From: Caldicellulosiruptor morganii | GTDB lineage: Bacteria > Bacillota > Thermoanaerobacteria > Caldicellulosiruptorales > Caldicellulosiruptoraceae | Assembly (NCBI RefSeq): GCF_026810225.1 | Contig: NZ_CP113865.1 | Span: 1,818,001-1,882,000, forward strand | DNA length: 64,000 bases | Direction of reading: 5' to 3' | Shown: positions 1-64,000 of the stretch, one piece after another | How the letters are laid out: the number at the start of each line of letters is the position of its first letter | Numbering within the stretch: position 1 is the first letter of the stretch | The notes under the pieces: model-generated | Told to the model about the DNA's origin: nothing | Seen by the model: the letters and a program-made list of their open reading frames with translations, nothing else | The model's database searches: none | Program-made: the position numbers and the translations under genes

Positions 1-1306
1 GGTTGCGTTTTCGTATTGTTGAGATTTTTTTTGTGAAGTCGGGTATTTCACCAATGTTACAGAACTCGTCCAAGAGAAAGTATACGTGTCTGTTTCGTAT
101 ATCCTTATTATCTGTTGTGTCATGCAGCTTGACAAGCTTTATAAAAAGGAAACTGAAAAAAAGTGAGCTCATAAAGTTGTATGCCGAGTGCTGGTCTGGT
201 ATGATACAGAAATACGCTGTTTTCTGAAGCTTTGGAGCAAGCAAATCTATTTCGCTGTGCTGTGTCATGTCTCTTACAAGCCTGTTTTGAAACAGCTGAA
301 GTCTTGTCCCAAGTCCCATCACAACTCCTGATTTGACTTTTTCATTGACCTGGGAGTACAGGTTGTATGCCATTTTTGCAGCTTTGTCGTCGGGTAGATT
401 TTCAAACAGCTTTGCAATCATAGCAGGGTCTTTTGATGCAAGCAGGTCGTACACCTTTGCCATGTTCTGTTTTTCTACTGGGACGTAACAATCTTTATCC
501 TTGACATAGAGAACCAGAGCTTTGAGGAGGTTTAACTCTGCCCTGTCCCAGAACGGGTCTCCTGTTTTTCTCCCTGTCTCTGTGTTTTTTATTACGATAT
601 CTGCGAAAACCTGTGCATCTTCTTCGTTTTCAATCCCGTCAAGCGGGTTCCATGGGTCAGAAAGAGTGAAGTCAACAAGGTTGAGAGCTTTTACAAAGTA
701 GCCTTTCTTGAGAAGGTATTTGTATGTGTGTTCAAGTATTTCGCCTGACGGGTCTGTGATTACCATACTGTGTCCTGCTTCAGCCAGAGCTATTACATTT
801 GGTATTATGAACGTTCTTGATTTGCCTGCACCTGTTGCACCAAGTACCATTACATGCTTGTTGTATCTTGAGTCAAACGGCAATGTTACAAGCTCGTTTG
901 AGATTTTGCCAAGGATAAGCCCTGGCTTGTTAAAGCCCAAAACCTTTCTTGCCTCTTTTTCTGTCATCCAGTCGGATGTTCCGTATGTCCCCCTTGGGTC
1001 TTTTGGTGCCTGATTGCCGAACAGTAGTTTCATTCTTTCTTTGTATGGAAGTAACATAAGAATGCCTGCAATTAGGATAAAGGTTGTGAACCCGAGCCAT
1101 GCTTTTTTGATGTCAGGGTTTGCAAAGACGTTTTGCAGAGCCTTTACAGGGTCTGTTTGTATTTTGATTTGCGGTGCTTTTTCGGGTGAGAAGAAAAAGC
1201 TTTCCTGGTTCATTTTTAAAAGGTCTGTTAGCATTCCTATGATGTAGCCTGTGAGAAGGTAAAACAGAGCTACTGCTGTTACAAAAGCAGGGAGCTTCTT
1301 TTTCAT
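1..1306 (-). CDS. Type IV coupling protein, VirD4/TraG family (partial, runs off left edge)
   Basis: This is the ATPase that links the relaxosome to the type IV secretion channel at the inner membrane. The reading frame is open from an ATG at 1306 to the window edge (435 codons). Two N-terminal membrane segments (about residues 7-25 and 72-88) precede the Walker A motif GATGAGKS (residues 156-163); a Walker B LLDEF is near residue 409. The start ATG overlaps the stop of the upstream gene as ATGA, indicating translational coupling. The C-terminus is missing because of the window edge, not because of truncation in the genome. Family identity is secure from domain order and motifs; whether the element still transfers is unknown. 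Confidence 0.9.
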   Translation of the reverse strand, partial: MKKKLPAFVTAVALFYLLTGYIIGMLTDLLKMNQESFFFSPEKAPQIKIQTDPVKALQNVFANPDIKKAWLGFTTFILIAGILMLLPYKERMKLLFGNQAPKDPRGTYGTSDWMTEKEARKVLGFNKPGLILGKISNELVTLPFDSRYNKHVMVLGATGAGKSRTFIIPNVIALAEAGHSMVITDPSGEILEHTYKYLLKKGYFVKALNLVDFTLSDPWNPLDGIENEEDAQVFADIVIKNTETGRKTGDPFWDRAELNLLKALVLYVKDKDCYVPVEKQNMAKVYDLLASKDPAMIAKLFENLPDDKAAKMAYNLYSQVNEKVKSGVVMGLGTRLQLFQNRLVRDMTQHSEIDLLAPKLQKTAYFCIIPDQHSAYNFMSSLFFSFLFIKLVKLHDTTDNKDIRNRHVYFLLDEFCNIGEIPDFTKKISTIRKRN

Positions 1307-2250
1307 CTTGCTTCACCTTCCTTTGAATTTGTGTATCCTACTGCTTTAAAAAACTCAGAAAGCTCAACTGTTGTTATTTTAGCTTCAACTCCTTTGTATC
1401 TGTCTTCAAGTCCTCTGAGTGTGATTACCTCTATCGCCTTGTCTGTTACTGCCTTTAGGGCTTTGAGTCTTCTTTTTGCTGCTATATCACCTGCGCCTAT
1501 GTGAATTATTCTATCTTCTGTTTCAAAATCACCATGTGCATTTTTTACTGTAATCTGTGTTTTTGCTGCTGGCAGGGAACTTAAAAGCTTTTCTTTGTAG
1601 TCGGGTATGCCGATTATACAGTCGAGGATCTTAAGCCCTGCCTGTGTGTATGAAAGAACTGATATTTCTTTTGCAGGTATGTTTTGCAATCTCTCTTCTG
1701 TAGCTAAAAACTCCTGAAGCCTTTCTTTTGAATCGCACAGAACTACAAACTTTTCTACTCCAAATGTTGTGGCTTCTTTGATGTCGGTGAAATACTCTGA
1801 AAGCGTCTTTTGTGATGTTTCCTTTGAGATTCTGTATATGCCATAGCCTCTTGCAACACCGAGTATCTTGTTCTTGTCGCTCATCTCTGTGCTGTCGCTT
1901 CTGGTTTCTCTTTTAAAATCCCAGCAGCTTAAAAAGTGTGGCAGGATGTATTCTCTGGAGCCAATCTCAAACACTCTTTGCCAGCGCCACAGAACTTCTT
2001 CTGCCGTCATCTTTGCAAGCGGTTCAAATACTACTCCTCTTTCCTCTTCTAAGTATGCTATACCTGCCTCACCAAGGGTGAGGATGTAATGGTTCACCTT
2101 TTGAATGTAATTTCTACTTGTAAGTTTCCTTATTCTGTTATACGTCGTCCATGTGCTGCCGTATATTAATTTGGCTACATCATAAGGGACCATTTTGAAT
2201 TTTACAATCATGTCAAAGAGCCTGTTGTCTTTTTCGCTTATCTGCAGCAT
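1303..2250 (-). CDS. Winged-helix relaxosome/replication-relaxation-like protein
   Basis: A 315-residue soluble protein with an N-terminal region (about residues 1-70) that reads as a winged helix: short helices around FDMIVKF and YDVAKLIY, then a YNRIRKLTSRNYI recognition-like helix. The C-terminal two thirds are mixed alpha/beta with no catalytic motif I recognise. Proteins of this shape and position, directly before a TraG/VirD4 gene and coupled to it by an ATGA overlap, are often annotated as replication-relaxation or MobC-like accessory factors that bind DNA for the relaxase. That function is inference from context; the HTH call is moderate. Confidence 0.55.
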   Translation of the reverse strand: MLQISEKDNRLFDMIVKFKMVPYDVAKLIYGSTWTTYNRIRKLTSRNYIQKVNHYILTLGEAGIAYLEEERGVVFEPLAKMTAEEVLWRWQRVFEIGSREYILPHFLSCWDFKRETRSDSTEMSDKNKILGVARGYGIYRISKETSQKTLSEYFTDIKEATTFGVEKFVVLCDSKERLQEFLATEERLQNIPAKEISVLSYTQAGLKILDCIIGIPDYKEKLLSSLPAAKTQITVKNAHGDFETEDRIIHIGAGDIAAKRRLKALKAVTDKAIEVITLRGLEDRYKGVEAKITTVELSEFFKAVGYTNSKEGEAR

Positions 2251-2279
2251 TCGTTTTAACCCCCCCCTTCCTGTTGCTT

Positions 2280-2501
2280 TTACAGACTGCTTTGATAAAA
2301 TACGTTCCCATTTCTCTTTGCGTACTTGATTTTGCCATTTTCGAACACAAGTTCAGTTTCTACTGCTTTTGCTATCTTGCTGATGATTTGTTGTATTTCT
2401 GCATCATCCACAGGTGAATTTATCAAAGCTATTGTGAAAAAAGCAAGAAGTGAGTTTATCTCTTCTTCTTCAAAGATTATTGTTATCTTTTTTGAGTTCA
2501 T
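2280..2501 (-). CDS. Small hypothetical ICE protein (73 aa)
   Basis: A short acidic protein beginning at ATG 2501. An in-frame TTG lies one codon upstream, but the AAGGAGG site at 2509-2515 is spaced about 7 nt from the ATG, which decides the start. The N-terminus resembles a helix-rich protein (TIIFEEEEINSLLAFF) and there is no membrane segment or known motif. It lies 29 nt upstream of the winged-helix gene and downstream of the hairpin field, so it is probably the first gene of the coupling-protein operon. Function unknown. Confidence 0.65.
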   Translation of the reverse strand: MNSKKITIIFEEEEINSLLAFFTIALINSPVDDAEIQQIISKIAKAVETELVFENGKIKYAKRNGNVFYQSSL

Positions 2502-2540
2502 CAAAAAGCCTCCTTTTTTGGTTTGCTACTGCTAAACAAA

Positions 2541-2940
2541 AAGCAGTAGCTTTTTATTGCTACTGCTTGCAAAAAAGCAGCAGCTAAAAATGCTGCTGCA
2601 ATAAAGCTTTTGCCCAAGCTGACTTTATCAGCTTGGGCTTGCTACTGGTTTTATCATTGGCTTGTGGTTTGACAACAAAAGGCAGCAGCTAAAATGCTGC
2701 TGCTTATAAAAACATTGTTTCTGTAGCAGCTAAATTGCTGCTACAATGAAGCCTGAAAAAGCGCTACTTTCGCCGAAGCTGATAATGTCAGCTTCGGCTT
2801 GCTGCTGGAAATTTAATTGCTACTGGTTAACTTTGGTTCTGCCAGTTTGCAGTGGTCTACCAAGACTTGTTTGGTGCTGCTAACTCATCCTGAGGTGGTG
2901 AGTTGCTACTTTCGCACGCAAACAGAATGTGTTTGCGTGC
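2541..2940. repeat. Field of at least seven perfect or near-perfect hairpins
   Basis: Seven inverted repeats follow one another within 400 bp. Arms are 2541-2550/2559-2568 (10 bp), 2577-2584/2592-2599 (8 bp), 2612-2622/2628-2638 (11 bp), 2682-2689/2696-2703 (8 bp), 2723-2730/2737-2744 (8 bp), 2772-2782/2788-2798 (11 bp) and 2914-2923/2931-2940 (10 bp). A weaker stem lies at 2882-2904. The stem pairs at 2577+2612 and 2723+2772 are two copies of one unit. Arm GCAGCAGC changes to GTAGCAGC, and GCCCAAGCTGA to GCCGAAGCTGA, with matching changes in the opposite arms, so pairing is preserved. The field holds no coding sequence. It could be an oriT, a single-strand origin, a structured RNA or stacked terminators. 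Confidence 0.85.
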
Positions 2941-2959
2941 CTGCCATAATTTTTGTTTT

Positions 2960-3096
2960 GTATACCATTGAAGCTTAGATTTTCTCTGCTTTCCGAGCCT
3001 TGAGGGTATACTAAACCCTATACAAATTACAAATTTTTACAGGCTTTGTTTTGTATATGGTTTTGCATGCAATTTAGTATACCAATTTAGTATACA
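2960..3096. repeat. GTATAC-containing repeats, possible protein-binding sites
   Basis: The palindrome GTATAC occurs at about 2960, 3006, 3078 and 3091. The last two copies sit in a direct repeat AATTTAGTATAC (3071-3082 and 3084-3095); the 3006 copy carries the same flank in inverted orientation (GTATACTAAA). The region is A/T-rich and non-coding, between the hairpin field and the RusA-like gene. The layout fits operator or iteron-like sites for an element-encoded DNA-binding protein. No binding protein can be named from sequence alone. Confidence 0.5.
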
Positions 3097-3159
3097 AAAC
3101 AGCAGTGTTTTGCTTACAAATTTTTTTATTGCTTATACTTTTTTGCTGGAAGCAAAATT

Positions 3160-3789
3160 TTATTTTGTTCTTTTTCTGTTACTTTTTTCTTGGTAATTTG
3201 GGGGTGTTCTTGAGGCAATATCAGGGTCGGTTTGTGGTGTATACGATGTCACCTTGATTACTGTTTTTGGAAACACATTTGTTGATGTGTGCCCTTCCAG
3301 TGTGATTTTCACACGTGACATAGTATCGTTTGGTATTACTCCGCAGGTGACAAGCTGATCGATTATTGTCTTGACCATTCTGTTGTCTGTATCAGCTTTC
3401 AAAAAAGGACCTACTGGAACGTAGAATTCAAAATGAATATGAGCCTTTTCAAACCTTGGCTTTTCGGAAAGTGAATTTATGGCGTTTGTAATCAGGTCTT
3501 TCCACTTGAATGTATCCTCCTGTGTATTGACCTTATACACAGGCGGAACGTCAAAGATAAGAATTTTTAAAACTCCATCTTTGTACTCAGCTTCAAACTG
3601 GTCAATAATTAAGCTGCTATCAACATCAATCCCGTACTGTCTTATATAATCGTTATCAAACATCTTCAAGAAATTTTGCCAGTGAAAGAGGTTTTGCCTG
3701 AGCTTGAAAACCCAGTACTCTGTCTCTCTCAAATACTTTTCAGCTTCATCCAAAAGATACCTGATTTCGCCGGCCAGAGGATTGTTCAT
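3160..3789 (-). CDS. RusA-like Holliday junction resolvase family protein
   Basis: A 209-residue protein. The central block FLKADTDNRMVKTIIDQL, followed by a GVIPND turn, matches the RusA arrangement of paired acidic residues (DxDN), a following lysine and a later GVI-x-D acidic turn that form the metal site. RusA resolves four-way DNA junctions as a dimer; phages and mobile elements often carry it. The first 80 residues and the basic, disordered tail (NRKRTK) are extra compared with the roughly 120-residue classic RusA. It starts at ATG 3789 behind AGGAGGTG. A terminator separates it from the ParR-like gene upstream. Fold call is fairly good; activity is inference. Confidence 0.65.
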   Translation of the reverse strand: MNNPLAGEIRYLLDEAEKYLRETEYWVFKLRQNLFHWQNFLKMFDNDYIRQYGIDVDSSLIIDQFEAEYKDGVLKILIFDVPPVYKVNTQEDTFKWKDLITNAINSLSEKPRFEKAHIHFEFYVPVGPFLKADTDNRMVKTIIDQLVTCGVIPNDTMSRVKITLEGHTSTNVFPKTVIKVTSYTPQTDPDIASRTPPNYQEKSNRKRTK

Positions 3790-3816
3790 CTAAAGCACAC
3801 CTCCTGAAAAAATGAA

Positions 3817-3842
3817 GGCAGGGAATCTGAATATCCCCTGCC
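3817..3842 (-). terminator. Intrinsic terminator after the ParR-like gene
   Basis: Seven-base-pair G/C-rich stem (3817-3823 with 3836-3842). On the minus strand it is followed by TTCATTTTTT. It lies between the ParR-like stop and the ribosome site of the RusA-like gene, so it probably ends or attenuates the partition transcript. Confidence 0.6.
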
Positions 3843-3847
3843 ATTTG

Positions 3848-4093
3848 CTACAGTTTTGAAAAAGCGTCAAGAAATGATTTGACTGACTTTTTATCAAGTC
3901 CGAGTCCTGCCTGCTGCTGAGGAGGGCTGATTTCCTCCATGCTTTCAAGTTTGACTGCCCCTGACAGAACTGCTTTTGTTGCATAATATAGCTCAAGGGC
4001 GTCAAGTATAACTTGCTTTTTATCTTTTTCATCCCAGAAAGGGTGTCCTTCTGGAATCCTCACAGCGTATACGTTGTTTTTATTCTTTTTCAT
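3848..4093 (-). CDS. ParR-like small DNA-binding adaptor
   Basis: An 81-residue protein. The N-terminal stretch VYAVRIPEGHPFWD, then KKQVILDALELYYATKA, fits a ribbon-helix-helix pattern (a strand followed by an amphipathic helix). The tail is Gln/Ser-rich with an ending (SVKSFLDAFSKL) suited to contact with a filament. It lies directly downstream of a ParM-like actin gene, with an array of repeated heptamers between them, which is the gene content of a type II partition system. ATG 4093 is preferred over a GTG four codons upstream because the weak GGGTG site is better spaced. The call depends strongly on context; sequence similarity alone is thin. Confidence 0.6.
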   Translation of the reverse strand: MKKNKNNVYAVRIPEGHPFWDEKDKKQVILDALELYYATKAVLSGAVKLESMEEISPPQQQAGLGLDKKSVKSFLDAFSKL

Positions 4094-4107
4094 AACAAAA
4101 CACACCC

Positions 4108-4410
4108 TGTAAACAGGTTTTTCCCTTATTTTATCTTACTTTCACGGCAACAACAAGCTCATTTTGTAAACACAAGTGTAAACGGGTTTAGCCCTTGATT
4201 TTTCTGATTTTGCTTTGCAAATAATAGCTATTTTGTTTACAACTGACCTCAAAAATCCCCTAAAAAAGCATAGTTTTGTTTACATTTTAGGGGGTTAATG
4301 TTTTTCAAATTCAGATTTTAAGCGCATTTGAGGCGTTTACACCTGTGTTTACATTTTTGGTGTCCTGACAACTTCAAACTCAGCTGTATCAAGCTCTCAG
4401 GCTGTTTACA
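4108..4410. repeat. parC-like centromere candidate: eight TGTAAAC sites in mirror-symmetric spacing
   Basis: The heptamer TGTAAAC (or its complement GTTTACA) occurs at 4108, 4165, 4177, 4235, 4278, 4335, 4347 and 4404. The start-to-start spacings are 57, 12, 58, 43, 57, 12 and 57. The two close pairs are inverted copies: TGTAAAC-ACAAG-TGTAAAC at 4165-4183 and, on the other strand, TGTAAAC-ACAGG-TGTAAAC at 4353-4335. Near the middle, a 9-bp stem (4257-4265 with 4285-4293) forms a possible hairpin. The array fills the gap between the ParM-like and ParR-like genes and overlaps the ParM stop codon. Iterated sites next to parR are the hallmark of parC centromeres. Confidence 0.75.
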
Positions 4411-5356
4411 AACCAAGTGAAAGCAAAGCTAAATATCCTTTTGCGTTTGCAAACTGAGAGTTTTCTATTATCTGAACATTGCTAAACTCCTTTTGCAAAA
4501 CAGAGGCAACAGTAAAAGCTCCTCCGCCAGAGGCAAGCACTGCGTCAAATGTATCAAAGCCACGTTGAAGTCTTCTTGAGATGGACTGAACTATGTCGTC
4601 TGCTATAGCCCTGAAAACTTCCTTTTTGTGCGGCTCAATATCTATCTTTCTGCCACGAACAGATATATGTGAGCGCTCATGAATGTCAAAAAGCAGGCTT
4701 GTGTCGTAGCTCACACCGTATTTTCTTTCAATCATCAAACCAAGTCGTTCAACAGCCAGCGACATGCCTTTGTCCACAGTAAAACACATGTCAAGAAGCG
4801 GGTTTATGTTTTTGCTTTTGATTTCAACTACAATTACGTCTGTTGTTCTAAATCCGACATCCAGAATACAGTATATTCCATCTTCTACTGGTGAGGTGAT
4901 TGAAAAGAGTGCACCAACACCCTGAGGGAACACTTCACACCTTGCAATATGATAGCTGTGCGCAATGCCATTTTTGTCAATGATTATCTCCTCTAAAAAC
5001 TCAAAGTAGTCTTTCACCTTCTCTTTAAGTTTTGGGTAAAGCATCAGTGGAAGACCAAGTCCGAGCTCCACTTCCCTGTCGCTTTCGAGTGCCATAAGTG
5101 CTGTTAAAACAAGCAATTTTGAAAATTCGCTGAAGAATCTTTCTTCAGAAAAGCTTGTTTCTGTTATTAAGCACTGTGTTGCCGCTTCCCCGACTGCATA
5201 TGTCTGGTTCAAGTAGGTTACAAAGTAGTCACTTGTGGGTTTGAGCCCAATGTCTGTCATGAAAGTTTTGGAGACAGCAGATGGGAAAACAACCTCTTTG
5301 CCCTTTTCATTCACTGCCTTTGTGAAACCAAAACCAACGTCAATACCGCACCTCAT
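4406..5356 (-). CDS. ParM-like plasmid-segregation actin
   Basis: A 316-residue actin-fold ATPase. Phosphate-1 loop GIDVGFGFTK is at the N-terminus, phosphate-2 loop LDVGFRTTDV is near the middle, and the adenosine loop ASGGGA is near residue 285, in the expected order. ParM proteins polymerise on ATP and push apart DNA copies attached through ParR bound to parC; length matches the family (about 315-330). The start ATG has a GGGAG site about 10 nt upstream. Downstream lie the heptamer array and a ParR-like gene. A segregation filament in an ICE suggests that the excised circle replicates or is actively retained. Family call is strong. Confidence 0.88.
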   Translation of the reverse strand: MRCGIDVGFGFTKAVNEKGKEVVFPSAVSKTFMTDIGLKPTSDYFVTYLNQTYAVGEAATQCLITETSFSEERFFSEFSKLLVLTALMALESDREVELGLGLPLMLYPKLKEKVKDYFEFLEEIIIDKNGIAHSYHIARCEVFPQGVGALFSITSPVEDGIYCILDVGFRTTDVIVVEIKSKNINPLLDMCFTVDKGMSLAVERLGLMIERKYGVSYDTSLLFDIHERSHISVRGRKIDIEPHKKEVFRAIADDIVQSISRRLQRGFDTFDAVLASGGGAFTVASVLQKEFSNVQIIENSQFANAKGYLALLSLGL

Positions 5357-5410
5357 TTAAAATCACACTCCCTTTCTTTGATTTTTGTTTTACTCTACAT
5401 AAAAAAATAA

Positions 5411-5436
5411 AAGCCTGCTGGGATACCAGCAGGCTT
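5411..5436 (-). terminator. Intrinsic terminator after the HU gene
   Basis: An 11-bp perfect stem (5411-5421 with 5426-5436, 4-nt loop). On the minus strand it is followed by TTTTATTTTTTT. It lies 22 nt beyond the HU stop codon and separates this unit from the partition genes. Confidence 0.85.
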
Positions 5437-5457
5437 GTTAAGTTAACTTTTCAGCCG

Positions 5458-5739
5458 TCAAGCGTGGCCAGACACAGCTTCTTTTAAAACTTTCCCTGCT
5501 TTGAAAACTGGAACTATTGTTGCAGGTATAAGAATTTCTTCGCCTGTTTGAGGATTTCTTCCTTTTCTTTCAGCTCTTTCTTTTGCTTCGAATGTGCCAA
5601 AGCCAACAAGCTGAACTTTGTCGCCTTTTGAAAGAGCTTCCTGGATACATTCAAGCAAAACGTTCAAAGCCTTTTCGGAATCTTTCTTAGTAAGACCACT
5701 TTTCTCTGCCATTGACTTTATTAGTTCTTCCTTTGTCAT
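5458..5739 (-). CDS. HU-family nucleoid protein
   Basis: A 93-residue HU/IHF-type DNA-bending protein that acts as a dimer. The dimerising helices (MTKEELIKSMAEKSGL) are followed by the conserved VQLVGFGTFEAKERAERKGRNPQTGE block that ends in the DNA-binding arm. Length and motifs are typical. The start has an AAGGAGG site 7 nt upstream. It sits among element genes, so it is probably an element-encoded accessory bender for recombination, replication or partition rather than the chromosomal hup; that role is inference. Confidence 0.92.
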   Translation of the reverse strand: MTKEELIKSMAEKSGLTKKDSEKALNVLLECIQEALSKGDKVQLVGFGTFEAKERAERKGRNPQTGEEILIPATIVPVFKAGKVLKEAVSGHA

Positions 5740-5758
5740 TCAAAATCCCTCCTTAAAT

Positions 5759-6409
5759 TTAGTTTATTTGAAGTTTGTATTTCATCCTCGCAATTTCAAA
5801 CAAAATAGCTATTCTGAAATCAGGAACATCGAATACTTTCTTTCCTGTGCCGCACTCATACCAGCTTTGACCGTCTGTGTAGATTTTCTCAAACAGAGGT
5901 GTTATGTCTACCTGTTTTGCTTTTATTGAACCTTTTTTATAACCACAGCCAGCTGCTATTGAATGGTGACCGTTTGTTATAAAACAAATATCCAGTGGGA
6001 CATAATATTCAGCAAAGTGATTGGTTTTATCGTATTTAAAATCCTCTCTGGCCAGAATTTTAATCATCTTTTCGTATCTTCTACTATTCCAGGGATAAGC
6101 AATCACACATGCTGTTGAGAGGTCTACTTCAATAATTTGTGCACTGGAACTATCATAATTAAGATACTGTTGTGGAAACCATGAGTTTCTGTTTAACATA
6201 TTGTCTGGATTGTATATTATCTTTGTGAGCATATCACTTCTGAGGTCTTCCTTCAAAAGCTTTTCAACAAATGATAGAATTTCTATCTTGCCTTCCCTGT
6301 CCTCGTCTTCAATCGCTTTTTTGATAAAGCCAAGTGCGAAGTGAAACTCTCTTTTTGGAGCAACGTCTGAAACATCCGTATTCTTTTTTCTTAAGAGCTT
6401 TTCAAACAC
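5759..6409 (-). CDS. Hypothetical protein with ParB-like GHHS motif
   Basis: A 216-residue protein starting at GTG 6409, with AAAGGAG about 10 nt upstream; an ATG overlapping it is in another frame with an early stop. The C-terminal half holds CFITNGHHSIAAGCGYKKG, which resembles the GxxHR/S-xxA core of ParB/sulfiredoxin-fold domains. It is followed by a DITPLF turn and a WYECGTGKKVFDVPD segment. The N-terminal half is helical and acidic with no known motif. It is the second gene of a three-gene unit (6762 to 5458) that ends with HU. I do not recognise the family with certainty; a ParB-fold nuclease, kinase or NTP-binding role is only suggested. Confidence 0.6.
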   Translation of the reverse strand: MFEKLLRKKNTDVSDVAPKREFHFALGFIKKAIEDEDREGKIEILSFVEKLLKEDLRSDMLTKIIYNPDNMLNRNSWFPQQYLNYDSSSAQIIEVDLSTACVIAYPWNSRRYEKMIKILAREDFKYDKTNHFAEYYVPLDICFITNGHHSIAAGCGYKKGSIKAKQVDITPLFEKIYTDGQSWYECGTGKKVFDVPDFRIAILFEIARMKYKLQIN

Positions 6410-6429
6410 ATACGTCCAACTCCTTTCTC

Positions 6430-6762
6430 CTATTTGTTTAACTCTTCAGCAAGCAGGTTTATAAGATTGTTTAAAATTCTTGGCTGCACAAGTGGCTCCT
6501 TGTTCAGTAAAGTGATAATCTCATTGCAGGCACGTGTATATTTCTTCTGGGCAAGAGCTTTTTTCACCGCAACAAGATGCAGTATATAACTTGTGTGAAG
6601 CTGTGTTATTGAAGATTTAGCATATTCTGAAGATGGCTTTAAACCTTTAATTTGCCAGAGAAACTCTTTCAAAGCGTCTTTTGCAGCCAGGTTTTCTTCC
6701 TCTGAAGTATTATTTACCCAATCATCAAAAGGCTCTAACCTGCTTATGAGCTTCTTTATCAT
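6430..6762 (-). CDS. Small helical hypothetical protein
   Basis: A 110-residue protein that appears all-helical (for example LAAKDALKEFLWQIKGL and ILHLVAVKKALAQKKY), without membrane segments or catalytic motifs. Strong ribosome site GGAGG 7 nt before ATG 6762. It is the first gene of the unit running into the GHHS protein and HU. It could be an adaptor or antitoxin-like protein, but nothing in the sequence shows this. Confidence 0.6.
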   Translation of the reverse strand: MIKKLISRLEPFDDWVNNTSEEENLAAKDALKEFLWQIKGLKPSSEYAKSSITQLHTSYILHLVAVKKALAQKKYTRACNEIITLLNKEPLVQPRILNNLINLLAEELNK

Positions 6763-6814
6763 TTTAGCACCTCCTCAGATTTTTCATAGTTTTGATTTTC
6801 TGTCTCTAACAACA

Positions 6815-6842
6815 AAAAGCCTGCTTTTAAAAGCAGGCTTTT
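6815..6842 (-). terminator. Intrinsic terminator after the ParB-fold pair
   Basis: A 14-bp palindrome (6815-6828 with 6829-6842) whose A/T centre forms the loop. On the minus strand it continues into TTTTTGTTGTT. It lies just after the stop of the second ParB-fold gene and separates it from the following unit. Confidence 0.8.
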
Positions 6843-6848
6843 GAACTT

Positions 6849-7703
6849 TCAAATAGTAATTCTTTTTATTCTGTTTTCGTGCTTTTTACGCCAGCAGCCA
6901 GTTCTATACAGTGTTTTAACCTCAAGGTCACATAATGGAACAAAAAAGATATTTGAGACCTTTTTTGTAGGTTTCACAGAAAATAGCCATATCCTTGTTT
7001 TCTTGTGATTTGGTTCAATCACAACCTCAGCCTCTATTTCTTTTATAACCTTGCCTTTGCCAAACAATCTTTTTTCTTCTCTGACGTGGGTTTCTACCTT
7101 TGCTTTAACACCATCTATTAACTCAGTCCATTTGCCTTCTGTGTCAAATCCCCAGTGTAGAGGCAACGGCAAAAATGGGTCAATATACATGTATTTTTCT
7201 TTTATCTTCCCAAGCCACAAAAGGGCTATTTCACCTTCAAAGCTGTATCTTGAAAAGTCCGTTTCCAATTTGAAGCTGAATTTGTAGCTGCCCGGCTCTC
7301 CTGAGCCCGGCAAACGACTGTATATGTCCTCTTTCAGCTGATACACCTGGGCTCTAATTTTCTCTATCCCCAATCTTTTGGCAAGACAGACTCTGTGCTT
7401 TCCCTCTACAACCCAGAACTTGCCTTTGTACTCGGCTAATTTAATTCTGTCCTGTTCGTAAAATGGTGTTTTACCTTCTATAAACTGTTCAAAAAAGCCT
7501 CTGCACCTGCTATATTGAAGACAAATCTCCAAATAGTTTGGGTCTGCTGCTGTGGTTTCTAAAGCCTCAAGTATTTCTTCTTCGGTATTGTAGTATGCAT
7601 TCAAACCAAGTTTTGATAAAAGCAAGCACCTTGAACCAAGCTCTGTCGGAAATTCCTGAATGTCGCTTACATTTATTATCTTTTCGGTATACTCACTTTT
7701 CAT
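6849..7703 (-). CDS. ParB/sulfiredoxin-fold protein, paralog 2
   Basis: A 284-residue protein. Residues 10-20 (NVSDIQEFPTELG) and the GKHRVCLAKRLGIEKIRAQVY block around residue 105 form the ParB N-terminal fold, with the diagnostic G-x-HR-xx-AK motif. The remaining 150 residues are a beta-rich domain of unknown type shared with its neighbour. A GTG at 7742 would add 13 residues, but ATG 7703 has an AGGAG site 9 nt upstream and aligns with the start of the paralog, so it is chosen. It follows paralog 1 by 28 nt. No HTH domain is present, so this is not a classical centromere-binding ParB. Function unknown. Confidence 0.75.
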   Translation of the reverse strand: MKSEYTEKIINVSDIQEFPTELGSRCLLLSKLGLNAYYNTEEEILEALETTAADPNYLEICLQYSRCRGFFEQFIEGKTPFYEQDRIKLAEYKGKFWVVEGKHRVCLAKRLGIEKIRAQVYQLKEDIYSRLPGSGEPGSYKFSFKLETDFSRYSFEGEIALLWLGKIKEKYMYIDPFLPLPLHWGFDTEGKWTELIDGVKAKVETHVREEKRLFGKGKVIKEIEAEVVIEPNHKKTRIWLFSVKPTKKVSNIFFVPLCDLEVKTLYRTGCWRKKHENRIKRITI

Positions 7704-7731
7704 TTTGTCCAACTCCTCGCTCTCCTTTTTA

Positions 7732-8583
7732 TTAGATTTCACAAATACACCTTTCTTCTAAAACCATTTCGTGTTGTTTGCGCCACAAACCTGTTCTGAA
7801 AAGAGTTGTAAAAACAGGCTTCTGGGAACAAAACTGTGTCGTGCAAAAGTGTACAGAAAGGAGCCAGATCCTTGTTTTTTTATGATTCTCTTCAATTGCT
7901 ACCTCTGATTCTATTTCAATAGTCTTTGAAGGTTTAGAGAACAGCCTTTTTGTTTTCTTTATGTTAACACTTACTTTGACTTTTACCCCTTCAACAAGCT
8001 CAACAAATTTCCCATCTGTGTCGTGTTTGCTATTCAGCAAAAAAGGCTGGGCAGTATCAATAGCCCAGAAATAGTTGGTGACTGTTTTGAGCCACTGTGC
8101 ACCAAGTTCACCTCTGTGCTCTCGTCTCCCCGCCTCATCAATTTTGCATTTGTAACTAAATCTGAAAACTCCGGGATTGCCAATGTCCGGTATGCGACTT
8201 AACGTGTCTTCTCTTAATTGATATACAACTGCTTTTATCTTTTCAAAACCCGCTCTTTTGGCAAGACAGACTCTGTGCTTCCCTTCTATGACCCAGAACT
8301 TGCCATTGTATTCTCTGACTACAATCGGGTCCTGGTCAAAGAAAGGCGTCTCGTTTTTAAGAAACTTTTCGTAAAAGCCTTTGCACCTGCTCAACTTGAG
8401 GCAAATATCCAGATATTTAGGGTCTTTCGCAGTCATCTCCAAGACCTCTAAAAGTTCTTCATCAGTGTTCCTGTACGGGTCAAGACCAAACTGTGATAAT
8501 AGAAGACACTTTGAACCAAGCCATGTTGGAAATTCTTGAATGTCTGAGACATTTATTATCTTTTCAGTCTTTTCATAACTCAT
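7732..8583 (-). CDS. ParB/sulfiredoxin-fold protein, paralog 1
   Basis: A 283-residue protein closely related to the next gene downstream. Both share the start region (KIINVSDIQEFPT), the EGKHRVCLAKR motif, a middle beta-rich domain and an ending FRTGLWRKQHE (RTGCWRKKHE in the paralog). Tandem duplication with clear divergence suggests two partners or specialised copies rather than a recent error. ATG 8583 has a GGGAG site 9 nt upstream. The ParB fold hosts CTPases, nucleases and free-serine kinases; which applies cannot be told from the visible motifs. Confidence 0.75.
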   Translation of the reverse strand: MSYEKTEKIINVSDIQEFPTWLGSKCLLLSQFGLDPYRNTDEELLEVLEMTAKDPKYLDICLKLSRCKGFYEKFLKNETPFFDQDPIVVREYNGKFWVIEGKHRVCLAKRAGFEKIKAVVYQLREDTLSRIPDIGNPGVFRFSYKCKIDEAGRREHRGELGAQWLKTVTNYFWAIDTAQPFLLNSKHDTDGKFVELVEGVKVKVSVNIKKTKRLFSKPSKTIEIESEVAIEENHKKTRIWLLSVHFCTTQFCSQKPVFTTLFRTGLWRKQHEMVLEERCICEI

Positions 8584-8622
8584 AACTGGTTCAACTCCCT
8601 TTTTTGTGTACTTTTGAATTAA

Positions 8623-8877
8623 TTATATCATTCTCTCTTTTGGAATAACATGTTGAAAATATTCAAACCAATCTCTGTAGTTCCTCTCAAGTAGTTTCAT
8701 TTTGCAGCCAGGGTATTTTCTGTCCATCTCCTCAATTGCAGGTATAATACCGCTTCCCCATTCGCCACCTATTGGCCTTAAAATAACCTTGCCATCCTCA
8801 GTTTCGACTATAAGTAAGGCAAAAACACTTTTGTCTGCAAGTGCTTTTAAAAGTTTTTCAAATTCCTGCTGGTACAT
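8623..8877 (-). CDS. Small hypothetical protein (84 aa)
   Basis: ATG 8877 follows GGGGAGTG by about 7 nt and is preferred over an upstream in-frame start that would run back through the terminator of the Rpn gene. The protein is alpha/beta (FALLIVETEDGKVILRPI, then IIPAIEEMDRKYP) and ends in an aromatic stretch, RDWFEYFQHV. No known domain recognised. It precedes the ParB-fold pair by 39 nt and may belong to that transcript. Confidence 0.6.
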   Translation of the reverse strand: MYQQEFEKLLKALADKSVFALLIVETEDGKVILRPIGGEWGSGIIPAIEEMDRKYPGCKMKLLERNYRDWFEYFQHVIPKERMI

Positions 8878-8929
8878 GAAAATCACTCCCCTGTTTTTGT
8901 TTTTTATTATTCTTCTTAAAAAAAACAAA

Positions 8930-8956
8930 AGGCAGACGCTTTGTTTGCGCCTGCCT
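8930..8956 (-). terminator. Intrinsic terminator after the Rpn gene
   Basis: A 10-bp stem (8930-8939 with 8947-8956, one G-U pair on the minus strand) followed on that strand by TTTTGTTTTTTTT. It sits just beyond the Rpn stop. Confidence 0.8.
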
Positions 8957-8977
8957 CCTGCCCTCAACCAGTATTCT

Positions 8978-9931
8978 CTATTTGCCAAGTTTGCTGCGAA
9001 GCTCCCTTATCCTTTCCATGTCAAGTCCTGTGACTCTGGCAATAAAGCTATCCTCTGCTCCTTCCTCTATCATCTTCTGGGCTACCTCCAGCAGTGCTTG
9101 TTCTTTGCCCTGTTGAATACCTTGTTGAATACCTTGTTGAATGCCCTGTTTTCTTTCTTTTTCTAACTCCTTCTCCAAGCCCTTTCTTATCTTCTCAGCT
9201 GTGTTGAGAAACATCTCATTCACCCCCAATCTCAGAAAGTCAGACCTGAACAAAAACTCGTCCACTTCTTCGTCTGAAAATCCGTATCCTTTTAATACCA
9301 CGTGGTATAACCACTCGCAAAACTCTTCCTTTTGCTCCTCTGAAAATCTTACATGCTTACTCAAATATTCAAGCCGCTCTGCCACCTTCTCTGGATTGCT
9401 TGATACCTTATCCACATACAAAGCTGCTGCTATCAGATTTGCACCCTTCAAAAGTTTCTCATCGTCTATCATACGCTCATCCACAAACACCAGGCTGAAC
9501 TTTGGAACATACTGTTTAAAATCCTCTCCATAAATCACGTTCTGTTCAAAGCTTGTTGCTGGTGTCCATTCCTGGTCACCTGTATACAGCACTACAGGTA
9601 TCACTACTGGCAGAAGGTTTTTTGCCATGTACTTCTTCTGGATTAGCAGCATGTATTCTAATATCCTCAGGTGTATGAGCTCATCTTTCGTGCTTTGAAA
9701 CTCTAACAGCAAACATATATATGCGTCCTTGTATTTTATTCTGTACACCATGTCTGACCTGCGTGCTCTCCACTGCCTGTTGATAGACTCTGTGGCTATG
9801 ACTTCTATGTCCTCAACTCCAATTTGAAATGGTACAACCTCAAAAATTTCTGTCAAAAGCCACTTGATGTTTGCACTGTTTGTCAGCACTCTTTTGAAAC
9901 CTTCATCAACAAGCCGCCTTTTTCTACTCAT
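8978..9931 (-). CDS. Rpn-family recombination-promoting nuclease
   Basis: A 317-residue protein of the Rpn / transposase_31 family (PD-(D/E)XK nucleases). The N-terminal nuclease core holds the RRSDMVYRIKY and CLLLEFQST blocks that supply the acidic and E-x-Q residues, followed by a helical middle. The C-terminal region contains GIQQ repeated three times (about residues 265-277), encoded by a short tandem DNA repeat near 9111-9144, and ends in a small helical motif. Family members promote RecA-independent recombination and spread between genomes; some have defence-linked roles. ATG 9931 has GGGGGAG upstream. It is flanked by a terminator, so it is a single-gene cassette. Confidence 0.85.
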   Translation of the reverse strand: MSRKRRLVDEGFKRVLTNSANIKWLLTEIFEVVPFQIGVEDIEVIATESINRQWRARRSDMVYRIKYKDAYICLLLEFQSTKDELIHLRILEYMLLIQKKYMAKNLLPVVIPVVLYTGDQEWTPATSFEQNVIYGEDFKQYVPKFSLVFVDERMIDDEKLLKGANLIAAALYVDKVSSNPEKVAERLEYLSKHVRFSEEQKEEFCEWLYHVVLKGYGFSDEEVDEFLFRSDFLRLGVNEMFLNTAEKIRKGLEKELEKERKQGIQQGIQQGIQQGKEQALLEVAQKMIEEGAEDSFIARVTGLDMERIRELRSKLGK

Positions 9932-10069
9932 CTTTCGTTTTACTCCCCCTTTTGTATTGGACTCAGATGAGGGCGGGGGTTACCCTCAGAAAACTTTCTT
10001 AATTTGCCTCTCCTTAATTATATGATACCCCCAAATGATAAGAATTTTCAACATATTTTTTGGGTTTTA

Positions 10070-11146
10070 TTAATCAAGTAATCCTTTTTCTATTATCCTT
10101 CTTACAATCTCGTCCCATTCTTCTTTGGTTATGAAGTCGTTACCCAGGTCACATGTGTATGTCACTATACGATCGTCGATTAAAGCAGAAAAAGCTATTT
10201 CAGGACATCTTATGAACCTCTCAGCAAACTCAATATTGAAGTTTATGAGCTTCATCTTGTAGTCTCTGATAATCTCCTTTATCTCTGACAAATCCTCTAA
10301 GTTATACACTTCAATGTCTAAGTCTTTGCCATTGAAGTTTACCATAAGCAAATCAGAAGGAAGTATATGGCACAGCACCCCATTGAAGGCATCTATAAAA
10401 ATGTCTTTAAGCATACCCTGCTGAACCTGCATAAAGTGATTTTTGCAAAGATTGTATTTCCCAATGCTGTAGCTTACCGGCTTGCCACAAACATAGCAGC
10501 TTCCTGTGTAAGCTCTTTTGGGCTCTAAAGCTTTAAACTCATCATCATCCCAAAAACCTTCGTATATGTTTTTATAGTTCAAAACCACTTTTGGCTTTTC
10601 TACAATGTCATAATCGCCGCTTTTTATCTTTTCTCTGACAATAAAAAGTTCGCTGCTGGTTGGGAAGTACAAATCGTTTGGCGGCAGGCAGCTAATATAA
10701 TAAAGTCTGCCATCAATCACATCTGCATAGGTTACATTTTCATGGGTTGCTACAGAGCTTTCAATAACTGCTTTGTCAACTTTGTTTTCTTCTATCCCTT
10801 TTTCGCTTAGCTTTTCTTCAAGGTCATCGCAATCAATGTCAGTCTGGTTTACATAAAGGTTGTAATCACCAAGCTGTAAAACAAGCGTGGTGCTGGGTTT
10901 TTCAAGGAAATAATCAGCAGTGATTTTAGCTTTTACTACAGTTTTTAACTCTTTAGCATGCACAGAGCAAACATAAGTCTCTTCGTTCTGGTTGATTATT
11001 TTGTAGTGTGCATTGTCAATGCAGTCATGAATACAGCAAAGCCTGTCAGAAGCTTCAGCAGGTAATATTTTTGCACCTTCCTGAATGAGTTTTTCTTCAA
11101 GGTCCACAACTGTAATTTTCTCTTTTGTGACTTTTTTCTTTTTCAT
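10070..11146 (-). CDS. Hypothetical protein with two cysteine/histidine metal-site candidates
   Basis: A 358-residue protein with a basic start (MKKKKVTKEK). Two similar clusters are visible: CCIHDC ... CSVH near residues 37-63 and CYVCGK ... CKNH near residues 217-237. Each has the spacing of a treble-clef or zinc-ribbon-like site. Between and after them lie acidic alpha/beta regions without recognised motifs. It is encoded 74 nt downstream of the VirB6-like gene and may be the last gene of the secretion operon. ATG 11146 has AAAGGGG 7 nt upstream. No function can be assigned; the repeated metal site suggests an internally duplicated protein. Confidence 0.65.
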   Translation of the reverse strand: MKKKKVTKEKITVVDLEEKLIQEGAKILPAEASDRLCCIHDCIDNAHYKIINQNEETYVCSVHAKELKTVVKAKITADYFLEKPSTTLVLQLGDYNLYVNQTDIDCDDLEEKLSEKGIEENKVDKAVIESSVATHENVTYADVIDGRLYYISCLPPNDLYFPTSSELFIVREKIKSGDYDIVEKPKVVLNYKNIYEGFWDDDEFKALEPKRAYTGSCYVCGKPVSYSIGKYNLCKNHFMQVQQGMLKDIFIDAFNGVLCHILPSDLLMVNFNGKDLDIEVYNLEDLSEIKEIIRDYKMKLINFNIEFAERFIRCPEIAFSALIDDRIVTYTCDLGNDFITKEEWDEIVRRIIEKGLLD

Positions 11147-11220
11147 AGCTATACCCCTTTCTTTTTGTATATTTTTTGATTCATAAAAATCATATCACAT
11201 AGGATTGAAGCTTTGAACTT

Positions 11221-13380
11221 TTATGTTCTGAATTCTGAAAAGTCTGGTTTTACAAAATACCGCTTCTGATTTCGTGTTTTCATTTCACGAAGACCGAGCT
11301 GACCAAGCAGCAAATCTTTTTCTATTTTGTATACGTGATGCAAAGCATTGAGTGCATGTTTTGTATTGTCGCTGATATTGTACTCTTTTTCAAGTCTTGT
11401 TGTATCACCTGTTTTAACTGCCTCAACAAACACTTTTGCCTTGTTTACGCTTGAAAGCATTTTAAAAAGCCCCCCTGTTTGTTCAAAGTATGGCTGATAC
11501 TCAGGATTTTGCTGTATCCTCTCAAACACAGCTGAATCAATCCTGTCATCGATTTTGTATGAAAAGAAAGGTTCTTTGAACATGTTAAAACCTGAAGATG
11601 AAAAGTTTGCTGATGCAAAAGAGCCAGAATATGCACCCTGGGCTGAAAAAGCACCCGAGCCTGCTGCCATTCCACTTGAGCCTGCCGCTGTTGCAGCAGC
11701 AGGTGCTGCAACACCACCGGTGAGCCCTACCACAGCTGCGGCTGCTGCCATCTTTCTTGTGTTTGCTGTAGCTGCACCACTACCACCACCATATGGTGGT
11801 CTTGGTCCTAAAAAGCTTCCTGCTGGAGTTGGGCCAAAGTAAGGTGGTGGAGTAGTAGATGTACCGGTTGCAAAAAAGCTATTATCGTCATCATAGTTTC
11901 TGCCGTCTTTCATAACAACTGCTCTGTTTTGCGCAGGAGAAAGCGCTGTGGTTGGCTCTTCAATGTTTGCCGAGCTTGCAACTCTTGCTGGTCTAATCAT
12001 GCCAAGTGCATTGAAAGCATTTCTAAAACCAAGAAGCATATTTGAAAGCGAACCGAGTGCAGGTCGTGCAAGGTTCAGCTCGTCCACCCCTGCCCAGCGC
12101 TCAAACAGGTTTTGCAAAAGGTTTCTTAGCGTGTCCGCAATTTTGGGGATTGAGTACATTGCAATGAACCCAAATGCCCAACCTGTCCATCCTGCTGCTG
12201 TGAATATGTGTATTGTGGTCATGTAAGTGAACGCATAGAAAAATGCCATGGATGCATTTGTCAAAATTTCACCAAACCAGACATTTAGCAGCATTGAATC
12301 CCTTTTGATTCCCCACATCAGTACTGCAAATGGTGTGAACAAGAAAAAGACACCAAGGATATATTTTCTTACCATGAACACAAGGTTTATTTTTGCCCAG
12401 AGCGGTATATACAATGCTTTCATGATGATTGTGTTGGCAGGATTGGAACCACAAACTTGATAGAAGAATGTGTCTATGATTGTATTGTCCTGGGCTATTT
12501 CCTCTGCTGTTTTTGATTCGTCATAATGCAGTCCAAAAACGTCGATAATTGTCGAAAAAGTTTCATTTGATTTTGTTGTGTACGAAAAACTGCTGTTTAT
12601 AACGCTCTGAAGCCATTTTGTAAGAAGCGAAAAGAACTCAAACAGAAGAAATAATATCCAGGGGGCAGTTGCTATGATAAGCAGTGCCATAAACCATGTT
12701 GTAATTTCTTTTGTGAGTGATATCCTCTCTGATGCTGTTACGCCGCTGAACATAAGCTTTATAGCTGTCTTGCCAGCAAGCAGGATAATAAACACCGAAG
12801 CAACTGAAGTAACCACCCAGTAGTATTTTAAGAGAAAATCCATCTCCTTGTCGCTAAACGGATTTCCTTCAAAAAACAACTGATTCATTGGCTTAAAGCC
12901 TGCAAGTTTTCCAAGCCACTCAATGGGTGTAACAATGAACGCTGTTAACACATTTATTATTGCGTTTACAAATATATCCAGTTTATCACCTATATCAAAC
13001 AGTATTTTTTTAACTGTAGATTCTTTTTCAGGGTTTGTGAAAGTTATCTTTGCAATGTCTATAAGCTGCTGCTGGTAGTGAAGCATAATACCTACAACTG
13101 TAGATAGAGCAAAGATAATTATGCTGCCTGCCAGGATGTACTTTGACCACTGCATTATTTTTGTTCTCTCAACGCTGTTTTTGTGGGCCATCAAGCGGAT
13201 GAAGAACAAAGTAATTGATACAAATAAAGAGGCAGAGCCAAGTATACTTACTATACTGAATGCAAGTTTGATAGTTTTTGTTGCTGTGCTGTCGGCAGCA
13301 AAAGCGTATAGAGGAACAAAAGCTAAAAGCAAAATTACTGCTGGCAGGGAAATTTTTAATCTTTTCATTATCAAATTCAT
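11221..13380 (-). CDS. VirB6/TrbL-like polytopic membrane protein of the type IV secretion system
   Basis: A roughly 719-residue protein. It has a cleavable-looking N-terminus (AVILLLAFVPLYAFA), six or more membrane spans up to about residue 440, then a long low-complexity, Pro/Gly/Ala/Ser-rich segment (about residues 490-610) and a soluble C-terminal helical domain. VirB6-type proteins form the inner-membrane channel of conjugation machines. It follows VirB4 by about 22 nt and matches the usual gene order. ATG 13380 is chosen (GAGGTG 11 nt upstream) over a GTG six codons earlier that overlaps the ribosome site. The family is called from topology and position. Confidence 0.75.
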   Translation of the reverse strand: MNLIMKRLKISLPAVILLLAFVPLYAFAADSTATKTIKLAFSIVSILGSASLFVSITLFFIRLMAHKNSVERTKIMQWSKYILAGSIIIFALSTVVGIMLHYQQQLIDIAKITFTNPEKESTVKKILFDIGDKLDIFVNAIINVLTAFIVTPIEWLGKLAGFKPMNQLFFEGNPFSDKEMDFLLKYYWVVTSVASVFIILLAGKTAIKLMFSGVTASERISLTKEITTWFMALLIIATAPWILFLLFEFFSLLTKWLQSVINSSFSYTTKSNETFSTIIDVFGLHYDESKTAEEIAQDNTIIDTFFYQVCGSNPANTIIMKALYIPLWAKINLVFMVRKYILGVFFLFTPFAVLMWGIKRDSMLLNVWFGEILTNASMAFFYAFTYMTTIHIFTAAGWTGWAFGFIAMYSIPKIADTLRNLLQNLFERWAGVDELNLARPALGSLSNMLLGFRNAFNALGMIRPARVASSANIEEPTTALSPAQNRAVVMKDGRNYDDDNSFFATGTSTTPPPYFGPTPAGSFLGPRPPYGGGSGAATANTRKMAAAAAVVGLTGGVAAPAAATAAGSSGMAAGSGAFSAQGAYSGSFASANFSSSGFNMFKEPFFSYKIDDRIDSAVFERIQQNPEYQPYFEQTGGLFKMLSSVNKAKVFVEAVKTGDTTRLEKEYNISDNTKHALNALHHVYKIEKDLLLGQLGLREMKTRNQKRYFVKPDFSEFRT

Positions 13381-13402
13381 TTTTCTTAAACACCTCACAC
13401 GT

Positions 13403-15174
13403 TTATGTTGTTACATATTCCCATTCAAAATCAAATGGCGTTACCTGAATGAAAATCTTTTCGCGAGGGTTGATAATAATCCCCTGTCCCTGGGCAGCAG
13501 ATGTTATAATTTCAACTGTGCGTTCTGATAGCCTGAAAAACTCTGCAATCTGCGCAGCCATGTCGCTCTCCTGTCGCATTAATATTTTGCTTGCGCACAT
13601 GTTTATAATCGCTCTTCCTGTGTCGTTCTGCAAGAATTCAAGCAATGTCTGGGATGCTATCATCAAAGATATCTTATACTTTCGTCCCTTTCTTGATATA
13701 AACTCCAAATACTCTGCCGATGCCTGGTATCGTGTGAACATCCATGCCTCATCGAATATTACAACTTTCTTCTGACCCTTCAGTTTAGCATTCGAGAACT
13801 TGTTCCATATCCAGCTGAGTATATTTACAGAAGCAAAAAACTTCAAAAAGTTATCTCTTTCAAATTCCTTTAAGTCAAATGCAATTATTTTATCATCAGC
13901 ATCAATTGTGGTCTGGCAGTCAAAAAGTGACAGAGACCCTTCACCAACGAAAACCTCCATTGCTTTTGCCAAAGCCTGTGTTTCGCTCTCTTTAAAAAGC
14001 TCTTCTCTTAGCTCAGAAAGTGTTGGAAGCTCTTTTTTGATTTTCCCAACAATAAGTCTTCCTTTTTCATCCGTCCTTGCTGAAGTGTAAAGGCTTTCTG
14101 GGTCAGAAGTTATACCTTTGTCATAGTAAAGCTTTCTCACAATGCGCTCAATTATTGCCATCTGAACACCATCAAGCCTTTTTCCAACGTAGTATTCGGA
14201 TATGATGTTTAAAATAAACCTGATATCTGCAACTTTCGAGTTGAGGTCGATGAATCTTTTGCCCTCTTCCTCTTCGATTTCAACATCAAAGGGGTTAATA
14301 CCAAGCTTTTCACCCGGTCTTATCCTGATGTACTTGCCGCCCAGCTTGTTTATTATCTTCTCATATTCACGTTCTGGGTCAAGTACGCATATGTTGTAGC
14401 CGTACGCTGCCATCCTGCCAAGCATCGTCTTCATTGTTGTTGATTTTCCCGCACCGGTGGTTCCGAAGATGGCCATGTGCGGATTGGGAAGGCTTCTGTC
14501 GAATTGGTTGTAGAATACCGGACTGTTTGTTATTGCATTGTAGCCAATGTAAAAACCCTCTTCATATGTTATATCTGTGTTGCCCACTGGGAAAAGGCAG
14601 GCAGTTGCTGATGTAGTCATGGGTCTAAACTTCTCGATGTATTTTAGGTTCCTTGCGCCAAGCGGAAGGCAGGAGATATATCCTTTTGCCTGTTCAAAAC
14701 TTAAAGCTCTCATGTTAAGTCCGAGTGACTCAGCAAACTTTGTTATTCTAATACAGTCTTCACGCAGCTGTTCAAGGCTCTTGCTGTATACCACTATGAA
14801 CACCTGAGCCATAAGGATTTTCTCAATGCCTCTTTGAAGTGAGGCACGCAGAGCGTCGTACCATTCTATTTGTGCCAAAAGCTTATAATCAGGTTCTCCT
14901 CTTTGCAGCATTGCGTTTGACTTCATTTCATTTATCCGTCTTGTGATATCCCGTATTGCCTGACCGGTGTCCCTTGGCTCTATAAACACAGATATTGCTA
15001 TCTCGCCTTTGTCAAGAAGACCGTCAAAAAGCCAACATACATCTCGGACGGATAATCTATATCAAGTACATAAACCCTGCAATAATTCTCTGCGCCAAGG
15101 TAGATGTAATCCGCCTCTTCATGAAAAGTGTCAGGCAGGATAAGTTCATAAATATCTGGCGCAAGCTCAAACAT
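13403..15174 (-). pseudogene. VirB4-family conjugation ATPase, interrupted by a frameshift
   Basis: This is the energising ATPase of the secretion channel. The gene starts at ATG 15174 (GGAGAG upstream, one nt after the preceding stop) and reads as a VirB4 N-terminus (DYIYLGAENYCRVYV) until TAG at 14998-15000. The rest continues in another frame, from about 15029 to 13403, with Walker A GTTGAGKST, Walker B KVVIFDEAW and a late GQGIIIN motif. The join is at a five-T run (plus-strand A at 15026-15030); one extra base would restore GFxDGLLDKGEIAIS. Without correction the two pieces are 59 and about 530 residues. It could be a true mutation, a sequencing error or frameshifting; the slip site is not a classic one. 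Confidence 0.85.
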
Positions 15175-15175
15175 G

Positions 15176-15994
15176 TCACTCTCCTGCTGCTCTTGAACCG
15201 TATTCAACTTTGTTTGTTGCTCCCTGGCTGTCCTCTTTATTATCTTCATGAACCACTATCCCCTTTCCAGTAAGTATAGTGGAAAGCGCACCGCTTTCAA
15301 TTGCTTTTTTTACAAGCAGTGTGCTGTCTCTCCTTAGGATGTCTCTAAAAAGCTGCAGAACGCTGTTTCTATCAAGCTGAAACACTTTTATTGACGCACG
15401 CTTAAATAATTGAAACAGCTTTTTAGCTTCCAGTTCAAGTTTGTCAATTGCTATATCTTGTCTTTGTTCTGCTACAGATAAGATAATGTAGTTTTTCCTG
15501 ACAAAAAACTCACTGCCTGTTCTGAGCCTTTCAAGACTGTCCTTTAAAGCTTTCGTGTACATTTTAATTTGCTCTGTTGTGTCTGTGTTATTAATAACAT
15601 TGTCAAGTATCTCGATGTATGCTGCTGTGTCCACTCTCTGGACTGTTGTGAAAAGCTGGACTGGAATGTCTATTGTTCGTGCAATTGTGATTAAATCATT
15701 TTCAAAAAGCTGCTGTTCTGAGTCAGAAAGCAAAACAAAATCGGGTGTGGAAAAATAGAATATTCTTGAGTATATGTTGCCTTCAATACAAACAGTTCCG
15801 TCTTCAAGTATATTTGTAATGTTAAATAAGCTCTTTAAACTTGTCTTTTTGTTGCTCTTTCCTTTGTGATTTTTAGTAGATGTTGTCTTGCTTGATGAAT
15901 GCTCTTCAGTGTCTTTTTTAGTTTGAATGTAGATTACAAATATAGCACCAATACCTGCAATGAGAATGAAAAGCATTACGAATACCAGCCACAT
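15176..15994 (-). CDS. Conjugation protein resembling a VirB4/TraC N-terminal domain
   Basis: A 272-residue protein with one N-terminal membrane helix (FVMLFILIAGIGAIFVIYI), a Lys/Ser-rich linker, then an alpha/beta domain. That domain begins FNITNILEDGTVCIEGNIYSR and continues through LLSDSEQQLFENDL, the style of the N-terminal, nucleotide-free part of TraC/VirB4 proteins. No Walker motif is present. It sits between PrgI and VirB4 and overlaps PrgI by a TAATG junction, so it is certainly part of the secretion operon. It may dock VirB4 to the membrane; that is inference. Confidence 0.65.
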   Translation of the reverse strand: MWLVFVMLFILIAGIGAIFVIYIQTKKDTEEHSSSKTTSTKNHKGKSNKKTSLKSLFNITNILEDGTVCIEGNIYSRIFYFSTPDFVLLSDSEQQLFENDLITIARTIDIPVQLFTTVQRVDTAAYIEILDNVINNTDTTEQIKMYTKALKDSLERLRTGSEFFVRKNYIILSVAEQRQDIAIDKLELEAKKLFQLFKRASIKVFQLDRNSVLQLFRDILRRDSTLLVKKAIESGALSTILTGKGIVVHEDNKEDSQGATNKVEYGSRAAGE

Positions 15995-16284
15995 TATTTT
16001 GCCCTCCTGTACAGAAAAGTCCGCTGTCTTGTATAGAAAGCTATTATTCGCCTGAAGTATTTTGTGAGAGTGTCACCTCTGATTTTTATAAATGCAAGTG
16101 CAAGTCCTAAAAGTGATGTTATTGGGACAAGGGTTATAAACAAAATAAGCGACCTTGAAAAAAGAGCAAGAACTACTGGGAAGGCAACAAAACAGCCAAT
16201 GATTAGAAATTGCCGCAAAGTCAAAACTCCAAAGAAAATTCTGTCCTCAAACTCCCTCTCAAAAGGAACCTGGAATGTTCGCAC
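15994..16284 (-). CDS. PrgI-family (VirB3-like) conjugation protein
   Basis: A 96-residue protein with the PrgI signature. A short amphipathic start, MRTFQVPFEREFEDRIFFGVLTLRQ (written here only to show the QVP and LTLRQ landmarks), leads into two adjacent membrane helices and a basic C-terminus (RQRTFLYRRAK). PrgI proteins of Gram-positive conjugation systems correspond to VirB3 and partner VirB4. The stop overlaps the next start as TAATG. Length and motif order are typical. Confidence 0.85.
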   Translation of the reverse strand: MRTFQVPFEREFEDRIFFGVLTLRQFLIIGCFVAFPVVLALFSRSLILFITLVPITSLLGLALAFIKIRGDTLTKYFRRIIAFYTRQRTFLYRRAK

Positions 16285-16330
16285 AAAACTTTCCCCCTTT
16301 TTTGTAAAGCTTAAAAAGAGAAAGCGAAAA

Positions 16331-16354
16331 GGGCTGTTCTAAAATGAACAGCCC
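16331..16354 (-). terminator. Intrinsic terminator between the VirB2-like and PrgI genes
   Basis: A 9-bp stem (16331-16339 with 16346-16354); on the minus strand a broken T-rich tail follows (TTTTCGCTTTCTC). It sits inside the secretion gene run, so it may lower expression of the downstream genes relative to the abundant pilin. Confidence 0.65.
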
Positions 16355-16379
16355 GCGTCAGGTTATATTCTTATTAGTT

Positions 16380-16754
16380 TTACTTAACATTACCTATTTT
16401 CCCCACGAGCCAGTATAAAAAGCCGCCTACTGTCAGTATCAAGCAAAGACCGATTGCTCCAATGAGTTTCCATGAGAAGTTTGACATAACTTCTGACCTT
16501 TCACGTGCATCCTTTGCTGTCATGATTTTTGCAAAAAACCATACAGCAATTACAGTAAGCCCGACAAGACCGGCTATTGCAGCAATCGGTGCAACAACCT
16601 CTTTTATAAACTTTCCTGCTACCGCAGCAGGGTCCTTCTGTGAAACTCCTGCATTTTTGAAGAAAGAAGTTGTTGAATCAGTTGCCAAAGCTGGCACTGC
16701 GTAAAGCATAGCCGTTAATGTGTACATTATGCTTATCAATTTCTTCTTCACCAT
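16380..16754 (-). CDS. VirB2/TrbC-like pilin candidate
   Basis: A 124-residue protein with a signal peptide (MYTLTAMLYAVPALA, cleavage likely after ALA), a short polar stretch, and two membrane helices (about residues 52-75 and 96-117) joined by a charged loop. This is the architecture of VirB2/TrbC pilins. It lies upstream of PrgI/VirB3 and is followed by a terminator-like hairpin, as expected for a highly expressed pilin. A TraC-like channel subunit is the alternative. Confidence 0.75.
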   Translation of the reverse strand: MVKKKLISIMYTLTAMLYAVPALATDSTTSFFKNAGVSQKDPAAVAGKFIKEVVAPIAAIAGLVGLTVIAVWFFAKIMTAKDARERSEVMSNFSWKLIGAIGLCLILTVGGFLYWLVGKIGNVK

Positions 16755-16773
16755 TTTTCACCTCCTTTCAATC

Positions 16774-17058
16774 CTATTTTTTGAAGCTGTAGAAAAGTGA
16801 AATGAAAGAAGGACCAAAAACTCTTATTAACCATGCTACAAAAATTCCTGTAAATATTCTTTTTGCTGTTTTAATGAGTGCGTCAGAATGCGTGGGAATT
16901 CCAATCAAAATGCAAATGGCAGCAATTATTAGAAAAATTGCAGACAGCGGTTTTAGCCAGTTGTCAAAGTAGACAAAAAAAGTGTAAAAAAACTTACCTG
17001 CTTTGTCTGCAAACTGCTCAGGGCTCACAAGCTGAAAAAGCTTCTGCAATTCTTCCAT
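16774..17058 (-). CDS. Second small VirB2-like membrane protein
   Basis: A 94-residue protein from ATG 17058 (AAGGTGGG about 9 nt upstream; earlier in-frame starts lack a site). An amphipathic N-terminus (LQKLFQLVSPEQFADKAG) precedes two hydrophobic helices, LKPLSAIFLIIAAICILIG and a second ending FGPSFISLFYSF. There is no signal peptide. It immediately precedes the pilin gene and is probably a channel accessory or a second pilin-like subunit. Confidence 0.65.
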   Translation of the reverse strand: MEELQKLFQLVSPEQFADKAGKFFYTFFVYFDNWLKPLSAIFLIIAAICILIGIPTHSDALIKTAKRIFTGIFVAWLIRVFGPSFISLFYSFKK

Positions 17059-17108
17059 ATCAATCACCCACCTTTTTTGTTGTTTTATTTTAAAATGCAT
17101 ATAGCAAT

Positions 17109-17378
17109 TTACAATCTATTTTGCCTTTTCCACCAGCACCTTTCATATTCGTTTTTTATAACTGATACAACGATGACTCCGCCTTCATATTCGTATGTTA
17201 TTGCTATGGCGTCATTGTATCTAATCGCTTTTTCTGTGTATGCTCCTCTTTTCCTTTTCGCTATCACCTTACCGAGGTACACTGTTTTCAATATCATATT
17301 CATTGCCTCATCATCCGAGCACCTTTCTATCCTTTCCTGATACCTTTCTATTGCATGTCTTGTTATTCTTATGTTCAT
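17109..17378 (-). CDS. Small basic hypothetical protein, DUF4258-like
   Basis: An 89-residue protein starting at ATG 17378, with AAGGAA 9 nt upstream. It opens with ITRHAIERYQERIERC, a pattern seen in DUF4258-type proteins, followed by a beta-rich part (AIAITYEYEGGVIVVSVI) and a basic Trp-containing end. DUF4258 proteins have a RelE-like fold in some predictions, but no antitoxin partner is evident here. It lies at the upstream end of the secretion genes. Confidence 0.55.
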   Translation of the reverse strand: MNIRITRHAIERYQERIERCSDDEAMNMILKTVYLGKVIAKRKRGAYTEKAIRYNDAIAITYEYEGGVIVVSVIKNEYERCWWKRQNRL

Positions 17379-17494
17379 GCTGAGCACTTCCTTGGTTGTA
17401 ATTATTGTTATTTATAACATAATTTGTTATTTCAAAAGGGCGTAATACTCCCATCAGTCCCTTGCAAAAGGGTTTAGTAAAACTTGGAATATTT

Positions 17495-18121
17495 TTAAGC
17501 CATTGCTTGCTGTGCTGCTGTTATATCTGTTCTACCCTTTCTTGTTCTGCCTGCAAAATTGGGAGATTTAATTACTTTTGGCAAGCAGGTTGGAACAAGC
17601 GCGCCGCCTACGCTATCGAGACGCACATATTTGCCACCGCCTACGTATTTGTAACAGTTAGCAATAGATTCCCAGAATCTTGTCCAGGGAGTCATTCTTC
17701 TTTCTTCGTATGAAAGGTACAGTGAATCCTTATATTGCTGCATTACTACAATTGAATCAAGGTAAGCGTAACTTTCTTCTAACCAGTTCCATATATCTGC
17801 CTCTGAAATTATGCCTTTCTCAATTAATTCTGCCAATTCTTTTTTCAGCTTTTCAGCTTTCTTTTGTAGTCTTTTATTCCTTATGTAGTTTTTGATATAT
17901 TCAATTTTCCTTCTTCTTGACTCTTCTTTTCTTCTAAGTCTTTCTTTTTCGTATTCTTCAATATCTATCAGACCGTACTTGTTTAAATAATTATAGATTG
18001 TTTGCCTTGAAATTCCTATTTTCTTTGCCACATCTTTTACTGTCATTTCTTTTTCGAAAAAGTAGTATTTGATTTTTTCTGCAGTCTCCATTTTTTTAAG
18101 TTCTCTTTTACCTATTTTCAT
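17495..18121 (-). CDS. Helix-turn-helix protein divergent from the integrase
   Basis: A 208-residue protein. Residues 26-50 (MTVKDVAKKIGISRQTIYNYL) are a clear resolvase/Hin-type helix-turn-helix. A long charged coiled coil follows (about residues 55-105), then a C-terminal part without a known domain (WTRFWESIANCYKY, later VPTCLPKVIKSPNFAG). The gene starts at ATG 18121 with AAGGAGG 8 nt upstream and diverges from the integrase across about 56 bp, so it is well placed to repress int and itself. It may instead be an excision or replication factor. Confidence 0.7.
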   Translation of the reverse strand: MKIGKRELKKMETAEKIKYYFFEKEMTVKDVAKKIGISRQTIYNYLNKYGLIDIEEYEKERLRRKEESRRRKIEYIKNYIRNKRLQKKAEKLKKELAELIEKGIISEADIWNWLEESYAYLDSIVVMQQYKDSLYLSYEERRMTPWTRFWESIANCYKYVGGGKYVRLDSVGGALVPTCLPKVIKSPNFAGRTRKGRTDITAAQQAMA

Positions 18122-18126
18122 AGCTT

Positions 18127-18155
18127 TTGCCTCCTTCTAAGTTTTGGTTTATAAT
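18127..18155 (+). promoter_or_regulatory. Candidate integrase promoter
   Basis: TTGCCT (18127-18132) and TATAAT (18150-18155) are separated by 17 nt, a good sigma-A layout that would give a leader of about 16 nt. The -35 overlaps the ribosome site of the divergent HTH gene, so the two genes would interfere. A CCCC-GAA-GGGGG hairpin (18159-18170) could hide the integrase ribosome site only in longer read-through transcripts. Confidence 0.55.
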
Positions 18156-18177
18156 TAACCCCGAAGGGGGTATAGCC

Positions 18178-19167
18178 ATGAGTGTTGAACAACTTAATAT
18201 TGAAGAATTGATAACAACTCTTGAAAATGTTTTAAAAATCCTCAAACAATATTCAAAAGTCCCAAGTTCATCTATTACTTTTAAAGAGTTTGTTGATTAT
18301 TGGTTTGAGGCTTATGCAAACACAGCAGTTAAACCTTCAACACAAAAAAGATACAGACAACTTCTAAAGCCAGCCCTTAAGGCAATTGGAAGTAAACCTT
18401 TAAATGAGGTAAAGCCAATTGATATTCAAAATATCTATATTGCTCTTGCAGGAACACAATCAAACTGCACAATTCTGAAACTGCACAGGCTTTTACATGA
18501 AATTTTTAAACATGCTCAAATGTGGGAATATATTAGCGACAATCCTGTGAAAAAGGTTGTACCGCCAACGCCTGAGAAAAAAGTATTTGATGTCTGGGAT
18601 ATTGAAACTGCAAAAAGGTTTTTGGAGATTATCAAAGATGAACCTATCTATTATCCTGTTCTCATCGCTCTGCACACAGGGATGCGAGCAGGCGAAATAC
18701 TTTCTCTTAAATGGTGCGATGTTAACTTTGAAACACGGGTAATCAGTATTGTTAAGTCAGAACGCAAAAACAGGGGTTTAAAAACGGTCAATCTGAAAAC
18801 TAAAACTTCAAAACGTGCAGTGTATATGAACGATATTCTCTACAAGGAACTAAAAAATCTATATGAAATCACCAAGCCAAAGCCTGATGATTTTGTATGC
18901 CCAAGACTTCCTACTGGAAACCTGACTGCTAACTATTTATCCAGAAAGTTTAAAAAGATTATTAAAAAACATAATTTTCCTCTCATAAGGTTCCACGATT
19001 TAAGGCATACCTTTGCGACACTTATGCTTTCTCTGGGGGTCAACACTAAAATTGTTGCTGAGATTTTAGGACACAGCGACATCAAACTCACAGCTGATAC
19101 ATACTCTCATGTTCTGCCTACTATGCAGGAAGAAGCGATGAGGGAATTTGTTAAGCTCTGGAAATAA
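18178..19167 (+). CDS. int: Tyrosine integrase of the ICE
   Basis: A 329-residue tyrosine recombinase. The start is ATG 18178 behind AAGGGGG; an in-frame upstream start lacks a site. Order: a short helical N-terminus, a SAM-like core-binding domain (FVDYWFEAYANTAVKPST), then the catalytic domain with the Arg in LHTGMRAGEILSLKW, HDLRHTFATLM, and LGHSDIKLTADTYSHV carrying the nucleophilic Tyr. All catalytic residues are present, so it should be active. The gene ends 41 nt before the tRNA-Trp remnant, which is its likely attachment site. Confidence 0.95.
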   Translation: MSVEQLNIEELITTLENVLKILKQYSKVPSSSITFKEFVDYWFEAYANTAVKPSTQKRYRQLLKPALKAIGSKPLNEVKPIDIQNIYIALAGTQSNCTILKLHRLLHEIFKHAQMWEYISDNPVKKVVPPTPEKKVFDVWDIETAKRFLEIIKDEPIYYPVLIALHTGMRAGEILSLKWCDVNFETRVISIVKSERKNRGLKTVNLKTKTSKRAVYMNDILYKELKNLYEITKPKPDDFVCPRLPTGNLTANYLSRKFKKIIKKHNFPLIRFHDLRHTFATLMLSLGVNTKIVAEILGHSDIKLTADTYSHVLPTMQEEAMREFVKLWK

Positions 19168-19208
19168 AGATTAAAGATTTGAGGCTTGAGGTGTAACTCC
19201 CGAAAAGC

Positions 19209-19254
19209 TCTCCAAAACCGTTGGCTGGGGGTTCGAGTCCCTCCGCCCCTGCCA
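19209..19254 (+). other. 3' half of tRNA-Trp, ICE attachment site (attR)
   Basis: The sequence from 19209 folds as the 3' part of a tRNA. It has an anticodon loop with CCA anticodon at 19212-19214, the 3' anticodon strand ACCGT, T-arm GGGGG-TTCGAGT-CCCTC (19227-19243), acceptor strand CGCCCCT with a G discriminator, and encoded CCA at 19252-19254. The 5' half is absent: upstream bases do not pair with the acceptor or anticodon strands. It is therefore the duplicated att core, not a working tRNA gene. Confidence 0.88.
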
Positions 19255-19319
19255 TTTGTTTTAAGACAACTGGCTTTGAAGTGAAGTGTAGAAAAAATAG
19301 GAGTAAAAAATAGCAAATG

Positions 19320-19357
19320 GTCTCTCCTGAATAGCAAAAAAGAGGGGAGACTTTTTT
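19320..19357 (+). terminator. Intrinsic terminator downstream of the tRNA-Trp remnant
   Basis: An 8-bp stem with one G-T wobble (19320-19327 with 19344-19351) followed by TTTTTT on the plus strand. It is probably the original chromosomal terminator of the tRNA-Trp transcript, left outside the element. Confidence 0.7.
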
Positions 19358-19407
19358 GATGCCAAGAAAAAGGGAAAGTAATAATTAGGATTTTGGTTGA
19401 AATAAGA

Positions 19408-19451
19408 AAGGGGATGACCTTTCCAAAAAATTTATACCGGTTCATCCCCTT
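19408..19451 (-). terminator. Intrinsic terminator after the solute-binding protein gene
   Basis: A 10-bp stem (19408-19417 with 19442-19451) with a 24-nt loop; on the minus strand T-rich DNA follows. It ends the sugar-uptake operon. Confidence 0.65.
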
Positions 19452-19481
19452 CTTGTTTCATATCCTGAGTTAAAAATAGCC

Positions 19482-21179
19482 TTACTTTGTCCATAAATCT
19501 ATATTTTGCTTAATCCTCTTTGTATAATATTCTTCTACCTTGCTATTTCCGAGTTTTTCAAAGCCGTCAAGAAAATCGCTCCATACCCTATCAAAATCCT
19601 TTTCCTTTGCCATGACAACTTTTGGAATTGTTGATAATGTATAATTCCAGATTTTATCATTAATAGTCTTTATACTTGGATCATCAATTGATATCATCCA
19701 CAAATATCCCCATGTCTTTTCAGGATATTCATTGGATTTTGGGAACAAATCCTTCCAGATTTCTGCTTTATATGCTGACAGTACTTTTTTCTCAACATCA
19801 CTATAGTTCTTTCTTATATCTTCTTTCCTCGTGTCAGGTGCAATTGGATTACCTGTAGAATCAACATACGTATTGGGCAGTCTCGGGAATGGATACAAAT
19901 ATACACCTATACCCGTCTTTTTGGGGAATGTTGGGTCGGTTTTCCTCATCTGATCATATTTTGATGTAAATACTCTCTTACCATTTACATAGGTATGATG
20001 AACGCCTTCAATTCCCCACTGTCTTAATATATTGGCATCTTCTGTGCACATCCAATCCAAGAATTTAATTGCTCTCACTTTGTCTTTACATTTTACTGTT
20101 ATAGCAACACCCCAGCCACCAGTATACCCCACCTTTACGTCAGGCGGACATTGCTTTATCTTTTCATTGACCGTGACAGGATAATATCCATATGTGTATT
20201 CATACTTACCTGCTTTTTTCAAAGCAGTAATTGGTTCACCTACTGCCCAGCCAGCATCAATTAAGGCAAGAACTCTTCCCGAAGCAATTTTTGCTTTATA
20301 CTGATCGTCCTTCTGTACAAATGTTTCCCGATCAAGAATTCCTGCATTCCACAGGTGGTTTAACCATTTGAAATATTCTTTTTCAACTGGACGTTTATAA
20401 TGTCTGATAACTTTAAGAGTTTTAGGATCAACATAAAATTCTCCATCATCTGGCGCGCCTGTTGCCTGAAAAGCAGGATTTGTAACCGAAATAACAGTTC
20501 GCCAGTCATCTGCTGAAAGTGTCAGTGGAATTGTTGGCAGTCCCTCTGTGGTTGGATGTTTCTTCCAGTATTTTACTATTGCATTTTCAAAGTCTTTTAT
20601 TGTCCTTATCCTTGGATAATTCTGTTCAATTACAACTCTGTGCTGAATCATAAAACCGCCATTAACATCTAAGGTTGCGTCATTGTCTGTTGTAATGCCC
20701 AAACAGTAAATGTGTGGATCCTGAGGGCTCCATCTTAGTCTCTTGAGGTTTTTACCATATGCTTTTTTAATATTTGGTCCATATTTATCAATTAAGCTGT
20801 CTAACTGAAGTATTCCACCAGCATTTTTAAGAAGTTGCAAATCCCCCTTTGCATATACCAGGTCCGGATAATCACCACTTGCAGCCATCAGCTGAAGTTT
20901 TTGCGTTCCTGCACCCTGAGCTACTGCATATTCAATTTTTAAAGTGACACCTGTAAGTTCTTTTATCTTCTGTGCAACCGGTGACTTAAATCCATCGTCA
21001 TTTGGGTTTGTCTCTGCACTGTACATAGTGAGTGTAATTGGCTTTTTTGCCTCAGGTGTTGGCTTGAGAGGCTTTACAAGTTTTGAACTTCCGGCATTAC
21101 CAACCAGACAAATACTTAATACAAAGCTAATAATAACAACTACCGAAATAACTGTAAAAAATCTTTCTGAAATTCTCAT
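19482..21179 (-). CDS. Extracellular solute-binding protein of a sugar ABC transporter
   Basis: A 565-residue family-1 binding protein of the large LplA/YtcQ type. An N-terminal hydrophobic signal segment (about residues 8-27) is followed by ITLTMYSAETNPNDDG, LVYAKGDLQLL and a typical YTGGWGVAITVKCKD fold element. A cysteine lies in the signal region (LSIC) but the lipobox is not canonical, so lipid anchoring is uncertain. It captures a carbohydrate, often an oligosaccharide or uronide, for the two permeases upstream. No ATPase gene is nearby. Start ATG 21179 has GGGAGG upstream. It is the last gene of the locus. Confidence 0.9.
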   Translation of the reverse strand: MRISERFFTVISVVVIISFVLSICLVGNAGSSKLVKPLKPTPEAKKPITLTMYSAETNPNDDGFKSPVAQKIKELTGVTLKIEYAVAQGAGTQKLQLMAASGDYPDLVYAKGDLQLLKNAGGILQLDSLIDKYGPNIKKAYGKNLKRLRWSPQDPHIYCLGITTDNDATLDVNGGFMIQHRVVIEQNYPRIRTIKDFENAIVKYWKKHPTTEGLPTIPLTLSADDWRTVISVTNPAFQATGAPDDGEFYVDPKTLKVIRHYKRPVEKEYFKWLNHLWNAGILDRETFVQKDDQYKAKIASGRVLALIDAGWAVGEPITALKKAGKYEYTYGYYPVTVNEKIKQCPPDVKVGYTGGWGVAITVKCKDKVRAIKFLDWMCTEDANILRQWGIEGVHHTYVNGKRVFTSKYDQMRKTDPTFPKKTGIGVYLYPFPRLPNTYVDSTGNPIAPDTRKEDIRKNYSDVEKKVLSAYKAEIWKDLFPKSNEYPEKTWGYLWMISIDDPSIKTINDKIWNYTLSTIPKVVMAKEKDFDRVWSDFLDGFEKLGNSKVEEYYTKRIKQNIDLWTK

Positions 21180-21273
21180 AGTTTCTTAAAACCTCCCTTT
21201 TTTTATTTTTTCAATTTATTTTAAGCTGGACAAACCAGCTTAAAACCTACATTTGAATATTTTTTTGAGGTAC

Positions 21274-22164
21274 TTAGCTCTTTATTGCACCTATTGTCAT
21301 ACCCTGTATAAAATATCGCTGGACAAATGGATACACAAACAAAATTGGAAGTGTTACAATTATTGTCATTGCCATTCTCAAAGAATGTGGAGTGACTTTC
21401 ATTGTTCTATTGGGATCAAGATTGCTATAGTAATCTACCTGAGAGGATGCAGCTGCATTTGATAAAATCTTTTGAAGCTCAAATTGCAAAGTAGTAAGTT
21501 TGGGTTCACCCGAGCAGTATAGATATGTATCAAACCAGGAATTCCAATGCCCAACTGCAATAAACAAACTAATTGTTGCAATAACAGGGGCACAAAGTGG
21601 CAAAATTATTTTCCAGAATATTAAAAAGTCATTTGCACCATCTATCATTGCTGACTCTTCTAAATCTGAAGGAAGGCCTTCCATGTATGATCTTATAACA
21701 ATAACGTTAAAAGGACTTATAAGACCTGGCAGAATATATACCAAAAAATTATTCATAAGCCCAAGCCCTCTTATCAGCATATAGTCAGGAATCAAGCCTC
21801 CACCCACATACATAGTGATAATAAACATTATAGCAACCGGTTTTCTTGCAATAAAATCCTTCCTGTTTATAACATAAGCAACCATAGCAGTTGACAAAAC
21901 CCCAACTGCAGTCCCAATAACTGTTCTTAACACAGTTATCAAAACAGCCCATGGAATTTGTGGATAGTTGAGCATTTCTATAAAATTTACCATGGTAAAC
22001 TTTCTTGGAAATATTGTAATTCCGCCTCTCACTGTATCATAAGGGTCATTGAGAGACACAGCTAAAACATGCAAAAAAGGATAGAGAGTGACCACAGCCA
22101 AAATTATCATCAGTGTGTAATTAAAAATTTCAAAAACCAATTCACCGGCAGCTTTCTTTTTCAC
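21274..22164 (-). CDS. Sugar ABC transporter permease, LplC/YtcP type
   Basis: A 296-residue inner-membrane permease with about six spans. It carries the conserved cytoplasmic EAA loop ESAMIDGANDFLIFWKIILPL, which docks the ATPase. It begins at GTG 22164 with AAGGAGG upstream. It pairs with the next permease and the binding protein. The ending YFIQGMTIGAIK is typical of the family. Confidence 0.92.
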   Translation of the reverse strand: MKKKAAGELVFEIFNYTLMIILAVVTLYPFLHVLAVSLNDPYDTVRGGITIFPRKFTMVNFIEMLNYPQIPWAVLITVLRTVIGTAVGVLSTAMVAYVINRKDFIARKPVAIMFIITMYVGGGLIPDYMLIRGLGLMNNFLVYILPGLISPFNVIVIRSYMEGLPSDLEESAMIDGANDFLIFWKIILPLCAPVIATISLFIAVGHWNSWFDTYLYCSGEPKLTTLQFELQKILSNAAASSQVDYYSNLDPNRTMKVTPHSLRMAMTIIVTLPILFVYPFVQRYFIQGMTIGAIKS

Positions 22165-22203
22165 CCTAAAAATCCTCCTTGATTCAAAGTTTGCGCTTCC
22201 ACC

Positions 22204-23118
22204 CTACATCATGCGATAGCCAGTTGTCTTTTTGGAAAACCAGTTAGCAAAAACAAGGAGAACCAAACTCACAACAGACTTAAAAACACCCGCAGCTGTT
22301 CCAAATGAGTATCTTCCTGTACCAATACCATATGTGAGTATATAAAGATCTATCACATCAGCAACATCTCTTGTTGCCGCAGTTCTCAAAAGAAATTGCT
22401 TTTCAAAACCTATGTTTATTATGTTTCCTATACTTAAAATCAATAAAACTGTAACTGTGGGCATTATCCCCGGTAAAGTTATACTTATCATCTTCCTAAA
22501 CCTTCCTGCTCCATCAACTGTTGCAGCCTCATACAGTTCAGGATTTATTGAAGTGATTGCCGCCAAGTATATAATGGTGTTCCATCCAAGCTCTTTCCAA
22601 ATATCAGAAAATGTAACTATCCACCAGAAATAACGAGGTTCTGCCATAAACATAATCGGGTAATTTGTGAGATGAAGCTTTTGTAAAATCTGATTTATCA
22701 CACCACTTGGTGACAGAATTTCGCTTACCAAACTTGCCACAACAACCCATGAAACAAAGTGTGGAAGATATGAAATTGTCTGGACAGTTCTTTTAAATGC
22801 TATATTCTTTATCTCATTTAAAAGCAAGGCTAAGACTATTGGTAATGGAAAGCCGAATATTAAACCCATAAAACTCATCACCAGGGTATTTCTCATAGCC
22901 TTATAAAAGTCAGGGTCCTGAAACATCTCAACAAACCACCTAAATCCAACCCATTCTTGATTCCAAATAGGTCTACCAGGTTTATAATCCTGGAATGCCA
23001 TAATCCAGCCCCATAGTGGAATATATCTGAAAATGATAAGCCATATTATAAAAGGAAAAATCATTAGAATTAGATATTTCTGTCGCCACAGTTTATTGGA
23101 AAGTTTTTTACTGTGCAT
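22204..23118 (-). CDS. Sugar ABC transporter permease, LplB/YteP type
   Basis: A 304-residue inner-membrane permease. Characteristic N-terminal IPLWGWIMAFQDYKPG, six spans, and the EAA loop YEAATVDGAGRFRKMISITLP contacting the ATPase. Forms the heterodimeric channel with the LplC-type subunit 40 nt downstream. Start ATG 23118 has GGAGG upstream. Confidence 0.92.
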   Translation of the reverse strand: MHSKKLSNKLWRQKYLILMIFPFIIWLIIFRYIPLWGWIMAFQDYKPGRPIWNQEWVGFRWFVEMFQDPDFYKAMRNTLVMSFMGLIFGFPLPIVLALLLNEIKNIAFKRTVQTISYLPHFVSWVVVASLVSEILSPSGVINQILQKLHLTNYPIMFMAEPRYFWWIVTFSDIWKELGWNTIIYLAAITSINPELYEAATVDGAGRFRKMISITLPGIMPTVTVLLILSIGNIINIGFEKQFLLRTAATRDVADVIDLYILTYGIGTGRYSFGTAAGVFKSVVSLVLLVFANWFSKKTTGYRMM

Positions 23119-23276
23119 TTTGAAACCTCCAATTTTGCATGTCAGCTTTCCTGCTCATGTCCACATAATTGATTTTAAAAAGAAAAATAAAATTACCATA
23201 CCCCACATTTTTGACATTTTATACCCCAAAGTTTGGACATCAAAAAAAGCCTTTCCTGTAGCTTTTTATGAATACA

Positions 23277-24830
23277 TCAATTTTTCTGTTTTTCTTTAAA
23301 CTCCCTTGGCGAAATGCCTACATATTTTTTGAATTTTTTACAAAAATAATCGACATCATCAAATCCAACTTTTTTACACGTCTCAGATACCTTATAGCCC
23401 TCTTTTAAAAAGGCTTTTGCCTTCTCCACTCTTATTCTGTCCAGATATATTGTAAAATTTTCTCCAAATACCTTTTTGAATAGTTTACTAAAATAAGAAC
23501 TATTGTATCCAAACGCATCCGAAATTGTTTCCAATCTTATATCTGCAAAATAGTTTTTTTCTATAAATTCTGAAATTTTCTGTTTAAGGTTATCGGGATT
23601 CATTTTATCAATTTCATCTGCAAGAGATAGAAAATAGAACTTTATCAAAGCCTTTAACTCTGTCAGGGTAGATTGAATATAAAAACTCTTTAAAATATCC
23701 TTATTAAGGTATTTTTCAATAATAGGTTTGTAAAGTTCATTATGAGATAACCTGTATAACGTCTCAATATAAAAATTTGAAAAACCTATTTTTATATCAT
23801 CCTCAGACAAATTGGCGTGTAGAAAATGCTCACTCTTTTCTTCTACTATTTTATTAATGCTATCAAACCCATTTAGTACAATTGCCATTGCCAGTTTTTC
23901 AGCATATTCTTTATCATCAAATTCAACTTTATCACATCTCTTGTCTTCCAAACACTCACCTATATAAACAATCCCTCTGTATCCAAATAAAAATCGTTTT
24001 TCAAGCAATCTAATTGCTTCATTAAAAGACTCTTTTATAAGAGTGTAGTCATCTACTTCACTACCAATTGAAATTACCACCTGGTTGCCAACCATTCTTA
24101 CCAGGCTTTCCTTTAACATGTTAATACTTTTGCTATTGAATGGATACCAGAAATCTTTGAAAAGAATACAGATATCGTGATTAATAATGGTTAAATACCC
24201 GCAGCAATTTCTTTTTAAAAACAAATCTACTTCTTTTTTTAACTGAAATATCTTTTCTTCTATAATCTTTTGGCTATCCTTTTCGCAAAATTTTACTATT
24301 GCAACCTGATATTTCTTCCACGGAAGTAAAAGTCCATAAAAACTATTGACATAATCTATTTCACGGTTATCAAGTGTCCCCAATAAAAGCTTTTCAATTA
24401 CTTTTTCCAAACCAATTTCCTGAGTTGTTTTTATAATCTTTTGCAGTTCAATTTCCTTACCAATCTTCTGTTTTACTTTTTCCAGCTTTTGTTCAAGCAA
24501 ATGAGGATCCACAGGTTTTAGCAAATAACTTTCAACGCCAAGCTCAATTGCTTCTTTTGCATATTCAAACTCAGAATACCCTGAAAGGATTATAACTCTG
24601 GTATTCACTCCTTCCTCTTTTAATTTGTTTATTAACGTAAGCCCATCTATTCCAGGTATTCTAATATCAACCAGAGCAACTTCAGGTTTAAATTTTTTTA
24701 TATTTTCTAATCCTTCCATACCATCCTGAGCAGTGGCAACTATCTCAAATCCCAATGCATTCCAATCAATAATTTTTTGAAGACCCTGTAATATTATAGG
24801 CTCATCGTCAATTAAAATTACTTTGAGCAA
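23277..24830 (-). CDS. AraC-type response regulator, YesN-like
   Basis: A roughly 517-residue protein. An N-terminal receiver domain starts LKVILIDDEPIILQGL, with phospho-acceptor Asp in ALVDIRIPGIDG and the later Lys in SYLLKPVD. A long middle region leads to a C-terminal AraC-type double helix-turn-helix (FGYNSSYFSKLFKKVFGE and VGFDDVDYFCKKFKKY). The start is TTG 24830, 7 nt after GAGGTG at the end of the kinase gene; an upstream in-frame ATG lies inside the kinase. It should activate the adjacent transport genes in response to the YesM-like kinase. Confidence 0.92.
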   Translation of the reverse strand: MLKVILIDDEPIILQGLQKIIDWNALGFEIVATAQDGMEGLENIKKFKPEVALVDIRIPGIDGLTLINKLKEEGVNTRVIILSGYSEFEYAKEAIELGVESYLLKPVDPHLLEQKLEKVKQKIGKEIELQKIIKTTQEIGLEKVIEKLLLGTLDNREIDYVNSFYGLLLPWKKYQVAIVKFCEKDSQKIIEEKIFQLKKEVDLFLKRNCCGYLTIINHDICILFKDFWYPFNSKSINMLKESLVRMVGNQVVISIGSEVDDYTLIKESFNEAIRLLEKRFLFGYRGIVYIGECLEDKRCDKVEFDDKEYAEKLAMAIVLNGFDSINKIVEEKSEHFLHANLSEDDIKIGFSNFYIETLYRLSHNELYKPIIEKYLNKDILKSFYIQSTLTELKALIKFYFLSLADEIDKMNPDNLKQKISEFIEKNYFADIRLETISDAFGYNSSYFSKLFKKVFGENFTIYLDRIRVEKAKAFLKEGYKVSETCKKVGFDDVDYFCKKFKKYVGISPREFKEKQKN

Positions 24831-24837
24831 GTCATCT

Positions 24838-26589
24838 TCACCTCTTTGGAATCTGAATTTCAATACTTGTGCCTCTGCCAGGTTCACTGTTTATAATTAT
24901 TTTTGCTTCATCACCATAAAATAGCTTTAGCCTATGATAAACATTTTTCAGCCCAACATGACTTCTGTCTTTGCTGTCTAATGTCTGTAAGATAGTTTTA
25001 AGCTTCTCTTCTGACATCCCAATTCCATTGTCTGCTACAATTATATTTATCATTCCATCTTTCTCAAATAACTTAATAGCAATAATTCCTCTTCCTATCA
25101 TTGGTTCAATACCATGCCTTATCGAATTCTCTACAAGCGGCTGGATGGTAAACGGAAGTATTTTTGAAGAAAGAAGATCACTCTGAACTTCAATTTTGTA
25201 ATCTATTTTATCTCCAAATCGAAATTTCTGTATTTCCAAAAAATCTTTCACAATCTCAATCTCTCTTTCCAAATCTATTAATTCTGTTGACATCTCCAAG
25301 CTTTTTCTGATTAAACTGCTAAGAAGATAAACAACCTGAGCAATTTCATACTGACCGGTACAAAAAGCTTTCATCCTGATAGCCTCAAGAGTATTGAATA
25401 AAAAATGTGGATTCATTTGACTGCAAAGCATTTCTATTTGAATCTCTCTCTGTTTTGCAATCATCTGCTGCTTTTGAACTTCTGCCAGATACACCTGATT
25501 AATCAAGTTTTTAATATTCTTTGCCATTGACTGAATATTTTTTGCCAGTTGTCCAATTTCATCGTTTCCTAAAATATTTATCTGTGTATCCAGATTACCA
25601 TGTGAAATTTCATTTACTTTCCTGTTCAATATTGCAATTCTACCTGTTATCAGTTTAGAAAATAAAAGCATAAGTAGAAGTGATACTACCGAGTTGATAA
25701 GTATAAGTAAAAAGGTGACAAAAGTTATTTTGTTGACCCTTTTAAATACATCTTTCTCAGAGAAAAAAGAAACAATTCTGAGAAAGCTATTTCCACTCTC
25801 ACTTGCATTAATTGTTCCTAAAATTGCCATTGCTTTCTTGCCATCAATATTTACATTCTCAATAAGTTTACCATCCTGAAAAGAAAAATTGAAATTCAGT
25901 TTCTTACCAACAAAATTTCTGTCTTTTGCAGCAACAATTATTCCTTTGTCTGTAACAACCAATGTGTTCAAGTGCAGTGACAGTACCTCTTCAAGCCTTT
26001 CTTTTCCTATGTAAATTACCATCACACCTATCTTCTCACCATAGGAATTTTTAAAAAGTCTTGTCAAGCTAAAATAGTACTGTGGTCTAAATGGATTGCT
26101 GTCAAACACAAGTCCCCATAAAATTTTTCCATCACCTTTTACAGCCTCTTTAAACCATTCTTGACTTTTTGTATAATCGTCAACCTTTACGATTTCGCCT
26201 GTATCAAGCAGCGTAGGATTAAAGGCATAAATTTTTATTGCATGAATATTTTTGCTGTAAATAGACATGAGATTAGAAAGCTCTGTATATGAAGTATAAT
26301 CATCGTATATTTTGGATATATCTTTGTACTCTGTTGAAAGTATATTCAGAAGTTTTTTATCAAGATACAATTTATTGGAAATATCAACAGCATTCTGTAC
26401 AATATCCATAAGCTTAATTTTCACATCCTCAACATTTTTTCTTGTGTCTTTGATGGCATTTTCCAGGGCAATTGCTCTTAAGTTTAAAAAAAGAATAATC
26501 CCCAGAATAGTTTGGGGAATTAAAGCAGAAATCACAAAAGCTAATATAAATTTCTTTTTTATTTGTAAATTCGCAAATAAAAATTTCAT
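24838..26589 (-). CDS. Sensor histidine kinase, YesM-like
   Basis: A 583-residue membrane kinase: N-terminal span (about residues 13-33), a large extracellular sensor (to about residue 280), a second span, HAMP (RKVNEISHGNLDTQINILG), then a His_kinase domain with phospho-acceptor His in CSQMNPHFLFNTLEAIR. The ATPase domain has N-box QPLVENSIRHGIEP and G-box VADNGIGMS. It senses an extracellular sugar signal and phosphorylates the regulator encoded immediately downstream. Its stop overlaps the ribosome site of that gene. Confidence 0.93.
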   Translation of the reverse strand: MKFLFANLQIKKKFILAFVISALIPQTILGIILFLNLRAIALENAIKDTRKNVEDVKIKLMDIVQNAVDISNKLYLDKKLLNILSTEYKDISKIYDDYTSYTELSNLMSIYSKNIHAIKIYAFNPTLLDTGEIVKVDDYTKSQEWFKEAVKGDGKILWGLVFDSNPFRPQYYFSLTRLFKNSYGEKIGVMVIYIGKERLEEVLSLHLNTLVVTDKGIIVAAKDRNFVGKKLNFNFSFQDGKLIENVNIDGKKAMAILGTINASESGNSFLRIVSFFSEKDVFKRVNKITFVTFLLILINSVVSLLLMLLFSKLITGRIAILNRKVNEISHGNLDTQINILGNDEIGQLAKNIQSMAKNIKNLINQVYLAEVQKQQMIAKQREIQIEMLCSQMNPHFLFNTLEAIRMKAFCTGQYEIAQVVYLLSSLIRKSLEMSTELIDLEREIEIVKDFLEIQKFRFGDKIDYKIEVQSDLLSSKILPFTIQPLVENSIRHGIEPMIGRGIIAIKLFEKDGMINIIVADNGIGMSEEKLKTILQTLDSKDRSHVGLKNVYHRLKLFYGDEAKIIINSEPGRGTSIEIQIPKR

Positions 26590-26656
26590 TTATTCTCACC
26601 TATCCGTTTTTTGAGTTTTTTCTTAACTAAATTATAACATTCTAACAAAGAAAAGC

Positions 26657-28984
26657 TCACTTTTCAATACTCAAAAGCGCCTCTTCAGCTGCTGCCCCTA
26701 ATATTACTTCACTCCCATTTTCTTTTTTAGTCACAAAAGCATTAAACTGAGACTTTAACTCAAGACCATGAAAGAAAAGCCTCCAAAGCTTTTGAGTGTC
26801 CTTTAATACATTTATCGAAATTTTACTTTTTTCTCTTCTTACTTCCAATTTAAGCTCTGTTTCGCCATTTGTATTTTTCACAACCACAGAAGCTACCTTT
26901 CCCTCTTCTAAATTGTATACATTCAAAGTTACATTTTTAGCATAATCATAATCAGGTCTTGTATCACAGTATCCCATTGGAATTATAGAATGGGGTCTTG
27001 CCAGAAGCGGCAGGCTAAAGTAGCTATGTTTTTCCTTTCTCCATCTTCCACCAACAATCTTCTCACCTGTCAGGATATTTGTCCATATACCTTCAGGTAC
27101 ATAATACTGAACCTCACCATCCGGTGAGAAAATTGGAGCAACCAGGAGACTATCTCCAAGCATGTATTGTCTGTCAAGATACTCACATGCAGGGTCATCC
27201 GGAAATTCTAATACCATGGGTCTTAGCACAGGGATTCCTTTTTCTGCTGCCTCTGTAGCCGCTGAGAAGATGTATGGCATAAGTTTGCATTTTAATTTTG
27301 TAAAGAATCCAAGTACTTCAACCGCTTCCTCATCGTAAAGCCAGGGAACTTTATAGGCAGAATTTCCGTGAAGTCTGCTGTGAGAAGACAAAAGCCCAAA
27401 TGCCACCCATCTTTTATAAAGATCTGGCGTTGCTGTGCTCTCAAACCCGCCTATGTCATGACTCCAGAAACCAAAACCACAAAGCGAAAGTGAAAGTCCA
27501 CCTCTTAAAGTCTCTGCCATAGACTCATATGAAGCCAGACAGTCTCCGCCCCAGTGCACAGGAAATTTCTGGCTTCCTGCTGTTGCTGACCTTGCAAAAA
27601 CAAGTGCATTTGCGTTGCCAGATGCTTCTTGAAGTGTTTCATATACTGTCCTGTTGTAAAGATAGGTGTAGTAATTGTGCATCTTTTCGGGATCCGAGCC
27701 ATCAAAGTACACAACATCTGTTGGAATTCTTTCACCAAAATCTGTTTTAAAACAGTCAACTCCCATTTTGATAAGCTCTTTGAGCTTTTCTGAATACCAC
27801 CTGCAGGCATCTGGGTTTGTAAAATCAACAATTGCCATACCGGGCTGCCAATCATCTGTCTGCCAGATATCTCCATTTGGCTTTTTTATAAAATATCCTT
27901 TTTCTTTCCCCTCATCAAAAAGTTTTGAAAGCTGAGACACATAAGGATTTATCCAGACACATATCTTCACTCCCTTTTCTTTCAGACGCTTTAGCATCTG
28001 CGAAGGCTCCGGAAAAACTCTTCTGTCCCACTCAAAATCAACCCAGTGCATATCTTTCATCCAGAAACAGTCAAAATGAAATACATGAAGCGGAATGCCT
28101 CTTTGCAGCATTCCATCTATAAAGCCTGTAACTGTCTTTTCATCATAACTTGTTGTAAATGAGGTTGTAAGCCAGAGTCCAAAAGACCATGCAGGTGGAA
28201 GCTGCGGCCGACCTGTAAGCTTTGTGTAATTTTCCAAAACATTTTTCATGCTATTGCCACCAATTATGAAATACTCTAAATATTCCCCTTTCACAGAAAA
28301 CTGAACCCTTTCAACATTCTCAGATGCAACTTCAAAGGATACACGCCCTGGATCATTTACAAAAACACCATACCCGCGGTTTGTGATGTAAAAAGGAATG
28401 TTTTTGTAGGCAAAATCAGAGATTGTACCACCATCTTCATTCCATATATCAACTGTTTGTCCGTTTTTAACAAAAGAAGTAAATCTCTCGCCCAGCCCGT
28501 AAACACATTCACCAACACTCAAAGAAAGCTGTTCTCTCATGTAAGCAGTGTTTTCAGGCATAACTGCGCAGCCAAAATATTTATAACCATTTTTTGTCAG
28601 GCATTTATCCTCATAGTAGTATTTCACTTCCCATTCACTTTTTTTATTTACAACAGCTTTCAGCTTTCCACTTGTTATTATTATTCTATCCGAAAAATCT
28701 TCTATCACAGGACAGTATCCTTCTTCTTTATAAAATTCAAAATATGGCTTTTTCTCTTTTTGACCCTTGTAGTGCCAGATTTGCACTCTTATAACATCTT
28801 CAAAAGGTGAAGAAAAACGCACGGTAAAGACAGGACCCTGCAGCGTTTGTCCCCTGTTTGCAATAAAATGAGCTGGTGCAAAAATTATAGCTGAATCCTC
28901 TGCAATTTCATAATCATACACATGAGCTGGATGATATAACTTTATACCCTCTTTGACACGCCAGAAGCCATCGGTAAATTTCAT
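26657..28984 (-). CDS. GH31 alpha-xylosidase, YicI-like
   Basis: A 775-residue glycoside hydrolase. The catalytic barrel carries HFDCFWMKDMHWVDFEWD and the nucleophile block DCFKTDFGERIPTDVVYFDG, which is diagnostic of YicI-type alpha-xylosidases; the acid/base is in HWGGDCLASYESM. A N-terminal beta domain and C-terminal beta domains complete the fold. No signal peptide is present, so it acts in the cytoplasm on imported oligosaccharides, most likely xyloglucan-derived. It sits in the uptake locus between the AraC gene and the kinase. Substrate is inference from subfamily. Confidence 0.92.
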   Translation of the reverse strand: MKFTDGFWRVKEGIKLYHPAHVYDYEIAEDSAIIFAPAHFIANRGQTLQGPVFTVRFSSPFEDVIRVQIWHYKGQKEKKPYFEFYKEEGYCPVIEDFSDRIIITSGKLKAVVNKKSEWEVKYYYEDKCLTKNGYKYFGCAVMPENTAYMREQLSLSVGECVYGLGERFTSFVKNGQTVDIWNEDGGTISDFAYKNIPFYITNRGYGVFVNDPGRVSFEVASENVERVQFSVKGEYLEYFIIGGNSMKNVLENYTKLTGRPQLPPAWSFGLWLTTSFTTSYDEKTVTGFIDGMLQRGIPLHVFHFDCFWMKDMHWVDFEWDRRVFPEPSQMLKRLKEKGVKICVWINPYVSQLSKLFDEGKEKGYFIKKPNGDIWQTDDWQPGMAIVDFTNPDACRWYSEKLKELIKMGVDCFKTDFGERIPTDVVYFDGSDPEKMHNYYTYLYNRTVYETLQEASGNANALVFARSATAGSQKFPVHWGGDCLASYESMAETLRGGLSLSLCGFGFWSHDIGGFESTATPDLYKRWVAFGLLSSHSRLHGNSAYKVPWLYDEEAVEVLGFFTKLKCKLMPYIFSAATEAAEKGIPVLRPMVLEFPDDPACEYLDRQYMLGDSLLVAPIFSPDGEVQYYVPEGIWTNILTGEKIVGGRWRKEKHSYFSLPLLARPHSIIPMGYCDTRPDYDYAKNVTLNVYNLEEGKVASVVVKNTNGETELKLEVRREKSKISINVLKDTQKLWRLFFHGLELKSQFNAFVTKKENGSEVILGAAAEEALLSIEK

Positions 28985-29085
28985 CCTGTTCTCCCTCCAG
29001 AAAAATATCAGGTATCTACTATAAAAAATAAACTTAAAACAAAATTATTTCTTTAACCATATTGCAAAAAAATATAAATACATTG

Positions 29086-29964
29086 CTAAATTGTATCCTT
29101 CTTTTTGTACTGTAGAGGAGTTATTCCTACATATTCTTTGAATATTTTTATAAAATAACTCACATTGTTAAATCCAACTTCAAATGCTATTTCTGAGATG
29201 CTAAGATTGGTGTTCTTGAGAAGTTCAATAGCCTTTTCAATTCTGAGCTTGTTTATGTAATCAATGGGTGTAAGACTGGTAATCTCTTTAAACAACCTGC
29301 AAAAATAGTACTTGCTTAAGCTTGTAATCTTGCTGAGTTTCTCTATACTGAGTGAATCAGAGTAGTTAGAGTTGATATAGTCCAAAGCTGCCTTTATCTT
29401 CTCAAGCTTGGAATTAAATTCTCTGTTAATGCTGCTTTCCACAACATATCCTTTGTTAAAAAGATGGTAAAAAATTAAAAAAAGATTTGATTTTATATAA
29501 AGCTCATAACCATAGTTCTTTTCTTTCCATGTCTTTATTAAATCAAATATCAACATCTCCAGAAAGGTATCCTCAATTAAATTGGGCACCAGTACTTTTC
29601 TTTCCTCAACCGGCTTAATATATTTAGTTTTGCAAATATCTGGTTCTTGCGAGCAAAGCATATTCAGATTGAATACAATCGCATACGCTTCTGGACAGTC
29701 AATAGCTTTTCCTGAGTGAATTGAACCACAGCTGATAAATAAAAACTGGCGAGGTGACAAAATATATTCCTGTCCATCTATAGAAAAACTTGCTGAACCT
29801 TTTTCAAGATATACTATTTCAAACTCATCATGCCAGTGTGGTAAAAGATAGCTACTTTGATACCAGAATAAATTTTCATATACATTTATCGGAAACATTA
29901 ATGTGCCATGTTGCACCTTTTCTTTGAGCTTTATTCTTTCATCCATATTTTCAGAAATCCCCAT
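29086..29964 (-). CDS. AraC-family transcriptional regulator
   Basis: A roughly 290-residue regulator. An N-terminal cupin sensor (LPHWHDEFEIVYLEKGSASF, SPRQFLFISCGSIHSGKA) is followed by two C-terminal helix-turn-helix motifs (KITSLSKYYFCRLFKEITS and EVGFNNVSYFIKIFKEYVG). It is encoded just upstream of the GH31 gene and probably controls it. The exact start is uncertain: ATG 29964 has no clear ribosome site, and ATG 29946 has GGGGA about 10 nt upstream. Confidence 0.88.
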   Translation of the reverse strand: MGISENMDERIKLKEKVQHGTLMFPINVYENLFWYQSSYLLPHWHDEFEIVYLEKGSASFSIDGQEYILSPRQFLFISCGSIHSGKAIDCPEAYAIVFNLNMLCSQEPDICKTKYIKPVEERKVLVPNLIEDTFLEMLIFDLIKTWKEKNYGYELYIKSNLFLIFYHLFNKGYVVESSINREFNSKLEKIKAALDYINSNYSDSLSIEKLSKITSLSKYYFCRLFKEITSLTPIDYINKLRIEKAIELLKNTNLSISEIAFEVGFNNVSYFIKIFKEYVGITPLQYKKKDTI

Positions 29965-30021
29965 TCATAAAAAAAGTCAAGGTTTAATTATAATTTTACC
30001 ACGAATGCATAAAAACAAAAA

Positions 30022-30063
30022 AGCCGCCTTTTTACCAGGTTTTACCCTGTAAAAAAGACGGCT
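30022..30063 (-). terminator. Intrinsic terminator after the transketolase genes
   Basis: A long stem (about 14 bp with one mismatch) between 30022-30036 and 30049-30063. On the minus strand it runs into TTTTTTGTTTTTA. It separates the transketolase pair from the AraC gene. Confidence 0.75.
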
Positions 30064-30081
30064 ATTACTTTTAAATTTTCT

Positions 30082-31023
30082 TTACTTTTTCAGTTTCATA
30101 ACTTCCTTTGCCTTGTTTACTATCTCCTCAGCAGTGAGTTTATAATATTTCAAAACATCCTCAGGCTTTCCTGACCTGCCAAACTCATCATTTACACCAA
30201 CCATCCTAACAGGTACAGGATAATTTTGAACCAGAACCTCAGAAACAGCACTCCCAAAACCACCCAAAACATTGTGCTCCTCTGCTGTGACAATGCAGCC
30301 AGCTGTCTTTGCAACTTCCAATACAAGTTCAGCATCAATTGGCTTGATACATGGCATGTCAACAAGATAAACCGATATCCCTTTCTCCTGAAGCATCTTT
30401 GCTGCTTTTATGGCTTCATGAACCATAAGCCCGGTTGCCAGAATTCCAACATCTGTACCTTTTTGAAGAACAATGCCTTTCCCAAGCTCAAGTTTTAGCT
30501 CACCTTTTCTGTAAATCTCCTCAACACCAAGTCTTCCCAAGCGAATATAAACAGGTCCTTCATGTTCAATTGCAAGCCTTACACATTCATATGTGGATGC
30601 TGCATCAGAAGGTGACAGTACAACCATGCCCGGAATTACTCTCATCAGTGCAATGTCTTCAAGCATCTGATGGGATGCCCCATCCTCACCAATTGACACA
30701 CCTGCATGTGATGCTCCAATCTTAACATTAAGATGCGGATAGCCAATCGAGTTTCTGACCTGGTCATAAGCTCTTCCTGCCGCAAAGATAGCAAACGTGC
30801 TTGCAAAAGGTATCTTTCCGCATGTTGCAAGCCCTGCTGCTGTTGCCATAAGGTCCTGCTCTGCTATTCCTATGTTGAAAAATCTATCAGGGAACTTCTT
30901 TTTGAAAATCTCTGTCCTGGTTGACTTTGAAAGATCTGCATCAAGTACAACTATGTTTTTGTAAAGCTCTCCAAACTCAGCCAGAGCCTGACTATAAGCT
31001 TCTCTTGTAGCAATTTTAGCCAT
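30082..31023 (-). CDS. Transketolase, C-terminal subunit
   Basis: A 313-residue subunit carrying the pyrimidine-binding and C-terminal domains. Landmarks are LDADLSKSTRTEIFKKKFPDRF, NIGIAEQDLMATAAGLA and the Glu that activates thiamine diphosphate within it, and a C-terminal Rossmann-like domain. It works with the N-terminal subunit encoded one nt upstream to move two-carbon ketol units in the non-oxidative pentose phosphate pathway. Split transketolases are common in thermophilic Firmicutes. Confidence 0.94.
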   Translation of the reverse strand: MAKIATREAYSQALAEFGELYKNIVVLDADLSKSTRTEIFKKKFPDRFFNIGIAEQDLMATAAGLATCGKIPFASTFAIFAAGRAYDQVRNSIGYPHLNVKIGASHAGVSIGEDGASHQMLEDIALMRVIPGMVVLSPSDAASTYECVRLAIEHEGPVYIRLGRLGVEEIYRKGELKLELGKGIVLQKGTDVGILATGLMVHEAIKAAKMLQEKGISVYLVDMPCIKPIDAELVLEVAKTAGCIVTAEEHNVLGGFGSAVSEVLVQNYPVPVRMVGVNDEFGRSGKPEDVLKYYKLTAEEIVNKAKEVMKLKK

Positions 31024-31024
31024 T

Positions 31025-31882
31025 TTATCCCTGCACCTCCAAGCTTTCTAACTGCTTTTGCAGCTCCTCTAAAGCTTTTTGAGCCTGCTCTTTATTGGGA
31101 GCTGTGCCGTGCCAGCCTGCTTCATTTTCCATAAATGATACACCCTTGCCTTTTACTGTTTCAGCAATTATAATTGTCGGCTTGCCTTTCACTGTCTTTG
31201 CCTCGCTAACTGCCTTTTCTATCTGATTAAAATCATGCCCGTCAATTGTTATAACATGCCAGCCAAATGCTCTGAATTTCTCATCAACAGGCTCGGGTGA
31301 CATGACCTCTGTGATTTTACCGTCTATCTGAAGCCCATTGTGGTCCAAAAACGCTGTCAGGTTGTCAAGCTTGTAATGTGCAGCTGTCATTGCAGCTTCC
31401 CAAATTTGTCCTTCCTGAATCTCACCATCGCCAAGCAAAACATACACTCTGTAGTTCTTCCCATCCAGTTTCCCTGCAAGCGCCATGCCGTTTGCAACAG
31501 ACAGACCCTGCCCCAGCGAACCTGTTGACATCTCAACACCCGGCACCTTTTTCATATCAGGATGCCCCTGGAGATTTGAATAAATCTGTCTGAAGCCTTT
31601 CAGCTCCTCCTTGCTTATGAAACCCTTTTCAGCTAAAACCGCATATAAAAGGGGAGAGGCATGTCCTTTGGATAAAACAAATCTGTCTCTATCCGGGTCT
31701 TTGGGATTTCTGGGGTCAATATTCATCTCAACAAAATAAAGATATGTCAAAATCTCAACACCAGAAAGTGAGCCGCCAGGATGACCAGAGCCAGCTTCAG
31801 CCGTTTGAATAATTATGCTTTTTCTTATCTCGGTCGCTATTTTTTTGAGCTCAAGCTCTTTTGCCCTGTCCATTTTATACAT
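31025..31882 (-). CDS. Transketolase, N-terminal subunit
   Basis: A 285-residue subunit with the thiamine diphosphate binding motif [17 protein letters not shown] ... DHNGLQ and the early [13 protein letters not shown] block. It pairs with the C-terminal subunit. Start ATG 31882 lies 4 nt after AGGAGG, and a second ATG three codons later is also possible. Together the two genes serve pentose use, which fits the neighbouring alpha-xylosidase locus. Confidence 0.94.
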
Positions 31883-31975
31883 TTGACCTCCTTTATGAAA
31901 TTTGAATTGTCTTTTGCCTGCTGACAGGTAGCTTATTTCTTTTTTCTTTATATTATACCATTAAATTATTTTTAA

Positions 31976-32827
31976 TCAAACAGAAAAACCTTCACCCAAA
32001 ACCTCTCGAACGTCTGTCAAAATGACAAATGCCTTCTCGTCAACACTTCTGACAAGGTTTTTCACACGGCTTACCTCATGTCTTTTTACAACACAAAGCA
32101 GCACGTTTTTTTCTGTCTTTGTCCACATGCCAATACCGTGAAGACCTGTAACTCCTCTGTCAAGATCTCTTAAAATCTTTTCAGTAATTATATCAGATTT
32201 ATCTGAGATTATTATGAGCGCCTTTGCAAAGTTTACACCTTCTAAAATGGCATCAATCAACTTTGAACATGCAAAAAGTGTCAGAACTGCCCAAAGTCCA
32301 AGTTCATAGTTCTTAAATACCATTGATGCCATTGCAATTACAGCGACATCAAGTCCCAAAAGAATTTGCCCAACTGATATAAAGGAGAGAAATTTGTGAA
32401 TAATCCTTGCAAGCATTTCGGTACCACCGGTTGTTGCTCCATACAAAAGCACAATAGCAAGCCCCAACCCCATGAGTGCTCCGCCAAAAACTGAAGCCAG
32501 GAGCTTATCATATGTAACACATGGCAAAAATGCTGTCAGGTCTGTTAAGACCGAAAGAGCAATGGTCCCATAAACACTTTTTACTCCGAAATCCACCCCA
32601 ATTGTCTTTATGCCGAGTAAAAAAGCAGGAATGTTCAAAGCAAGCATTGTCATACCAACAGGAAGTTTGTAGTGAGAAACATAATACAAAACTGTGGCAA
32701 TACCCGAAAAGCCCCCCGCTGCTATCTTGTTTGGCACAAGAAAAAGGTTTAAAGACAGTGCAACCAGAAGTGAGCCAAATGTTATAGCAGCATATTCGTA
32801 TATCACTCTGAAAATTTTTTTCAGCAT
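31976..32827 (-). CDS. YitT-family membrane protein (DUF161/DUF2179)
   Basis: A 283-residue protein with about five membrane spans, the first near FGSLLVALSLNLFLVP followed by the family landmark GGFSGIATVLYYV. The C-terminal cytoplasmic DUF2179 domain (SDKSDIITEKILRDLDRGVTGLHGIGMW) is typical. Function of the family is poorly known. The start directly follows the stop of the CsaB-TagA fusion gene, so the two are cotranscribed. Confidence 0.9.
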   Translation of the reverse strand: MLKKIFRVIYEYAAITFGSLLVALSLNLFLVPNKIAAGGFSGIATVLYYVSHYKLPVGMTMLALNIPAFLLGIKTIGVDFGVKSVYGTIALSVLTDLTAFLPCVTYDKLLASVFGGALMGLGLAIVLLYGATTGGTEMLARIIHKFLSFISVGQILLGLDVAVIAMASMVFKNYELGLWAVLTLFACSKLIDAILEGVNFAKALIIISDKSDIITEKILRDLDRGVTGLHGIGMWTKTEKNVLLCVVKRHEVSRVKNLVRSVDEKAFVILTDVREVLGEGFSV

Positions 32828-34666
32828 TTATCTTCCCCCAAACATCTTAGTTTTCAAAACAACAAGTACAAACTTAGGAAGTGCCAGCATTCTTCTGAAT
32901 CTCCATGGCTGTGTAATCAGTCTATAGAACCATTCAAGTCCAAGCTTCTGGAAAATTATAGGTGCTCTTTTTACCTCACCCGAGAGCACATCAAGACTTC
33001 CACCAACGCCCATAATAAGTTTACAATTTAATTTTTTTCTATTTTTATAAATCCACTCTTCCTGCTTTTTCATGCCCATTGCAACAAAAAGAACATCTGT
33101 TTTTGATGAGTTTATAATGTCTATCACTTTCTCATTCTCTTCTTGCGAAAAATAGCCATGGTGTGTACCACAGATAATTAAGTTTTTGAAAGTCTTTAAA
33201 AGATTTTCTCCAGCCCTTTCAGCAACCGAAGGTTTTGCCCCGAGTAAGAACACTCTTTTTTTATGCTTTTCAAGCTCTGGCATAAGCGACATCATCAGAT
33301 CAAACCCGGTAACCCTCTCAAAGAGCCTTTCTCCAAAATATTTTGATGCCCAAACAACTCCAATGCCATCCGGAACATTTAAATCACCTGAGTTAAGAAT
33401 CTTTTTAAATTTCTCATCCTTTTGTGCAAGCATAATCATTTCTACATTTGGAGTAAAAACAATATGAGGTGATGAGGAATTTAAAAATTCAAGACACTTT
33501 TCTTTTGCCTTCCTGAAGTTTACACAGTCAATCCTCACACCCAAGATATTTATGCTATCTTTCTTTTTAATATTACTCAGAGCATCTTCCAGTATATCAA
33601 AAGCCTTTTCAGCTTTCTGGGTCATACTTTTTGAAATCTCTTCAATCTTTTTTGTTACCTTTCCTTCAGATAGCATATACTGGATGTCGATTAATACGTT
33701 GTTTACATCAAAGCTATCCACATACCCTGCAGGTTTAAACCCATATATTTTTAAGAAACTATCAATTTTGGGATCATATGATATGCCAATAAACTTAACA
33801 CCCATTTTGGCTGCAAATACAAGAGCATGAAGCCTCATTCCAACTACTAAATCCAACTTCTTGAAAATTCCTAAAAGTTCATAAGGTGATAATTTATCGC
33901 TCAGCACATATGGTTTGTTTTTCATCTTTGAGACAATCTCATCTATCTTGATTATGTCCCACTTGCCCTGAAAAGGGATAAAAACAACATTGTACCCTTC
34001 ATTTTCTATAAGGACATCGGCAATCTTTGCAATTTTATCAGTCATGTCTTTCTCTTTTTTCCATTTTCTTACTATAATACCTATGGTCTTTTTACCAAAA
34101 TCTATTTTATACTCATCAAGGAGCTTTTTTACCTTAGCATCACAGCATGGATTCAATAAAAACGCAGGGTCTGCTGAAAGTTCAACCTTTTTGCCTATCT
34201 TTAGCTTATGCAAAAAGTCAAACGAATCATAATCTCTTACTGTAATATAATCTGCAAGTTTTATCACATGCTTAAAAAGCAAAAGATTATACCACCTTTT
34301 TATTGGTCCAATACCCTGAGAAAAAATAAAAACCTTTTTGCCAAAAAGCTTTGCAAGAAATATTTGAAAAAGGTAATAATAAAGGCTTCTGTTGCTTGTC
34401 TCATTCTGAAAAAGACTTCCACCGCCAGAAATAAAAATATCACATCTTTTAATTGCTTTTATGACAGAAGGAATCTTTTTTCTGTTGACAGCTTCCACAT
34501 TATAAAGCTTTGCTGTCAGCTCGGGTCGTGAAGACAGCACAACTATATTTAAACTGCTATTGCTCTTTCTTTCATACTCCTTCAGTTTATCAACCAGAAC
34601 CCTTAAGATTGCCTCATCACCGGTATTTAATTGTCCGTAATATCCTGATATAACAATATTTTTCAT
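32828..34666 (-). CDS. Fusion of CsaB-type pyruvyl transferase and TagA/WecG glycosyltransferase
   Basis: A 612-residue two-domain protein. Residues 1 to about 365 are a polysaccharide pyruvyl transferase (SGYYGQLNTGDEAILR, FISGGGSLFQNETSN, FSQGIGPIKRW). These add ketal-pyruvate to secondary wall polymers, which creates anchors for SLH-domain S-layer proteins. Residues from about 375 to the end are a WecG/TagA/CpsF glycosyltransferase (SPHIVFTPNVEMIMLAQ, NVPDGIGVVWASKYFG, GVGGSLDVLSGEVKRAP) that transfers N-acetylmannosamine-type residues onto a lipid-linked intermediate. Fusion of the two suggests both steps act on one wall polymer. Cytoplasmic, membrane-associated. Confidence 0.93.
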   Translation of the reverse strand: MKNIVISGYYGQLNTGDEAILRVLVDKLKEYERKSNSSLNIVVLSSRPELTAKLYNVEAVNRKKIPSVIKAIKRCDIFISGGGSLFQNETSNRSLYYYLFQIFLAKLFGKKVFIFSQGIGPIKRWYNLLLFKHVIKLADYITVRDYDSFDFLHKLKIGKKVELSADPAFLLNPCCDAKVKKLLDEYKIDFGKKTIGIIVRKWKKEKDMTDKIAKIADVLIENEGYNVVFIPFQGKWDIIKIDEIVSKMKNKPYVLSDKLSPYELLGIFKKLDLVVGMRLHALVFAAKMGVKFIGISYDPKIDSFLKIYGFKPAGYVDSFDVNNVLIDIQYMLSEGKVTKKIEEISKSMTQKAEKAFDILEDALSNIKKKDSINILGVRIDCVNFRKAKEKCLEFLNSSSPHIVFTPNVEMIMLAQKDEKFKKILNSGDLNVPDGIGVVWASKYFGERLFERVTGFDLMMSLMPELEKHKKRVFLLGAKPSVAERAGENLLKTFKNLIICGTHHGYFSQEENEKVIDIINSSKTDVLFVAMGMKKQEEWIYKNRKKLNCKLIMGVGGSLDVLSGEVKRAPIIFQKLGLEWFYRLITQPWRFRRMLALPKFVLVVLKTKMFGGR

Positions 34667-34779
34667 TTGCTTTTCTCACCCAAAATTAAAATATTGGTCT
34701 TGAATAAAGTTCAAACTATTTGCAAAGAATAATTCTTGGAAAACTCAAAAAAATCATATCAATAGTGGAGGTATTCAGT

Positions 34780-34938
34780 ATGCCGGATAGAATAACATGC
34801 AATGTTTCTGACTGCATGTACTGGGACAACAAAAGATGTACAGCTCCATCAATTGAAGTATCGGTTGATGGTGGCGACTCTATAGCCCAGGGCACAAAAG
34901 AAAAGACAAACTGCCACACCTACACTTTAAAAAGATAA
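34780..34938 (+). CDS. DUF1540 small cysteine protein
   Basis: A 52-residue protein from ATG 34780 with GGAGG 8 nt upstream; the longer frame upstream has no site. The sequence ITCNVSDCMYWDNKRCTAP followed by a late NCHTYT gives the four-cysteine pattern of DUF1540, a family found in spore-forming and related Firmicutes and presumed to bind metal. Function unknown. It faces the opposite way to its neighbours. Confidence 0.85.
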   Translation: MPDRITCNVSDCMYWDNKRCTAPSIEVSVDGGDSIAQGTKEKTNCHTYTLKR

Positions 34939-34942
34939 AAAC

Positions 34943-35632
34943 CTATCTTTTGACTTCACTTCCATAAGGACAGACCCTCATGCATATACCACAGACCTGG
35001 CCACGTCCTATATACTTAAACTTTTCTTTCATGTAAGTGCTACATGCATGGGGGTCTATCATCTCATTTCTATCAATGCCAAAGTGCCATGTACTTCCAC
35101 GAAGTGCCTGTGCTGGACAGCTTATTACACATAAATTACATTCACCACACTGGGGCTGTATTATATGATTTTCAATCTTTTCTTCAGGTTCATATGTTGT
35201 AAGTATTGTCCCAAGCCTTACCCTTGGACCAAACCTGCTGTGAACAAAAAGGTTGTTTTTCCCTATAAACCCCATGCCAGACAAAACTGCTCCTATTTTG
35301 TGAGACAAAACTCCTGAAAAACCACTGTCCTTGCCATGGACACTCTGTGATGCTGCAATGCTCATTGCAAAATAGCCTTTTGACTCTAAAAATAATACTC
35401 CTTTCAATGTCAAAAGGTCAATGAGGTTGTTTACCGCTTTATAATGATGGTAATAAGTAAATGTGGGGGAATCTGCAATTTCATTCACAATGGCATCAGA
35501 GAGTTTAACCACAACTGTTATACAGGTTTTAAACATTTTAAGTTCAGGCGGAAGATACTCTTGTATATTTGAAATCCCAGCATCACTTGCGCCCTCTTTA
35601 ATTAGCAGTTTTTTTAATTCTTCTAATATCAT
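34943..35632 (-). CDS. QueG-like double [4Fe-4S] protein
   Basis: A 229-residue protein resembling epoxyqueuosine reductase without its C-terminal repeats. It has a central SGFSGVLSHKIGAVLSGMGFIGKNNLF segment (landmark GFIGKNN) and two ferredoxin motifs, CGECNLCVISCPAQAL and CGICMRVCPYG. Length is shorter than true QueG (about 300-380), so it may be a QueG-like reductase acting on a different substrate. It lies 20 nt downstream of radA. Confidence 0.8.
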   Translation of the reverse strand: MILEELKKLLIKEGASDAGISNIQEYLPPELKMFKTCITVVVKLSDAIVNEIADSPTFTYYHHYKAVNNLIDLLTLKGVLFLESKGYFAMSIAASQSVHGKDSGFSGVLSHKIGAVLSGMGFIGKNNLFVHSRFGPRVRLGTILTTYEPEEKIENHIIQPQCGECNLCVISCPAQALRGSTWHFGIDRNEMIDPHACSTYMKEKFKYIGRGQVCGICMRVCPYGSEVKR

Positions 35633-35652
35633 ATTTTAATCATCTCTCTTTT

Positions 35653-36987
35653 TTAAAATATAAAATCAAGTACCTCTTCTATATTTGACATTGCATATAT
35701 CTTCATGCCAAAATCCGATGACAGGTTCTCCGAGTTTCTCTTTGGAATTATCGCCCTTTCAAAGCCCAGTTTTTTAGCCTCATTTAACCTCTTTTCGATA
35801 TTGCTTACTGCCCTAATCTCACCTGTCAGCCCCACTTCACCTATTAATACATTATCTCCAACCGGCACACCCTTATAACTTGAGGCAATTGCACATACAA
35901 TCGCAAGGTCTGCAGCCGGCTCTGTAACCTTAAACCCGCCTGCAACATTTACATATATATCATGAACATTTAAAGGAAGCCCAACCTTCTTTTCAAGCAC
36001 TGCACAGAGCATTATACATCTATTGTAATCAATGCCGGTCACAGTCCTTCTTGGTGTTCCAAAAGGGGTTGGTGATGTCAGTGCCTGAATCTCCAGCAAT
36101 ATAGCGCGTGTCCCTTCAATTGCAGAGTAAATGGCAACACCTTCTACATTGTAGCTGCTTTCCAAAAAGAGGCTTGAAGGATTCTTCACCTCAATAAGTC
36201 CTCTGTCAGTCATCTCAAATATTCCAAGCTGGTTTGTTGGTCCAAATCGGTTTTTATAAGCTCTTATAATTCTGAATGTATTAAATCTCTCACCTTCAAA
36301 GTATAAAACACAGTCAACCATATGTTCCAGAACACGCGGTCCTGCAATAAGTCCATCCTTTGTAACATGCCCAACAATTACAATTGTAATCTTTAAGCTT
36401 TTAGCAAGTTTCAAAAGTTTCATTGTCACATCTCTTACCTGTGTAACACTTCCCGGAGCTGATTGATTCTCCGAAATATACATTGTCTGGATAGAATCTA
36501 CAATAATAAACTCAGGCTTGCAGTCCAAAATCAACCTCTCAACAATATCAAAGTTTGTCTCACACACAATGTCAATATCGCCGTCTATCTTTAACCTCTG
36601 GGCTCTCAATTTTAACTGGTTTGCTCCTTCTTCACCCGACACATACAATACCTTCATCCTTTTGCTCAGGATATTTGCTACCTGCAAAAGCAAAGTTGAC
36701 TTCCCTATTCCCGGCTCACCGCCAAGTAAAATAAGCTCACCTCTGACAAAACCTCCGCCAAGGACACTGTCAAGCTCTTCAATTCCGCACAAAAACCTCT
36801 CTTCTTCTGTTGCCACATCTGAAAGCTTTAAAAGTGATAAGCTATTTTTTTGAATTTTGGCAGTTTCTTTTTTCTTATCTTCTATGTACTCTCCCACAAA
36901 TGTATCCCAGCTTGAGCAGTTTGGACATCTTCCAAGCCACTTTGAGGTCCTGTAGCCACATTCCTGACACACATATACCATCTTCAA
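35653..36987 (-). CDS. radA: RadA/Sms DNA repair ATPase
   Basis: A 444-residue branch-migration helicase. It has an N-terminal four-Cys zinc finger (CQECGYRTSKWLGRCPNC), RecA-like Walker A GGEPGIGKST, the RadA-specific KNRFG motif (AYKNRFGPTNQLG), and a C-terminal Lon-protease-like domain (DLAIVCAIASSYKGVPV). All expected landmarks are present. The start is TTG 36987 by ribosome-site spacing, or ATG 36981. It acts in homologous recombination and fork repair. Confidence 0.95.
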   Translation of the reverse strand: MKMVYVCQECGYRTSKWLGRCPNCSSWDTFVGEYIEDKKKETAKIQKNSLSLLKLSDVATEEERFLCGIEELDSVLGGGFVRGELILLGGEPGIGKSTLLLQVANILSKRMKVLYVSGEEGANQLKLRAQRLKIDGDIDIVCETNFDIVERLILDCKPEFIIVDSIQTMYISENQSAPGSVTQVRDVTMKLLKLAKSLKITIVIVGHVTKDGLIAGPRVLEHMVDCVLYFEGERFNTFRIIRAYKNRFGPTNQLGIFEMTDRGLIEVKNPSSLFLESSYNVEGVAIYSAIEGTRAILLEIQALTSPTPFGTPRRTVTGIDYNRCIMLCAVLEKKVGLPLNVHDIYVNVAGGFKVTEPAADLAIVCAIASSYKGVPVGDNVLIGEVGLTGEIRAVSNIEKRLNEAKKLGFERAIIPKRNSENLSSDFGMKIYAMSNIEEVLDFIF

Positions 36988-37058
36988 TTCAAATCACCTT
37001 TTTTATCGAATCCATACGATATATTTTTATCATATTTTCACCTATAAATAAAGAGTTG

Positions 37059-37067
37059 TGATATAAT
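37059..37067 (+). promoter_or_regulatory. Extended -10 promoter for the glycosyltransferase gene
   Basis: TGATATAAT contains a perfect TATAAT with the TGn extension, 47 nt before the chosen start codon. No good -35 is seen at normal spacing, which is usual for extended -10 promoters. Confidence 0.5.
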
Positions 37068-37113
37068 CTAATTGAATGGGGATGGCAAAAAATGAGGAGG
37101 TTTGTGTTTTAAA

Positions 37114-38241
37114 ATGAAAGTCTTGCATCTAATAAGCGGTGGGGATACCGGGGGCGCAAAAACACATATTATAAATCTCTGTTCAAAACTAAAAAATCTG
37201 GTTGATTTAAAAATTATCTGCTTTATGTACGGACCATTTTATGAAGAGGTGAAGAATGCCTCAATTGACATAGACGTTATTCCACAGCGTTCACGATTTG
37301 ATTTAAGTGTTGTTGACAGGCTTTATAATCTGATAGAAGAGCAGGGTTATGATATAATCCACTGTCACGGGGCAAGGGCAAACTTTATTGGTATGTTTCT
37401 CAAAAGGAAACTCAAAGACAAACCTTTTATAACAACAATACATAGTGATTTTGACCTGGACTTTCAGGACGTTTTTTATAAAAGGATTATTTTTTCATAC
37501 CTGAATAAGATCTCACTGAAAAGATTTGATTATTTTATATCTGTGGGTTCTGGACTAATTAGCAAGATTAAAAGCTTGGGAGTGAATGAAAAAAGAATTT
37601 TTCTTTTGTACAACGGATTTGACTTTGACAAACAGATAAGTTTTGAAGAAAAAGATTCATTTTTGTCAAAGTATATGGACAAATCTGTATATCAATCCAA
37701 GACAATTGTTGGGAATTTGAGTCGATTATATAAAGTAAAAGGATTGGATGTATTTATTAAAGCTGCAAACCTTGTGGTAAAAGACAATCCCGATGTAATT
37801 TTTCTAATTGGTGGCAGTGGCCCTCAGAAGGAATTTCTTCAAAATATGATAAATGAGTTTAAATTGAATGATAGAGTCTTTTTGCTTGGCAACATAAAAA
37901 ACCCTTATGATTTTTTCAATGCAATTGATATAAATGTGATTAGTTCATACTCAGAGACTTTCCCCTACTCAATCTTAGAAGCAACAGCTCTTGAAAAATG
38001 TTGTGTCTCAAGCAAGGTTGGTTCTGTTCCAGACCTTATTGAAGACGGTGAAAATGGCTTTTTGTTTGAGGTAGGAGATTATAAAGAACTTGCCAGAAAA
38101 ATAGAAACTCTTTTGAATAGCAGAGAACTTATTACAGCTTTCGGTAAAAGACTTTCTCAAAAGGCAAAAGAAAAATTCTCAGCTGACACCATGGCCAAAA
38201 TGCAGTTTGATATATATAAAAAGATTATGAAAAAAAGATAA
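37114..38241 (+). CDS. Family 4 glycosyltransferase (GT-B)
   Basis: A 375-residue GT4 enzyme. N-terminal Rossmann domain begins LHLISGGDTGGAKTHI; the C-terminal domain has GNLSRLYKVKGLDVFIKAA and the nucleotide-sugar site SYSETFPYSILEATALEKC with the conserved E-x7-E pattern. It builds a surface polysaccharide or glycolipid; acceptor and sugar are not visible. ATG 37114 is chosen although AGGAGG is 13 nt away, because the closer TTG overlaps the site. It is monocistronic and converges on glnK. Confidence 0.88.
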   Translation: MKVLHLISGGDTGGAKTHIINLCSKLKNLVDLKIICFMYGPFYEEVKNASIDIDVIPQRSRFDLSVVDRLYNLIEEQGYDIIHCHGARANFIGMFLKRKLKDKPFITTIHSDFDLDFQDVFYKRIIFSYLNKISLKRFDYFISVGSGLISKIKSLGVNEKRIFLLYNGFDFDKQISFEEKDSFLSKYMDKSVYQSKTIVGNLSRLYKVKGLDVFIKAANLVVKDNPDVIFLIGGSGPQKEFLQNMINEFKLNDRVFLLGNIKNPYDFFNAIDINVISSYSETFPYSILEATALEKCCVSSKVGSVPDLIEDGENGFLFEVGDYKELARKIETLLNSRELITAFGKRLSQKAKEKFSADTMAKMQFDIYKKIMKKR

Positions 38242-38286
38242 AGGGCTACCTGTTCAAAAGATTTTTGTAAAAAGAAGGTAGCCCTT
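38241..38286. terminator. Bidirectional terminator between the glycosyltransferase and glnK
   Basis: An 11-bp perfect stem (38241-38251 with 38276-38286), 24-nt loop, with T-rich DNA on both sides. It serves the convergent genes on either side. Confidence 0.75.
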
Positions 38287-38312
38287 TTGATTTTCGATGC
38301 TTTTTAATACTT

Positions 38313-38648
38313 TTAAATTTTTACATTTCTCTCTTTGCTGCTAATTCTAATAACCTCACTTACCTCTGAGACAAATATTTTCCCATCGCCCGGGTTGCCA
38401 GTTGAACAGCAATCAAGAATAATATCTATAACCTTTTCAAATCGCTCATCGCTTACAACAATCATTACCAAAACCTTTGGCAAAAGGTCTACTGTGTAAG
38501 ACCCTGCCCTCCACTGCAGAGTAATTCCTCGCTGGATTCCTCTTCCTTTTACTCTCATAACTGTCATGCCATAGATTCCTTCTTTTTCCAAGCACTCCTT
38601 GAGGTCATTTAGCTTTTCTTCCCTGATAATAGCTTCTATCTTTTTCAT
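38313..38648 (-). CDS. glnK: PII nitrogen-regulatory protein GlnK/GlnB
   Basis: A 111-residue trimeric signalling protein that senses ATP/ADP and 2-oxoglutarate and blocks the ammonium transporter. The T-loop retains Tyr51 (RAGSYTVDLLPK); the B-loop is STGNPGDGKIFV, altered from the usual RTGExGDGKIFV at its first positions. It lies 18 nt downstream of amtB, the classical pairing. Confidence 0.94.
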   Translation of the reverse strand: MKKIEAIIREEKLNDLKECLEKEGIYGMTVMRVKGRGIQRGITLQWRAGSYTVDLLPKVLVMIVVSDERFEKVIDIILDCCSTGNPGDGKIFVSEVSEVIRISSKERNVKI

Positions 38649-38666
38649 TTCAAAACACCCCCGAAA

Positions 38667-39887
38667 TTAGATTCCGCCATAAGCCTCTTCGCCATGCTGG
38701 GATATGTCAAGACCAACTGTCTCCTCTTCGTATGTGACAGAAAGTCCAACTGTCTTGTCAAGAATTTTCGCTATTATAAAAGTAACAACAAATGAGAAAG
38801 CCCATACAACAGCTACAGAAAGAATCTGTACCAAAAATAATCTAAAATTTCCAAATATCAAACCGTCACCTCCAGCAGAATTTACAGCCTTGCTGGCAAA
38901 TATTCCTGTTGCTATTGCCCCCCAGGTCCCACCCATGCCATGGCATGCCCATACATCCAGAGTCTCATCAAGCTTCAGTCTTTCGCGAAGCCTTATAAAG
39001 TAGAATGAGATTATAGATGCAACTGCACCTATTACAATTGCTGAAAGAGCATTTACATAACCCGATGCAGGTGTTATTGCAACAAGCCCAACAACCGCAC
39101 CTGTTGCAATTCCAATTGCACTTGGCTTTTTATAAAGCCAGCTTATAATCATCCACGAAACAGCGGCAGCTGCAGCAGCTACATTTGTTACAACAAATGC
39201 ATTCACTCCTATCTCGTTTGCAGCCAAGCTGCTTCCACCATTGAACCCGAACCATCCAAACCAGAGCAAAAACGCACCAAATAATGTAAGTGGAATATTG
39301 TTTGGTTCCATCTGAACCTTGCCAAAATCTTTCCTCGGTCTTAGCACAAGTGACAGCGATAAAGCAGAGACACCAGCGGTTATATGAACAACTGTCCCGC
39401 CTGCAAAGTCCAAAGCACCCAAATTTTTAAGCCATCCACCTTTTGCCCACACCCAGTGCGCAACAGGGTTGTATACAAATATAGCCCACAGCAGCGTAAA
39501 GAGTATATAACTGCTAAATTTGATTCTTTCTACATAGGCTCCTACAATCAAAGCCGGGGTAATTACAGCAAACATCATCTGAAATGCCATGAACAAAAGG
39601 TGTGGAATTGTGGCTGCATAGTCAGGGTTAGGTTTATACCCCACATCTCTTAAACCTGCCCAATCTAAGGTTCCAATCAAACCAAATTTATTAGGACCAA
39701 ACGCCATGCTGTAACCAACCAGTACCCATTCAATGCTGATTATTCCCAAAGTCAATGCTGACATGGTAATTGTTGAAAGTAGATTTTTTCTTCTTACCAT
39801 TCCGCCGTAAAAAAGACCTACCGCTGGTGTCATCAGCATAACCAGAGCAGTTGAAATAAGCACCCATACAATATCTGCATAGTTCAT
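38667..39887 (-). CDS. amt: Ammonium transporter AmtB
   Basis: A 406-residue channel with eleven expected membrane helices. Family landmarks include FYGGMVRRKN, a DFAGGTVVHITAGVSAL block containing a pore histidine, and CHGMGGTWGAIATGIFA with the second pore histidine. The start is ATG 39887 with GGGGGTG about 6 nt upstream, not the TTG five codons earlier. It is followed by glnK and is probably controlled by the leader structure described separately. Confidence 0.95.
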   Translation of the reverse strand: MNYADIVWVLISTALVMLMTPAVGLFYGGMVRRKNLLSTITMSALTLGIISIEWVLVGYSMAFGPNKFGLIGTLDWAGLRDVGYKPNPDYAATIPHLLFMAFQMMFAVITPALIVGAYVERIKFSSYILFTLLWAIFVYNPVAHWVWAKGGWLKNLGALDFAGGTVVHITAGVSALSLSLVLRPRKDFGKVQMEPNNIPLTLFGAFLLWFGWFGFNGGSSLAANEIGVNAFVVTNVAAAAAAVSWMIISWLYKKPSAIGIATGAVVGLVAITPASGYVNALSAIVIGAVASIISFYFIRLRERLKLDETLDVWACHGMGGTWGAIATGIFASKAVNSAGGDGLIFGNFRLFLVQILSVAVVWAFSFVVTFIIAKILDKTVGLSVTYEEETVGLDISQHGEEAYGGI

Positions 39888-39939
39888 CCAAAACACCCCC
39901 AAATCTTATTTTGAAAGTCTATATCCGCCCAAAATGCAA

Positions 39940-39972
39940 AATGGGGACATACCATTTCGGTATGCCCCCATT
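39940..39972 (-). terminator. Terminator-like hairpin in the amtB leader
   Basis: A 14-bp stem with one mismatch (39940-39953 with 39959-39972) and a 5-nt loop. On the minus strand a T-rich run follows (TTTTGCATTTTGGG). It lies between a consensus promoter and the amtB start, so it would stop or pause transcription within the leader. It cannot be the rpsI terminator, since that operon has its own at 40055-40076. Confidence 0.7.
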
Positions 39973-39987
39973 GGCAATTACAAATTT

Positions 39988-40016
39988 ATTATATTTCTCT
40001 TTTTAAATAATGTCAA
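39988..40016 (-). promoter_or_regulatory. Consensus sigma-A promoter of amtB-glnK
   Basis: On the minus strand, TTGACA (40016-40011) and TATAAT (39993-39988) are perfect consensus hexamers with exactly 17 nt between them. Transcription would start near 39981, leaving a leader of about 93 nt that includes the terminator-like hairpin. Confidence 0.88.
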
Positions 40017-40054
40017 TAGGTGAAATTTAAAATCGGTAAAATTGCAAAAATAAA

Positions 40055-40076
40055 AGCTCCTTTTGAAAAAGGAGCT
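40055..40076 (-). terminator. Intrinsic terminator after rpsI
   Basis: A 10-bp stem (40055-40064 with 40067-40076). On the minus strand it is followed by TTTTATTTTTG. It ends the rplM-rpsI transcript. Confidence 0.8.
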
Positions 40077-40088
40077 GATAGAACCTCT

Positions 40089-40487
40089 TTATCTTTTTGA
40101 GAACTGGGGTGCTCTTCTTGCTTTTTTGAGACCGTACTTCTTTCTCTCCACCATACGTGGGTCTCTTGTGAGAAATCCTGCTTTCTTTAAAACTGGTCTT
40201 AACGTTGGGTCTGCAAGCACCAGAGCTCTGGCAATACCATGCCTTACAGCACCTGCCTGACCAGAAAGTCCACCGCCCTGGACTTTTGCAATAACATCAT
40301 ATTTGTTCAATGTCTCTGTAAGAGTAAGTGGCTGTTTTACAATTATTCTCAATGTCTCAAGCGGGAAATACTCTTCCATCTTTTTATCATTAACCATTAT
40401 ATTCCCTTTTCCTGGCATTAGCCAGACCTTAGCAACAGAAGTCTTTCTTCTACCAGTTGCATAATATCTAATCTGTGCCACTTTCAT
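40089..40487 (-). CDS. rpsI: 30S ribosomal protein S9
   Basis: A 132-residue small-subunit protein with the standard [16 protein letters not shown] start, the [19 protein letters not shown] core and the basic tail ending FSKR, which reaches the P-site tRNA. It follows rplM by 15 nt, the conserved pairing. Confidence 0.97.
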
Positions 40488-40502
40488 ATCCTCCCCTTAA
40501 AA

Positions 40503-40931
40503 CTAAATTTCCAGAACTTCTGGCTTTTGTGCAGCATGTGGATGATTTGGTCCTCTGTATACTTTGAGCTTTCTCATGAACCTGTCTCTCAGCCTGTTTT
40601 TAGGAAGCATTCCACGAACAGCAATTTCAATTGCCTTTTCTGGATGCTTTTCTAAAAGTCTGCGATATGGAATAAATTTCAAGCCACCCGGATACTTTGT
40701 ATGATACCTGTAGCCGTCCTTGTCAAGCTTTTTACCTGTTAAAACTACCTTTTCAGCGTTTATAACAATCACATAGTCACCTGTATCAACATTTGGCGTA
40801 AACTGGGGTTTGTGCTTACCTCTTAAAATCACAGCAATTTTAGCAGCAAGCCTTCCAAGCGGTTTTCCTGTTGCATCTATCACATACCACTTCTTTGGAA
40901 CTTCATTTGGCTTTGCAAGGTATGTTTTCAT
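40503..40931 (-). CDS. rplM: 50S ribosomal protein L13
   Basis: A 142-residue large-subunit protein. Landmarks are [37 protein letters not shown] and [20 protein letters not shown]. Standard length. Upstream non-coding DNA (40932-41182) carries promoters for rplM and for the divergent glycerate kinase gene, but no leader motif that I can assign. Confidence 0.97.
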
Positions 40932-41182
40932 CTTTCTTCCCTACACTCCTTTTCAAATTTTTGTAATCATAAAATCAAATCTATACAATCAACTCATACT
41001 CGGGGCCTTATTTTAAAACATTAAATATTCTAATATATTATCATGTCAATGTCAATTGCTGAATAACCATTTTCCCTTAATATATTGGCAATAATTCTTC
41101 TCAAAAATTTATCGTATGCGGGAAAAATTTTGTTAGAATATATTTATGGACTGATTTATGGACCGGAAAGGAGGAAATTTAA

Positions 41183-42316
41183 TTGAAATATCTGGTTGCG
41201 CCGGATAAATACAAAGGATCATTTGACGCACTGAGTGCATCTGAAATTATAAAAGAGGCTATTTGTGAAGTTGACAGGAATGCAGAAGTTTTTCAGCTTC
41301 CACTTGCAGACGGTGGAGAAGGCACCCTGACAGCTCTCTCTAAAATCTTCGGCGCCAGAATAGAAGAAGTTGAAGTAAACGACCCTCTTTTCAGGAAAAT
41401 AAAAAGCAGGATAGGATTTTTTGAAGACAAAGCAATCATTGAAATGGCAGAATGTTCAGGACTTCTTCTTTTAAAAGATGAAGAGAGAAATCCCCTTTAT
41501 ACAACAACATATGGTGTTGGTGAGCTCATCAAATACGCAATTTCAAAAGAAGTTAAAGAAATCATCATTGGTATTGGTGGGTCTGCAACAAATGACGCAG
41601 GTGTGGGTATGCTAAATAGCCTTGGTATGAAATTTCTGGACGAAAATGGGAATAAGCTAAAACCGGTTGGAGAAAACCTGGTAAAAATAAAAAAGATTGA
41701 TGATTCAGAATTTTTGAAAGATGTGTGCAAAGCAAAATTTACAGTCCTGTGTGATGTAACAAACCCGCTCTATGGAGAAAACGGTGCAGCGTATGTATTT
41801 GCACCTCAAAAAGGTGCAGATGAAAATGCTGTAAAACTCCTTGACATGGGGCTCAGGAATTTTGCAAATGTTGCCAGAGAGTATCTTGGAAAAGACATGT
41901 CGCTTTCAAGTGGAGCTGGTGCTGCTGGGGGCCTGGGTTTTGCACTTTTAGCTTTTCTGAATGCCCGGTATGTATCTGGAATAGATTATATACTCAGCGC
42001 TTCAAATGCAGAAGAACATGTTAGGTGGGCAGATATTATCATCACCGGTGAAGGAAGATTTGACAGGCAAAGCCTATCTGGAAAATCTACAATTGGAATT
42101 GCAAGGCTTGGTGCAAAGTTTGGCAAAATGGTAATTGTTATTTCAGGTTCGATTGATTGTCCTTTTGAAGAATATTCAAAAGAAGGCATAACCTCAATTT
42201 TCTCTATCGTTGATATGGCATCATTGCTTGACAGATGCTTAAAAGAAGCGCCACGGCTTTTGAAAGAAACTACAATGAGCATTGTGAATTTGATTTTGAG
42301 ATCAAAAAATCTTTAA
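41183..42316 (+). CDS. Glycerate kinase (GarK/GlxK family)
   Basis: A 377-residue glycerate 2-kinase: N-terminal APDKYKGSFDALSASEII, the GIGGSATNDAGVGML signature, and the GAGAAGGLGFALLAF block. It converts D-glycerate to 2-phosphoglycerate for entry into glycolysis. It starts at TTG 41183 with AAGGAGG 9 nt upstream; no ATG fits. A hairpin beyond the stop ends the transcript. Confidence 0.94.
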   Translation: MKYLVAPDKYKGSFDALSASEIIKEAICEVDRNAEVFQLPLADGGEGTLTALSKIFGARIEEVEVNDPLFRKIKSRIGFFEDKAIIEMAECSGLLLLKDEERNPLYTTTYGVGELIKYAISKEVKEIIIGIGGSATNDAGVGMLNSLGMKFLDENGNKLKPVGENLVKIKKIDDSEFLKDVCKAKFTVLCDVTNPLYGENGAAYVFAPQKGADENAVKLLDMGLRNFANVAREYLGKDMSLSSGAGAAGGLGFALLAFLNARYVSGIDYILSASNAEEHVRWADIIITGEGRFDRQSLSGKSTIGIARLGAKFGKMVIVISGSIDCPFEEYSKEGITSIFSIVDMASLLDRCLKEAPRLLKETTMSIVNLILRSKNL

Positions 42317-42329
42317 AAAGCAGATAAAA

Positions 42330-42371
42330 TCATCAGGGCTATTCCCTCTTCTTTTCGAAATAGCCCTGAAA
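42330..42371. terminator. Terminator between glycerate kinase and the GH29 remnant
   Basis: An 11-bp stem formed by CAGGGCTATT and AATAGCCCTG within this span, with A/T-rich DNA on both flanks. It can serve both convergent genes. Confidence 0.65.
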
Positions 42372-42382
42372 AATAAAAGTTT

Positions 42383-42764
42383 TTACTTTATGCAAAAACA
42401 ATGTGGATATCCTGTGCTGCAGTACTTCTCTGGCAATTTGATTATCAGAGTGCTGTCAAGCTGTTCAAATTCAAGCTCATCTTCAAAGCCCAAAAGTCTT
42501 ACCTCTTTGACAGAGATGCCGCTTGATAGTCCCAAACTTTTGATAATTGCCCTGTGATCCTCTGGATACTTCATTTGAAAAGCAAAAATTTTCCCATCTT
42601 TTTGGGTAAATCTAAAATCCTCTTTTGTCCACTCAAGCCTTTTTTCCTGAAAAGCTCTGCCTTGACCCTTTGTCGGACCTTCTCCATATTTTATCCATGG
42701 ACGCGTGGAATATATACCTTCCCCGTTTGTTTTCATTCACTTTGCAATTTCATCAAGGATATAC
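42383..42764 (-). pseudogene. C-terminal remnant of a GH29 alpha-L-fucosidase
   Basis: Only the end of the gene survives. In one frame it reads YILDEIAK, a TGA stop, then MKTNGEGIYSTRPWIKYGEG, the well-known GH29 junction between catalytic barrel and C-terminal beta domain; family members have Trp at the stop, so TGG has become TGA. The beta domain continues to the natural stop at 42383. Upstream of about 42764 the homology ends and an ISL3 transposase remnant begins, so the N-terminal catalytic part is lost. The remaining 117-residue frame would have no activity. Confidence 0.85.
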
Positions 42765-43166
42765 AAGAGGAGTAGGAAGTTGTTATTGAAGAATTATGAA
42801 GAACTTGAGCCTGAGCAAAGAGAAGAATTAGAAGTAATGTTTTGGTATAGTCAAGATTTGATGAAAGCCCATCAGCTCAAAGAAGAATTTAAGAGAGTGT
42901 TAAAGAGCAGTAATTCTGAAGAAGCAAGACTTGCGTTAAAAAAGTGGGTAGAGAAAGCAGAGCAAAGTGGACTTTCTGAATTTATGAGATGTGTAAAGGT
43001 TTTTAGGAGCTGGTTTTCTGAGATAGTAAATGCATTTTATGTTCCATATACGAATAGTACGACAGAGGGTTTTAATAACAAGATAAAAGTATTAAAGAGG
43101 AATGGATTTGGATACAGGAATTTTGAGAGATTTAGGAAGAGGATTTTGTACAGTTGTGGTAGGTAA
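42765..43166 (+). pseudogene. ISL3-family transposase, C-terminal remnant
   Basis: The reading frame ending at 43166 contains the DDE ISL3 signature SWFSEIVNAFYVPYTNSTTEGFNN (landmark TTEGFNNKIKVLKRNGFGYRNF) and the terminal FRKRIL block. Only about 134 codons remain of a protein near 400 residues long. The frame begins without a transposase start, at the junction with the GH29 remnant. The insertion probably caused the loss of the front of the fucosidase gene. Confidence 0.88.
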
Positions 43167-43345
43167 GTTGAAAAAGTTGAATATTTAAAAACCCACTATA
43201 TGAGTGGGCGGGTGTGGTATTGTTTTTTTGCAGTAGCTTACCTATAATAGGTATGTATAACATTTAATGTATGCTTGAAAAAGCTAAAAAGGTGGGCATT
43301 CAGAATACCCCCCCCCCACTACTACTTGACAAAGAGCCTAAATGA

Positions 43346-43515
<170 letters not shown>

Positions 43516-43662
43516 GAGAATATTCAACTAAAAGAGCAGTATGGAAAAGTTTTTAGTGGAGATGAAGGAAATATGCAAAACATAGATAATAGAGAAGTTT
43601 TTAGTAGAGGCATAGGAGGTGGCGTATATAGATAGAGGGAAATATAGTATAAAATGGCATCC

Positions 43663-43688
43663 GCCAGCTTTCCTGTAGGAAAGCTGGC
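43663..43688. repeat. 12-bp perfect inverted repeat
   Basis: Arms at 43663-43674 and 43677-43688 with a 2-nt spacer. It may be a terminator without a clear T-tract, or the end of a decayed insertion sequence. It lies between the IS30 remnant and the end of the GH95 gene. Confidence 0.6.
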
Positions 43689-43858
43689 ATATATTGGCAA
43701 CTAATATCATACACAGTTGTTGCTTTAATCAACTTATAATTTCCAGTTCCATCTAAAAAAGTGTTGCATTTAATATTGCAATTTAGATATTTATTTTATC
43801 ATTTTTCTTTTTTTCTTTTCAATTGACATTAAACTTATACTTAAAGCCGTCTTCGGTT

Positions 43859-46117
43859 TTAATTGATAATTTCTAAGCTACTATCAAACACAAAAGCACT
43901 CTTACTTTCTTCAAAATCCACCTGTGTCAATTTGTCTTTGTATTTTATCACAACTTTTTTAGTAAAGCCCGGAGTTATTGCAAGTTTTTTAAGTTCACCG
44001 TTTTCCCATTCGATATCTATTGTATGACCTCCTCGCGCCTTTAGTCCTTTTATATAACCATTTTTCCACTCTGGTGGCAGTGCAGGAAGAATCTCTATGA
44101 TACCATTGTGCGATTGCAGAAGCATTTCGGCAATGCCTGCAGTTGCACCAAAGTTTCCATCAATTTGGAAAGGTGGATGATTGTCAAGCAAGTTAGGTAA
44201 AGTAGACTTTCTCAGGAGTTCTAAAATATTTTTATACGCCATTTCACCGTCTTTAAGTCTTGCAAAAAAACATATTATCCATGCTCTGCTCCAGCCTGTA
44301 TGTCCTGAACCAGAAGAGAGTCTTCTTGCAAGTGTTTTTTTAGCCGCTTCAAAAAGTTCAGGTGTTTTTTCTTTTGTTATTTGACTTTCAGGATAAAGTC
44401 CAAACAGGTGAGATATGTGTCTGTGTCCGGGCTCTGCTTCTTCATAATCTTCAATCCATTCTTGAATTTGTCCATATTTTCCAATTTTAATGGGTGGAAG
44501 CTTTGCTAATGCTTCTTTTAATTTCTTTGCAAAGTCAAAATCAAGATTCAAAATCTCGCTTGCTTTAATAACCTTATTAAATAAAGCTGTAATAATTTGA
44601 ATGTCCATTGTCGGTCCATAAGTTAAAGAGCACCTATCACCATTTGGAAGAATATATGTATTTTCTGGTGAGAGCGAAGGACATGTAACAAGATAGCCAT
44701 TTTTGTCCTCAACCATGTAATCAAGAAGAAACAAAGCCGCTTCTTTCATTGTTTCATAATGAGATTTTAAAAACTCTATGTCACCTGTGTACTCATAATG
44801 TTCCCAGATATGAAGGCACAGCCAAGCTGCACCCATAGGCCAGTGAGTTGCAGGTAAATAAACGTCCTGTGGTTCAGTATCACCCCAAATATCTGTATTG
44901 TGGTGTGCACAAAAACCACGACATCCATACATTTCTTTTGCAGTTTTACTGCCTCTTTGCCTCATCTTTTCAATGAGGTCAAACAGTGGCAAGTGGCACT
45001 CTGAGAGATTGCAAACTTCTGCCGGCCAGTAACTCATCTCAGTGTTAATATTTATAGTGTACTTGCTATCCCACGGTGGCAACATATCTTTGTTCCATAT
45101 ACCTTGCAAATTTGCAGGAAGACTGCCCGGGCGACTACTTGAAATAAGCAAATATCTGCCAAACTGAAAATATAGAGGTATTAATCCTAAATCAATCTCT
45201 CCCTCTTGTAAGCGTTTAAGCCTCTCAGGCGTTGGCAAATCATGCTTGTTTTTGTCATCAGACTCAAGATGAAAATCTACTCTGTTAAATAGCAATGTGT
45301 AATCTGCAAGATGATCTTTATAAAGTTTATCATATCCTTTTTGAGCAGCTTTCATGAGAGTATCAATAGTATGTTCAAAGTAGTCAGAATGCCTGTATGT
45401 TGTTGCAGAAGAAATCAGTAATACTGCTTCAGTTGCATCTTCCACAAATAACGTTTCGCCAATTGAATAAACTTTTCCATCCCTTGAGAAAGCCTTTACC
45501 ATTCCACAAAACGAAAGCCCCTGTGCCCCACCATTAAATACCTCAATAAATATCGTGTCATCTCCTATATGTCCGCATCTATCAACATATTTCTCTTTTT
45601 CCCTTCTCAAAACTGCAGAAAAAGAAATACCTTTTTCTTTGCTACATTTAAGTCTTGCTACAATTACATTGTCCGGATATGAGGCAAAATACTCCCTTTC
45701 ATATTTTACACCATCAATTTCAAAGCTAACTTTTGCAACCGCTCTTTCAAGGTCAAGTTCTCGTTTGTATTTTTCGACCTTATCATCTTTAACGCTGAAA
45801 TCAAGATATAAATACCCTAAGGGTTCATAATGTCCCTGGCTTGGTGGTGTTGCTGTCAAAGCATATAAAGCTAACTTTTCAGCTTCTTTTACCTCACCCT
45901 TTAATATAAGCTCTCTTATCCGCGGCAAATACTTTTTAGCATCAGGGTTGATTCTTTCCATTGGTCCCCCTGACCAAATGCTGTCTTCATTGAGCTGAAG
46001 AATTCCCCTTCTTATCGTACCGTAGACCATAGCTCCTAATTTTCCATTTCCTATAGGCAAAGCTTCATCCCAGCTATTTGCTGGTTGATTAAAAATAATC
46101 TTTAGATTTTTGTTCAT
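43859..46117 (-). CDS. GH95 alpha-L-fucosidase
   Basis: A 752-residue glycoside hydrolase of family 95. N-terminal beta domain begins FNQPANSWDEALPIGNGKLGAMV and LNEDSIWSGGP; the alpha-barrel carries the active-site YTININTEMSYWPAE block and WGDTEPQDVYLPATHWPMG; the end holds the family NFGATAGIAEMLLQSH motif. No signal peptide, so cytoplasmic. It removes fucose (or L-galactose) from imported oligosaccharides such as fucosylated xyloglucan. Start ATG 46117 has GGAG upstream. It appears intact, unlike the nearby GH29 gene. Confidence 0.95.
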   Translation of the reverse strand: MNKNLKIIFNQPANSWDEALPIGNGKLGAMVYGTIRRGILQLNEDSIWSGGPMERINPDAKKYLPRIRELILKGEVKEAEKLALYALTATPPSQGHYEPLGYLYLDFSVKDDKVEKYKRELDLERAVAKVSFEIDGVKYEREYFASYPDNVIVARLKCSKEKGISFSAVLRREKEKYVDRCGHIGDDTIFIEVFNGGAQGLSFCGMVKAFSRDGKVYSIGETLFVEDATEAVLLISSATTYRHSDYFEHTIDTLMKAAQKGYDKLYKDHLADYTLLFNRVDFHLESDDKNKHDLPTPERLKRLQEGEIDLGLIPLYFQFGRYLLISSSRPGSLPANLQGIWNKDMLPPWDSKYTININTEMSYWPAEVCNLSECHLPLFDLIEKMRQRGSKTAKEMYGCRGFCAHHNTDIWGDTEPQDVYLPATHWPMGAAWLCLHIWEHYEYTGDIEFLKSHYETMKEAALFLLDYMVEDKNGYLVTCPSLSPENTYILPNGDRCSLTYGPTMDIQIITALFNKVIKASEILNLDFDFAKKLKEALAKLPPIKIGKYGQIQEWIEDYEEAEPGHRHISHLFGLYPESQITKEKTPELFEAAKKTLARRLSSGSGHTGWSRAWIICFFARLKDGEMAYKNILELLRKSTLPNLLDNHPPFQIDGNFGATAGIAEMLLQSHNGIIEILPALPPEWKNGYIKGLKARGGHTIDIEWENGELKKLAITPGFTKKVVIKYKDKLTQVDFEESKSAFVFDSSLEIIN

Positions 46118-46237
46118 TTTTATCCTGCATCTCCTTCGATTTGTTTTAAGAAAATTTTACTCACTTTGTTTTTTATATGTCAATATTATAAGCTCAAGAA
46201 TATAATTTCTTAAAATTTTAATACTTTGGGGAAAATA

Positions 46238-46291
46238 AAAACCCCTCCTACGGCTCATCTTTTTATTAGCCTCATAGAAGGGGTATTAAAT
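46238..46291 (-). terminator. Terminator after rpsR
   Basis: Imperfect stem formed by ACCCCTTC and GAGGGGT arms with a bulged inner AGGCT/AGCC part; a TTTTT run follows on the minus strand. Confidence 0.65.
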
Positions 46292-46567
46292 TTATTCCAC
46301 TGTAAACGGCAAAAGTGCCAGTATCCTTGCTCTTTTGATTGCTCGAGTCAACTGTCTTTGATGTCTTGCACAGTTTCCTGTTGTTCTTCTTGGCATTATT
46401 TTGCCTCTTTCTGTGAGGAACTTTTTCAATCTATTTACATCCTTGTAATCTATATCATATATTCTCTCAACACAAAAAGAGCAAACTCTTTTCTTTTTTT
46501 TCTGCCTTGAGCTTACTCTCTCTACAGTCTGAGCAACCTGGTTCTGGTTTTGATTTTGATTTGTCAC
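46292..46567 (-). CDS. rpsR: 30S ribosomal protein S18
   Basis: A 91-residue protein with a Gln/Asn-rich start, a [14 protein letters not shown] segment and the conserved [31 protein letters not shown] end. The two N-terminal cysteines and the one in GNCARH suggest the zinc-binding S18 form. It starts at GTG 46567, 8 nt after AAGGAGGG; an overlapping ATG at 46571 is in another frame. Last gene of rpsF-ssb-rpsR. Confidence 0.95.
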
Positions 46568-46603
46568 CCATTTTCCCTCCTTTTTCCAGTTTTATACTTC
46601 TAT

Positions 46604-47086
46604 CTAAAACGGCAGGTCATCTTCAGGGGGCTTATCATCGTCAAGCTTTGACAAAGATGAATCTTCATCTTCTTCAAAAAAGTTTTCAAGCTCGCTGTCA
46701 AACATTTCATCATCCATATTATCCAAAATGCTATCGTTCTTCATATCCACCTCTGCTTCTGCTGGAGCATCCTTTGGTTTTGGCTCCGCAAAGTATATCT
46801 CTTCCGCAACTACCTCTGTAATATAATGCCGGCGATTTGACTCATCATCCCATGTTCTAAGCTGAAGTCTACCTATTACAACAACCTGTCTGCCCTTTTT
46901 CAAATAATTTTTTGAAAACTCGGCAAGCCTGCTCCAGGCAACAATAGGAATAAAATCTGCATCCTGGTCATTTTCTCTTTTAAACCTTCTGTTTACTGCT
47001 AACGTAAAATTAGCAACGGGGGTATTGTTAGCAGTTAGTCTAAACTCGGGGTCACGTGTTAAGCGCCCCATCAAAATAACTTTATT
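46604..47086 (-). CDS. ssb: Single-stranded DNA-binding protein
   Basis: A 160-residue SSB. OB-fold landmarks NKVILMGRLTRDPEFRLT, VANFTLAVNR and DFIPIVAWSRLAEFSKNYLKKG are followed by an acidic, disordered tail that ends DDLPF, the tip bound by partner proteins. The start is TTG 47086 behind GAGGGGG. It lies between rpsF and rpsR as in most Firmicutes. Confidence 0.96.
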   Translation of the reverse strand, partial: NKVILMGRLTRDPEFRLTANNTPVANFTLAVNRRFKRENDQDADFIPIVAWSRLAEFSKNYLKKGRQVVVIGRLQLRTWDDESNRRHYITEVVAEEIYFAEPKPKDAPAEAEVDMKNDSILDNMDDEMFDSELENFFEEDEDSSLSKLDDDKPPEDDLPF

Positions 47087-47105
47087 CAAAAATGCCGCCC
47101 CCTCT

Positions 47106-47396
47106 TTACTTTTCAAGCTTAACAATCAAAAATCTGATAACCCCATCTGTGATTCTATAAACCCTCTCAAGCTCGCGTGGAAACTCAGGCTTGCTTGTAA
47201 ACTGCATCAATACATAATAGCCTTCTGCGTGCTTGTCAATCTTGTATGCAAGCCTTCTTTTTCCCCACTCTTCAACTGTAAGAAGCTGTCCATTGCTTGA
47301 GATAAGGTTTTTGAATTTCTCTATGAGGCTTGTTCTTGCCTCATCATCCAGTGTGGGGCTGATGATAAATACTGTTTCGTACTTTCTTTCTACCAC
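47106..47396 (-). CDS. rpsF: 30S ribosomal protein S6
   Basis: A 96-residue protein starting at GTG 47396 with GGAGGTG upstream. The ERKYETVFIISPTLDDEA start, VEEWGKRRLAYKID and GYYVLMQFTS match the family. It binds the central domain of 16S RNA with S18. Confidence 0.96.
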   Translation of the reverse strand: MVERKYETVFIISPTLDDEARTSLIEKFKNLISSNGQLLTVEEWGKRRLAYKIDKHAEGYYVLMQFTSKPEFPRELERVYRITDGVIRFLIVKLEK

Positions 47397-47522
47397 TTAT
47401 TTCACCTCCCTTTTAGACTTAAAGGCCCCCAAAGTTTTTTGGGAGCAAGGGAAGAGTAATTTTTTCTTCCCACAACATGCAGTATTTTATCACAAAATGC
47501 ACTTTAAAGTAAATAACCTTTT
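47397..47522 (-). promoter_or_regulatory. rpsF leader with two hairpins
   Basis: On the minus strand, GGGAAG pairs with CTTCCC across an A/T loop, and CTCCCAAA pairs with TTTGGGGG just before the ribosome site. A TATAAT-like GATAAAAT lies upstream. Firmicute rpsF leaders are known to bind the S6:S18 complex; whether this one does cannot be settled by eye. Confidence 0.4.
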
Positions 47523-48653
47523 TTATTTTGAAAAATAAGCTGCAACCTCTTTTAAAAGCTGCCTGATTGGCAGATTCTGTGGACATTTGGTCTCACAAAC
47601 ACCACATTCAACACAATTCTCTGCTCTTTCTTTTTCCTTCTTTAAATAGTCATTCTTCATCTCTTCAAACATATTGTACATGCTTGCCTGATTGTAAATG
47701 CTAAAGTTCCATGGAATGTCAATCCCCTGCGGACATGGCATACAGTATTTGCACTCTGTACAGTTAACTCTCCTAAGTTCATTGTACTTTTGTGCAACCC
47801 TTTCAACAAGATCAAGCTCTTCAGCAGTTAAAGAACCAACCTCATACTTTTCTGCATATTTTATATTTTCCTTTACCTGCTCCAGCGTGCTCATACCACT
47901 TAAAACAACAGATACCTCTTTCTGATTCCAGAGCCATGCTAAAGCCCACTCAACCGGTGTTCTTTTGACAGCAGCCTTATCCCAGAGCTCTTTTATTTCC
48001 CGAGGTGGCTCTTTTGCAAGTCTTCCACCCAAAAGCGGCTCCATGATGACAACCGCCAAGCCTTTTGATGCCGCGTACTTCAATCCCTCTTCTCCTGCCT
48101 GATAGTTTCTGTTCAAAATGTTATACTGTATCTGGCAAAATGTCCATTTGTAGCTATCCACAATCTCCTTGAAAGTGTCAAGATCATCGTGGAAAGAAAA
48201 GCCTATATATTTAATCCTGCCATCCGAAATTGCCTTTTCTACCCACTTGAAGATATCTATCTGCTTTAGCTTTTTCCAGTGGTTTTTGTTAAGAGCATGT
48301 AAAAGATAAAAATCAATATAGCCTGTGTCCAGTCTTTTTAGCTGCTCATCTAAAATTCTATCAGCGTCATCAAGGTTATTTACATCCCAGACAGGAAGTT
48401 TTGTAGCAATTTTGACCTTTTCTCTGTATCCCCCCTTCAAAGCTTTGCCCACAACAACCTCACTGTTTCCACCATGGTACACATACGCTGTATCAATGTA
48501 ATTGATTCCACTATCCATTGCAAAACGAAGCATCTCAATAGCTCTGTCCTCATCAATCTTGGAGTAATCCCCATCCAGAACAGGCAGCCTCATTGCACCA
48601 AAGCCAAGTGCCGAGACCATAAAATCGGTTTTTCCAAAGGGTCTGTATTTCAT
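47523..48653 (-). CDS. Aldo/keto reductase with C-terminal [4Fe-4S] domain
   Basis: A 376-residue protein. The AKR barrel starts MKYRPFGKTDFMVSALGFG (landmarks FGKT and GFGAMRLP), with catalytic Tyr in DTAYVYHGGNSE, Lys in KVKIATKLP and a YIDFYLLHALN strand. The C-terminal ferredoxin part has CTECKYCMPCPQGIDIP and CVECGVCETKCPQNLPI, giving two cluster motifs. Such enzymes reduce carbonyls with electrons through the clusters; substrate unknown. The TnpB element lies just upstream, so its native promoter may be displaced. Confidence 0.92.
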   Translation of the reverse strand: MKYRPFGKTDFMVSALGFGAMRLPVLDGDYSKIDEDRAIEMLRFAMDSGINYIDTAYVYHGGNSEVVVGKALKGGYREKVKIATKLPVWDVNNLDDADRILDEQLKRLDTGYIDFYLLHALNKNHWKKLKQIDIFKWVEKAISDGRIKYIGFSFHDDLDTFKEIVDSYKWTFCQIQYNILNRNYQAGEEGLKYAASKGLAVVIMEPLLGGRLAKEPPREIKELWDKAAVKRTPVEWALAWLWNQKEVSVVLSGMSTLEQVKENIKYAEKYEVGSLTAEELDLVERVAQKYNELRRVNCTECKYCMPCPQGIDIPWNFSIYNQASMYNMFEEMKNDYLKKEKERAENCVECGVCETKCPQNLPIRQLLKEVAAYFSK

Positions 48654-48698
48654 TTCAAAACCCCTCCAGTGTATGGTTTATTTAAAAATGTAGGTTAC

Positions 48699-48775
48699 GA
48701 ATAGTGTTTAAAACACTAAAAACTATTCAAAATTTTATTAAACACTATTCTTTGTTAGGCTAAATTCAGCCTAAC
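48699..48775 (-). ncRNA. Candidate omega/reRNA 3' region of the TnpB element
   Basis: TnpB guide RNAs are transcribed from the tnpB 3' end through the right end. Here a stable hairpin (48754-48775) overlaps the stop codon and a second inverted repeat follows, with DNA beyond the element acting as guide. Structure and position fit; the true RNA ends are unknown. Confidence 0.5.
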
Positions 48776-49876
48776 CGGGTGTAACCCCACACCCTCTATC
48801 CCCTCCGCAAACGCTTCGGGGAATACTTTCCTTACAATGTTATATGCACTGTTAACATCTGCGTTTATTAAAATATCTCTATTGCTCCTAAATAGCCCTC
48901 TCTTTACTCTCCTTCTTATATTGTAATTCTCTTCGCATGGCATCTCATCATCTAAAAAACTGCAACCACTTGTATAACTCTCTTCTGTGATTATAAAGTT
49001 AATCCCTTCTTCCTCACATTTATACTGCAGCATTTTGACAAAAGTATAATAAGGTATCCCAACAAAGTGCTGGTTATTTACCTTCCCCAATTCAACTTCC
49101 TGCTTCCATTCTGAATTGTAGCCAACAACTATTGTGTCTATGCTATGCTGTTTGCACCAGTTAATTATAAAGCGACTTGCTTTGTGCATAAAATTTTTGA
49201 TTTTGTTATTTCGTTTAAGTGTTAGCTTTTGTATTCTCTTACTTATCCCTCTGCTGCCTACATAACTCATTAATTCAGCTTTCCTTTTGTTATAGTACTG
49301 ATTGATTGACTTAATAACTTTGCCATTAATAACAATAGGCTTTTTGCCTATGTTATTTACCAAAGTTACAAAGTTATTAAGTCCTAAGTCTATTCCTGCT
49401 ATTCTGTTTGGCTCTTTTGTTGTATTGTCAATCTCCTTCTGATAAACTATCTCTACAACATAGACTGCTCCTTTAGGAATTATTCTAACCTCTCTCAGGT
49501 TGCCTTCTATCCTTGTTTTTAGCTTTAAATCTGTTTTCGGAAATGTTAAAAATCCATCTCTGATTTTGCACTGCTGATTTGTAAATATTGCTATACTTCT
49601 TCCATCTTTTTTCTTATACTTTGGCAGCTTTGGTCTGCCTGAGTATTTATCTTGGTTTTTACTCCAATCTTTAATGGCATTTAAAAATGACTTCCAGTTT
49701 CTATCCAACAATCTAAGTGTCTGCTGTGCTGTCTGGGCTGGTAAACTTTTATAAGTTTCATGGCTTTTTAATAGCTTGTCTAACTTGCCATACCTAATCC
49801 ATTTGCCATTGTTAATAAATTCTTGTCGAACAATATAATTAGCATAGTTGTATAAATTCTTTGATTTAAAACACAT
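48755..49876 (-). CDS. tnpB: TnpB RNA-guided nuclease, zinc-ribbon-degenerate subfamily
   Basis: A 373-residue TnpB. RuvC-I Asp163 is in AGIDLGLNNF and RuvC-III Asp340 in INADVNSAYNIVRK. At the usual RuvC-II position (IVVGYNSEW) Gly252 replaces Glu; Glu298/299 in TEESYTSGCSF may take its place. Only two of the usual zinc-ribbon cysteines remain. In-frame homology extends 25 codons upstream of ATG 49876 (VDRTEQIQINKNHYLWKYC), back to a TGA at 49952, with no ATG, GTG or TTG. Either a rare AUA/AUC start is used or the N-terminus is lost. Members cut DNA matching a guide made from the 3' end of the element. Confidence 0.88.
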   Translation of the reverse strand: MCFKSKNLYNYANYIVRQEFINNGKWIRYGKLDKLLKSHETYKSLPAQTAQQTLRLLDRNWKSFLNAIKDWSKNQDKYSGRPKLPKYKKKDGRSIAIFTNQQCKIRDGFLTFPKTDLKLKTRIEGNLREVRIIPKGAVYVVEIVYQKEIDNTTKEPNRIAGIDLGLNNFVTLVNNIGKKPIVINGKVIKSINQYYNKRKAELMSYVGSRGISKRIQKLTLKRNNKIKNFMHKASRFIINWCKQHSIDTIVVGYNSEWKQEVELGKVNNQHFVGIPYYTFVKMLQYKCEEEGINFIITEESYTSGCSFLDDEMPCEENYNIRRRVKRGLFRSNRDILINADVNSAYNIVRKVFPEAFAEGIEGVGLHPVRLNLA

Positions 49877-50069
49877 TTCATCACAGTATTTCCATAAATA
49901 ATGATTCTTGTTGATTTGAATTTGTTCTGTTCTATCGACTGCGATTATTATTCACCTCTCTTTCAAAAATATATTTTATTAAAAAATTTAACATTATTGA
50001 ATGATTCTTGTTTTATTTATTTACTATACGTTTATATTTTACCTTATTTTTAAAAGACTATAAACACAA

Positions 50070-50099
50070 AAAAGCTGCAGAAAATTCTCTGCAGCTTTT
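50070..50099 (-). terminator. Intrinsic terminator after leuB
   Basis: A 12-bp perfect stem (50070-50081 with 50088-50099) with a T-rich tail on the minus strand. The left arm starts right after the leuB stop. Confidence 0.85.
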
Positions 50100-51165
50100 A
50101 GATATTTTCACAAATAATCTTTCCCATTTGCTTTGTTCCTACAAGCTTGCAATTTTCTGTGTAGATATCTCTTGTTCTATACCCTTCTTTCAAAGCAATC
50201 TTCACAGCATTTTCCACTGCAATTGCTGCATCTTCCATGTCAAAGCTGTATCGCAGCATCATCGCCGCAGACAAAATGGTTGCAATAGGGTTTGCCAAAT
50301 CCTGTCCTGCAATGTCCGGAGCAGTCCCGTGAATGGGTTCGTAAAGACCCACCCTGCCCTCTCCAAGCGATGCTGAAGCAAGCATTCCGATTGAACCCAC
50401 AATCATCGAAGCTTCATCCGACAGAATATCACCAAACATGTTGGAAGTAAGTATTACATCAAACTGTGACGGGTCTTTTACAAGCTGCATTGAAGCATTG
50501 TCAACATACATATGAGAAAGCTCCACATCCGGATACTCCTTTGCAAGTCTTTCTACAACCTCACGCCACAGCCTTGAAGATTCCAGTATGTTTGCCTTGT
50601 CAACAGATGTGACCTTCTTTTTGCGCTTTCTTGCAGCCTCAAATGCAACCCTTGCTATTCTTTCTATTTCGCTCGTAGAATAAATTTCAGTATCATACGC
50701 AACCTCTTCACCGTTTCTTTTCTCTCTCCCCTTCGGACCAAAATACATGCCACCAATTAGCTCTCTTACAACCAGAATATCAATACCCCTGTTTACAATC
50801 TCTTTTTTAAGAGGTGATGAGTCCTTTAGCTCATCATAAAGTACTGCCGGACGCAAATTAGCATAAACTTTAAGCCCTCCCCTGAGCTTCAAAAGTGCCT
50901 GCTCAGGTCGCAAATTTCCAGGAAGAGTATCCCACTTCGGTCCTCCAACAGCACCCAGAAGTGTTGCCGAACATTTTTTTACCAAATCCAGGTCTTCCTC
51001 TCTAATTGGAACGCCAAACTTATCTATTGCACACCCACCGGCGTCAATAAAGACATACTCAAACTTAACACCAAACTTTGAAGAAACTTTGTCAAGGACA
51101 AGAAGTGCCTGTTCAATCACCTCAGGTCCAATCCCATCACCGGGAATTACTGCTATTCTATGCAT
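50098..51165 (-). CDS. leuB: 3-isopropylmalate dehydrogenase
   Basis: A 355-residue NAD-dependent enzyme of leucine synthesis. Landmarks are [39 protein letters not shown], and the [23 protein letters not shown] block that binds metal and substrate. Starts 8 nt inside the end of leuD. Oxidatively decarboxylates 3-isopropylmalate. Confidence 0.97.
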
Positions 51166-51658
51166 CCCTCTTCAGCTCTCCTTTTACAAATTCTATGAGC
51201 CCGCCTGCTTTCATTATGTTTTGCATAAACTCCGGAAATGGCTTTGCTTTAAATTCTTTCCCTTTTGTTATATTCTTAATCACACCATTTACAAGATCAA
51301 CTTCAACCTCATCACCATTTTCTATTCCATCAACAGCCTCCGGGCACTCCACAATCGGCAGGCCAATGTTTATTGCATTTCTGTAGAAAATCCTTGCAAA
51401 TGACTTTGCTACAACGCATGAAACCCCGCACGCTTTTATTGCGATCGGCGCATGCTCCCTTGATGACCCACACCCAAAGTTTCTACCCGCAACCAGAATA
51501 TCACCCTTTTGAACTTTGTTTACAAACTCTTTGTCTAAGTCTTCCAAGCAGTGCTTTGCAAGCTCATTCGGGTCAGATGTGTTTAAATACCTTGCTGGAA
51601 TTATAACATCTGTGTCAATATTATCATAATACTTGTGAGCCCTTCCTCTAAAGTTCAT
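51158..51658 (-). CDS. leuD: 3-isopropylmalate dehydratase, small subunit
   Basis: A 166-residue small swivelling subunit. The [16 protein letters not shown] start and [19 protein letters not shown] motif are typical of the short thermophile/archaeal-type LeuD. It pairs with LeuC encoded immediately upstream (stop and start adjacent). Confidence 0.96.
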
Positions 51659-52948
51659 CTATTCTTCATCTCCCTTCATACCAAGCTCTTCAGGCGATCC
51701 GATATAACCCAGTACTGCTGAAGCTGCAGCAATCGCAGGCGATGACAGATAAACCTCACTATTTGGGTGACCCATTCTGCCAACAAAGTTTCTATTTGTT
51801 GTGGCAAGGGCTTTCTCACCTTCTGCCAGAATTCCCATGTGCCCGCCAAGGCAGGGACCACATGTTGGAGTTGAAACAACACATCCAGCATCAATGAAGA
51901 TTTCAATAAGCCCTTCTTTTAAAGCCTGCTTATAAATATTCTGTGTTGCAGGGAATATGATGCAGCGAAGACCTTTTTTGACTTTTCTTCCTTTCAGAAT
52001 CTTTGCTGCAATCCTCAAATCTTCAATTCTGCCGTTTGTGCAAGAACCAATTACCACCTGGTCAATATAAATCTTTTCTGTTATCTCATCAATTGTTCTG
52101 GTATTTTCCGGAAGGTGCGGGAATGCAACTGTTGGTTTTATCTTTGATATATCAATCTTATAAACCTCTGAATACTCTGCATCCTCATCTGCCCTAAAAA
52201 TTTTGTAGGGCTTTGTTGAGTGCTGCTTCACATACTCAATTGTTTTCTCATCAACCTCAAATATACCATTTTTTGCTCCTGCCTCAATTGCCATGTTGGC
52301 AATTGTGAACCTGTCATCCATAGACAGAGACTTTAACCCCTCACCTGTATACTCCATGGATTTATAAAGCGCACCATCAACGCCAATCATACCAATAATG
52401 TGAAGGATAATATCCTTGCCAGATACCCAGCCGGTTTTCCTGCCATACAGCACAAACTTGATAGCCTCTGGAACTTTGAACCAGCACTTTCCTGTTGCCA
52501 TTGCACATGCCATGTCAGTTGAACCAATCCCTGTTGAAAAGCTCCCGAGAGCACCGTATGTGCATGTGTGAGAGTCAGCACCAATCACAAGATCACCCGG
52601 GACAACCAGGCCTTTTTCAGGCAAAAGTGCATGTTCAATACCCATCTCGCCAACTTCAAAGTAGTTTGTAATGTCATATTTTTTAGCAAACTCTCGAACC
52701 ATCTTGCACTGCTGGGCAGATTTTATATCCTTGTTCGGTGTAAAGTGGTCAGGAACTATTGCAATTTTGTCCTTGTCAAAAACTTTATCAACACCTATCT
52801 TTTCAAACTCCTTTATTGCAACCGGAGTTGTGACGTCATTTCCCAGAACCAGATCAACATTTGCAAAGATTAAATCGCCAGGCTCGACATATTCTTTCCC
52901 TGCATGATATGCTAAAATCTTCTGGGACATTGTCATTGGCTTTGACAT
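51659..52948 (-). CDS. leuC: 3-isopropylmalate dehydratase, large subunit
   Basis: A 429-residue aconitase-family subunit with [4Fe-4S] ligands: one Cys in VIGSCTNGR, two in [10 protein letters not shown]. Other landmarks are [33 protein letters not shown] and NFVGRMGHP. Isomerises 2- to 3-isopropylmalate. First gene of leuCDB; no T-box is evident in the short leader. Confidence 0.96.
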
Positions 52949-53088
52949 AGCAAATAATCACCTCTAAACCTTGTTTTTTTATAATTATAAACATCGCTAA
53001 AATCATTTTCATCATAAAAATTTGTTTTCTTAAAATTTAATGTAATGTTTTTTGCATAAAGTTAGAAAAACCCTGTGCAGGGTAAAAA

Positions 53089-53123
53089 ATATAAAAAATT
53101 GGGGAGCAAAATGTTACTCCCCA
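53089..53123 (-). terminator. Intrinsic terminator after cheW
   Basis: A 7-bp stem TGGGGAG/CTCCCCA (53100-53106 with 53117-53123). On the minus strand a T-run follows (ATTTTTTATATTTTTT). A second small hairpin, ACCCTG/CAGGGT, with TTTTT lies further on near 53075-53088. Confidence 0.8.
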
Positions 53124-53138
53124 TTTCACTTTTGTATA

Positions 53139-53591
53139 TTATCTGCCTTCAACAATATACTTCTCAATCTCTTCTTCCTCATCCATTGTAAGCACACTCT
53201 TCAGGTCAAGTATAATGATCATGTCATCGCCAACCCTTGCGATTGAGTCAATAAACCTGCGCTTTATACCTTTGATGCTCTCGTTTGCCTTTTCAATCCT
53301 GTCATCTTCAATCTTGAGAATTTCTGATACGTCGTCAACAAGAAAACCAAGCTGGAATTTTGAAAGCTCAACAATAATAATCTTCTGTGTCTCTGCGTTT
53401 GAGTCAATCCCAAGGCGTTTTGCAAGGTTATAGACAGGAACAGCTGTACCTCTTACATCAATGATGCCTTCTACATACTGCGGCGCATCTGGAAGTTTTA
53501 CAATCTTTGTAGGCTTTATAATCTCAACAATCTCAAGGATGTCAACACCAAAGCTGTAGCTACCCACATTGAAAATAACATACTGCTTCAT
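53139..53591 (-). CDS. cheW: CheW-type chemotaxis adaptor
   Basis: A 150-residue CheW-fold protein: YVIFNVGSYSFGVDILEIVEI, KLPDAPQYVEGIIDVRGTAVPVYNL and LGFLVDDVSEIL are typical. CheW couples chemoreceptors to CheA. No other chemotaxis gene is near; it follows prfB with an ATGA overlap, so it depends on that operon. It may be a solitary CheW used by another signalling system. Confidence 0.93.
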   Translation of the reverse strand: MKQYVIFNVGSYSFGVDILEIVEIIKPTKIVKLPDAPQYVEGIIDVRGTAVPVYNLAKRLGIDSNAETQKIIIVELSKFQLGFLVDDVSEILKIEDDRIEKANESIKGIKRRFIDSIARVGDDMIIILDLKSVLTMDEEEEIEKYIVEGR

Positions 53592-54707
53592 GCCACTTCC
53601 TCCTCATTTCTAAACTTTTTCAGGTAAGCATTGATAAAGACATCTATCTCACCGTCCATTACTGCCTCAACATTGCCAACCTCTGCATCTGTTCTGTGGT
53701 CCTTGACAAGTGTGTAGGGGCAAAATACATATGACCTGATCTGGTTACCCCAGCCAATCTCTGTTTGCTCCCCTTTAAGCTTTTGAATCTTCTCCCTTCG
53801 CTCCTTCTCTTTGAGCTCCAGAAGTTTTGCTTTTAAAATCCTGAGTGCAATCTCCCTGTTTTTGTGCTGTGAGCGCTCATTCTGGCAGGTGACCACAATC
53901 CCCGTTGGAATGTGTTTTATTCTCACAGCCGACTCTGTTTTATTTACATGCTGGCCACCTGCACCAGATGCTCTGAACGTGTCAATCTCCAAATCCTCTT
54001 CTTTTATCTCAATCTCTGCATCGTCTTCTACCTCAGGCAGAACCTCAACCGCTGCAAATGAAGTGTGACGCCTGCCTGCTGCATCAAAAGGCGAAATTCT
54101 CACAAGCCTGTGAACTCCTTTTTCAGCTTTCAGATACCCATAGGCATTCTCACCAACTATGCGAACTGTGACATTTTTAATCCCCGCTTCCTCACCGGGT
54201 AGAATATCAAGGGTTTCAACCTTGTAGCCTTTTTTTGCTGCCCAGCGCGTGTACATCCTAAGTAGCATCTCTGCCCAGTCCTGAGCTTCTGTGCCACCTG
54301 CACCCGCATGAATTGAGAGTATTGCATTGTTTTTGTCATAGGGACCGTTTAAAAGGACCTCTATCTTGAAATCCTCTATCTTCCTCTCAAGGTCCAAAAG
54401 CTCTTTTTCAAGCTCTTCTGCCATCTCATGGTTTCCTTCATCCAAGCTCAGCTCTGTCAGCACTTTTAAATCTTCCCACTGCGAATATAGTTTTTGGAAC
54501 CTCTCTATTTTGTCCTTTAGCCTTTTTATTTTCTGCAAAACTTTTTGAGAGTTCTCTAAATCCTGCCAGAAATCAGGACTTGAAGTCTCACTCTCCAACG
54601 ATTTTAGTTCACTTTCCAGCCTGTCGATGTCAAAGAGAAACCCTCATTTCCTTGAGGTCTTCTTCTGCCTTCTCAAGCCTTTGCAAAATTTCTTCAAGCA
54701 TAAGCAT
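53588..54707 (-). CDS. prfB: Peptide chain release factor 2, with programmed +1 frameshift
   Basis: RF2 recognises UGA/UAA and releases proteins. The start is ATG 54707 (or 54701), with GGAG upstream. The first frame ends MRVSL followed by TGA at 54630-54632; reading resumes in the +1 frame as DIDRLESEL. The slip site CTT-TGA-C with an upstream AGGG Shine-Dalgarno-like element (54640-54643) is the classic RF2 autoregulation signal: low RF2 lets the ribosome slip past its own UGA. Main-frame landmarks are the codon-reading SPF in RISPFDAAGRRHTSF and GAGGQHVNKTESAVRI with the catalytic GGQ. Downstream is cheW. Confidence 0.96.
54630..54645 (-). promoter_or_regulatory. prfB programmed +1 frameshift site
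   Basis: On the minus strand AGGGTTTCTCTTTGAC: an AGGG element and CTT-TGA-C slip site with internal UGA. Frame 0 ends here at 54630; the rest of prfB is in +1. Confidence 0.93.
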
Positions 54708-54746
54708 ATTTTAAGACCACTCCTTTCACTAATGATTCTTAAAAAA

Positions 54747-57293
54747 TCACACTGCACCGCAGCATTTTTTGTATTTTTTGCCGCTCCCGCAAGGACATGG
54801 GTCGTTTCTTCCAACCTTCTGTGTTTTCACAACAGGTTTTCTCACAGGTGTGTCTGATGGCGCATTTTCATACATCTCTTTAACAACTCTTTCTCTTTGA
54901 GGCATATTTTCAACATTTGCATGAAGTATAATTTTTATTGTATCCTCCTGGATTCTCTTTATCATTTCATCAAACATCTCAAACGCTTCGAACCTGAACT
55001 CAACTATTGGGTCTTTTTGGCCAATTGCGCGAAGAGATATGCCTTCTCTCAGCTGTTCTACTGCATCTATGTGTTCCATCCAGTGCATGTCAACAACTCG
55101 CAAAAGCACAACCCTTTCAAGCTCGCGCATAAGCTCGCCAACTTCTTGTTCTTTCTTCTCATATTTTTCTTTTGCAATTGAGATGAGCTTTTCTTTTAGC
55201 TCCTGTTTTGTCATATTTTTTGCATCCTGCTCAGAAAGCTCACTATCCAAGAATATAAACTTCAAATCCTGCAAAAGACCTTTTATATCCCAGTCTTCAG
55301 GATGAGGACTTTCGCCTGTGTACACCTTTATCTTGTAATCCACAAGCTCATCTATCATGCCAAGGATAGAATCCCTTAAGTTCTCGCCTTCTAAAACCTT
55401 GCGCCTTTGTGAGTATATTATCTCTCTTTGCTTGTTCAAAACATCGTCAAATTGCAAAAGATGTTTTCGTATCTCAAAGTTTCGTGCTTCAACCCTCTTT
55501 TGCGCCTTTTCAATGGCATCAGACAAGAGCTTGTGTTCAATCGGCTGGTCATCAGGCAAGCCCAGCGACTCAACAAGGTTTTTGATCCTCTCAGACCCGA
55601 AAAGTCTCATCAAATCGTCCTCAAGCGATACATAAAACCTTGACTCGCCTGGGTCACCCTGACGGCCGGCTCTTCCTCGGAGCTGGTTGTCTATTCGCCT
55701 GCTCTCATGCCTCTCTGTACCAATTACTTTCAGCCCGCCAAGCTCAGCAACACCTTCGCCTAAAACAATGTCTGTTCCACGGCCTGCCATGTTGGTTGCA
55801 ATTGTCACAGCACCTTTTTGACCAGCCTTTGCAATTATCATAGCCTCTTTTTCGTGGTGTTTTGCGTTTAAAACCTCATGTTTTATACCATGTTTTTTGA
55901 GCATCTCGCTCAGCATCTCAGACTTCTCAATTGACACTGTGCCAACCAAAACAGGCTGACCTTTTTTGTGAGTCTCAACAATCTCCTGAACAATCGCCTC
56001 AAACTTTGCCTTTTCTGTCTTGTAAACCTTGTCAGGATGGTCAATTCTTATCATTGGTTTGTGCGTAGGAATTTCTATGACATCAAGCTTATAGATTTCT
56101 CTAAACTCCTGCTCTTCTGTCTTTGCAGTACCTGTCATACCAGCAAGTTTTTTGTACAGCCTGAAATAGTTCTGGAAGGTAATTGTTGCCAAAGTTTTGC
56201 TTTCTCTTTCTATCCTCACGCCTTCTTTTGCTTCAATGGCCTGGTGAAGCCCTTCCGAAAACCTTCGGCCGTACATCAATCTTCCTGTGAACTCATCAAC
56301 GATGATTACTTGGCCATCTTTTACAACATAGTCCCTGTCTCTTTTCATGAGCGCGTGAGCTTTTAGTGCCTGGATAATGTGGTGGTGAAGGGTTGCATTT
56401 TCCGGGTCAGCCAAGTTTGTGACACCAAAATATTTCTCGGCTTTCTTGATACCCTCTTCTGTGAGCGAAACTGTGTGTCTTTTCTCGTTTACTATATAGT
56501 CATAGCCAGTGGTATCTGGCATTTGCTTGTCATCATCACTGTTATAATAAAGAGGTTTTAGTCTTCTTACGAAATTGTCTGCTCTTTTGTAAAGGTCTGT
56601 TGACTTTTCAGCAGGACCTGAGATGATAAGAGGCGTTCTTGCCTCGTCAATCAAGATCGAGTCAACCTCGTCGATTATTGCATAGTTTAGCTCTCTTTGC
56701 ACAAGCTCTTCTTTGTAAATTGCCATGTTGTCACGCAAGTAATCAAACCCAAACTCGTTGTTTGTACCATAGGTAATATCACAGCTATAAGCTTTTTTCC
56801 TCTCTTCATGTGTCAGGCCATGGACTATAACACCAACAGAAAGTCCCAAGAAATTGTAAATAGGCCCCATCCACTCAGCGTCTCTTTTTGCCAAGTAGTC
56901 ATTAACAGTTACTATATGAACACCCTTGCCCTCTAAAGCGTTCAAGTACGCAGGTAGAGTTGCCACAAGGGTTTTACCTTCACCAGTTTTCATCTCTGCA
57001 ATCCTGCCCTGGTGAAGAACTATTCCACCAATTAACTGAACTCTGAAATGGCGCATCTTTAAAGTCCGCCAAGCAGCCTCTCGCACAGCTGCAAACGCTT
57101 CTGGCAGGATATCGTCCAAAGTTTCGCCGTTTTTTAACCTCTGTTTGAATATGTCTGTCTTTTGCCTCAGCTCTGCATCTGTTAACCTCTCATATTCCGG
57201 GGCAAGTGATTCTATCTTATCAACTATTGGCAAGATTTTTTTAATCTCTCTTTCGCTGTAGCTTCCTATCAGCTTTTCAATTATTTTTAACAT
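54747..57293 (-). CDS. secA: Preprotein translocase ATPase SecA
   Basis: An 848-residue motor for protein export through SecYEG. ATG 57293 has GAGGGTGG upstream, and in-frame starts before it lack a site. Landmarks: Walker [22 protein letters not shown] box [18 protein letters not shown], motif [30 protein letters not shown], and a C-terminal zinc-binding SEC-C ([16 protein letters not shown]). Standard length. prfB follows 40 nt downstream, as in many Firmicutes. Confidence 0.97.
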
Positions 57294-57378
57294 GTTTCCA
57301 CCCTCGATTTTTTCAAAAATTTTTGGACAGTTCAAATAATTATTTTATCACTTCTTGAAGATATATTCAAACAAAAAT

Positions 57379-57408
57379 CCGCTCAAGACAAATTCTTGTC
57401 TTGAGCGG
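57379..57408 (-). terminator. Intrinsic terminator after hpf
   Basis: A 13-bp perfect stem (57379-57391 with 57396-57408). On the minus strand ATTTTTG follows. Confidence 0.85.
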
Positions 57409-57451
57409 GGGCAGTGATGCTCTTAATTTTTTCTTATGTTTAAAAAAACTT

Positions 57452-58000
57452 TTAATATTCAGGTTCAATTAAACCATACGCACCGTCGTTTCTTTTATAC
57501 ACCACATTCACCTTATCTGTGTCCTGATTCAAAAATACAAAGAAGTTATGACCAAGCAAATTCATCTGCAAAATAGCCTCTTCCACGCTCATTGGCTTTA
57601 TTGGAAACCTCTTTGTCTTGGCAATTCTAAACTCACCATTTTCTTCTTGACCTTCCTTTTCAGGCTCCTCTAATTCGAATGTCATGTATCGCAAAGACTC
57701 TGCATCTTTTGCCCTTTTTGCTATCTTTGTTTTGAACTTTCGAATTTGCCTTTCCAAGGTGTCAACAACCAAATCTATGGCACTGTACATATCGTTGCTT
57801 CTCTCTTCAGCTCTCAAAATCATTCCATGGAATGGTATTGTCACTTCAATTATGTGTGAAATCTTCTCAACACTCAAAGTTACATGAACATCAGTGTTAA
57901 GTTTGATATACCTCTCAAGCTTTGAAAGTTTCTTTTCAATCCTTTCTTTTAGTGCATCTGTTACTTCAATGTTCTTGCCACTGATAATAAAGTTCATCAT
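57452..58000 (-). CDS. hpf: Ribosome hibernation promoting factor, long form
   Basis: A 182-residue factor. N-terminal S30AE domain (IISGKNIEVTDALKERIEKKLSKLERYI) binds the 30S decoding region; the C-terminal domain (KRFPIKPMSVEEAILQMNLLGHNFFVFLN) drives dimerisation of ribosomes into 100S. ATG 58000 is best placed behind AAAGGA; an ATG at 58009 abuts the site. Upstream lies a cluster of DnaA-box-like sites. Confidence 0.95.
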   Translation of the reverse strand: MMNFIISGKNIEVTDALKERIEKKLSKLERYIKLNTDVHVTLSVEKISHIIEVTIPFHGMILRAEERSNDMYSAIDLVVDTLERQIRKFKTKIAKRAKDAESLRYMTFELEEPEKEGQEENGEFRIAKTKRFPIKPMSVEEAILQMNLLGHNFFVFLNQDTDKVNVVYKRNDGAYGLIEPEY

Positions 58001-58081
58001 ATTGACCATCCTTTCTATGTAGAAGGTTTTGTTTTGATATTATATATATACCACCAAATTCGACTTATTTACACAAAAATT

Positions 58082-58172
58082 TTTTCCACAAAACTATCCA
58101 CAATTCACAATAGCCAAATATCCATTCTGTTAAAACTTAAGCTGTGGATAATGTGGATAACTCTGTGGATAT
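58082..58172. promoter_or_regulatory. DnaA-box cluster upstream of hpf
   Basis: Five sites match the DnaA box TTATCCACA. Two perfect copies (TGTGGATAA) lie head to tail at 58143-58151 and 58152-58160; one-mismatch copies are at 58164-58172 (same direction), 58082-58090 and 58094-58102 (opposite direction). A/T-rich DNA (58030-58080) adjoins them. Genuine oriC sites normally flank dnaA, which is not here, so titration or transcription control is more likely. Confidence 0.8.
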
Positions 58173-58235
58173 GTTATTTCCCAAGCTTCTTTGGGTGTTG
58201 AAAAGTTACTTTCTATTTTTTAAGCAAACAAAAAA

Positions 58236-58267
58236 GGCACACACATCTTCTTTTACATGCATGTGCC
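58236..58267 (-). terminator. Terminator after the DUF362 gene
   Basis: Imperfect 11-bp stem, 58236-58246 with 58257-58267. On the minus strand TTTTTTGTTTG follows. Confidence 0.75.
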
Positions 58268-58284
58268 CTGAGCATGAATATTTT

Positions 58285-59367
58285 CTATAAATTTTGTTTT
58301 AAAAACTCAACAATCTCGTTTGACTTTGGAGGACATCCAAGTTTGCACACATTAAAAGCTTTTGTGCAGCTTCCAATTCCTATTCCATCCATAGCTTTTC
58401 CTTTATAGCCCTGGCCAATATACAGTTTTTTTGAAAGTTTTTTCAAAAGCCCTTGCTCATCAAGTCTCATAAGGCTACTTATTAAATTTGCATAGCAGAC
58501 TGAACATGCATCTTTTTCTTCAATATACTTCGCGTATCTTGAAACAATAGAGGACCTTTTTGAAAATCCAATTGTTTTTTTCTCAGGATTTATTTCTATG
58601 ATATTATACTCACCGGCTTTTCCAACTCCCAATTTTTCTGCCAAGCTTATGTATTCAATGTCATATGGGTTGTATCCCAGATGCTCGGCGGCAAAGCTGT
58701 CAATCAGAACCGGGTCAAAGCCAAGGGCTATAAAATCCTTCTCAACAGGATTTCCTCCCTCTTCAAAGTCAGGGTCTGGCATAATACTGTCTACCACTAC
58801 AAGATGGGTCTTTATTGCTTTGTTCAAATATGCAATTGGTTTGTGAAGACCAAGTGTATGAAACCTTCTCTTTTCACTGTCAGGAATGAGCCCTTTAAGA
58901 TTTTTCAAAGCACAGGTAAGTTGTGTCTGGCAGTGCCCTTTCAAAAGCGGAACATTTATTAAAAAGTCATATTCATAAACCTTGCTACAAATGTTAAGTT
59001 CAAACCCATCAACATTTACCTTCAAAGGCCTATCGTCTTTTGTGTCAATGAGCTTTACACCATACTTTTTTGCAATCTCAGTATACCCACAAACTTCAAA
59101 CGCCCTTTTTGTGGAAGCGCCAAGCCATGCACCCTCTAAAATTGCAATGTTTTCAAACCCATTTTCCCTCAAGTACTCTATGATTCCTTCAACAATGTAT
59201 GGGTTTGTTGTCGCACCTGAGGTGTACGGCTTTGCAACAACCAAGTTGGGTTTTATAGCAATTTTGCTCTTTATAGGAATATATCTTTTCACATCGGCAT
59301 ACTCAAGAAGCTGTTTTGTCATAGATTTAGCATCTTTACCGTAGATAATGTAAATGTTGTTGTTCAT
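58285..59367 (-). CDS. DUF362-domain protein
   Basis: A 360-residue protein. DUF362 core landmarks are KSKIAIKPNLVVAKPYTSGATTNPYIVEG, NVPLLKGHCQTQLTCALKNLKGLIPD and FIALGFDPVLIDSFAAEHLGY. Several cysteines in the C-terminal part (CSVCYANL, GSCTKAFNVCKLGCPPKSNE) may hold a cluster in place of the usual ferredoxin motifs. ATG 59367 (AAAGGAA about 9 nt upstream) is chosen over an earlier in-frame start. Function of the family is unknown; it is downstream of dnaX by 14 nt. Confidence 0.85.
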   Translation of the reverse strand: MNNNIYIIYGKDAKSMTKQLLEYADVKRYIPIKSKIAIKPNLVVAKPYTSGATTNPYIVEGIIEYLRENGFENIAILEGAWLGASTKRAFEVCGYTEIAKKYGVKLIDTKDDRPLKVNVDGFELNICSKVYEYDFLINVPLLKGHCQTQLTCALKNLKGLIPDSEKRRFHTLGLHKPIAYLNKAIKTHLVVVDSIMPDPDFEEGGNPVEKDFIALGFDPVLIDSFAAEHLGYNPYDIEYISLAEKLGVGKAGEYNIIEINPEKKTIGFSKRSSIVSRYAKYIEEKDACSVCYANLISSLMRLDEQGLLKKLSKKLYIGQGYKGKAMDGIGIGSCTKAFNVCKLGCPPKSNEIVEFLKQNL

Positions 59368-59381
59368 ATCGCTTCTTCCTT

Positions 59382-60986
59382 TCACTCTTTTATAGTAATC
59401 TCTGTGTCAGGAAAGATGTCCTTGAGCTTGTTTATTATATCCTGGTCAGATACAGCATCTTCCTTCAAAGGCTTTTCCTTTTCAACCTCAACAGAGACTT
59501 CTCCTTCATATCCTACAATTCTTTTCAAAACCGATTTAAAATACTCTATGTTCCTGCTCAAAACATCTGCAAACACACTATCTTCCTGCTTGAAACATAC
59601 CTTCACACCATTTTCAAACTTCAGGCTGGCACTTTGAAGAACATGTGAAAGTCCCGGCTTTTCCTCCTTGACAGCCTCTTTTATTTCCTCCCATCTGCTC
59701 AAAATCTCAGACCATGAAAAAGATGCATTGGTATCTACACCTTCCGCGCTTTTGTCAGCTATATGCGGGGTCTTTTGCTCTTGTTTTGTGGATTGAGCCT
59801 TGTCAAGTTTCATGGCATCAAAAGCTTTGGGATTTTCGGCAAGCTGTGATAGCTTTGTCTCAAGTTTTCGCACTCTCTCAAGGAGTGCTTCAAATGAGGT
59901 GTCAAACTGGCTATCGCAAAGCTTTATTGTGTTTATTTCAAGCAAGACCTTTGGAAACCTTGTCCAGCGTATCTGGTTGGCAGTGTCAATAAGCATCTTT
60001 ATGCTCGACACAAGCCTGTTTGAGTCAACAAGGTTTGAGATGTTTATGACAAAAGCTTTATCATTCTCAACCATGTCAACCAAAACATCTTTTGCACCAA
60101 GTCGTAAAATCAGTGCACTTCTCAAAAGTTTCACAGCCTCTTCTAAAAAGGTATTAACATCCATTCCTTCATCCCAAAGCCTATTTACAACTTTGAGTCC
60201 TTTGTTTGAATTGTTTTCTACAATAGCAGCAATAAACTCTTTCACAATCTCAGTTGATGTAACACCTAAAAGGTTTGCAACAAACTTGTAGGTTATATGT
60301 TTATCAGATGTATTTATGCATCTTTCTAATATGGTCAAAGCATCCCTCAGAGCTCCTTCTGCCTTTTGCGAAATCAAATAGAGGGCATTATCGTCAATTG
60401 AAATATTTTCCATCTGAACAATCTTTTTGAGTCTTTCATATATGTCCTTTACAGAAATCCTTTTAAAATCAAACCTCTGACACCTGGATAAAATGGTTGC
60501 AGGCACTTTCTGGATATCTGTGGTTGCAAGAATAAAAAGTGCATGGGAGGGGGGCTCTTCAAGGGTTTTTAAAAGCGCGTTGAAAGCCCCTGTTGAGAGC
60601 ATGTGAACCTCGTCTATTATATACACTTTCTTTTTGCACATAGAAGGTGGGTACCTAACTTCGTCCCTGATTTGCCTCACGTCATTGACACTGGTGTTTG
60701 ATGCAGCGTCAATCTCCAAAACGTCAAGTGTCTTTTCGTCTAAGATGCTCCTGCAAACCTCACATTCGTTGCATGGATTTCCATCCTTGGGATTCAAACA
60801 GTTCACAGCTCTTGACATTATCTTTGCGGTTGTTGTCTTGCCAGTTCCTCTTGGTCCACAAAAGATGTATGCGTGTGCTACTTTGTCCTGTTTTATCTGG
60901 TTTTTTAACGTTTTGGTTATATGATCCTGAGCAACAACATCTTCAAACACTTTGGGCCTGTATTTCCTGTAAAGTGCTATGTGCAT
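59382..60986 (-). CDS. dnaX: DNA polymerase III subunits gamma/tau
   Basis: A 534-residue clamp-loader ATPase. ATG 60986 has AAGGG 9 nt upstream. Walker A GPRGTGKTTTAK, the four-Cys zinc module (CLNPKDGNPCNECEVC), Walker B IDEVHMLS, LEEPPSHALFILATTD and sensor SRCQRFDF are all present. The C-terminal tau-like extension contacts polymerase. It follows rnr by 15 nt. Confidence 0.96.
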   Translation of the reverse strand: MHIALYRKYRPKVFEDVVAQDHITKTLKNQIKQDKVAHAYIFCGPRGTGKTTTAKIMSRAVNCLNPKDGNPCNECEVCRSILDEKTLDVLEIDAASNTSVNDVRQIRDEVRYPPSMCKKKVYIIDEVHMLSTGAFNALLKTLEEPPSHALFILATTDIQKVPATILSRCQRFDFKRISVKDIYERLKKIVQMENISIDDNALYLISQKAEGALRDALTILERCINTSDKHITYKFVANLLGVTSTEIVKEFIAAIVENNSNKGLKVVNRLWDEGMDVNTFLEEAVKLLRSALILRLGAKDVLVDMVENDKAFVINISNLVDSNRLVSSIKMLIDTANQIRWTRFPKVLLEINTIKLCDSQFDTSFEALLERVRKLETKLSQLAENPKAFDAMKLDKAQSTKQEQKTPHIADKSAEGVDTNASFSWSEILSRWEEIKEAVKEEKPGLSHVLQSASLKFENGVKVCFKQEDSVFADVLSRNIEYFKSVLKRIVGYEGEVSVEVEKEKPLKEDAVSDQDIINKLKDIFPDTEITIKE

Positions 60987-61001
60987 GCGCACCACCCTTC
61001 A

Positions 61002-63152
61002 TCACATTTTAAGTTTTTCTACCACAGCAAACTCTATTTGTCTGAGTGGCACATTGGCGTCAATGAGCATTACTTTGACCCTGTCACCAATTTTGTATAC
61101 CTTTTTTGACCTTTCACCTATCAGCTGATATGTCTTTTCATTGAAGACATAATAATCATCTTCTAAAGAGCTGACTCTTACTAAGCCTTCGATTGTGTTT
61201 TCAAGCTCAACAAAAAATCCAAAAGGCGTAACATTAGAAATAATTCCTTCAAAGACCTGACCAATCTTGTCCTGCATAAATTCAACTTTCTTTAGGTCAA
61301 CCGTTTCACGTTCTGCCTCTTCTGCAACTCTTTCTCTCTGTGATGTCCATTTTGCAATCTCTGGCATTTTAAGTTTCAGTCTCTGAGCTTTCTTCTCTGT
61401 CATTTTGCCTTTCAAAACATCTTTCATAATCCTGTGGATTACAAGGTCAGGATACCTTCTTATTGGAGAGGTAAAGTGACAATAGTATTCTGTCGAAAGA
61501 CCAAAGTGACCAAGGTTTTCTTCACAGTACCTTGCTTTCTTAAGAGACCTCAAACACAGCGTATGAATAACCCTTTCTTCTGGCGTGCCACGGCTTTGCT
61601 CTAAAACCGCCTGCAAAGCTTTGGGATGTACCTTGTTCGAAATACCTTTTAGAACATACCCCATGTTGTATATAAACTCTGCAAACTGGTAAATCTTTTC
61701 AATATCAGGCTCTTCATGAACCCTGTACAAAAACGGAACATTTAGCCAGTAGAAATGATTTGCAACTGTCTCGTTGCAAATTAGCATAAACTCTTCAATT
61801 ATTTTATTAGAAATTGTAAGCTCATATCGGATAACGTCTATGGGTTTGCCGTTTTTGTCAAGTATGACTTTTGTCTCATCAAAATCAAAATCCAAAGCCC
61901 CTCTTTTCATTCTCTTTTCTCGCAAAATTAAAGCAAGCTCGCGCATTAGCTCTAAGTCTTCTCTTATATGTTCATACCTTTTCAAAAGCTCTTTGTCCTC
62001 TTCTTTGAGAATCTTTGTCACATTTGTATACGTCATTCTCTCTTTGCTTCTGATCACACTTTCAAAGATGTCATGCTTCACAACATTTCCCTGCTTGTCA
62101 ATCTCCATAAGAACTGAAAATGTCAACCTGTCAACGTTGGGGTTGAGTGAACAGATGCCATTTGAAAGCTTAAACGGAAGCATTGGGATGACTCTGTCAA
62201 CAAGATACACAGACGTTCCGCGCCTGTAAGCTTCCTTGTCAAGATGGGTGTTTGGCTTTACATAGTGGCTAACATCTGCAATATGAACACCTAAAAGATA
62301 GTTCCCGTTTGGAAGTTTTTTGATAGACACTGCATCGTCAAAGTCTTTTGCATCCTCACCATCGATTGTAAAGATTGTCCAGTTGCGCAGGTCAACTCTT
62401 CCTTCTAAATCCTCTTCTGTCACTTCATCTGGAATATTCTCAACTTCTTTTAATACCTCTTTTGGGAACTCCTCGTCAAGTTCATATTTTTTAATTATTG
62501 AAAGAATGTCAACACCTTTGGCATTTTCATACCCCAAAATCTCAATAATTTTCCCCTCAGGGTTTCTTCTTTTTTCAGGATACCTGGTAATCTCAACAAC
62601 AACCTTCTGACCCGTTTTAGCCTTGTTCTTCCCGCTTTTTGGAATATAGATGTCATATGTTATCCTCTGGTCATCTGGAATGACAAAACCAAAGTTTTTG
62701 CTATCCTCATACCTTCCAACAACTTTTGTGATACCTCTTTGCAAAATCCTCTCAATAAACCCCTCTACCTTTTTGCCCTCAACAGGCGGAAGAGAAAGTA
62801 CCTTTACAAGCACCCTGTCGCCATGCATAGCACCGTTCATGTTCTCTGGTGAGATATAAATGTCGGGTACATTGGGGTTGTCAGGAATCAAAAAACCATA
62901 GCCGCGCGGGTTTACCTCAAGCATTCCTGCAAACAGGTTCATCTCCTCAGCAAGACCGAACCTGCCACGCTTTGTCCTTACAATCTTGCCCTCTTGTTCT
63001 AATTCATCTAATATCTTTTTGAGAAGCTTTTCATCCTTTTCCTGCCAGCTTAAAATCTCAAGGATTTCTGAAAATGTCATGGGATGATAGCTTTCTTCCT
63101 GAAAAAGATTTAAAACCTCCTGTTTCTTTTCCTCATACTTTATCTTTTTCAC
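61002..63152 (-). CDS. rnr: Ribonuclease R (RNB family exoribonuclease)
   Basis: A 716-residue 3'-to-5' exonuclease. Order: N-terminal helix-turn-helix (FSEILEILSWQEKDEKLL), two cold-shock domains (RGYGFLIPDNPNVPDIYI), the RNB catalytic core with DGEDAKDFDDAVSI acidic residues, and a C-terminal S1 domain (IGQVFEGIISNVTPFGFFVEL). It degrades structured RNA and helps tmRNA-linked decay. GTG start at 63152. Intact. Confidence 0.96.
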   Translation of the reverse strand: MKKIKYEEKKQEVLNLFQEESYHPMTFSEILEILSWQEKDEKLLKKILDELEQEGKIVRTKRGRFGLAEEMNLFAGMLEVNPRGYGFLIPDNPNVPDIYISPENMNGAMHGDRVLVKVLSLPPVEGKKVEGFIERILQRGITKVVGRYEDSKNFGFVIPDDQRITYDIYIPKSGKNKAKTGQKVVVEITRYPEKRRNPEGKIIEILGYENAKGVDILSIIKKYELDEEFPKEVLKEVENIPDEVTEEDLEGRVDLRNWTIFTIDGEDAKDFDDAVSIKKLPNGNYLLGVHIADVSHYVKPNTHLDKEAYRRGTSVYLVDRVIPMLPFKLSNGICSLNPNVDRLTFSVLMEIDKQGNVVKHDIFESVIRSKERMTYTNVTKILKEEDKELLKRYEHIREDLELMRELALILREKRMKRGALDFDFDETKVILDKNGKPIDVIRYELTISNKIIEEFMLICNETVANHFYWLNVPFLYRVHEEPDIEKIYQFAEFIYNMGYVLKGISNKVHPKALQAVLEQSRGTPEERVIHTLCLRSLKKARYCEENLGHFGLSTEYYCHFTSPIRRYPDLVIHRIMKDVLKGKMTEKKAQRLKLKMPEIAKWTSQRERVAEEAERETVDLKKVEFMQDKIGQVFEGIISNVTPFGFFVELENTIEGLVRVSSLEDDYYVFNEKTYQLIGERSKKVYKIGDRVKVMLIDANVPLRQIEFAVVEKLKM

Positions 63153-63182
63153 AGGATTATCACATCCTTTTATTTTTTAAGT

Positions 63183-63740
63183 TTACAAACCAAGCTCATT
63201 AGATATTTTTTGCATAGCTCTGATTGCTATACCTAAAAACTCTTCAAGTTCAAGCCCAAGGTCAGAACATGCTCTCATCTGATCTCTGTTTGCACCCTTT
63301 GCAAAGCTTTTTTCATTGAACCTGTTTAGCAGAAACGGTACCGTCACATCCGAAAGTTTTTTTGATGGTAGAATCAGCGCACCTGCAACAATGAAACCAG
63401 ATGTCGGGTCAACACAGTAAAGTGCCTTGTCCAAAAGAGAAAGTCTTGGAAGACCGTGTGCGTCGTTGTGAACTTTTACAGCATATACAATGTCCTTATC
63501 AAACCCCAAATCCTCCAAAATTTTTGCGCCAACCAAGCTGTGCGCGCTCGGGTCGTTTTTTGTATCCTCATAATCTATGTCATGAACAAGTCCACAAATA
63601 CCCCACTTATCCATATCTTGTTCAAAATAACATGCAAGCTCGCGCATGATAGCCTCGCAAGCCAAACAGTGTTTGAAAAGATTCTGTGTCTTTATTCTCT
63701 TTTTAAGCTCCTCCAGTGCAACTTCACGTGTGACGCTCAT
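63183..63740 (-). CDS. HD-domain hydrolase-like protein
   Basis: A 185-residue protein from ATG 63740 (AAAGGAGG about 11 nt upstream; an earlier in-frame start has no site). The HD motif is split over KHCLACEAIMRELA (first His), GLVHDIDYED (HD pair) and KVHNDAHG. Such proteins are metal-dependent phosphohydrolases acting on nucleotides or other phosphates. Substrate unknown. Between secG and rnr. Confidence 0.88.
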   Translation of the reverse strand: MSVTREVALEELKKRIKTQNLFKHCLACEAIMRELACYFEQDMDKWGICGLVHDIDYEDTKNDPSAHSLVGAKILEDLGFDKDIVYAVKVHNDAHGLPRLSLLDKALYCVDPTSGFIVAGALILPSKKLSDVTVPFLLNRFNEKSFAKGANRDQMRACSDLGLELEEFLGIAIRAMQKISNELGL

Positions 63741-63806
63741 TTTAAAATCTTCCTCCTTTTGTATTAAGCGTTTTGTAAGATATTGTGAACATTCATGGTT
63801 AAAATA

Positions 63807-63839
63807 AAAACCCAAGGTTGACATTCAACCTCAGGTTTT
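63807..63839 (-). terminator. Terminator after secG
   Basis: A 15-nt stem with a 2-nt internal mismatch (63807-63821 with 63825-63839) overlapping the secG stop; TTTTTATTTT follows on the minus strand. Confidence 0.7.
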
Positions 63840-64000
63840 ACTTTATTACAAAGAATAAAACTATTGATACAACAAAGAAAGCTGCTGCTATAATCCACGT
63901 ATATCTTCCAAGCATAGCATCAAGAGTTCTTCCTTTATACTTTCCAAAAAATGTCTCAGCACCACCTGCAATTGAACCTGAAAGTCCTGCACTCTTGCCA
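63838..64000 (-). CDS. secG: SecG translocase subunit (partial, runs off right edge)
   Basis: The last 53 codons read [21 protein letters not shown] and a final membrane helix ([18 protein letters not shown]), as in SecG, the small two-span subunit of the SecYEG channel. The N-terminal half lies beyond the window. The reading frame is open to the edge. Confidence 0.88.

Follow-up and report, generated by a model that had tools for sequence, protein, structure and literature searches.

A hairpin-rich non-coding field in a Caldicellulosiruptor conjugative element as a candidate oriT-type site

The clt locus of Streptomyces plasmids contains 8-bp repeats that are bound by TraB. REP/RAYT palindromes carry a GTAG tetranucleotide beside a hairpin, and are characterized by many dispersed copies and a RAYT gene. 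For transfer systems of the MOBC type, PF13814 (Replic_Relax) has been classed as the MobC relaxase in streptococcal elements (PMC5357655). The MOBC enzymes are nucleases of the PD-(D/E)XK type, and TraX of pAD1 binds five direct repeats located 70-120 bp from nic (PMC12857230).

Here we describe a hairpin-rich non-coding field in a stretch of 64,000 nt of Caldicellulosiruptor morganii DNA, called the window below. Judged from its sequence and that of its relatives, the field would most likely be the site from which a conjugative element of thermophilic bacteria starts to move into another cell. This would narrow the probable start of DNA transfer to a few hundred bases in a group of conjugative elements of thermophiles and of Brevibacillus; current software assigns related plasmids to the non-mobilisable type. 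Since none of the usual relaxases was detected, the locus turns the question of what nicks the DNA into a sharp and testable one. Nature has already exchanged the site along with the putative recognition domain, so that specificity swaps are at hand, and a functional oriT would help to move DNA between cellulose-degrading thermophiles.

Hairpins in the non-coding field

The field lies between the gene of a RusA-like Holliday-junction resolvase and the genes of RR (a winged-helix protein resembling 'replication-relaxation' proteins) and VirD4 (Table 1). This 655-bp intergenic region was scanned exhaustively for perfect stems (8 bp or more, loop of 3-10 nt). Exactly seven were found, all of them inside 2541-2940, while dinucleotide shuffles of the region had on average 0.26 such stems and a maximum of two in 100 shuffles. 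This confirmed the seven perfect stems in non-coding DNA which the first-pass annotation had reported. The stretch also folds far better than its shuffles, both as RNA (z -9.2) and as DNA (z -11.6). In addition, a unit present twice had been described (2577-2638 and 2723-2798), in which base changes in one arm are matched in the other. Both compensated pairs are indeed there: the paired arms are GCAGCAGC/GCTGCTGC in one copy and GTAGCAGC/GCTGCTAC in the other, and the second stem is GCCCAAG/CTTGGGC versus GCCGAAG/CTTCGGC. By themselves the two copies offer only these two compensated pairs, and the comparison between relatives presented below is the stronger evidence.

The seven stems were originally treated as one thing. 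We divide them into two classes, since the hairpin types differ in their spread among relatives. Three stems (Ha, Hb and Hc in Table 1) are of a conserved kind, typically followed on the minus strand by an AAGTAG-type tail. The remaining four are lineage-specific GCAGYAGC-type hairpins, which were found in close relatives only and three of which are terminator-like on the minus strand in the window. Read on the minus strand, which is the strand of the genes, the field is built of four layers, namely iteron-like boxes, a covarying hairpin, a polar CCAGTAG array and extra hairpins, some of them terminator-like, which occur mainly in close relatives.

A scan of the window with Rfam at the gathering threshold gave no match, and no promoter-like site was found on the minus strand within the field, although read-through transcription is possible. 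A structured RNA, one of the earlier proposals for this region, is therefore not favoured. The genome, a single contig of 2.48 Mb, contains no further full copy of the field and no dispersed copies, and blastn of the field against plasmids gave no match. At 2525-2568, the sequences GCAGTAGC and GCTACTGC alternate in three copies (GCAGTAGC/GCTACTGC/GCAGTAGC), which directly precede the ribosome-binding site of the 74-aa ORF and could form mutually exclusive hairpins.

Table 1. Features of the field and of the neighbouring genes (window coordinates).
Feature	Position	Strand	Basis or remark
Whole non-coding field, candidate oriT region	2505-3159	minus	Between RusA-like gene and 74-aa ORF/RR
Box A, GTATAC-type iteron-like boxes beside rusA	2950-3159	minus	Repeats; co-variation with RR winged helix
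Hairpin Ha, 11-bp stem, 5-nt loop	2914-2940	minus	Counterpart in 9/9 elements
Tail GAAAGTAGC directly 3' of Ha	2905-2913	minus	AAGTAG in 7/9 elements
Paired direct repeat CCAGTAGC-AATTAAATTT-CCAGCAGC	2801-2826	minus	Similar spaced pair in most Caldicellulosiruptor elements
Hairpin Hb, CCAGCAGCAA before, GAAAGTAGC after	2772-2798	minus	Stem scan
GTAGCAGC-type hairpin, lineage-specific	2722-2745	minus	Stem scan
GCAGCAGC-type hairpin, terminator-like on minus strand	2682-2703	minus	Stem and terminator scan
CCAGTAG repeat ahead of Hc	2642-2648	minus	Repeat count
Hairpin Hc; AAGTAG tail lost in window, kept in G008a and G004	2612-2638	minus	
GCAGCAGC-type hairpin and T run, terminator-like on minus strand	2577-2599	minus	
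GCAGTAGC-type hairpin and T-rich tail, terminator-like on minus strand	2541-2568	minus	
RusA-like Holliday-junction resolvase gene	3160-3789	minus	PHROG matches 1e-5; DxDN...D invariant in nine aligned
RR, winged-helix 'replication-relaxation'-like protein	1303-2250	minus	Alignment; profile match to PF13814-hitting protein
VirD4 coupling protein gene, continues left of window	1-1306	minus	L053 16414-18306, PF02534 3.6e-70
ParR-like small protein, without family match	3848-4105	minus	Inferred from place beside ParM-like gene
ParM-like actin	4406-5356	minus	PF17989 2.9e-30
74-aa ORF between field and RR	2280-2504	minus	Similar ORFs in four close elements

Conservation in related elements

On the minus strand the order is ParM-like actin, ParR-like protein, RusA-like protein, field, 74-aa ORF, RR, VirD4 and an S1-domain protein. 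A VirB4-like ATPase, a T2SSE-type ATPase and a tyrosine recombinase are also encoded, which fits a conjugative element. Eight further elements in Caldicellulosiruptor-type genomes share the region and the order ParM/ParR-like/RusA-like/field/RR/VirD4/S1. The resulting set of nine chromosomal elements consists of four close ones (the window, two in genome G008, here G008a and G008b, and one in G004) and five distant ones (G012, G006, G007, G001 and G010), which were found by DNA and protein searches; in all nine the field is located between the RusA-like and RR genes. A similar gene order exists in Thermoanaerobacter-type genomes, in some of them with VirD4 beside RR, and in genome G281. Two Brevibacillus plasmids encode ParM, VirD4, an S1 protein and a replication-relaxation protein, together with a protein that can be aligned to the RusA-like family.

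Some other genes of these elements should be mentioned. T2SSE-type ATPase and T2SSF-like genes are present in the element (L054, 15710-18275), and a T2SS/T4P-type ATPase and an A24 peptidase are encoded near ParM in Brevibacillus (L085, 656-5257); these genes suggest pilus-like parts in the conjugation apparatus. The window further contains two tandem similar genes at 6849-8583, the second with a weak match to a ParB N-terminal domain, and a gene matching PF04754 (YhgA-like putative transposase) at 8978-9931. An IS110-family transposase is located within the element at L053 12047-13291.

The comparison between the nine elements revealed that Ha has a counterpart, a perfect stem of 9-12 bp, in every one of them. 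At every one of its first nine pairs, two or three Watson-Crick types are seen among the elements and G-T pairs are not, the latter being partly built in because the scan required perfect stems. The tail is exactly AAGTAG in seven elements, CAGTAG in one and a variant in one. The earlier suggestion that pairing is under selection is borne out by these data, and pairing was kept among the relatives rather than randomly lost. Thus, the hairpin cluster is real and is kept by matched base changes in relatives. The four close elements contain two more hairpins, Hb and Hc, most of them with AAGTAG-type tails, in addition to the GCAGYAGC-type hairpins, and analogues of Hb and Hc were also found in G012 and G010. 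Strong imperfect hairpins are present at the same place in genomes G024 and G036 and in the Brevibacillus plasmids.

The word CCAGTAG is strictly polar in the field, with 21 copies on the minus (gene) strand and none on the other in the eight elements tested, all eight of which have it, including the Caldicellulosiruptor plasmid pCALKR01 (0.03-0.17 copies expected per element). In the corresponding intergenic regions of Thermoanaerobacter-type loci (L056-L059), CCAGTAG is replaced by AAGGCAG, which is also polar (15 to 1). Ha, its tail and the polar repeat keep their place even where the other sequence of the field is not alignable, and in most pairs compared the field has diverged more rapidly than the sequences flanking it. 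The extra hairpins vary in number and order among relatives, and terminator-like stems are missing from the distant elements. Two further candidates were rejected or gave little: as a polar motif of the whole ICE, CCAGTAG is only moderately polar (rank 63 of 14276 7-mers), and the pattern of the paired direct repeat yielded 19 scattered matches in unrelated taxa among approximately 85,000 genomes, which we take as chance, and two in viral contigs.

RR and the co-variation of its winged helix with box A

RR gave no informative Pfam match, and PF13814 was not reached. The profile of the RR family matches, remotely, a Brevibacillus protein which in turn matches PF13814; it did not match a second Brevibacillus protein or the MOBC protein of pAM373. 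In a remote alignment, the acidic pattern ADF...FEIEL of pAM373 MOBC corresponds to NKILG...YGIYRIS in the RR family, and RR thus appears to be devoid of the PD-(D/E)XK acidic nuclease motif of MOBC. The AlphaFold model of RR alone (pLDDT 42) was too poor to decide on the motif, and sequence searches of the PDB gave no usable match. Relatives of RR were not found in IMG/VR and phages, nor in a profile search with RR alignments against genome contigs, a set from which near relatives were possibly excluded. Other relaxase families were searched for in eight genomes and three plasmids: PF03432, PF03389 and PF02486 were absent with positive controls, and PF01076 was absent in a search run without a positive control. 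The RusA-like neighbour has the active-site residues DxDN...D in all nine members aligned. The nicking enzyme may therefore be sought in RR, in the RusA-like nuclease or in another protein of the element. In the literature covered, nothing was found on a combination of RusA, ParM and relaxase or on clt repeats.

The winged helix of RR is the part of the protein which we propose to bind box A. In G006 and G007 (the L048/L049 pair), the flanks are 98-100% identical over most of their length, and the field has been exchanged as one block with the 3' end of rusA and with approximately 110 initial codons of RR; identity in this block is 22-52% in the field and mostly 47-80% in the winged-helix codons. 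Linkage alone could make neighbouring segments move jointly, which gives weight to a second case. It is provided by the window and G008a, which have a backbone identity of about 95% and two dips, one in box A (65-72%) and one in RR codons ~13-53 (70-80%). Between the two dips, most of the sequence is well conserved, apart from a single indel-rich dip. At the amino acid level, the winged helices of the window and G004 form one group and those of G008a and G008b another, whereas in the rest of RR the window groups with G008a, and G004 with G008b. In the variable segment of box A, the pair G008a/G008b (0.69) supports the winged-helix grouping, and so does, weakly, the pair window/G004 (0.62 versus 0.57-0.58, with G004/G008b also at 0.64). 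In partial Mantel tests over the nine elements, r was 0.52 for box A (p 0.003) and 0.34 for the array (p 0.04). Together these data support co-inheritance of the boxes with the winged helix, and they are support rather than proof because the elements are few and related.

Proposed function and comparison with known systems

We consider it probable that the field is a cis-acting, oriT-type relaxosome site, laid out like a MOBC system and read on the minus strand. The winged helix of RR would bind the iteron-like boxes beside rusA, as their co-variation suggests, and RR on the boxes would place the relaxosome on the adjacent hairpin Ha. The strand would then be broken at or near the conserved AAGTAG tail, and in the window we propose the tail GAAAGTAGC of Ha as the putative nick region. 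Further binding or loading sites may be provided by the polar CCAGTAG array and by the additional hairpins that resemble Ha, and these sites would fix the direction of the hand-over of the strand to VirD4. The oriT-type reading is the best one because it accounts for the location of the field, for boxes which vary along with RR, for a hairpin whose tail stays constant and for the strand polarity. It is supported by the place of the field, kept between the RusA-like and RR genes with VirD4 next in nine elements, by the similar gene order of Thermoanaerobacter-type genomes and Brevibacillus plasmids, by the covarying Ha with its AAGTAG-type tail and the polar CCAGTAG array, by the co-variation of the boxes with the winged helix (the G006/G007 exchange, the window/G008a dips and the Mantel tests), and by the precedent of PF13814 as a MobC relaxase class and of TraX binding repeats distant from nic. 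It also agrees with the first-pass annotation, which expected an oriT or a replication origin here beside the relaxosome and coupling-protein genes. Against it count that RR does not itself match PF13814 and seems to be devoid of the acidic nuclease motif, that VirD4 does not directly follow RR in G016 and G020, that pCALKR01 has kept RusA, the field and RR with VirD4 apparently a fragment, and that the polar word differs between bacterial families. It is also conceivable, but improbable in our opinion, that the relaxosome is non-canonical, with RR responsible for DNA recognition only and the adjacent, conserved and structure-specific nuclease of the RusA type cutting the extruded hairpins of the field. 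In that case transfer would start from a resolvase acting on hairpin DNA and not from an HUH, Rep_trans or PD-(D/E)XK relaxase.

Other functions for the same sequence features have to be considered. Given the nearby ParM and ParR-like genes and the RusA-field-RR block kept on pCALKR01, a non-conjugative plasmid, the field could be a replication origin or a centromere, with box A as iterons of RR acting as Rep or as ParR sites and the hairpins as structures for unwinding or single-strand initiation. We regard this as unlikely, since pCALKR01 and the element each carry another initiator-like protein with a shared C-terminal region (E 1e-11), the one on pCALKR01 with HTH_36, and since the site is located past rusA and not at the parM end, and VirD4 comes after RR in most elements. 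A clear origin signal was not seen in the GC skew of pCALKR01. Selection could also act on a structured leader RNA at the 5' end of the RR-VirD4 operon, in which terminators and alternative pairings would cause attenuation; the three terminator-like hairpins on the minus strand, the alternative GCAGTAGC/GCTACTGC copies just ahead of the 74-aa ORF and the favourable RNA fold would be in line with this. However, the missing Rfam match and minus-strand promoter-like site, conserved stems free of G-T pairs, distant elements without terminator-like stems and a box A which co-varies with a DNA-binding domain make such a leader quite unlikely.

Box A could, finally, be nothing but the operator through which RR represses the operon it belongs to, and the hairpins terminators and drifting palindromes with no role in transfer. 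Repressor-operator pairs co-vary too, box A contains TATACT-like words, and the extra hairpins differ in number and order among relatives. Ha, its tail and the polar repeat stay in place, however, where the rest of the field is not alignable, and dispersed copies of the field are absent from its genome; a mere operator is thus very unlikely in our view.

Comparing the field with the systems mentioned at the beginning, REP/RAYT palindromes resemble it by the GTAG tetranucleotide beside a hairpin. In the field, however, GTAG is mainly located 3' of the hairpin, and REP-type palindromes were set aside because dispersed genomic copies are absent. ParMRC centromeres also have iterons near parM/parR-like genes, but the site described here is downstream, past rusA, and co-varies with RR. 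The clt locus, like the field, has short, direct and polar repeats within non-coding DNA that is required in cis; here, in contrast, there are a VirD4-type motor, a full T4SS and hairpins, and no FtsK-like TraB. Compared to the MOBC oriT (oriT2/TraX of pAD1; pAM373), RR is far from PF13814 and apparently without the PD-(D/E)XK acidic motif, and the adjoining RusA-like gene, the several hairpins with AAGTAG tails and the polar CCAGTAG array are particular to the field. Alike are the replication-relaxation-type gene beside a VirD4-type gene, both of which follow the field, and the repeats as proposed protein-binding site away from the proposed nick region. The first-pass annotation knew no named origin of this pattern; this holds with respect to the MOBC nuclease motif, which was not found in RR, and has to be revised with respect to the layout, which resembles the MOBC oriT. 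Since the search for the catalytic motif was negative, we do not claim membership in MOBC, but by analogy the field may still work like a MOBC oriT.

What the first reader, a model, noticed from the sequence alone, without database searches (positions are those of the whole stretch)
4108..4410. Mirror-symmetric eight-site array between ParM-like and ParR-like genes
Eight TGTAAAC heptamers show spacing 57-12-58-43-57-12-57, and the two 12-bp pairs are inverted copies. The regular, symmetric spacing (57 is close to 5.5 helical turns, 12 close to one) suggests a designed nucleoprotein complex. Known parC sites usually lie upstream of parM, with direct repeats; here the site lies between the genes and is nearly palindromic at large scale.
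Basis: partly seen in the sequence, partly recalled or inferred. Interest (0 to 1): 0.7.

Follow-up and report, generated by a model that had tools for sequence, protein, structure and literature searches.

The report
Mirror-symmetric modular ParM centromere on ICE
A mobile DNA element in a heat-loving bacterium carries, between the genes for an actin-like motor and its small partner protein, eight binding sites set as four 57-base modules in exact mirror symmetry; the same modular layout, with a hidden direction-giving motif inside each module, recurs in very distant relatives even where the site letters have changed, so it is probably a precisely built handle by which the motor moves the DNA.

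Summary
Observation confirmed. Measured at the centres of the near-palindromic site TGTWWACA, the eight sites are four 57-bp doublets joined by 12-43-12 bp linkers, exactly symmetric about base 4259.0. They lie in a 59-kb tRNA-Trp-integrated ICE of a Caldicellulosiruptor-like genome, between an actin-like ParM and an 81-aa ParR-like protein.

Relatives: the 56-59 bp doublet lies downstream of parM in Caldicellulosiruptoraceae, Thermoanaerobacterales, Desulfotomaculia, Syntrophomonadia and Sulfobacillus-like bacteria, although site letters change completely (TGTAAACA, TGCATTGCA, TGTCGGACA, GTGTGACC, TTCCGGAA). Linkers fall in steps of about one helical turn. Inside the doublets is a second conserved motif (about AAGCCTTG-N5-CAAGGCTT) that gives each doublet a direction. 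The window reads >><<, also when the motif is learned from other clades only. Same-direction doublets are joined by 12-14 or 21-25 bp, facing ones by 30-35 or 40-43 bp.

A natural swap (ParM and the ParR tail kept; ParR N-terminus and site letters changed together) points to the ParR N-terminus as reader of the sites.

Best reading: a parC centromere of a previously undescribed modular type, probably also autoregulating parR. Not measured: binding, wrapping, what reads the inner motif. HU-binding and chance are disfavoured.

The parts
4406..5356 (-). parM-like actin ATPase, 316 aa
   Evidence: Pfam ALP_N 2.9e-30 and MreB-like_C 2.6e-24; PHROG partition protein 3.5e-49; a profile of the family hits solved pCBH ParM 8e-96 and Dh-cParM1 5e-37
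4108..4410 (.). eight-site array (proposed parC): four 57-bp modules, >12>43<12< read from parM to parR, dyad at 4259.0
4346..4410 (-). module 1 (proximal site centre 4406.5, distal 4349.5), direction '>' away from parM
4277..4341 (-). module 2 (proximal 4337.5, distal 4280.5), direction '>'
4177..4241 (+). module 3 (proximal 4180.5, distal 4237.5), direction '<'
4108..4172 (+). module 4 (proximal 4111.5, distal 4168.5), direction '<'; spans the presumed parR promoter, and its proximal site lies about 18 bp before the parR start
4376..4397 (-). inner polarity motif of module 1 (degenerate form, GAGCTTG)
   Evidence: position 10-30 from the proximal site in the motif; sequence
4307..4328 (-). 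inner polarity motif of module 2
4190..4211 (+). inner polarity motif of module 3
   Evidence: sequence
4121..4142 (+). inner polarity motif of module 4
   Evidence: sequence
3848..4093 (-). parR-like gene, 81 aa (ATG start; a GTG at 4105 is an alternative)
   Evidence: relatives directly behind the array; conserved C-terminal helix
3160..3789 (-). RusA-like (Holliday-junction-resolvase-like) gene next to parR, often linked to module-type parMR loci
   Evidence: PHROG RusA-like 1e-5; 20 of 37 module loci against 4 of 52 others
5411..5436 (-). terminator-like hairpin between the HU-like gene and parM
3817..3842 (-). terminator-like hairpin after parR
19209..19261 (+). attR: repeat of the tRNA-Trp 3' end; its partner attL is at genome position 1777948-1778000, giving an element of about 59.3 kb
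18127..19167 (+). tyrosine integrase beside attR
   Evidence: Pfam Phage_integrase 5.1e-28

Best explanation
The array is the centromere (parC) of a type II, actin-like ParM-ParR partition system that stabilises this ICE when it is excised or replicating. A ParR dimer binds each 8-9 bp near-palindrome, probably with its N-terminal ribbon. Pairs of sites 57 bp apart form a polar module whose inner DNA carries a second, letter-conserved palindrome and helically phased A/T and G/C. In my reading this inner code makes the module bend or wrap in one fixed direction. Modules placed head to head (>><<) build one discrete two-fold particle that presents ParR C-terminal helices to the ends of ParM filaments, and growing filaments push sister copies apart. 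The last site lies between the presumed parR promoter and start codon, so ParR probably also represses its own gene. Shown by sequence: arrangement, conservation, polarity, grammar, and covariation of the ParR N-terminus with site letters. Inferred: binding, bending or wrapping, two-fold assembly, autoregulation, filament capture.
For: Array always between parM and a small ParR-like gene. Unbiased repeated-7-mer distances downstream of 80 parM relatives peak at 57-59 bp (128 against a median of 45, sd 17), with no such peak upstream; loci with at least 3 pairs at 56-59 bp: 12 of 78, against 0-3 in control distance windows and 0 upstream. The same 8-site layout with other letters: L010 58-12-58-42-58-12-58, L060 and L090 58-13-58-33-58-12-58. 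Inner polarity motif: log-likelihood 274.8 against shuffled maximum 76.3, 253.8 against dinucleotide-shuffled maximum 64.9; leave-one-clade-out z = 6.6, 14.6, 15.3, 6.2, 2.6, with the window called >><<. Linker length follows relative direction: tandem 27 of 27 in 12-14 or 21-25, convergent 25 of 27 in 30-35 or 40-43; period about 10 bp, R = 0.74 against a 99% null of 0.38. Natural swap L002/L003: ParM 288/313, ParR C-part 51/56, ParR N-part only 15/25, site letters changed. ICE context: integrase, VirB4 homologue, tRNA-Trp att repeats; active ParM-type partition of an ICE has precedent in SXT/R391 srpMRC (PMC4489591).
Against: No binding data. The ribbon-helix-helix fold of this ParR is not established: no Pfam hit on it, weak RHH_1 in 3 of 15 relatives (best 0.009), no useful fold match, no solved relative by sequence. 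Half-integral spacing (57 bp is about 5.4 turns) does not fit a simple ring with all ParR on one face, as proposed for R1 and pSK41. What reads the inner motif is unknown; its conservation across different ParRs could mean another protein.
Confidence: 0.8

Rival explanations
1. The array is mainly an operator: ParR (or another regulator) binds the eight sites to control parR and downstream genes, with no centromere role.
For: The last site lies between the presumed parR promoter and start codon in many relatives. A terminator-like hairpin precedes parM and another follows parR, with none between the two genes.
Against: Eight to twelve sites over 300-500 bp with strict modular spacing and polarity exceed the needs of a repressor; several arrays begin inside or at the end of parM, far from any promoter; the layout is tied to actin-type parM loci.
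Confidence: 0.1
2. The inner palindrome is bound by a second protein (a host factor or an element-encoded one such as the RusA-like neighbour), making the array a composite centromere of ParR plus an architectural or processing protein.
For: The inner motif keeps its letters while ParR sites change. Its half-sites stand at fixed mirror positions, -15, -2, +2 and +15 from the module centre. RusA-like genes accompany 20 of 37 module loci against 4 of 52 others.
Against: Many module loci lack the RusA-like gene in the fetched flank. The motif is degenerate in Caldicellulosiruptor. Helically phased A/T and G/C (period 10.7-11.1 bp, power 9.3 against a shuffled maximum of 2.2) suits intrinsic bending without a second protein.
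Confidence: 0.35
3. The HU-like protein encoded next to parM (5458-5739) bends the 57-bp spacers and is part of the machine.
For: Adjacent gene in the window and in the two relatives with the same TGTAAAC array; the genome holds only one other HU-type gene.
Against: Absent from the neighbourhood of nearly all other module-bearing loci; a terminator-like hairpin separates it from parM.
Confidence: 0.1
4. Chance or ordinary tandem-repeat drift with no function.
For: None found; A+T-rich DNA makes TGTAAAC moderately common.
Against: Site bases are fully kept while spacers diverge to 63%; the layout recurs with different letters; exact dyad.
Confidence: 0.01

Closest known systems
R1 / pSK41 ParMRC (type II partition)
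   Same: Actin-like ParM, small DNA-binding ParR with a C-terminal helix, multi-site centromere next to the genes
   Different: Known parC: direct repeats (11 bp in R1, 20 bp in pSK41) usually upstream of parM, about integral turns apart (PMC9426499). Here: near-palindromes in 57-bp polar doublets, mirror-arranged, downstream of parM
pCBH ParMRC (solved ParM, 6izr/6izv)
   Same: Closest solved ParM by profile (8e-96); parR lies about 475 bp behind parM (10031-11083 and 11558-11935 as printed in PMC6599009)
   Different: Its parC is reported upstream of parM (9901-10030). Whether the long parM-parR gap holds modules was not checked here
Chromosome-encoded ParMs (PMC12270681, 2025)
   Same: Lists the Caldicellulosiruptor saccharolyticus cassette Cs-cParMR; the 2,970,275-bp genome has exactly the length of G011, which carries the array seen in L004
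   Different: Treats such cassettes as chromosomal; the text passages read describe no parC architecture for Cs-cParMR and never mention integrative or mobile elements. The window's system lies in a tRNA-Trp ICE
SXT/R391 srpMRC
   Same: An ICE-borne actin-type partition locus shown to reduce loss of the element (PMC4489591)
   Different: srpC lies upstream of srpM and has four repeats; no doublet grammar reported in the passages read

Membership tests
Type II (ParMRC) partition system | Actin-like ParM ATPase | tested here: met
   Pfam, PHROG and solved-structure profile hits
Type II (ParMRC) partition system | Small ParR gene downstream of parM with DNA-binding N-terminus and ParM-binding C-terminal helix | tested here: inconclusive
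   Position, size and predicted C-terminal helix fit; ribbon-helix-helix only weakly supported, no fold match
Type II (ParMRC) partition system | Multi-site centromere parC bound by ParR | tested here: inconclusive
   Site array present and conserved; ParR N-part covaries with site letters; binding not testable here
Type II (ParMRC) partition system | Stabilises its replicon through filament growth | not testable with these tools
   Needs a plasmid-loss assay and filament imaging
Classical R1/pSK41-type parC | Direct repeats upstream of parM at about whole helical turns | tested here: not met
   Array downstream of parM, near-palindromes, 57-bp doublets in mirror order
Integrative and conjugative element | Integrase, conjugation genes and att direct repeats | tested here: met
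   Integrase and VirB4 homologue; 47 bp exact att repeat at tRNA-Trp, 59.3 kb; relaxase and oriT not looked for, transfer not tested

The most novel reading that the evidence does not exclude
A 'two-code' centromere: variable address sites read by ParR (they decide which elements are compatible) are overlaid on an invariant, polar structural code that fixes how 57-bp DNA units wrap and dock, so that each array folds into a discrete, countable, two-fold particle somewhat like a nucleosome. This would be a general class of actin-driven centromere across thermophilic and anaerobic Bacillota.
Probability: 0.4. Interest if true: 0.85.

Novelty: new variant of a known kind. Interest (0 to 1): 0.7.

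Why it matters
ParR-parC complexes are usually pictured as a ring or solenoid of evenly spaced direct repeats. Here sequence evolution alone exposes a different building plan with a measurable grammar: 57-bp polar units, linkers in steps of one turn that depend on relative direction, and a head-to-head dyad. Address letters change freely while the structural code stays, so specificity and architecture can be pulled apart experimentally. This makes segrosome geometry directly testable, gives a way to find centromeres and call incompatibility groups of mobile elements in many Bacillota, and explains at least one 'chromosomal ParM' of this family as cargo of a mobile element.

Tried and rejected
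Protein scans of genome contigs and viral contigs with the single ParM found nothing; an alignment was needed. HU as a general spacer-bending partner: rejected, neighbour only in the TGTAAAC trio. A simple IHF-type site in the modules: considered, no consistent match, dropped. Averaging modules without orientation smeared the inner motif; a latent-orientation model resolved it. Fold searches of two ParR models gave nothing useful, nor did a ParR profile against solved chains. The consensus promoter scan did not list the presumed parR promoter. Literature searches for a 57-bp or doublet parC found none in the open-access library.

Full report
Observation. The core is better read as a near-palindrome, TGTAAACA/TGTTTACA. 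The outermost site overlaps the parM stop codon, and the innermost lies about 18 bp before the parR start.

Context. parM (4406-5356, -) is an actin-like protein closest to solved pCBH ParM; the 81-aa ParR-like gene follows (3848-4093, -). Terminator-like hairpins lie before parM and after parR but not between them. The element is an ICE: tyrosine integrase, a VirB4 homologue, and direct repeats of the tRNA-Trp 3' end at genome 1777948 and window 19209, 59.3 kb apart.

Close relatives. In G007 and G011 (ParM 89-90% identical) the array is kept without an indel: 56 of 56 site bases identical, spacers only 63%. G001 has a ParM just as close but other sites (TGCATTGCA, TGCATTACA) at nearly the same spacings. 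In that pair, ParM (288/313) and the ParR C-part (51/56) are conserved while the ParR N-part is not (15/25). Between the two TGTAAAC elements L001 and L002 it is the N-part that is conserved (23/27) and the C-part that drifts (38/52). This natural swap indicates that the N-terminal part of ParR reads the sites and that its tail goes with ParM.

Distant relatives. An alignment-based scan gave 80 loci, most from other orders. An unbiased count of distances between repeated 7-mers peaks at 57-59 bp downstream of parM and shows no such peak upstream; control distance windows give far fewer hits. Sites differ completely between groups (TGTATACA, TGTTAACA, GTGTGACC, TTCCGGAA, TGGTGACA, CTGCGCCA and others). 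L010, L060 and L090 have the same eight-site plan as the window. Bacillaceae-type (15 of 15) and Desulfobacteria-type (19 of 19) ParM loci show none; on the ParM tree the module label needs 15 changes against 29.6 for shuffled labels (seven of the labels were set by eye, and some 'absent' labels are probably missed calls).

Grammar. From 106 modules in 35 loci (the length range 55.5-59.5 was imposed in module calling, linker lengths were not), linkers cluster at 12-14, 21-25, 30-35 and 40-43 with empty gaps between. AARCCTTG occurs exactly in 14 modules against 0.2 expected, at four fixed positions mirrored about the module centre. A model with unknown orientation per module finds one polar motif: palindrome A..CC.T.......A.GG..TT centred 20 bp from one site, then an A/T run at 40-43. 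Its likelihood far exceeds simple and dinucleotide-shuffled controls. Trained without a clade, it still recognises that clade's modules (z 2.6 to 15.3) and calls the window's array >><<. Linker class follows relative direction. A/T content along modules oscillates with about a helical period (10.7-11.1 bp). AARCCTTG is rare in parM itself, upstream of parM, and in the non-module clades.

Interpretation. This is best read as a parC centromere with two overlaid codes: variable ParR address sites and a conserved structural code. The half-turn offset inside modules, the one-turn steps between them and the head-to-head order suggest a discrete two-fold wrapped complex rather than a ring of evenly phased repeats. 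That last step, and autoregulation of parR by the last site, are inference.

Limits. Nothing was measured at the bench. ParR's ribbon-helix-helix fold is only weakly supported. Loci are not independent, so P-values are guides. The literature search covered open-access papers only, so 'undescribed' means not found there. The C. botulinum pCBH gap was not fetched.

Noticed in passing
3160-3789 (-) and relatives L032-L046, L060, L068, L090, L092, L095, L121, L122, L124: RusA-like Holliday-junction-resolvase gene near parR in 20 of 37 module-type loci against 4 of 52 others; D.DN motif kept, lysine often missing. Why a resolvase-like gene travels with a centromere is unexplained.
   Followed up: partly
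13403-15994 (-): The VirB4 homologue appears as two open reading frames (13403-14989 and 15176-15994), perhaps a frameshift, so conjugation may be impaired in this copy.
   Followed up: no
L008/L009/L047 (G011, about 2.824-2.828 Mb): The C. saccharolyticus-length genome holds a second copy with an interrupted parM (98% identical over residues 51-316, stops in the N-terminal part) whose eight-site array is intact.
   Followed up: no
5458-5739 (-): A second HU-type gene on the ICE, next to parM only in the three TGTAAAC-type elements.
   Followed up: partly
6430-6762 (-) and L016/L042: A 110-aa protein of unknown function is shared between this ICE and the parMR neighbourhood of a Thermoanaerobacter-type genome.
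   Followed up: no
L013, L018, L021, L030: A second small gene (RRLNVRVDVDSPIW...) behind parR resembles the window-type ParR N-terminus, so these loci may carry two ParR-like proteins.
   Followed up: no
2500-2900: Dense runs of CAGCAG/GCTGCT-type short inverted repeats in the non-coding stretch downstream of the parR operon.
   Followed up: no
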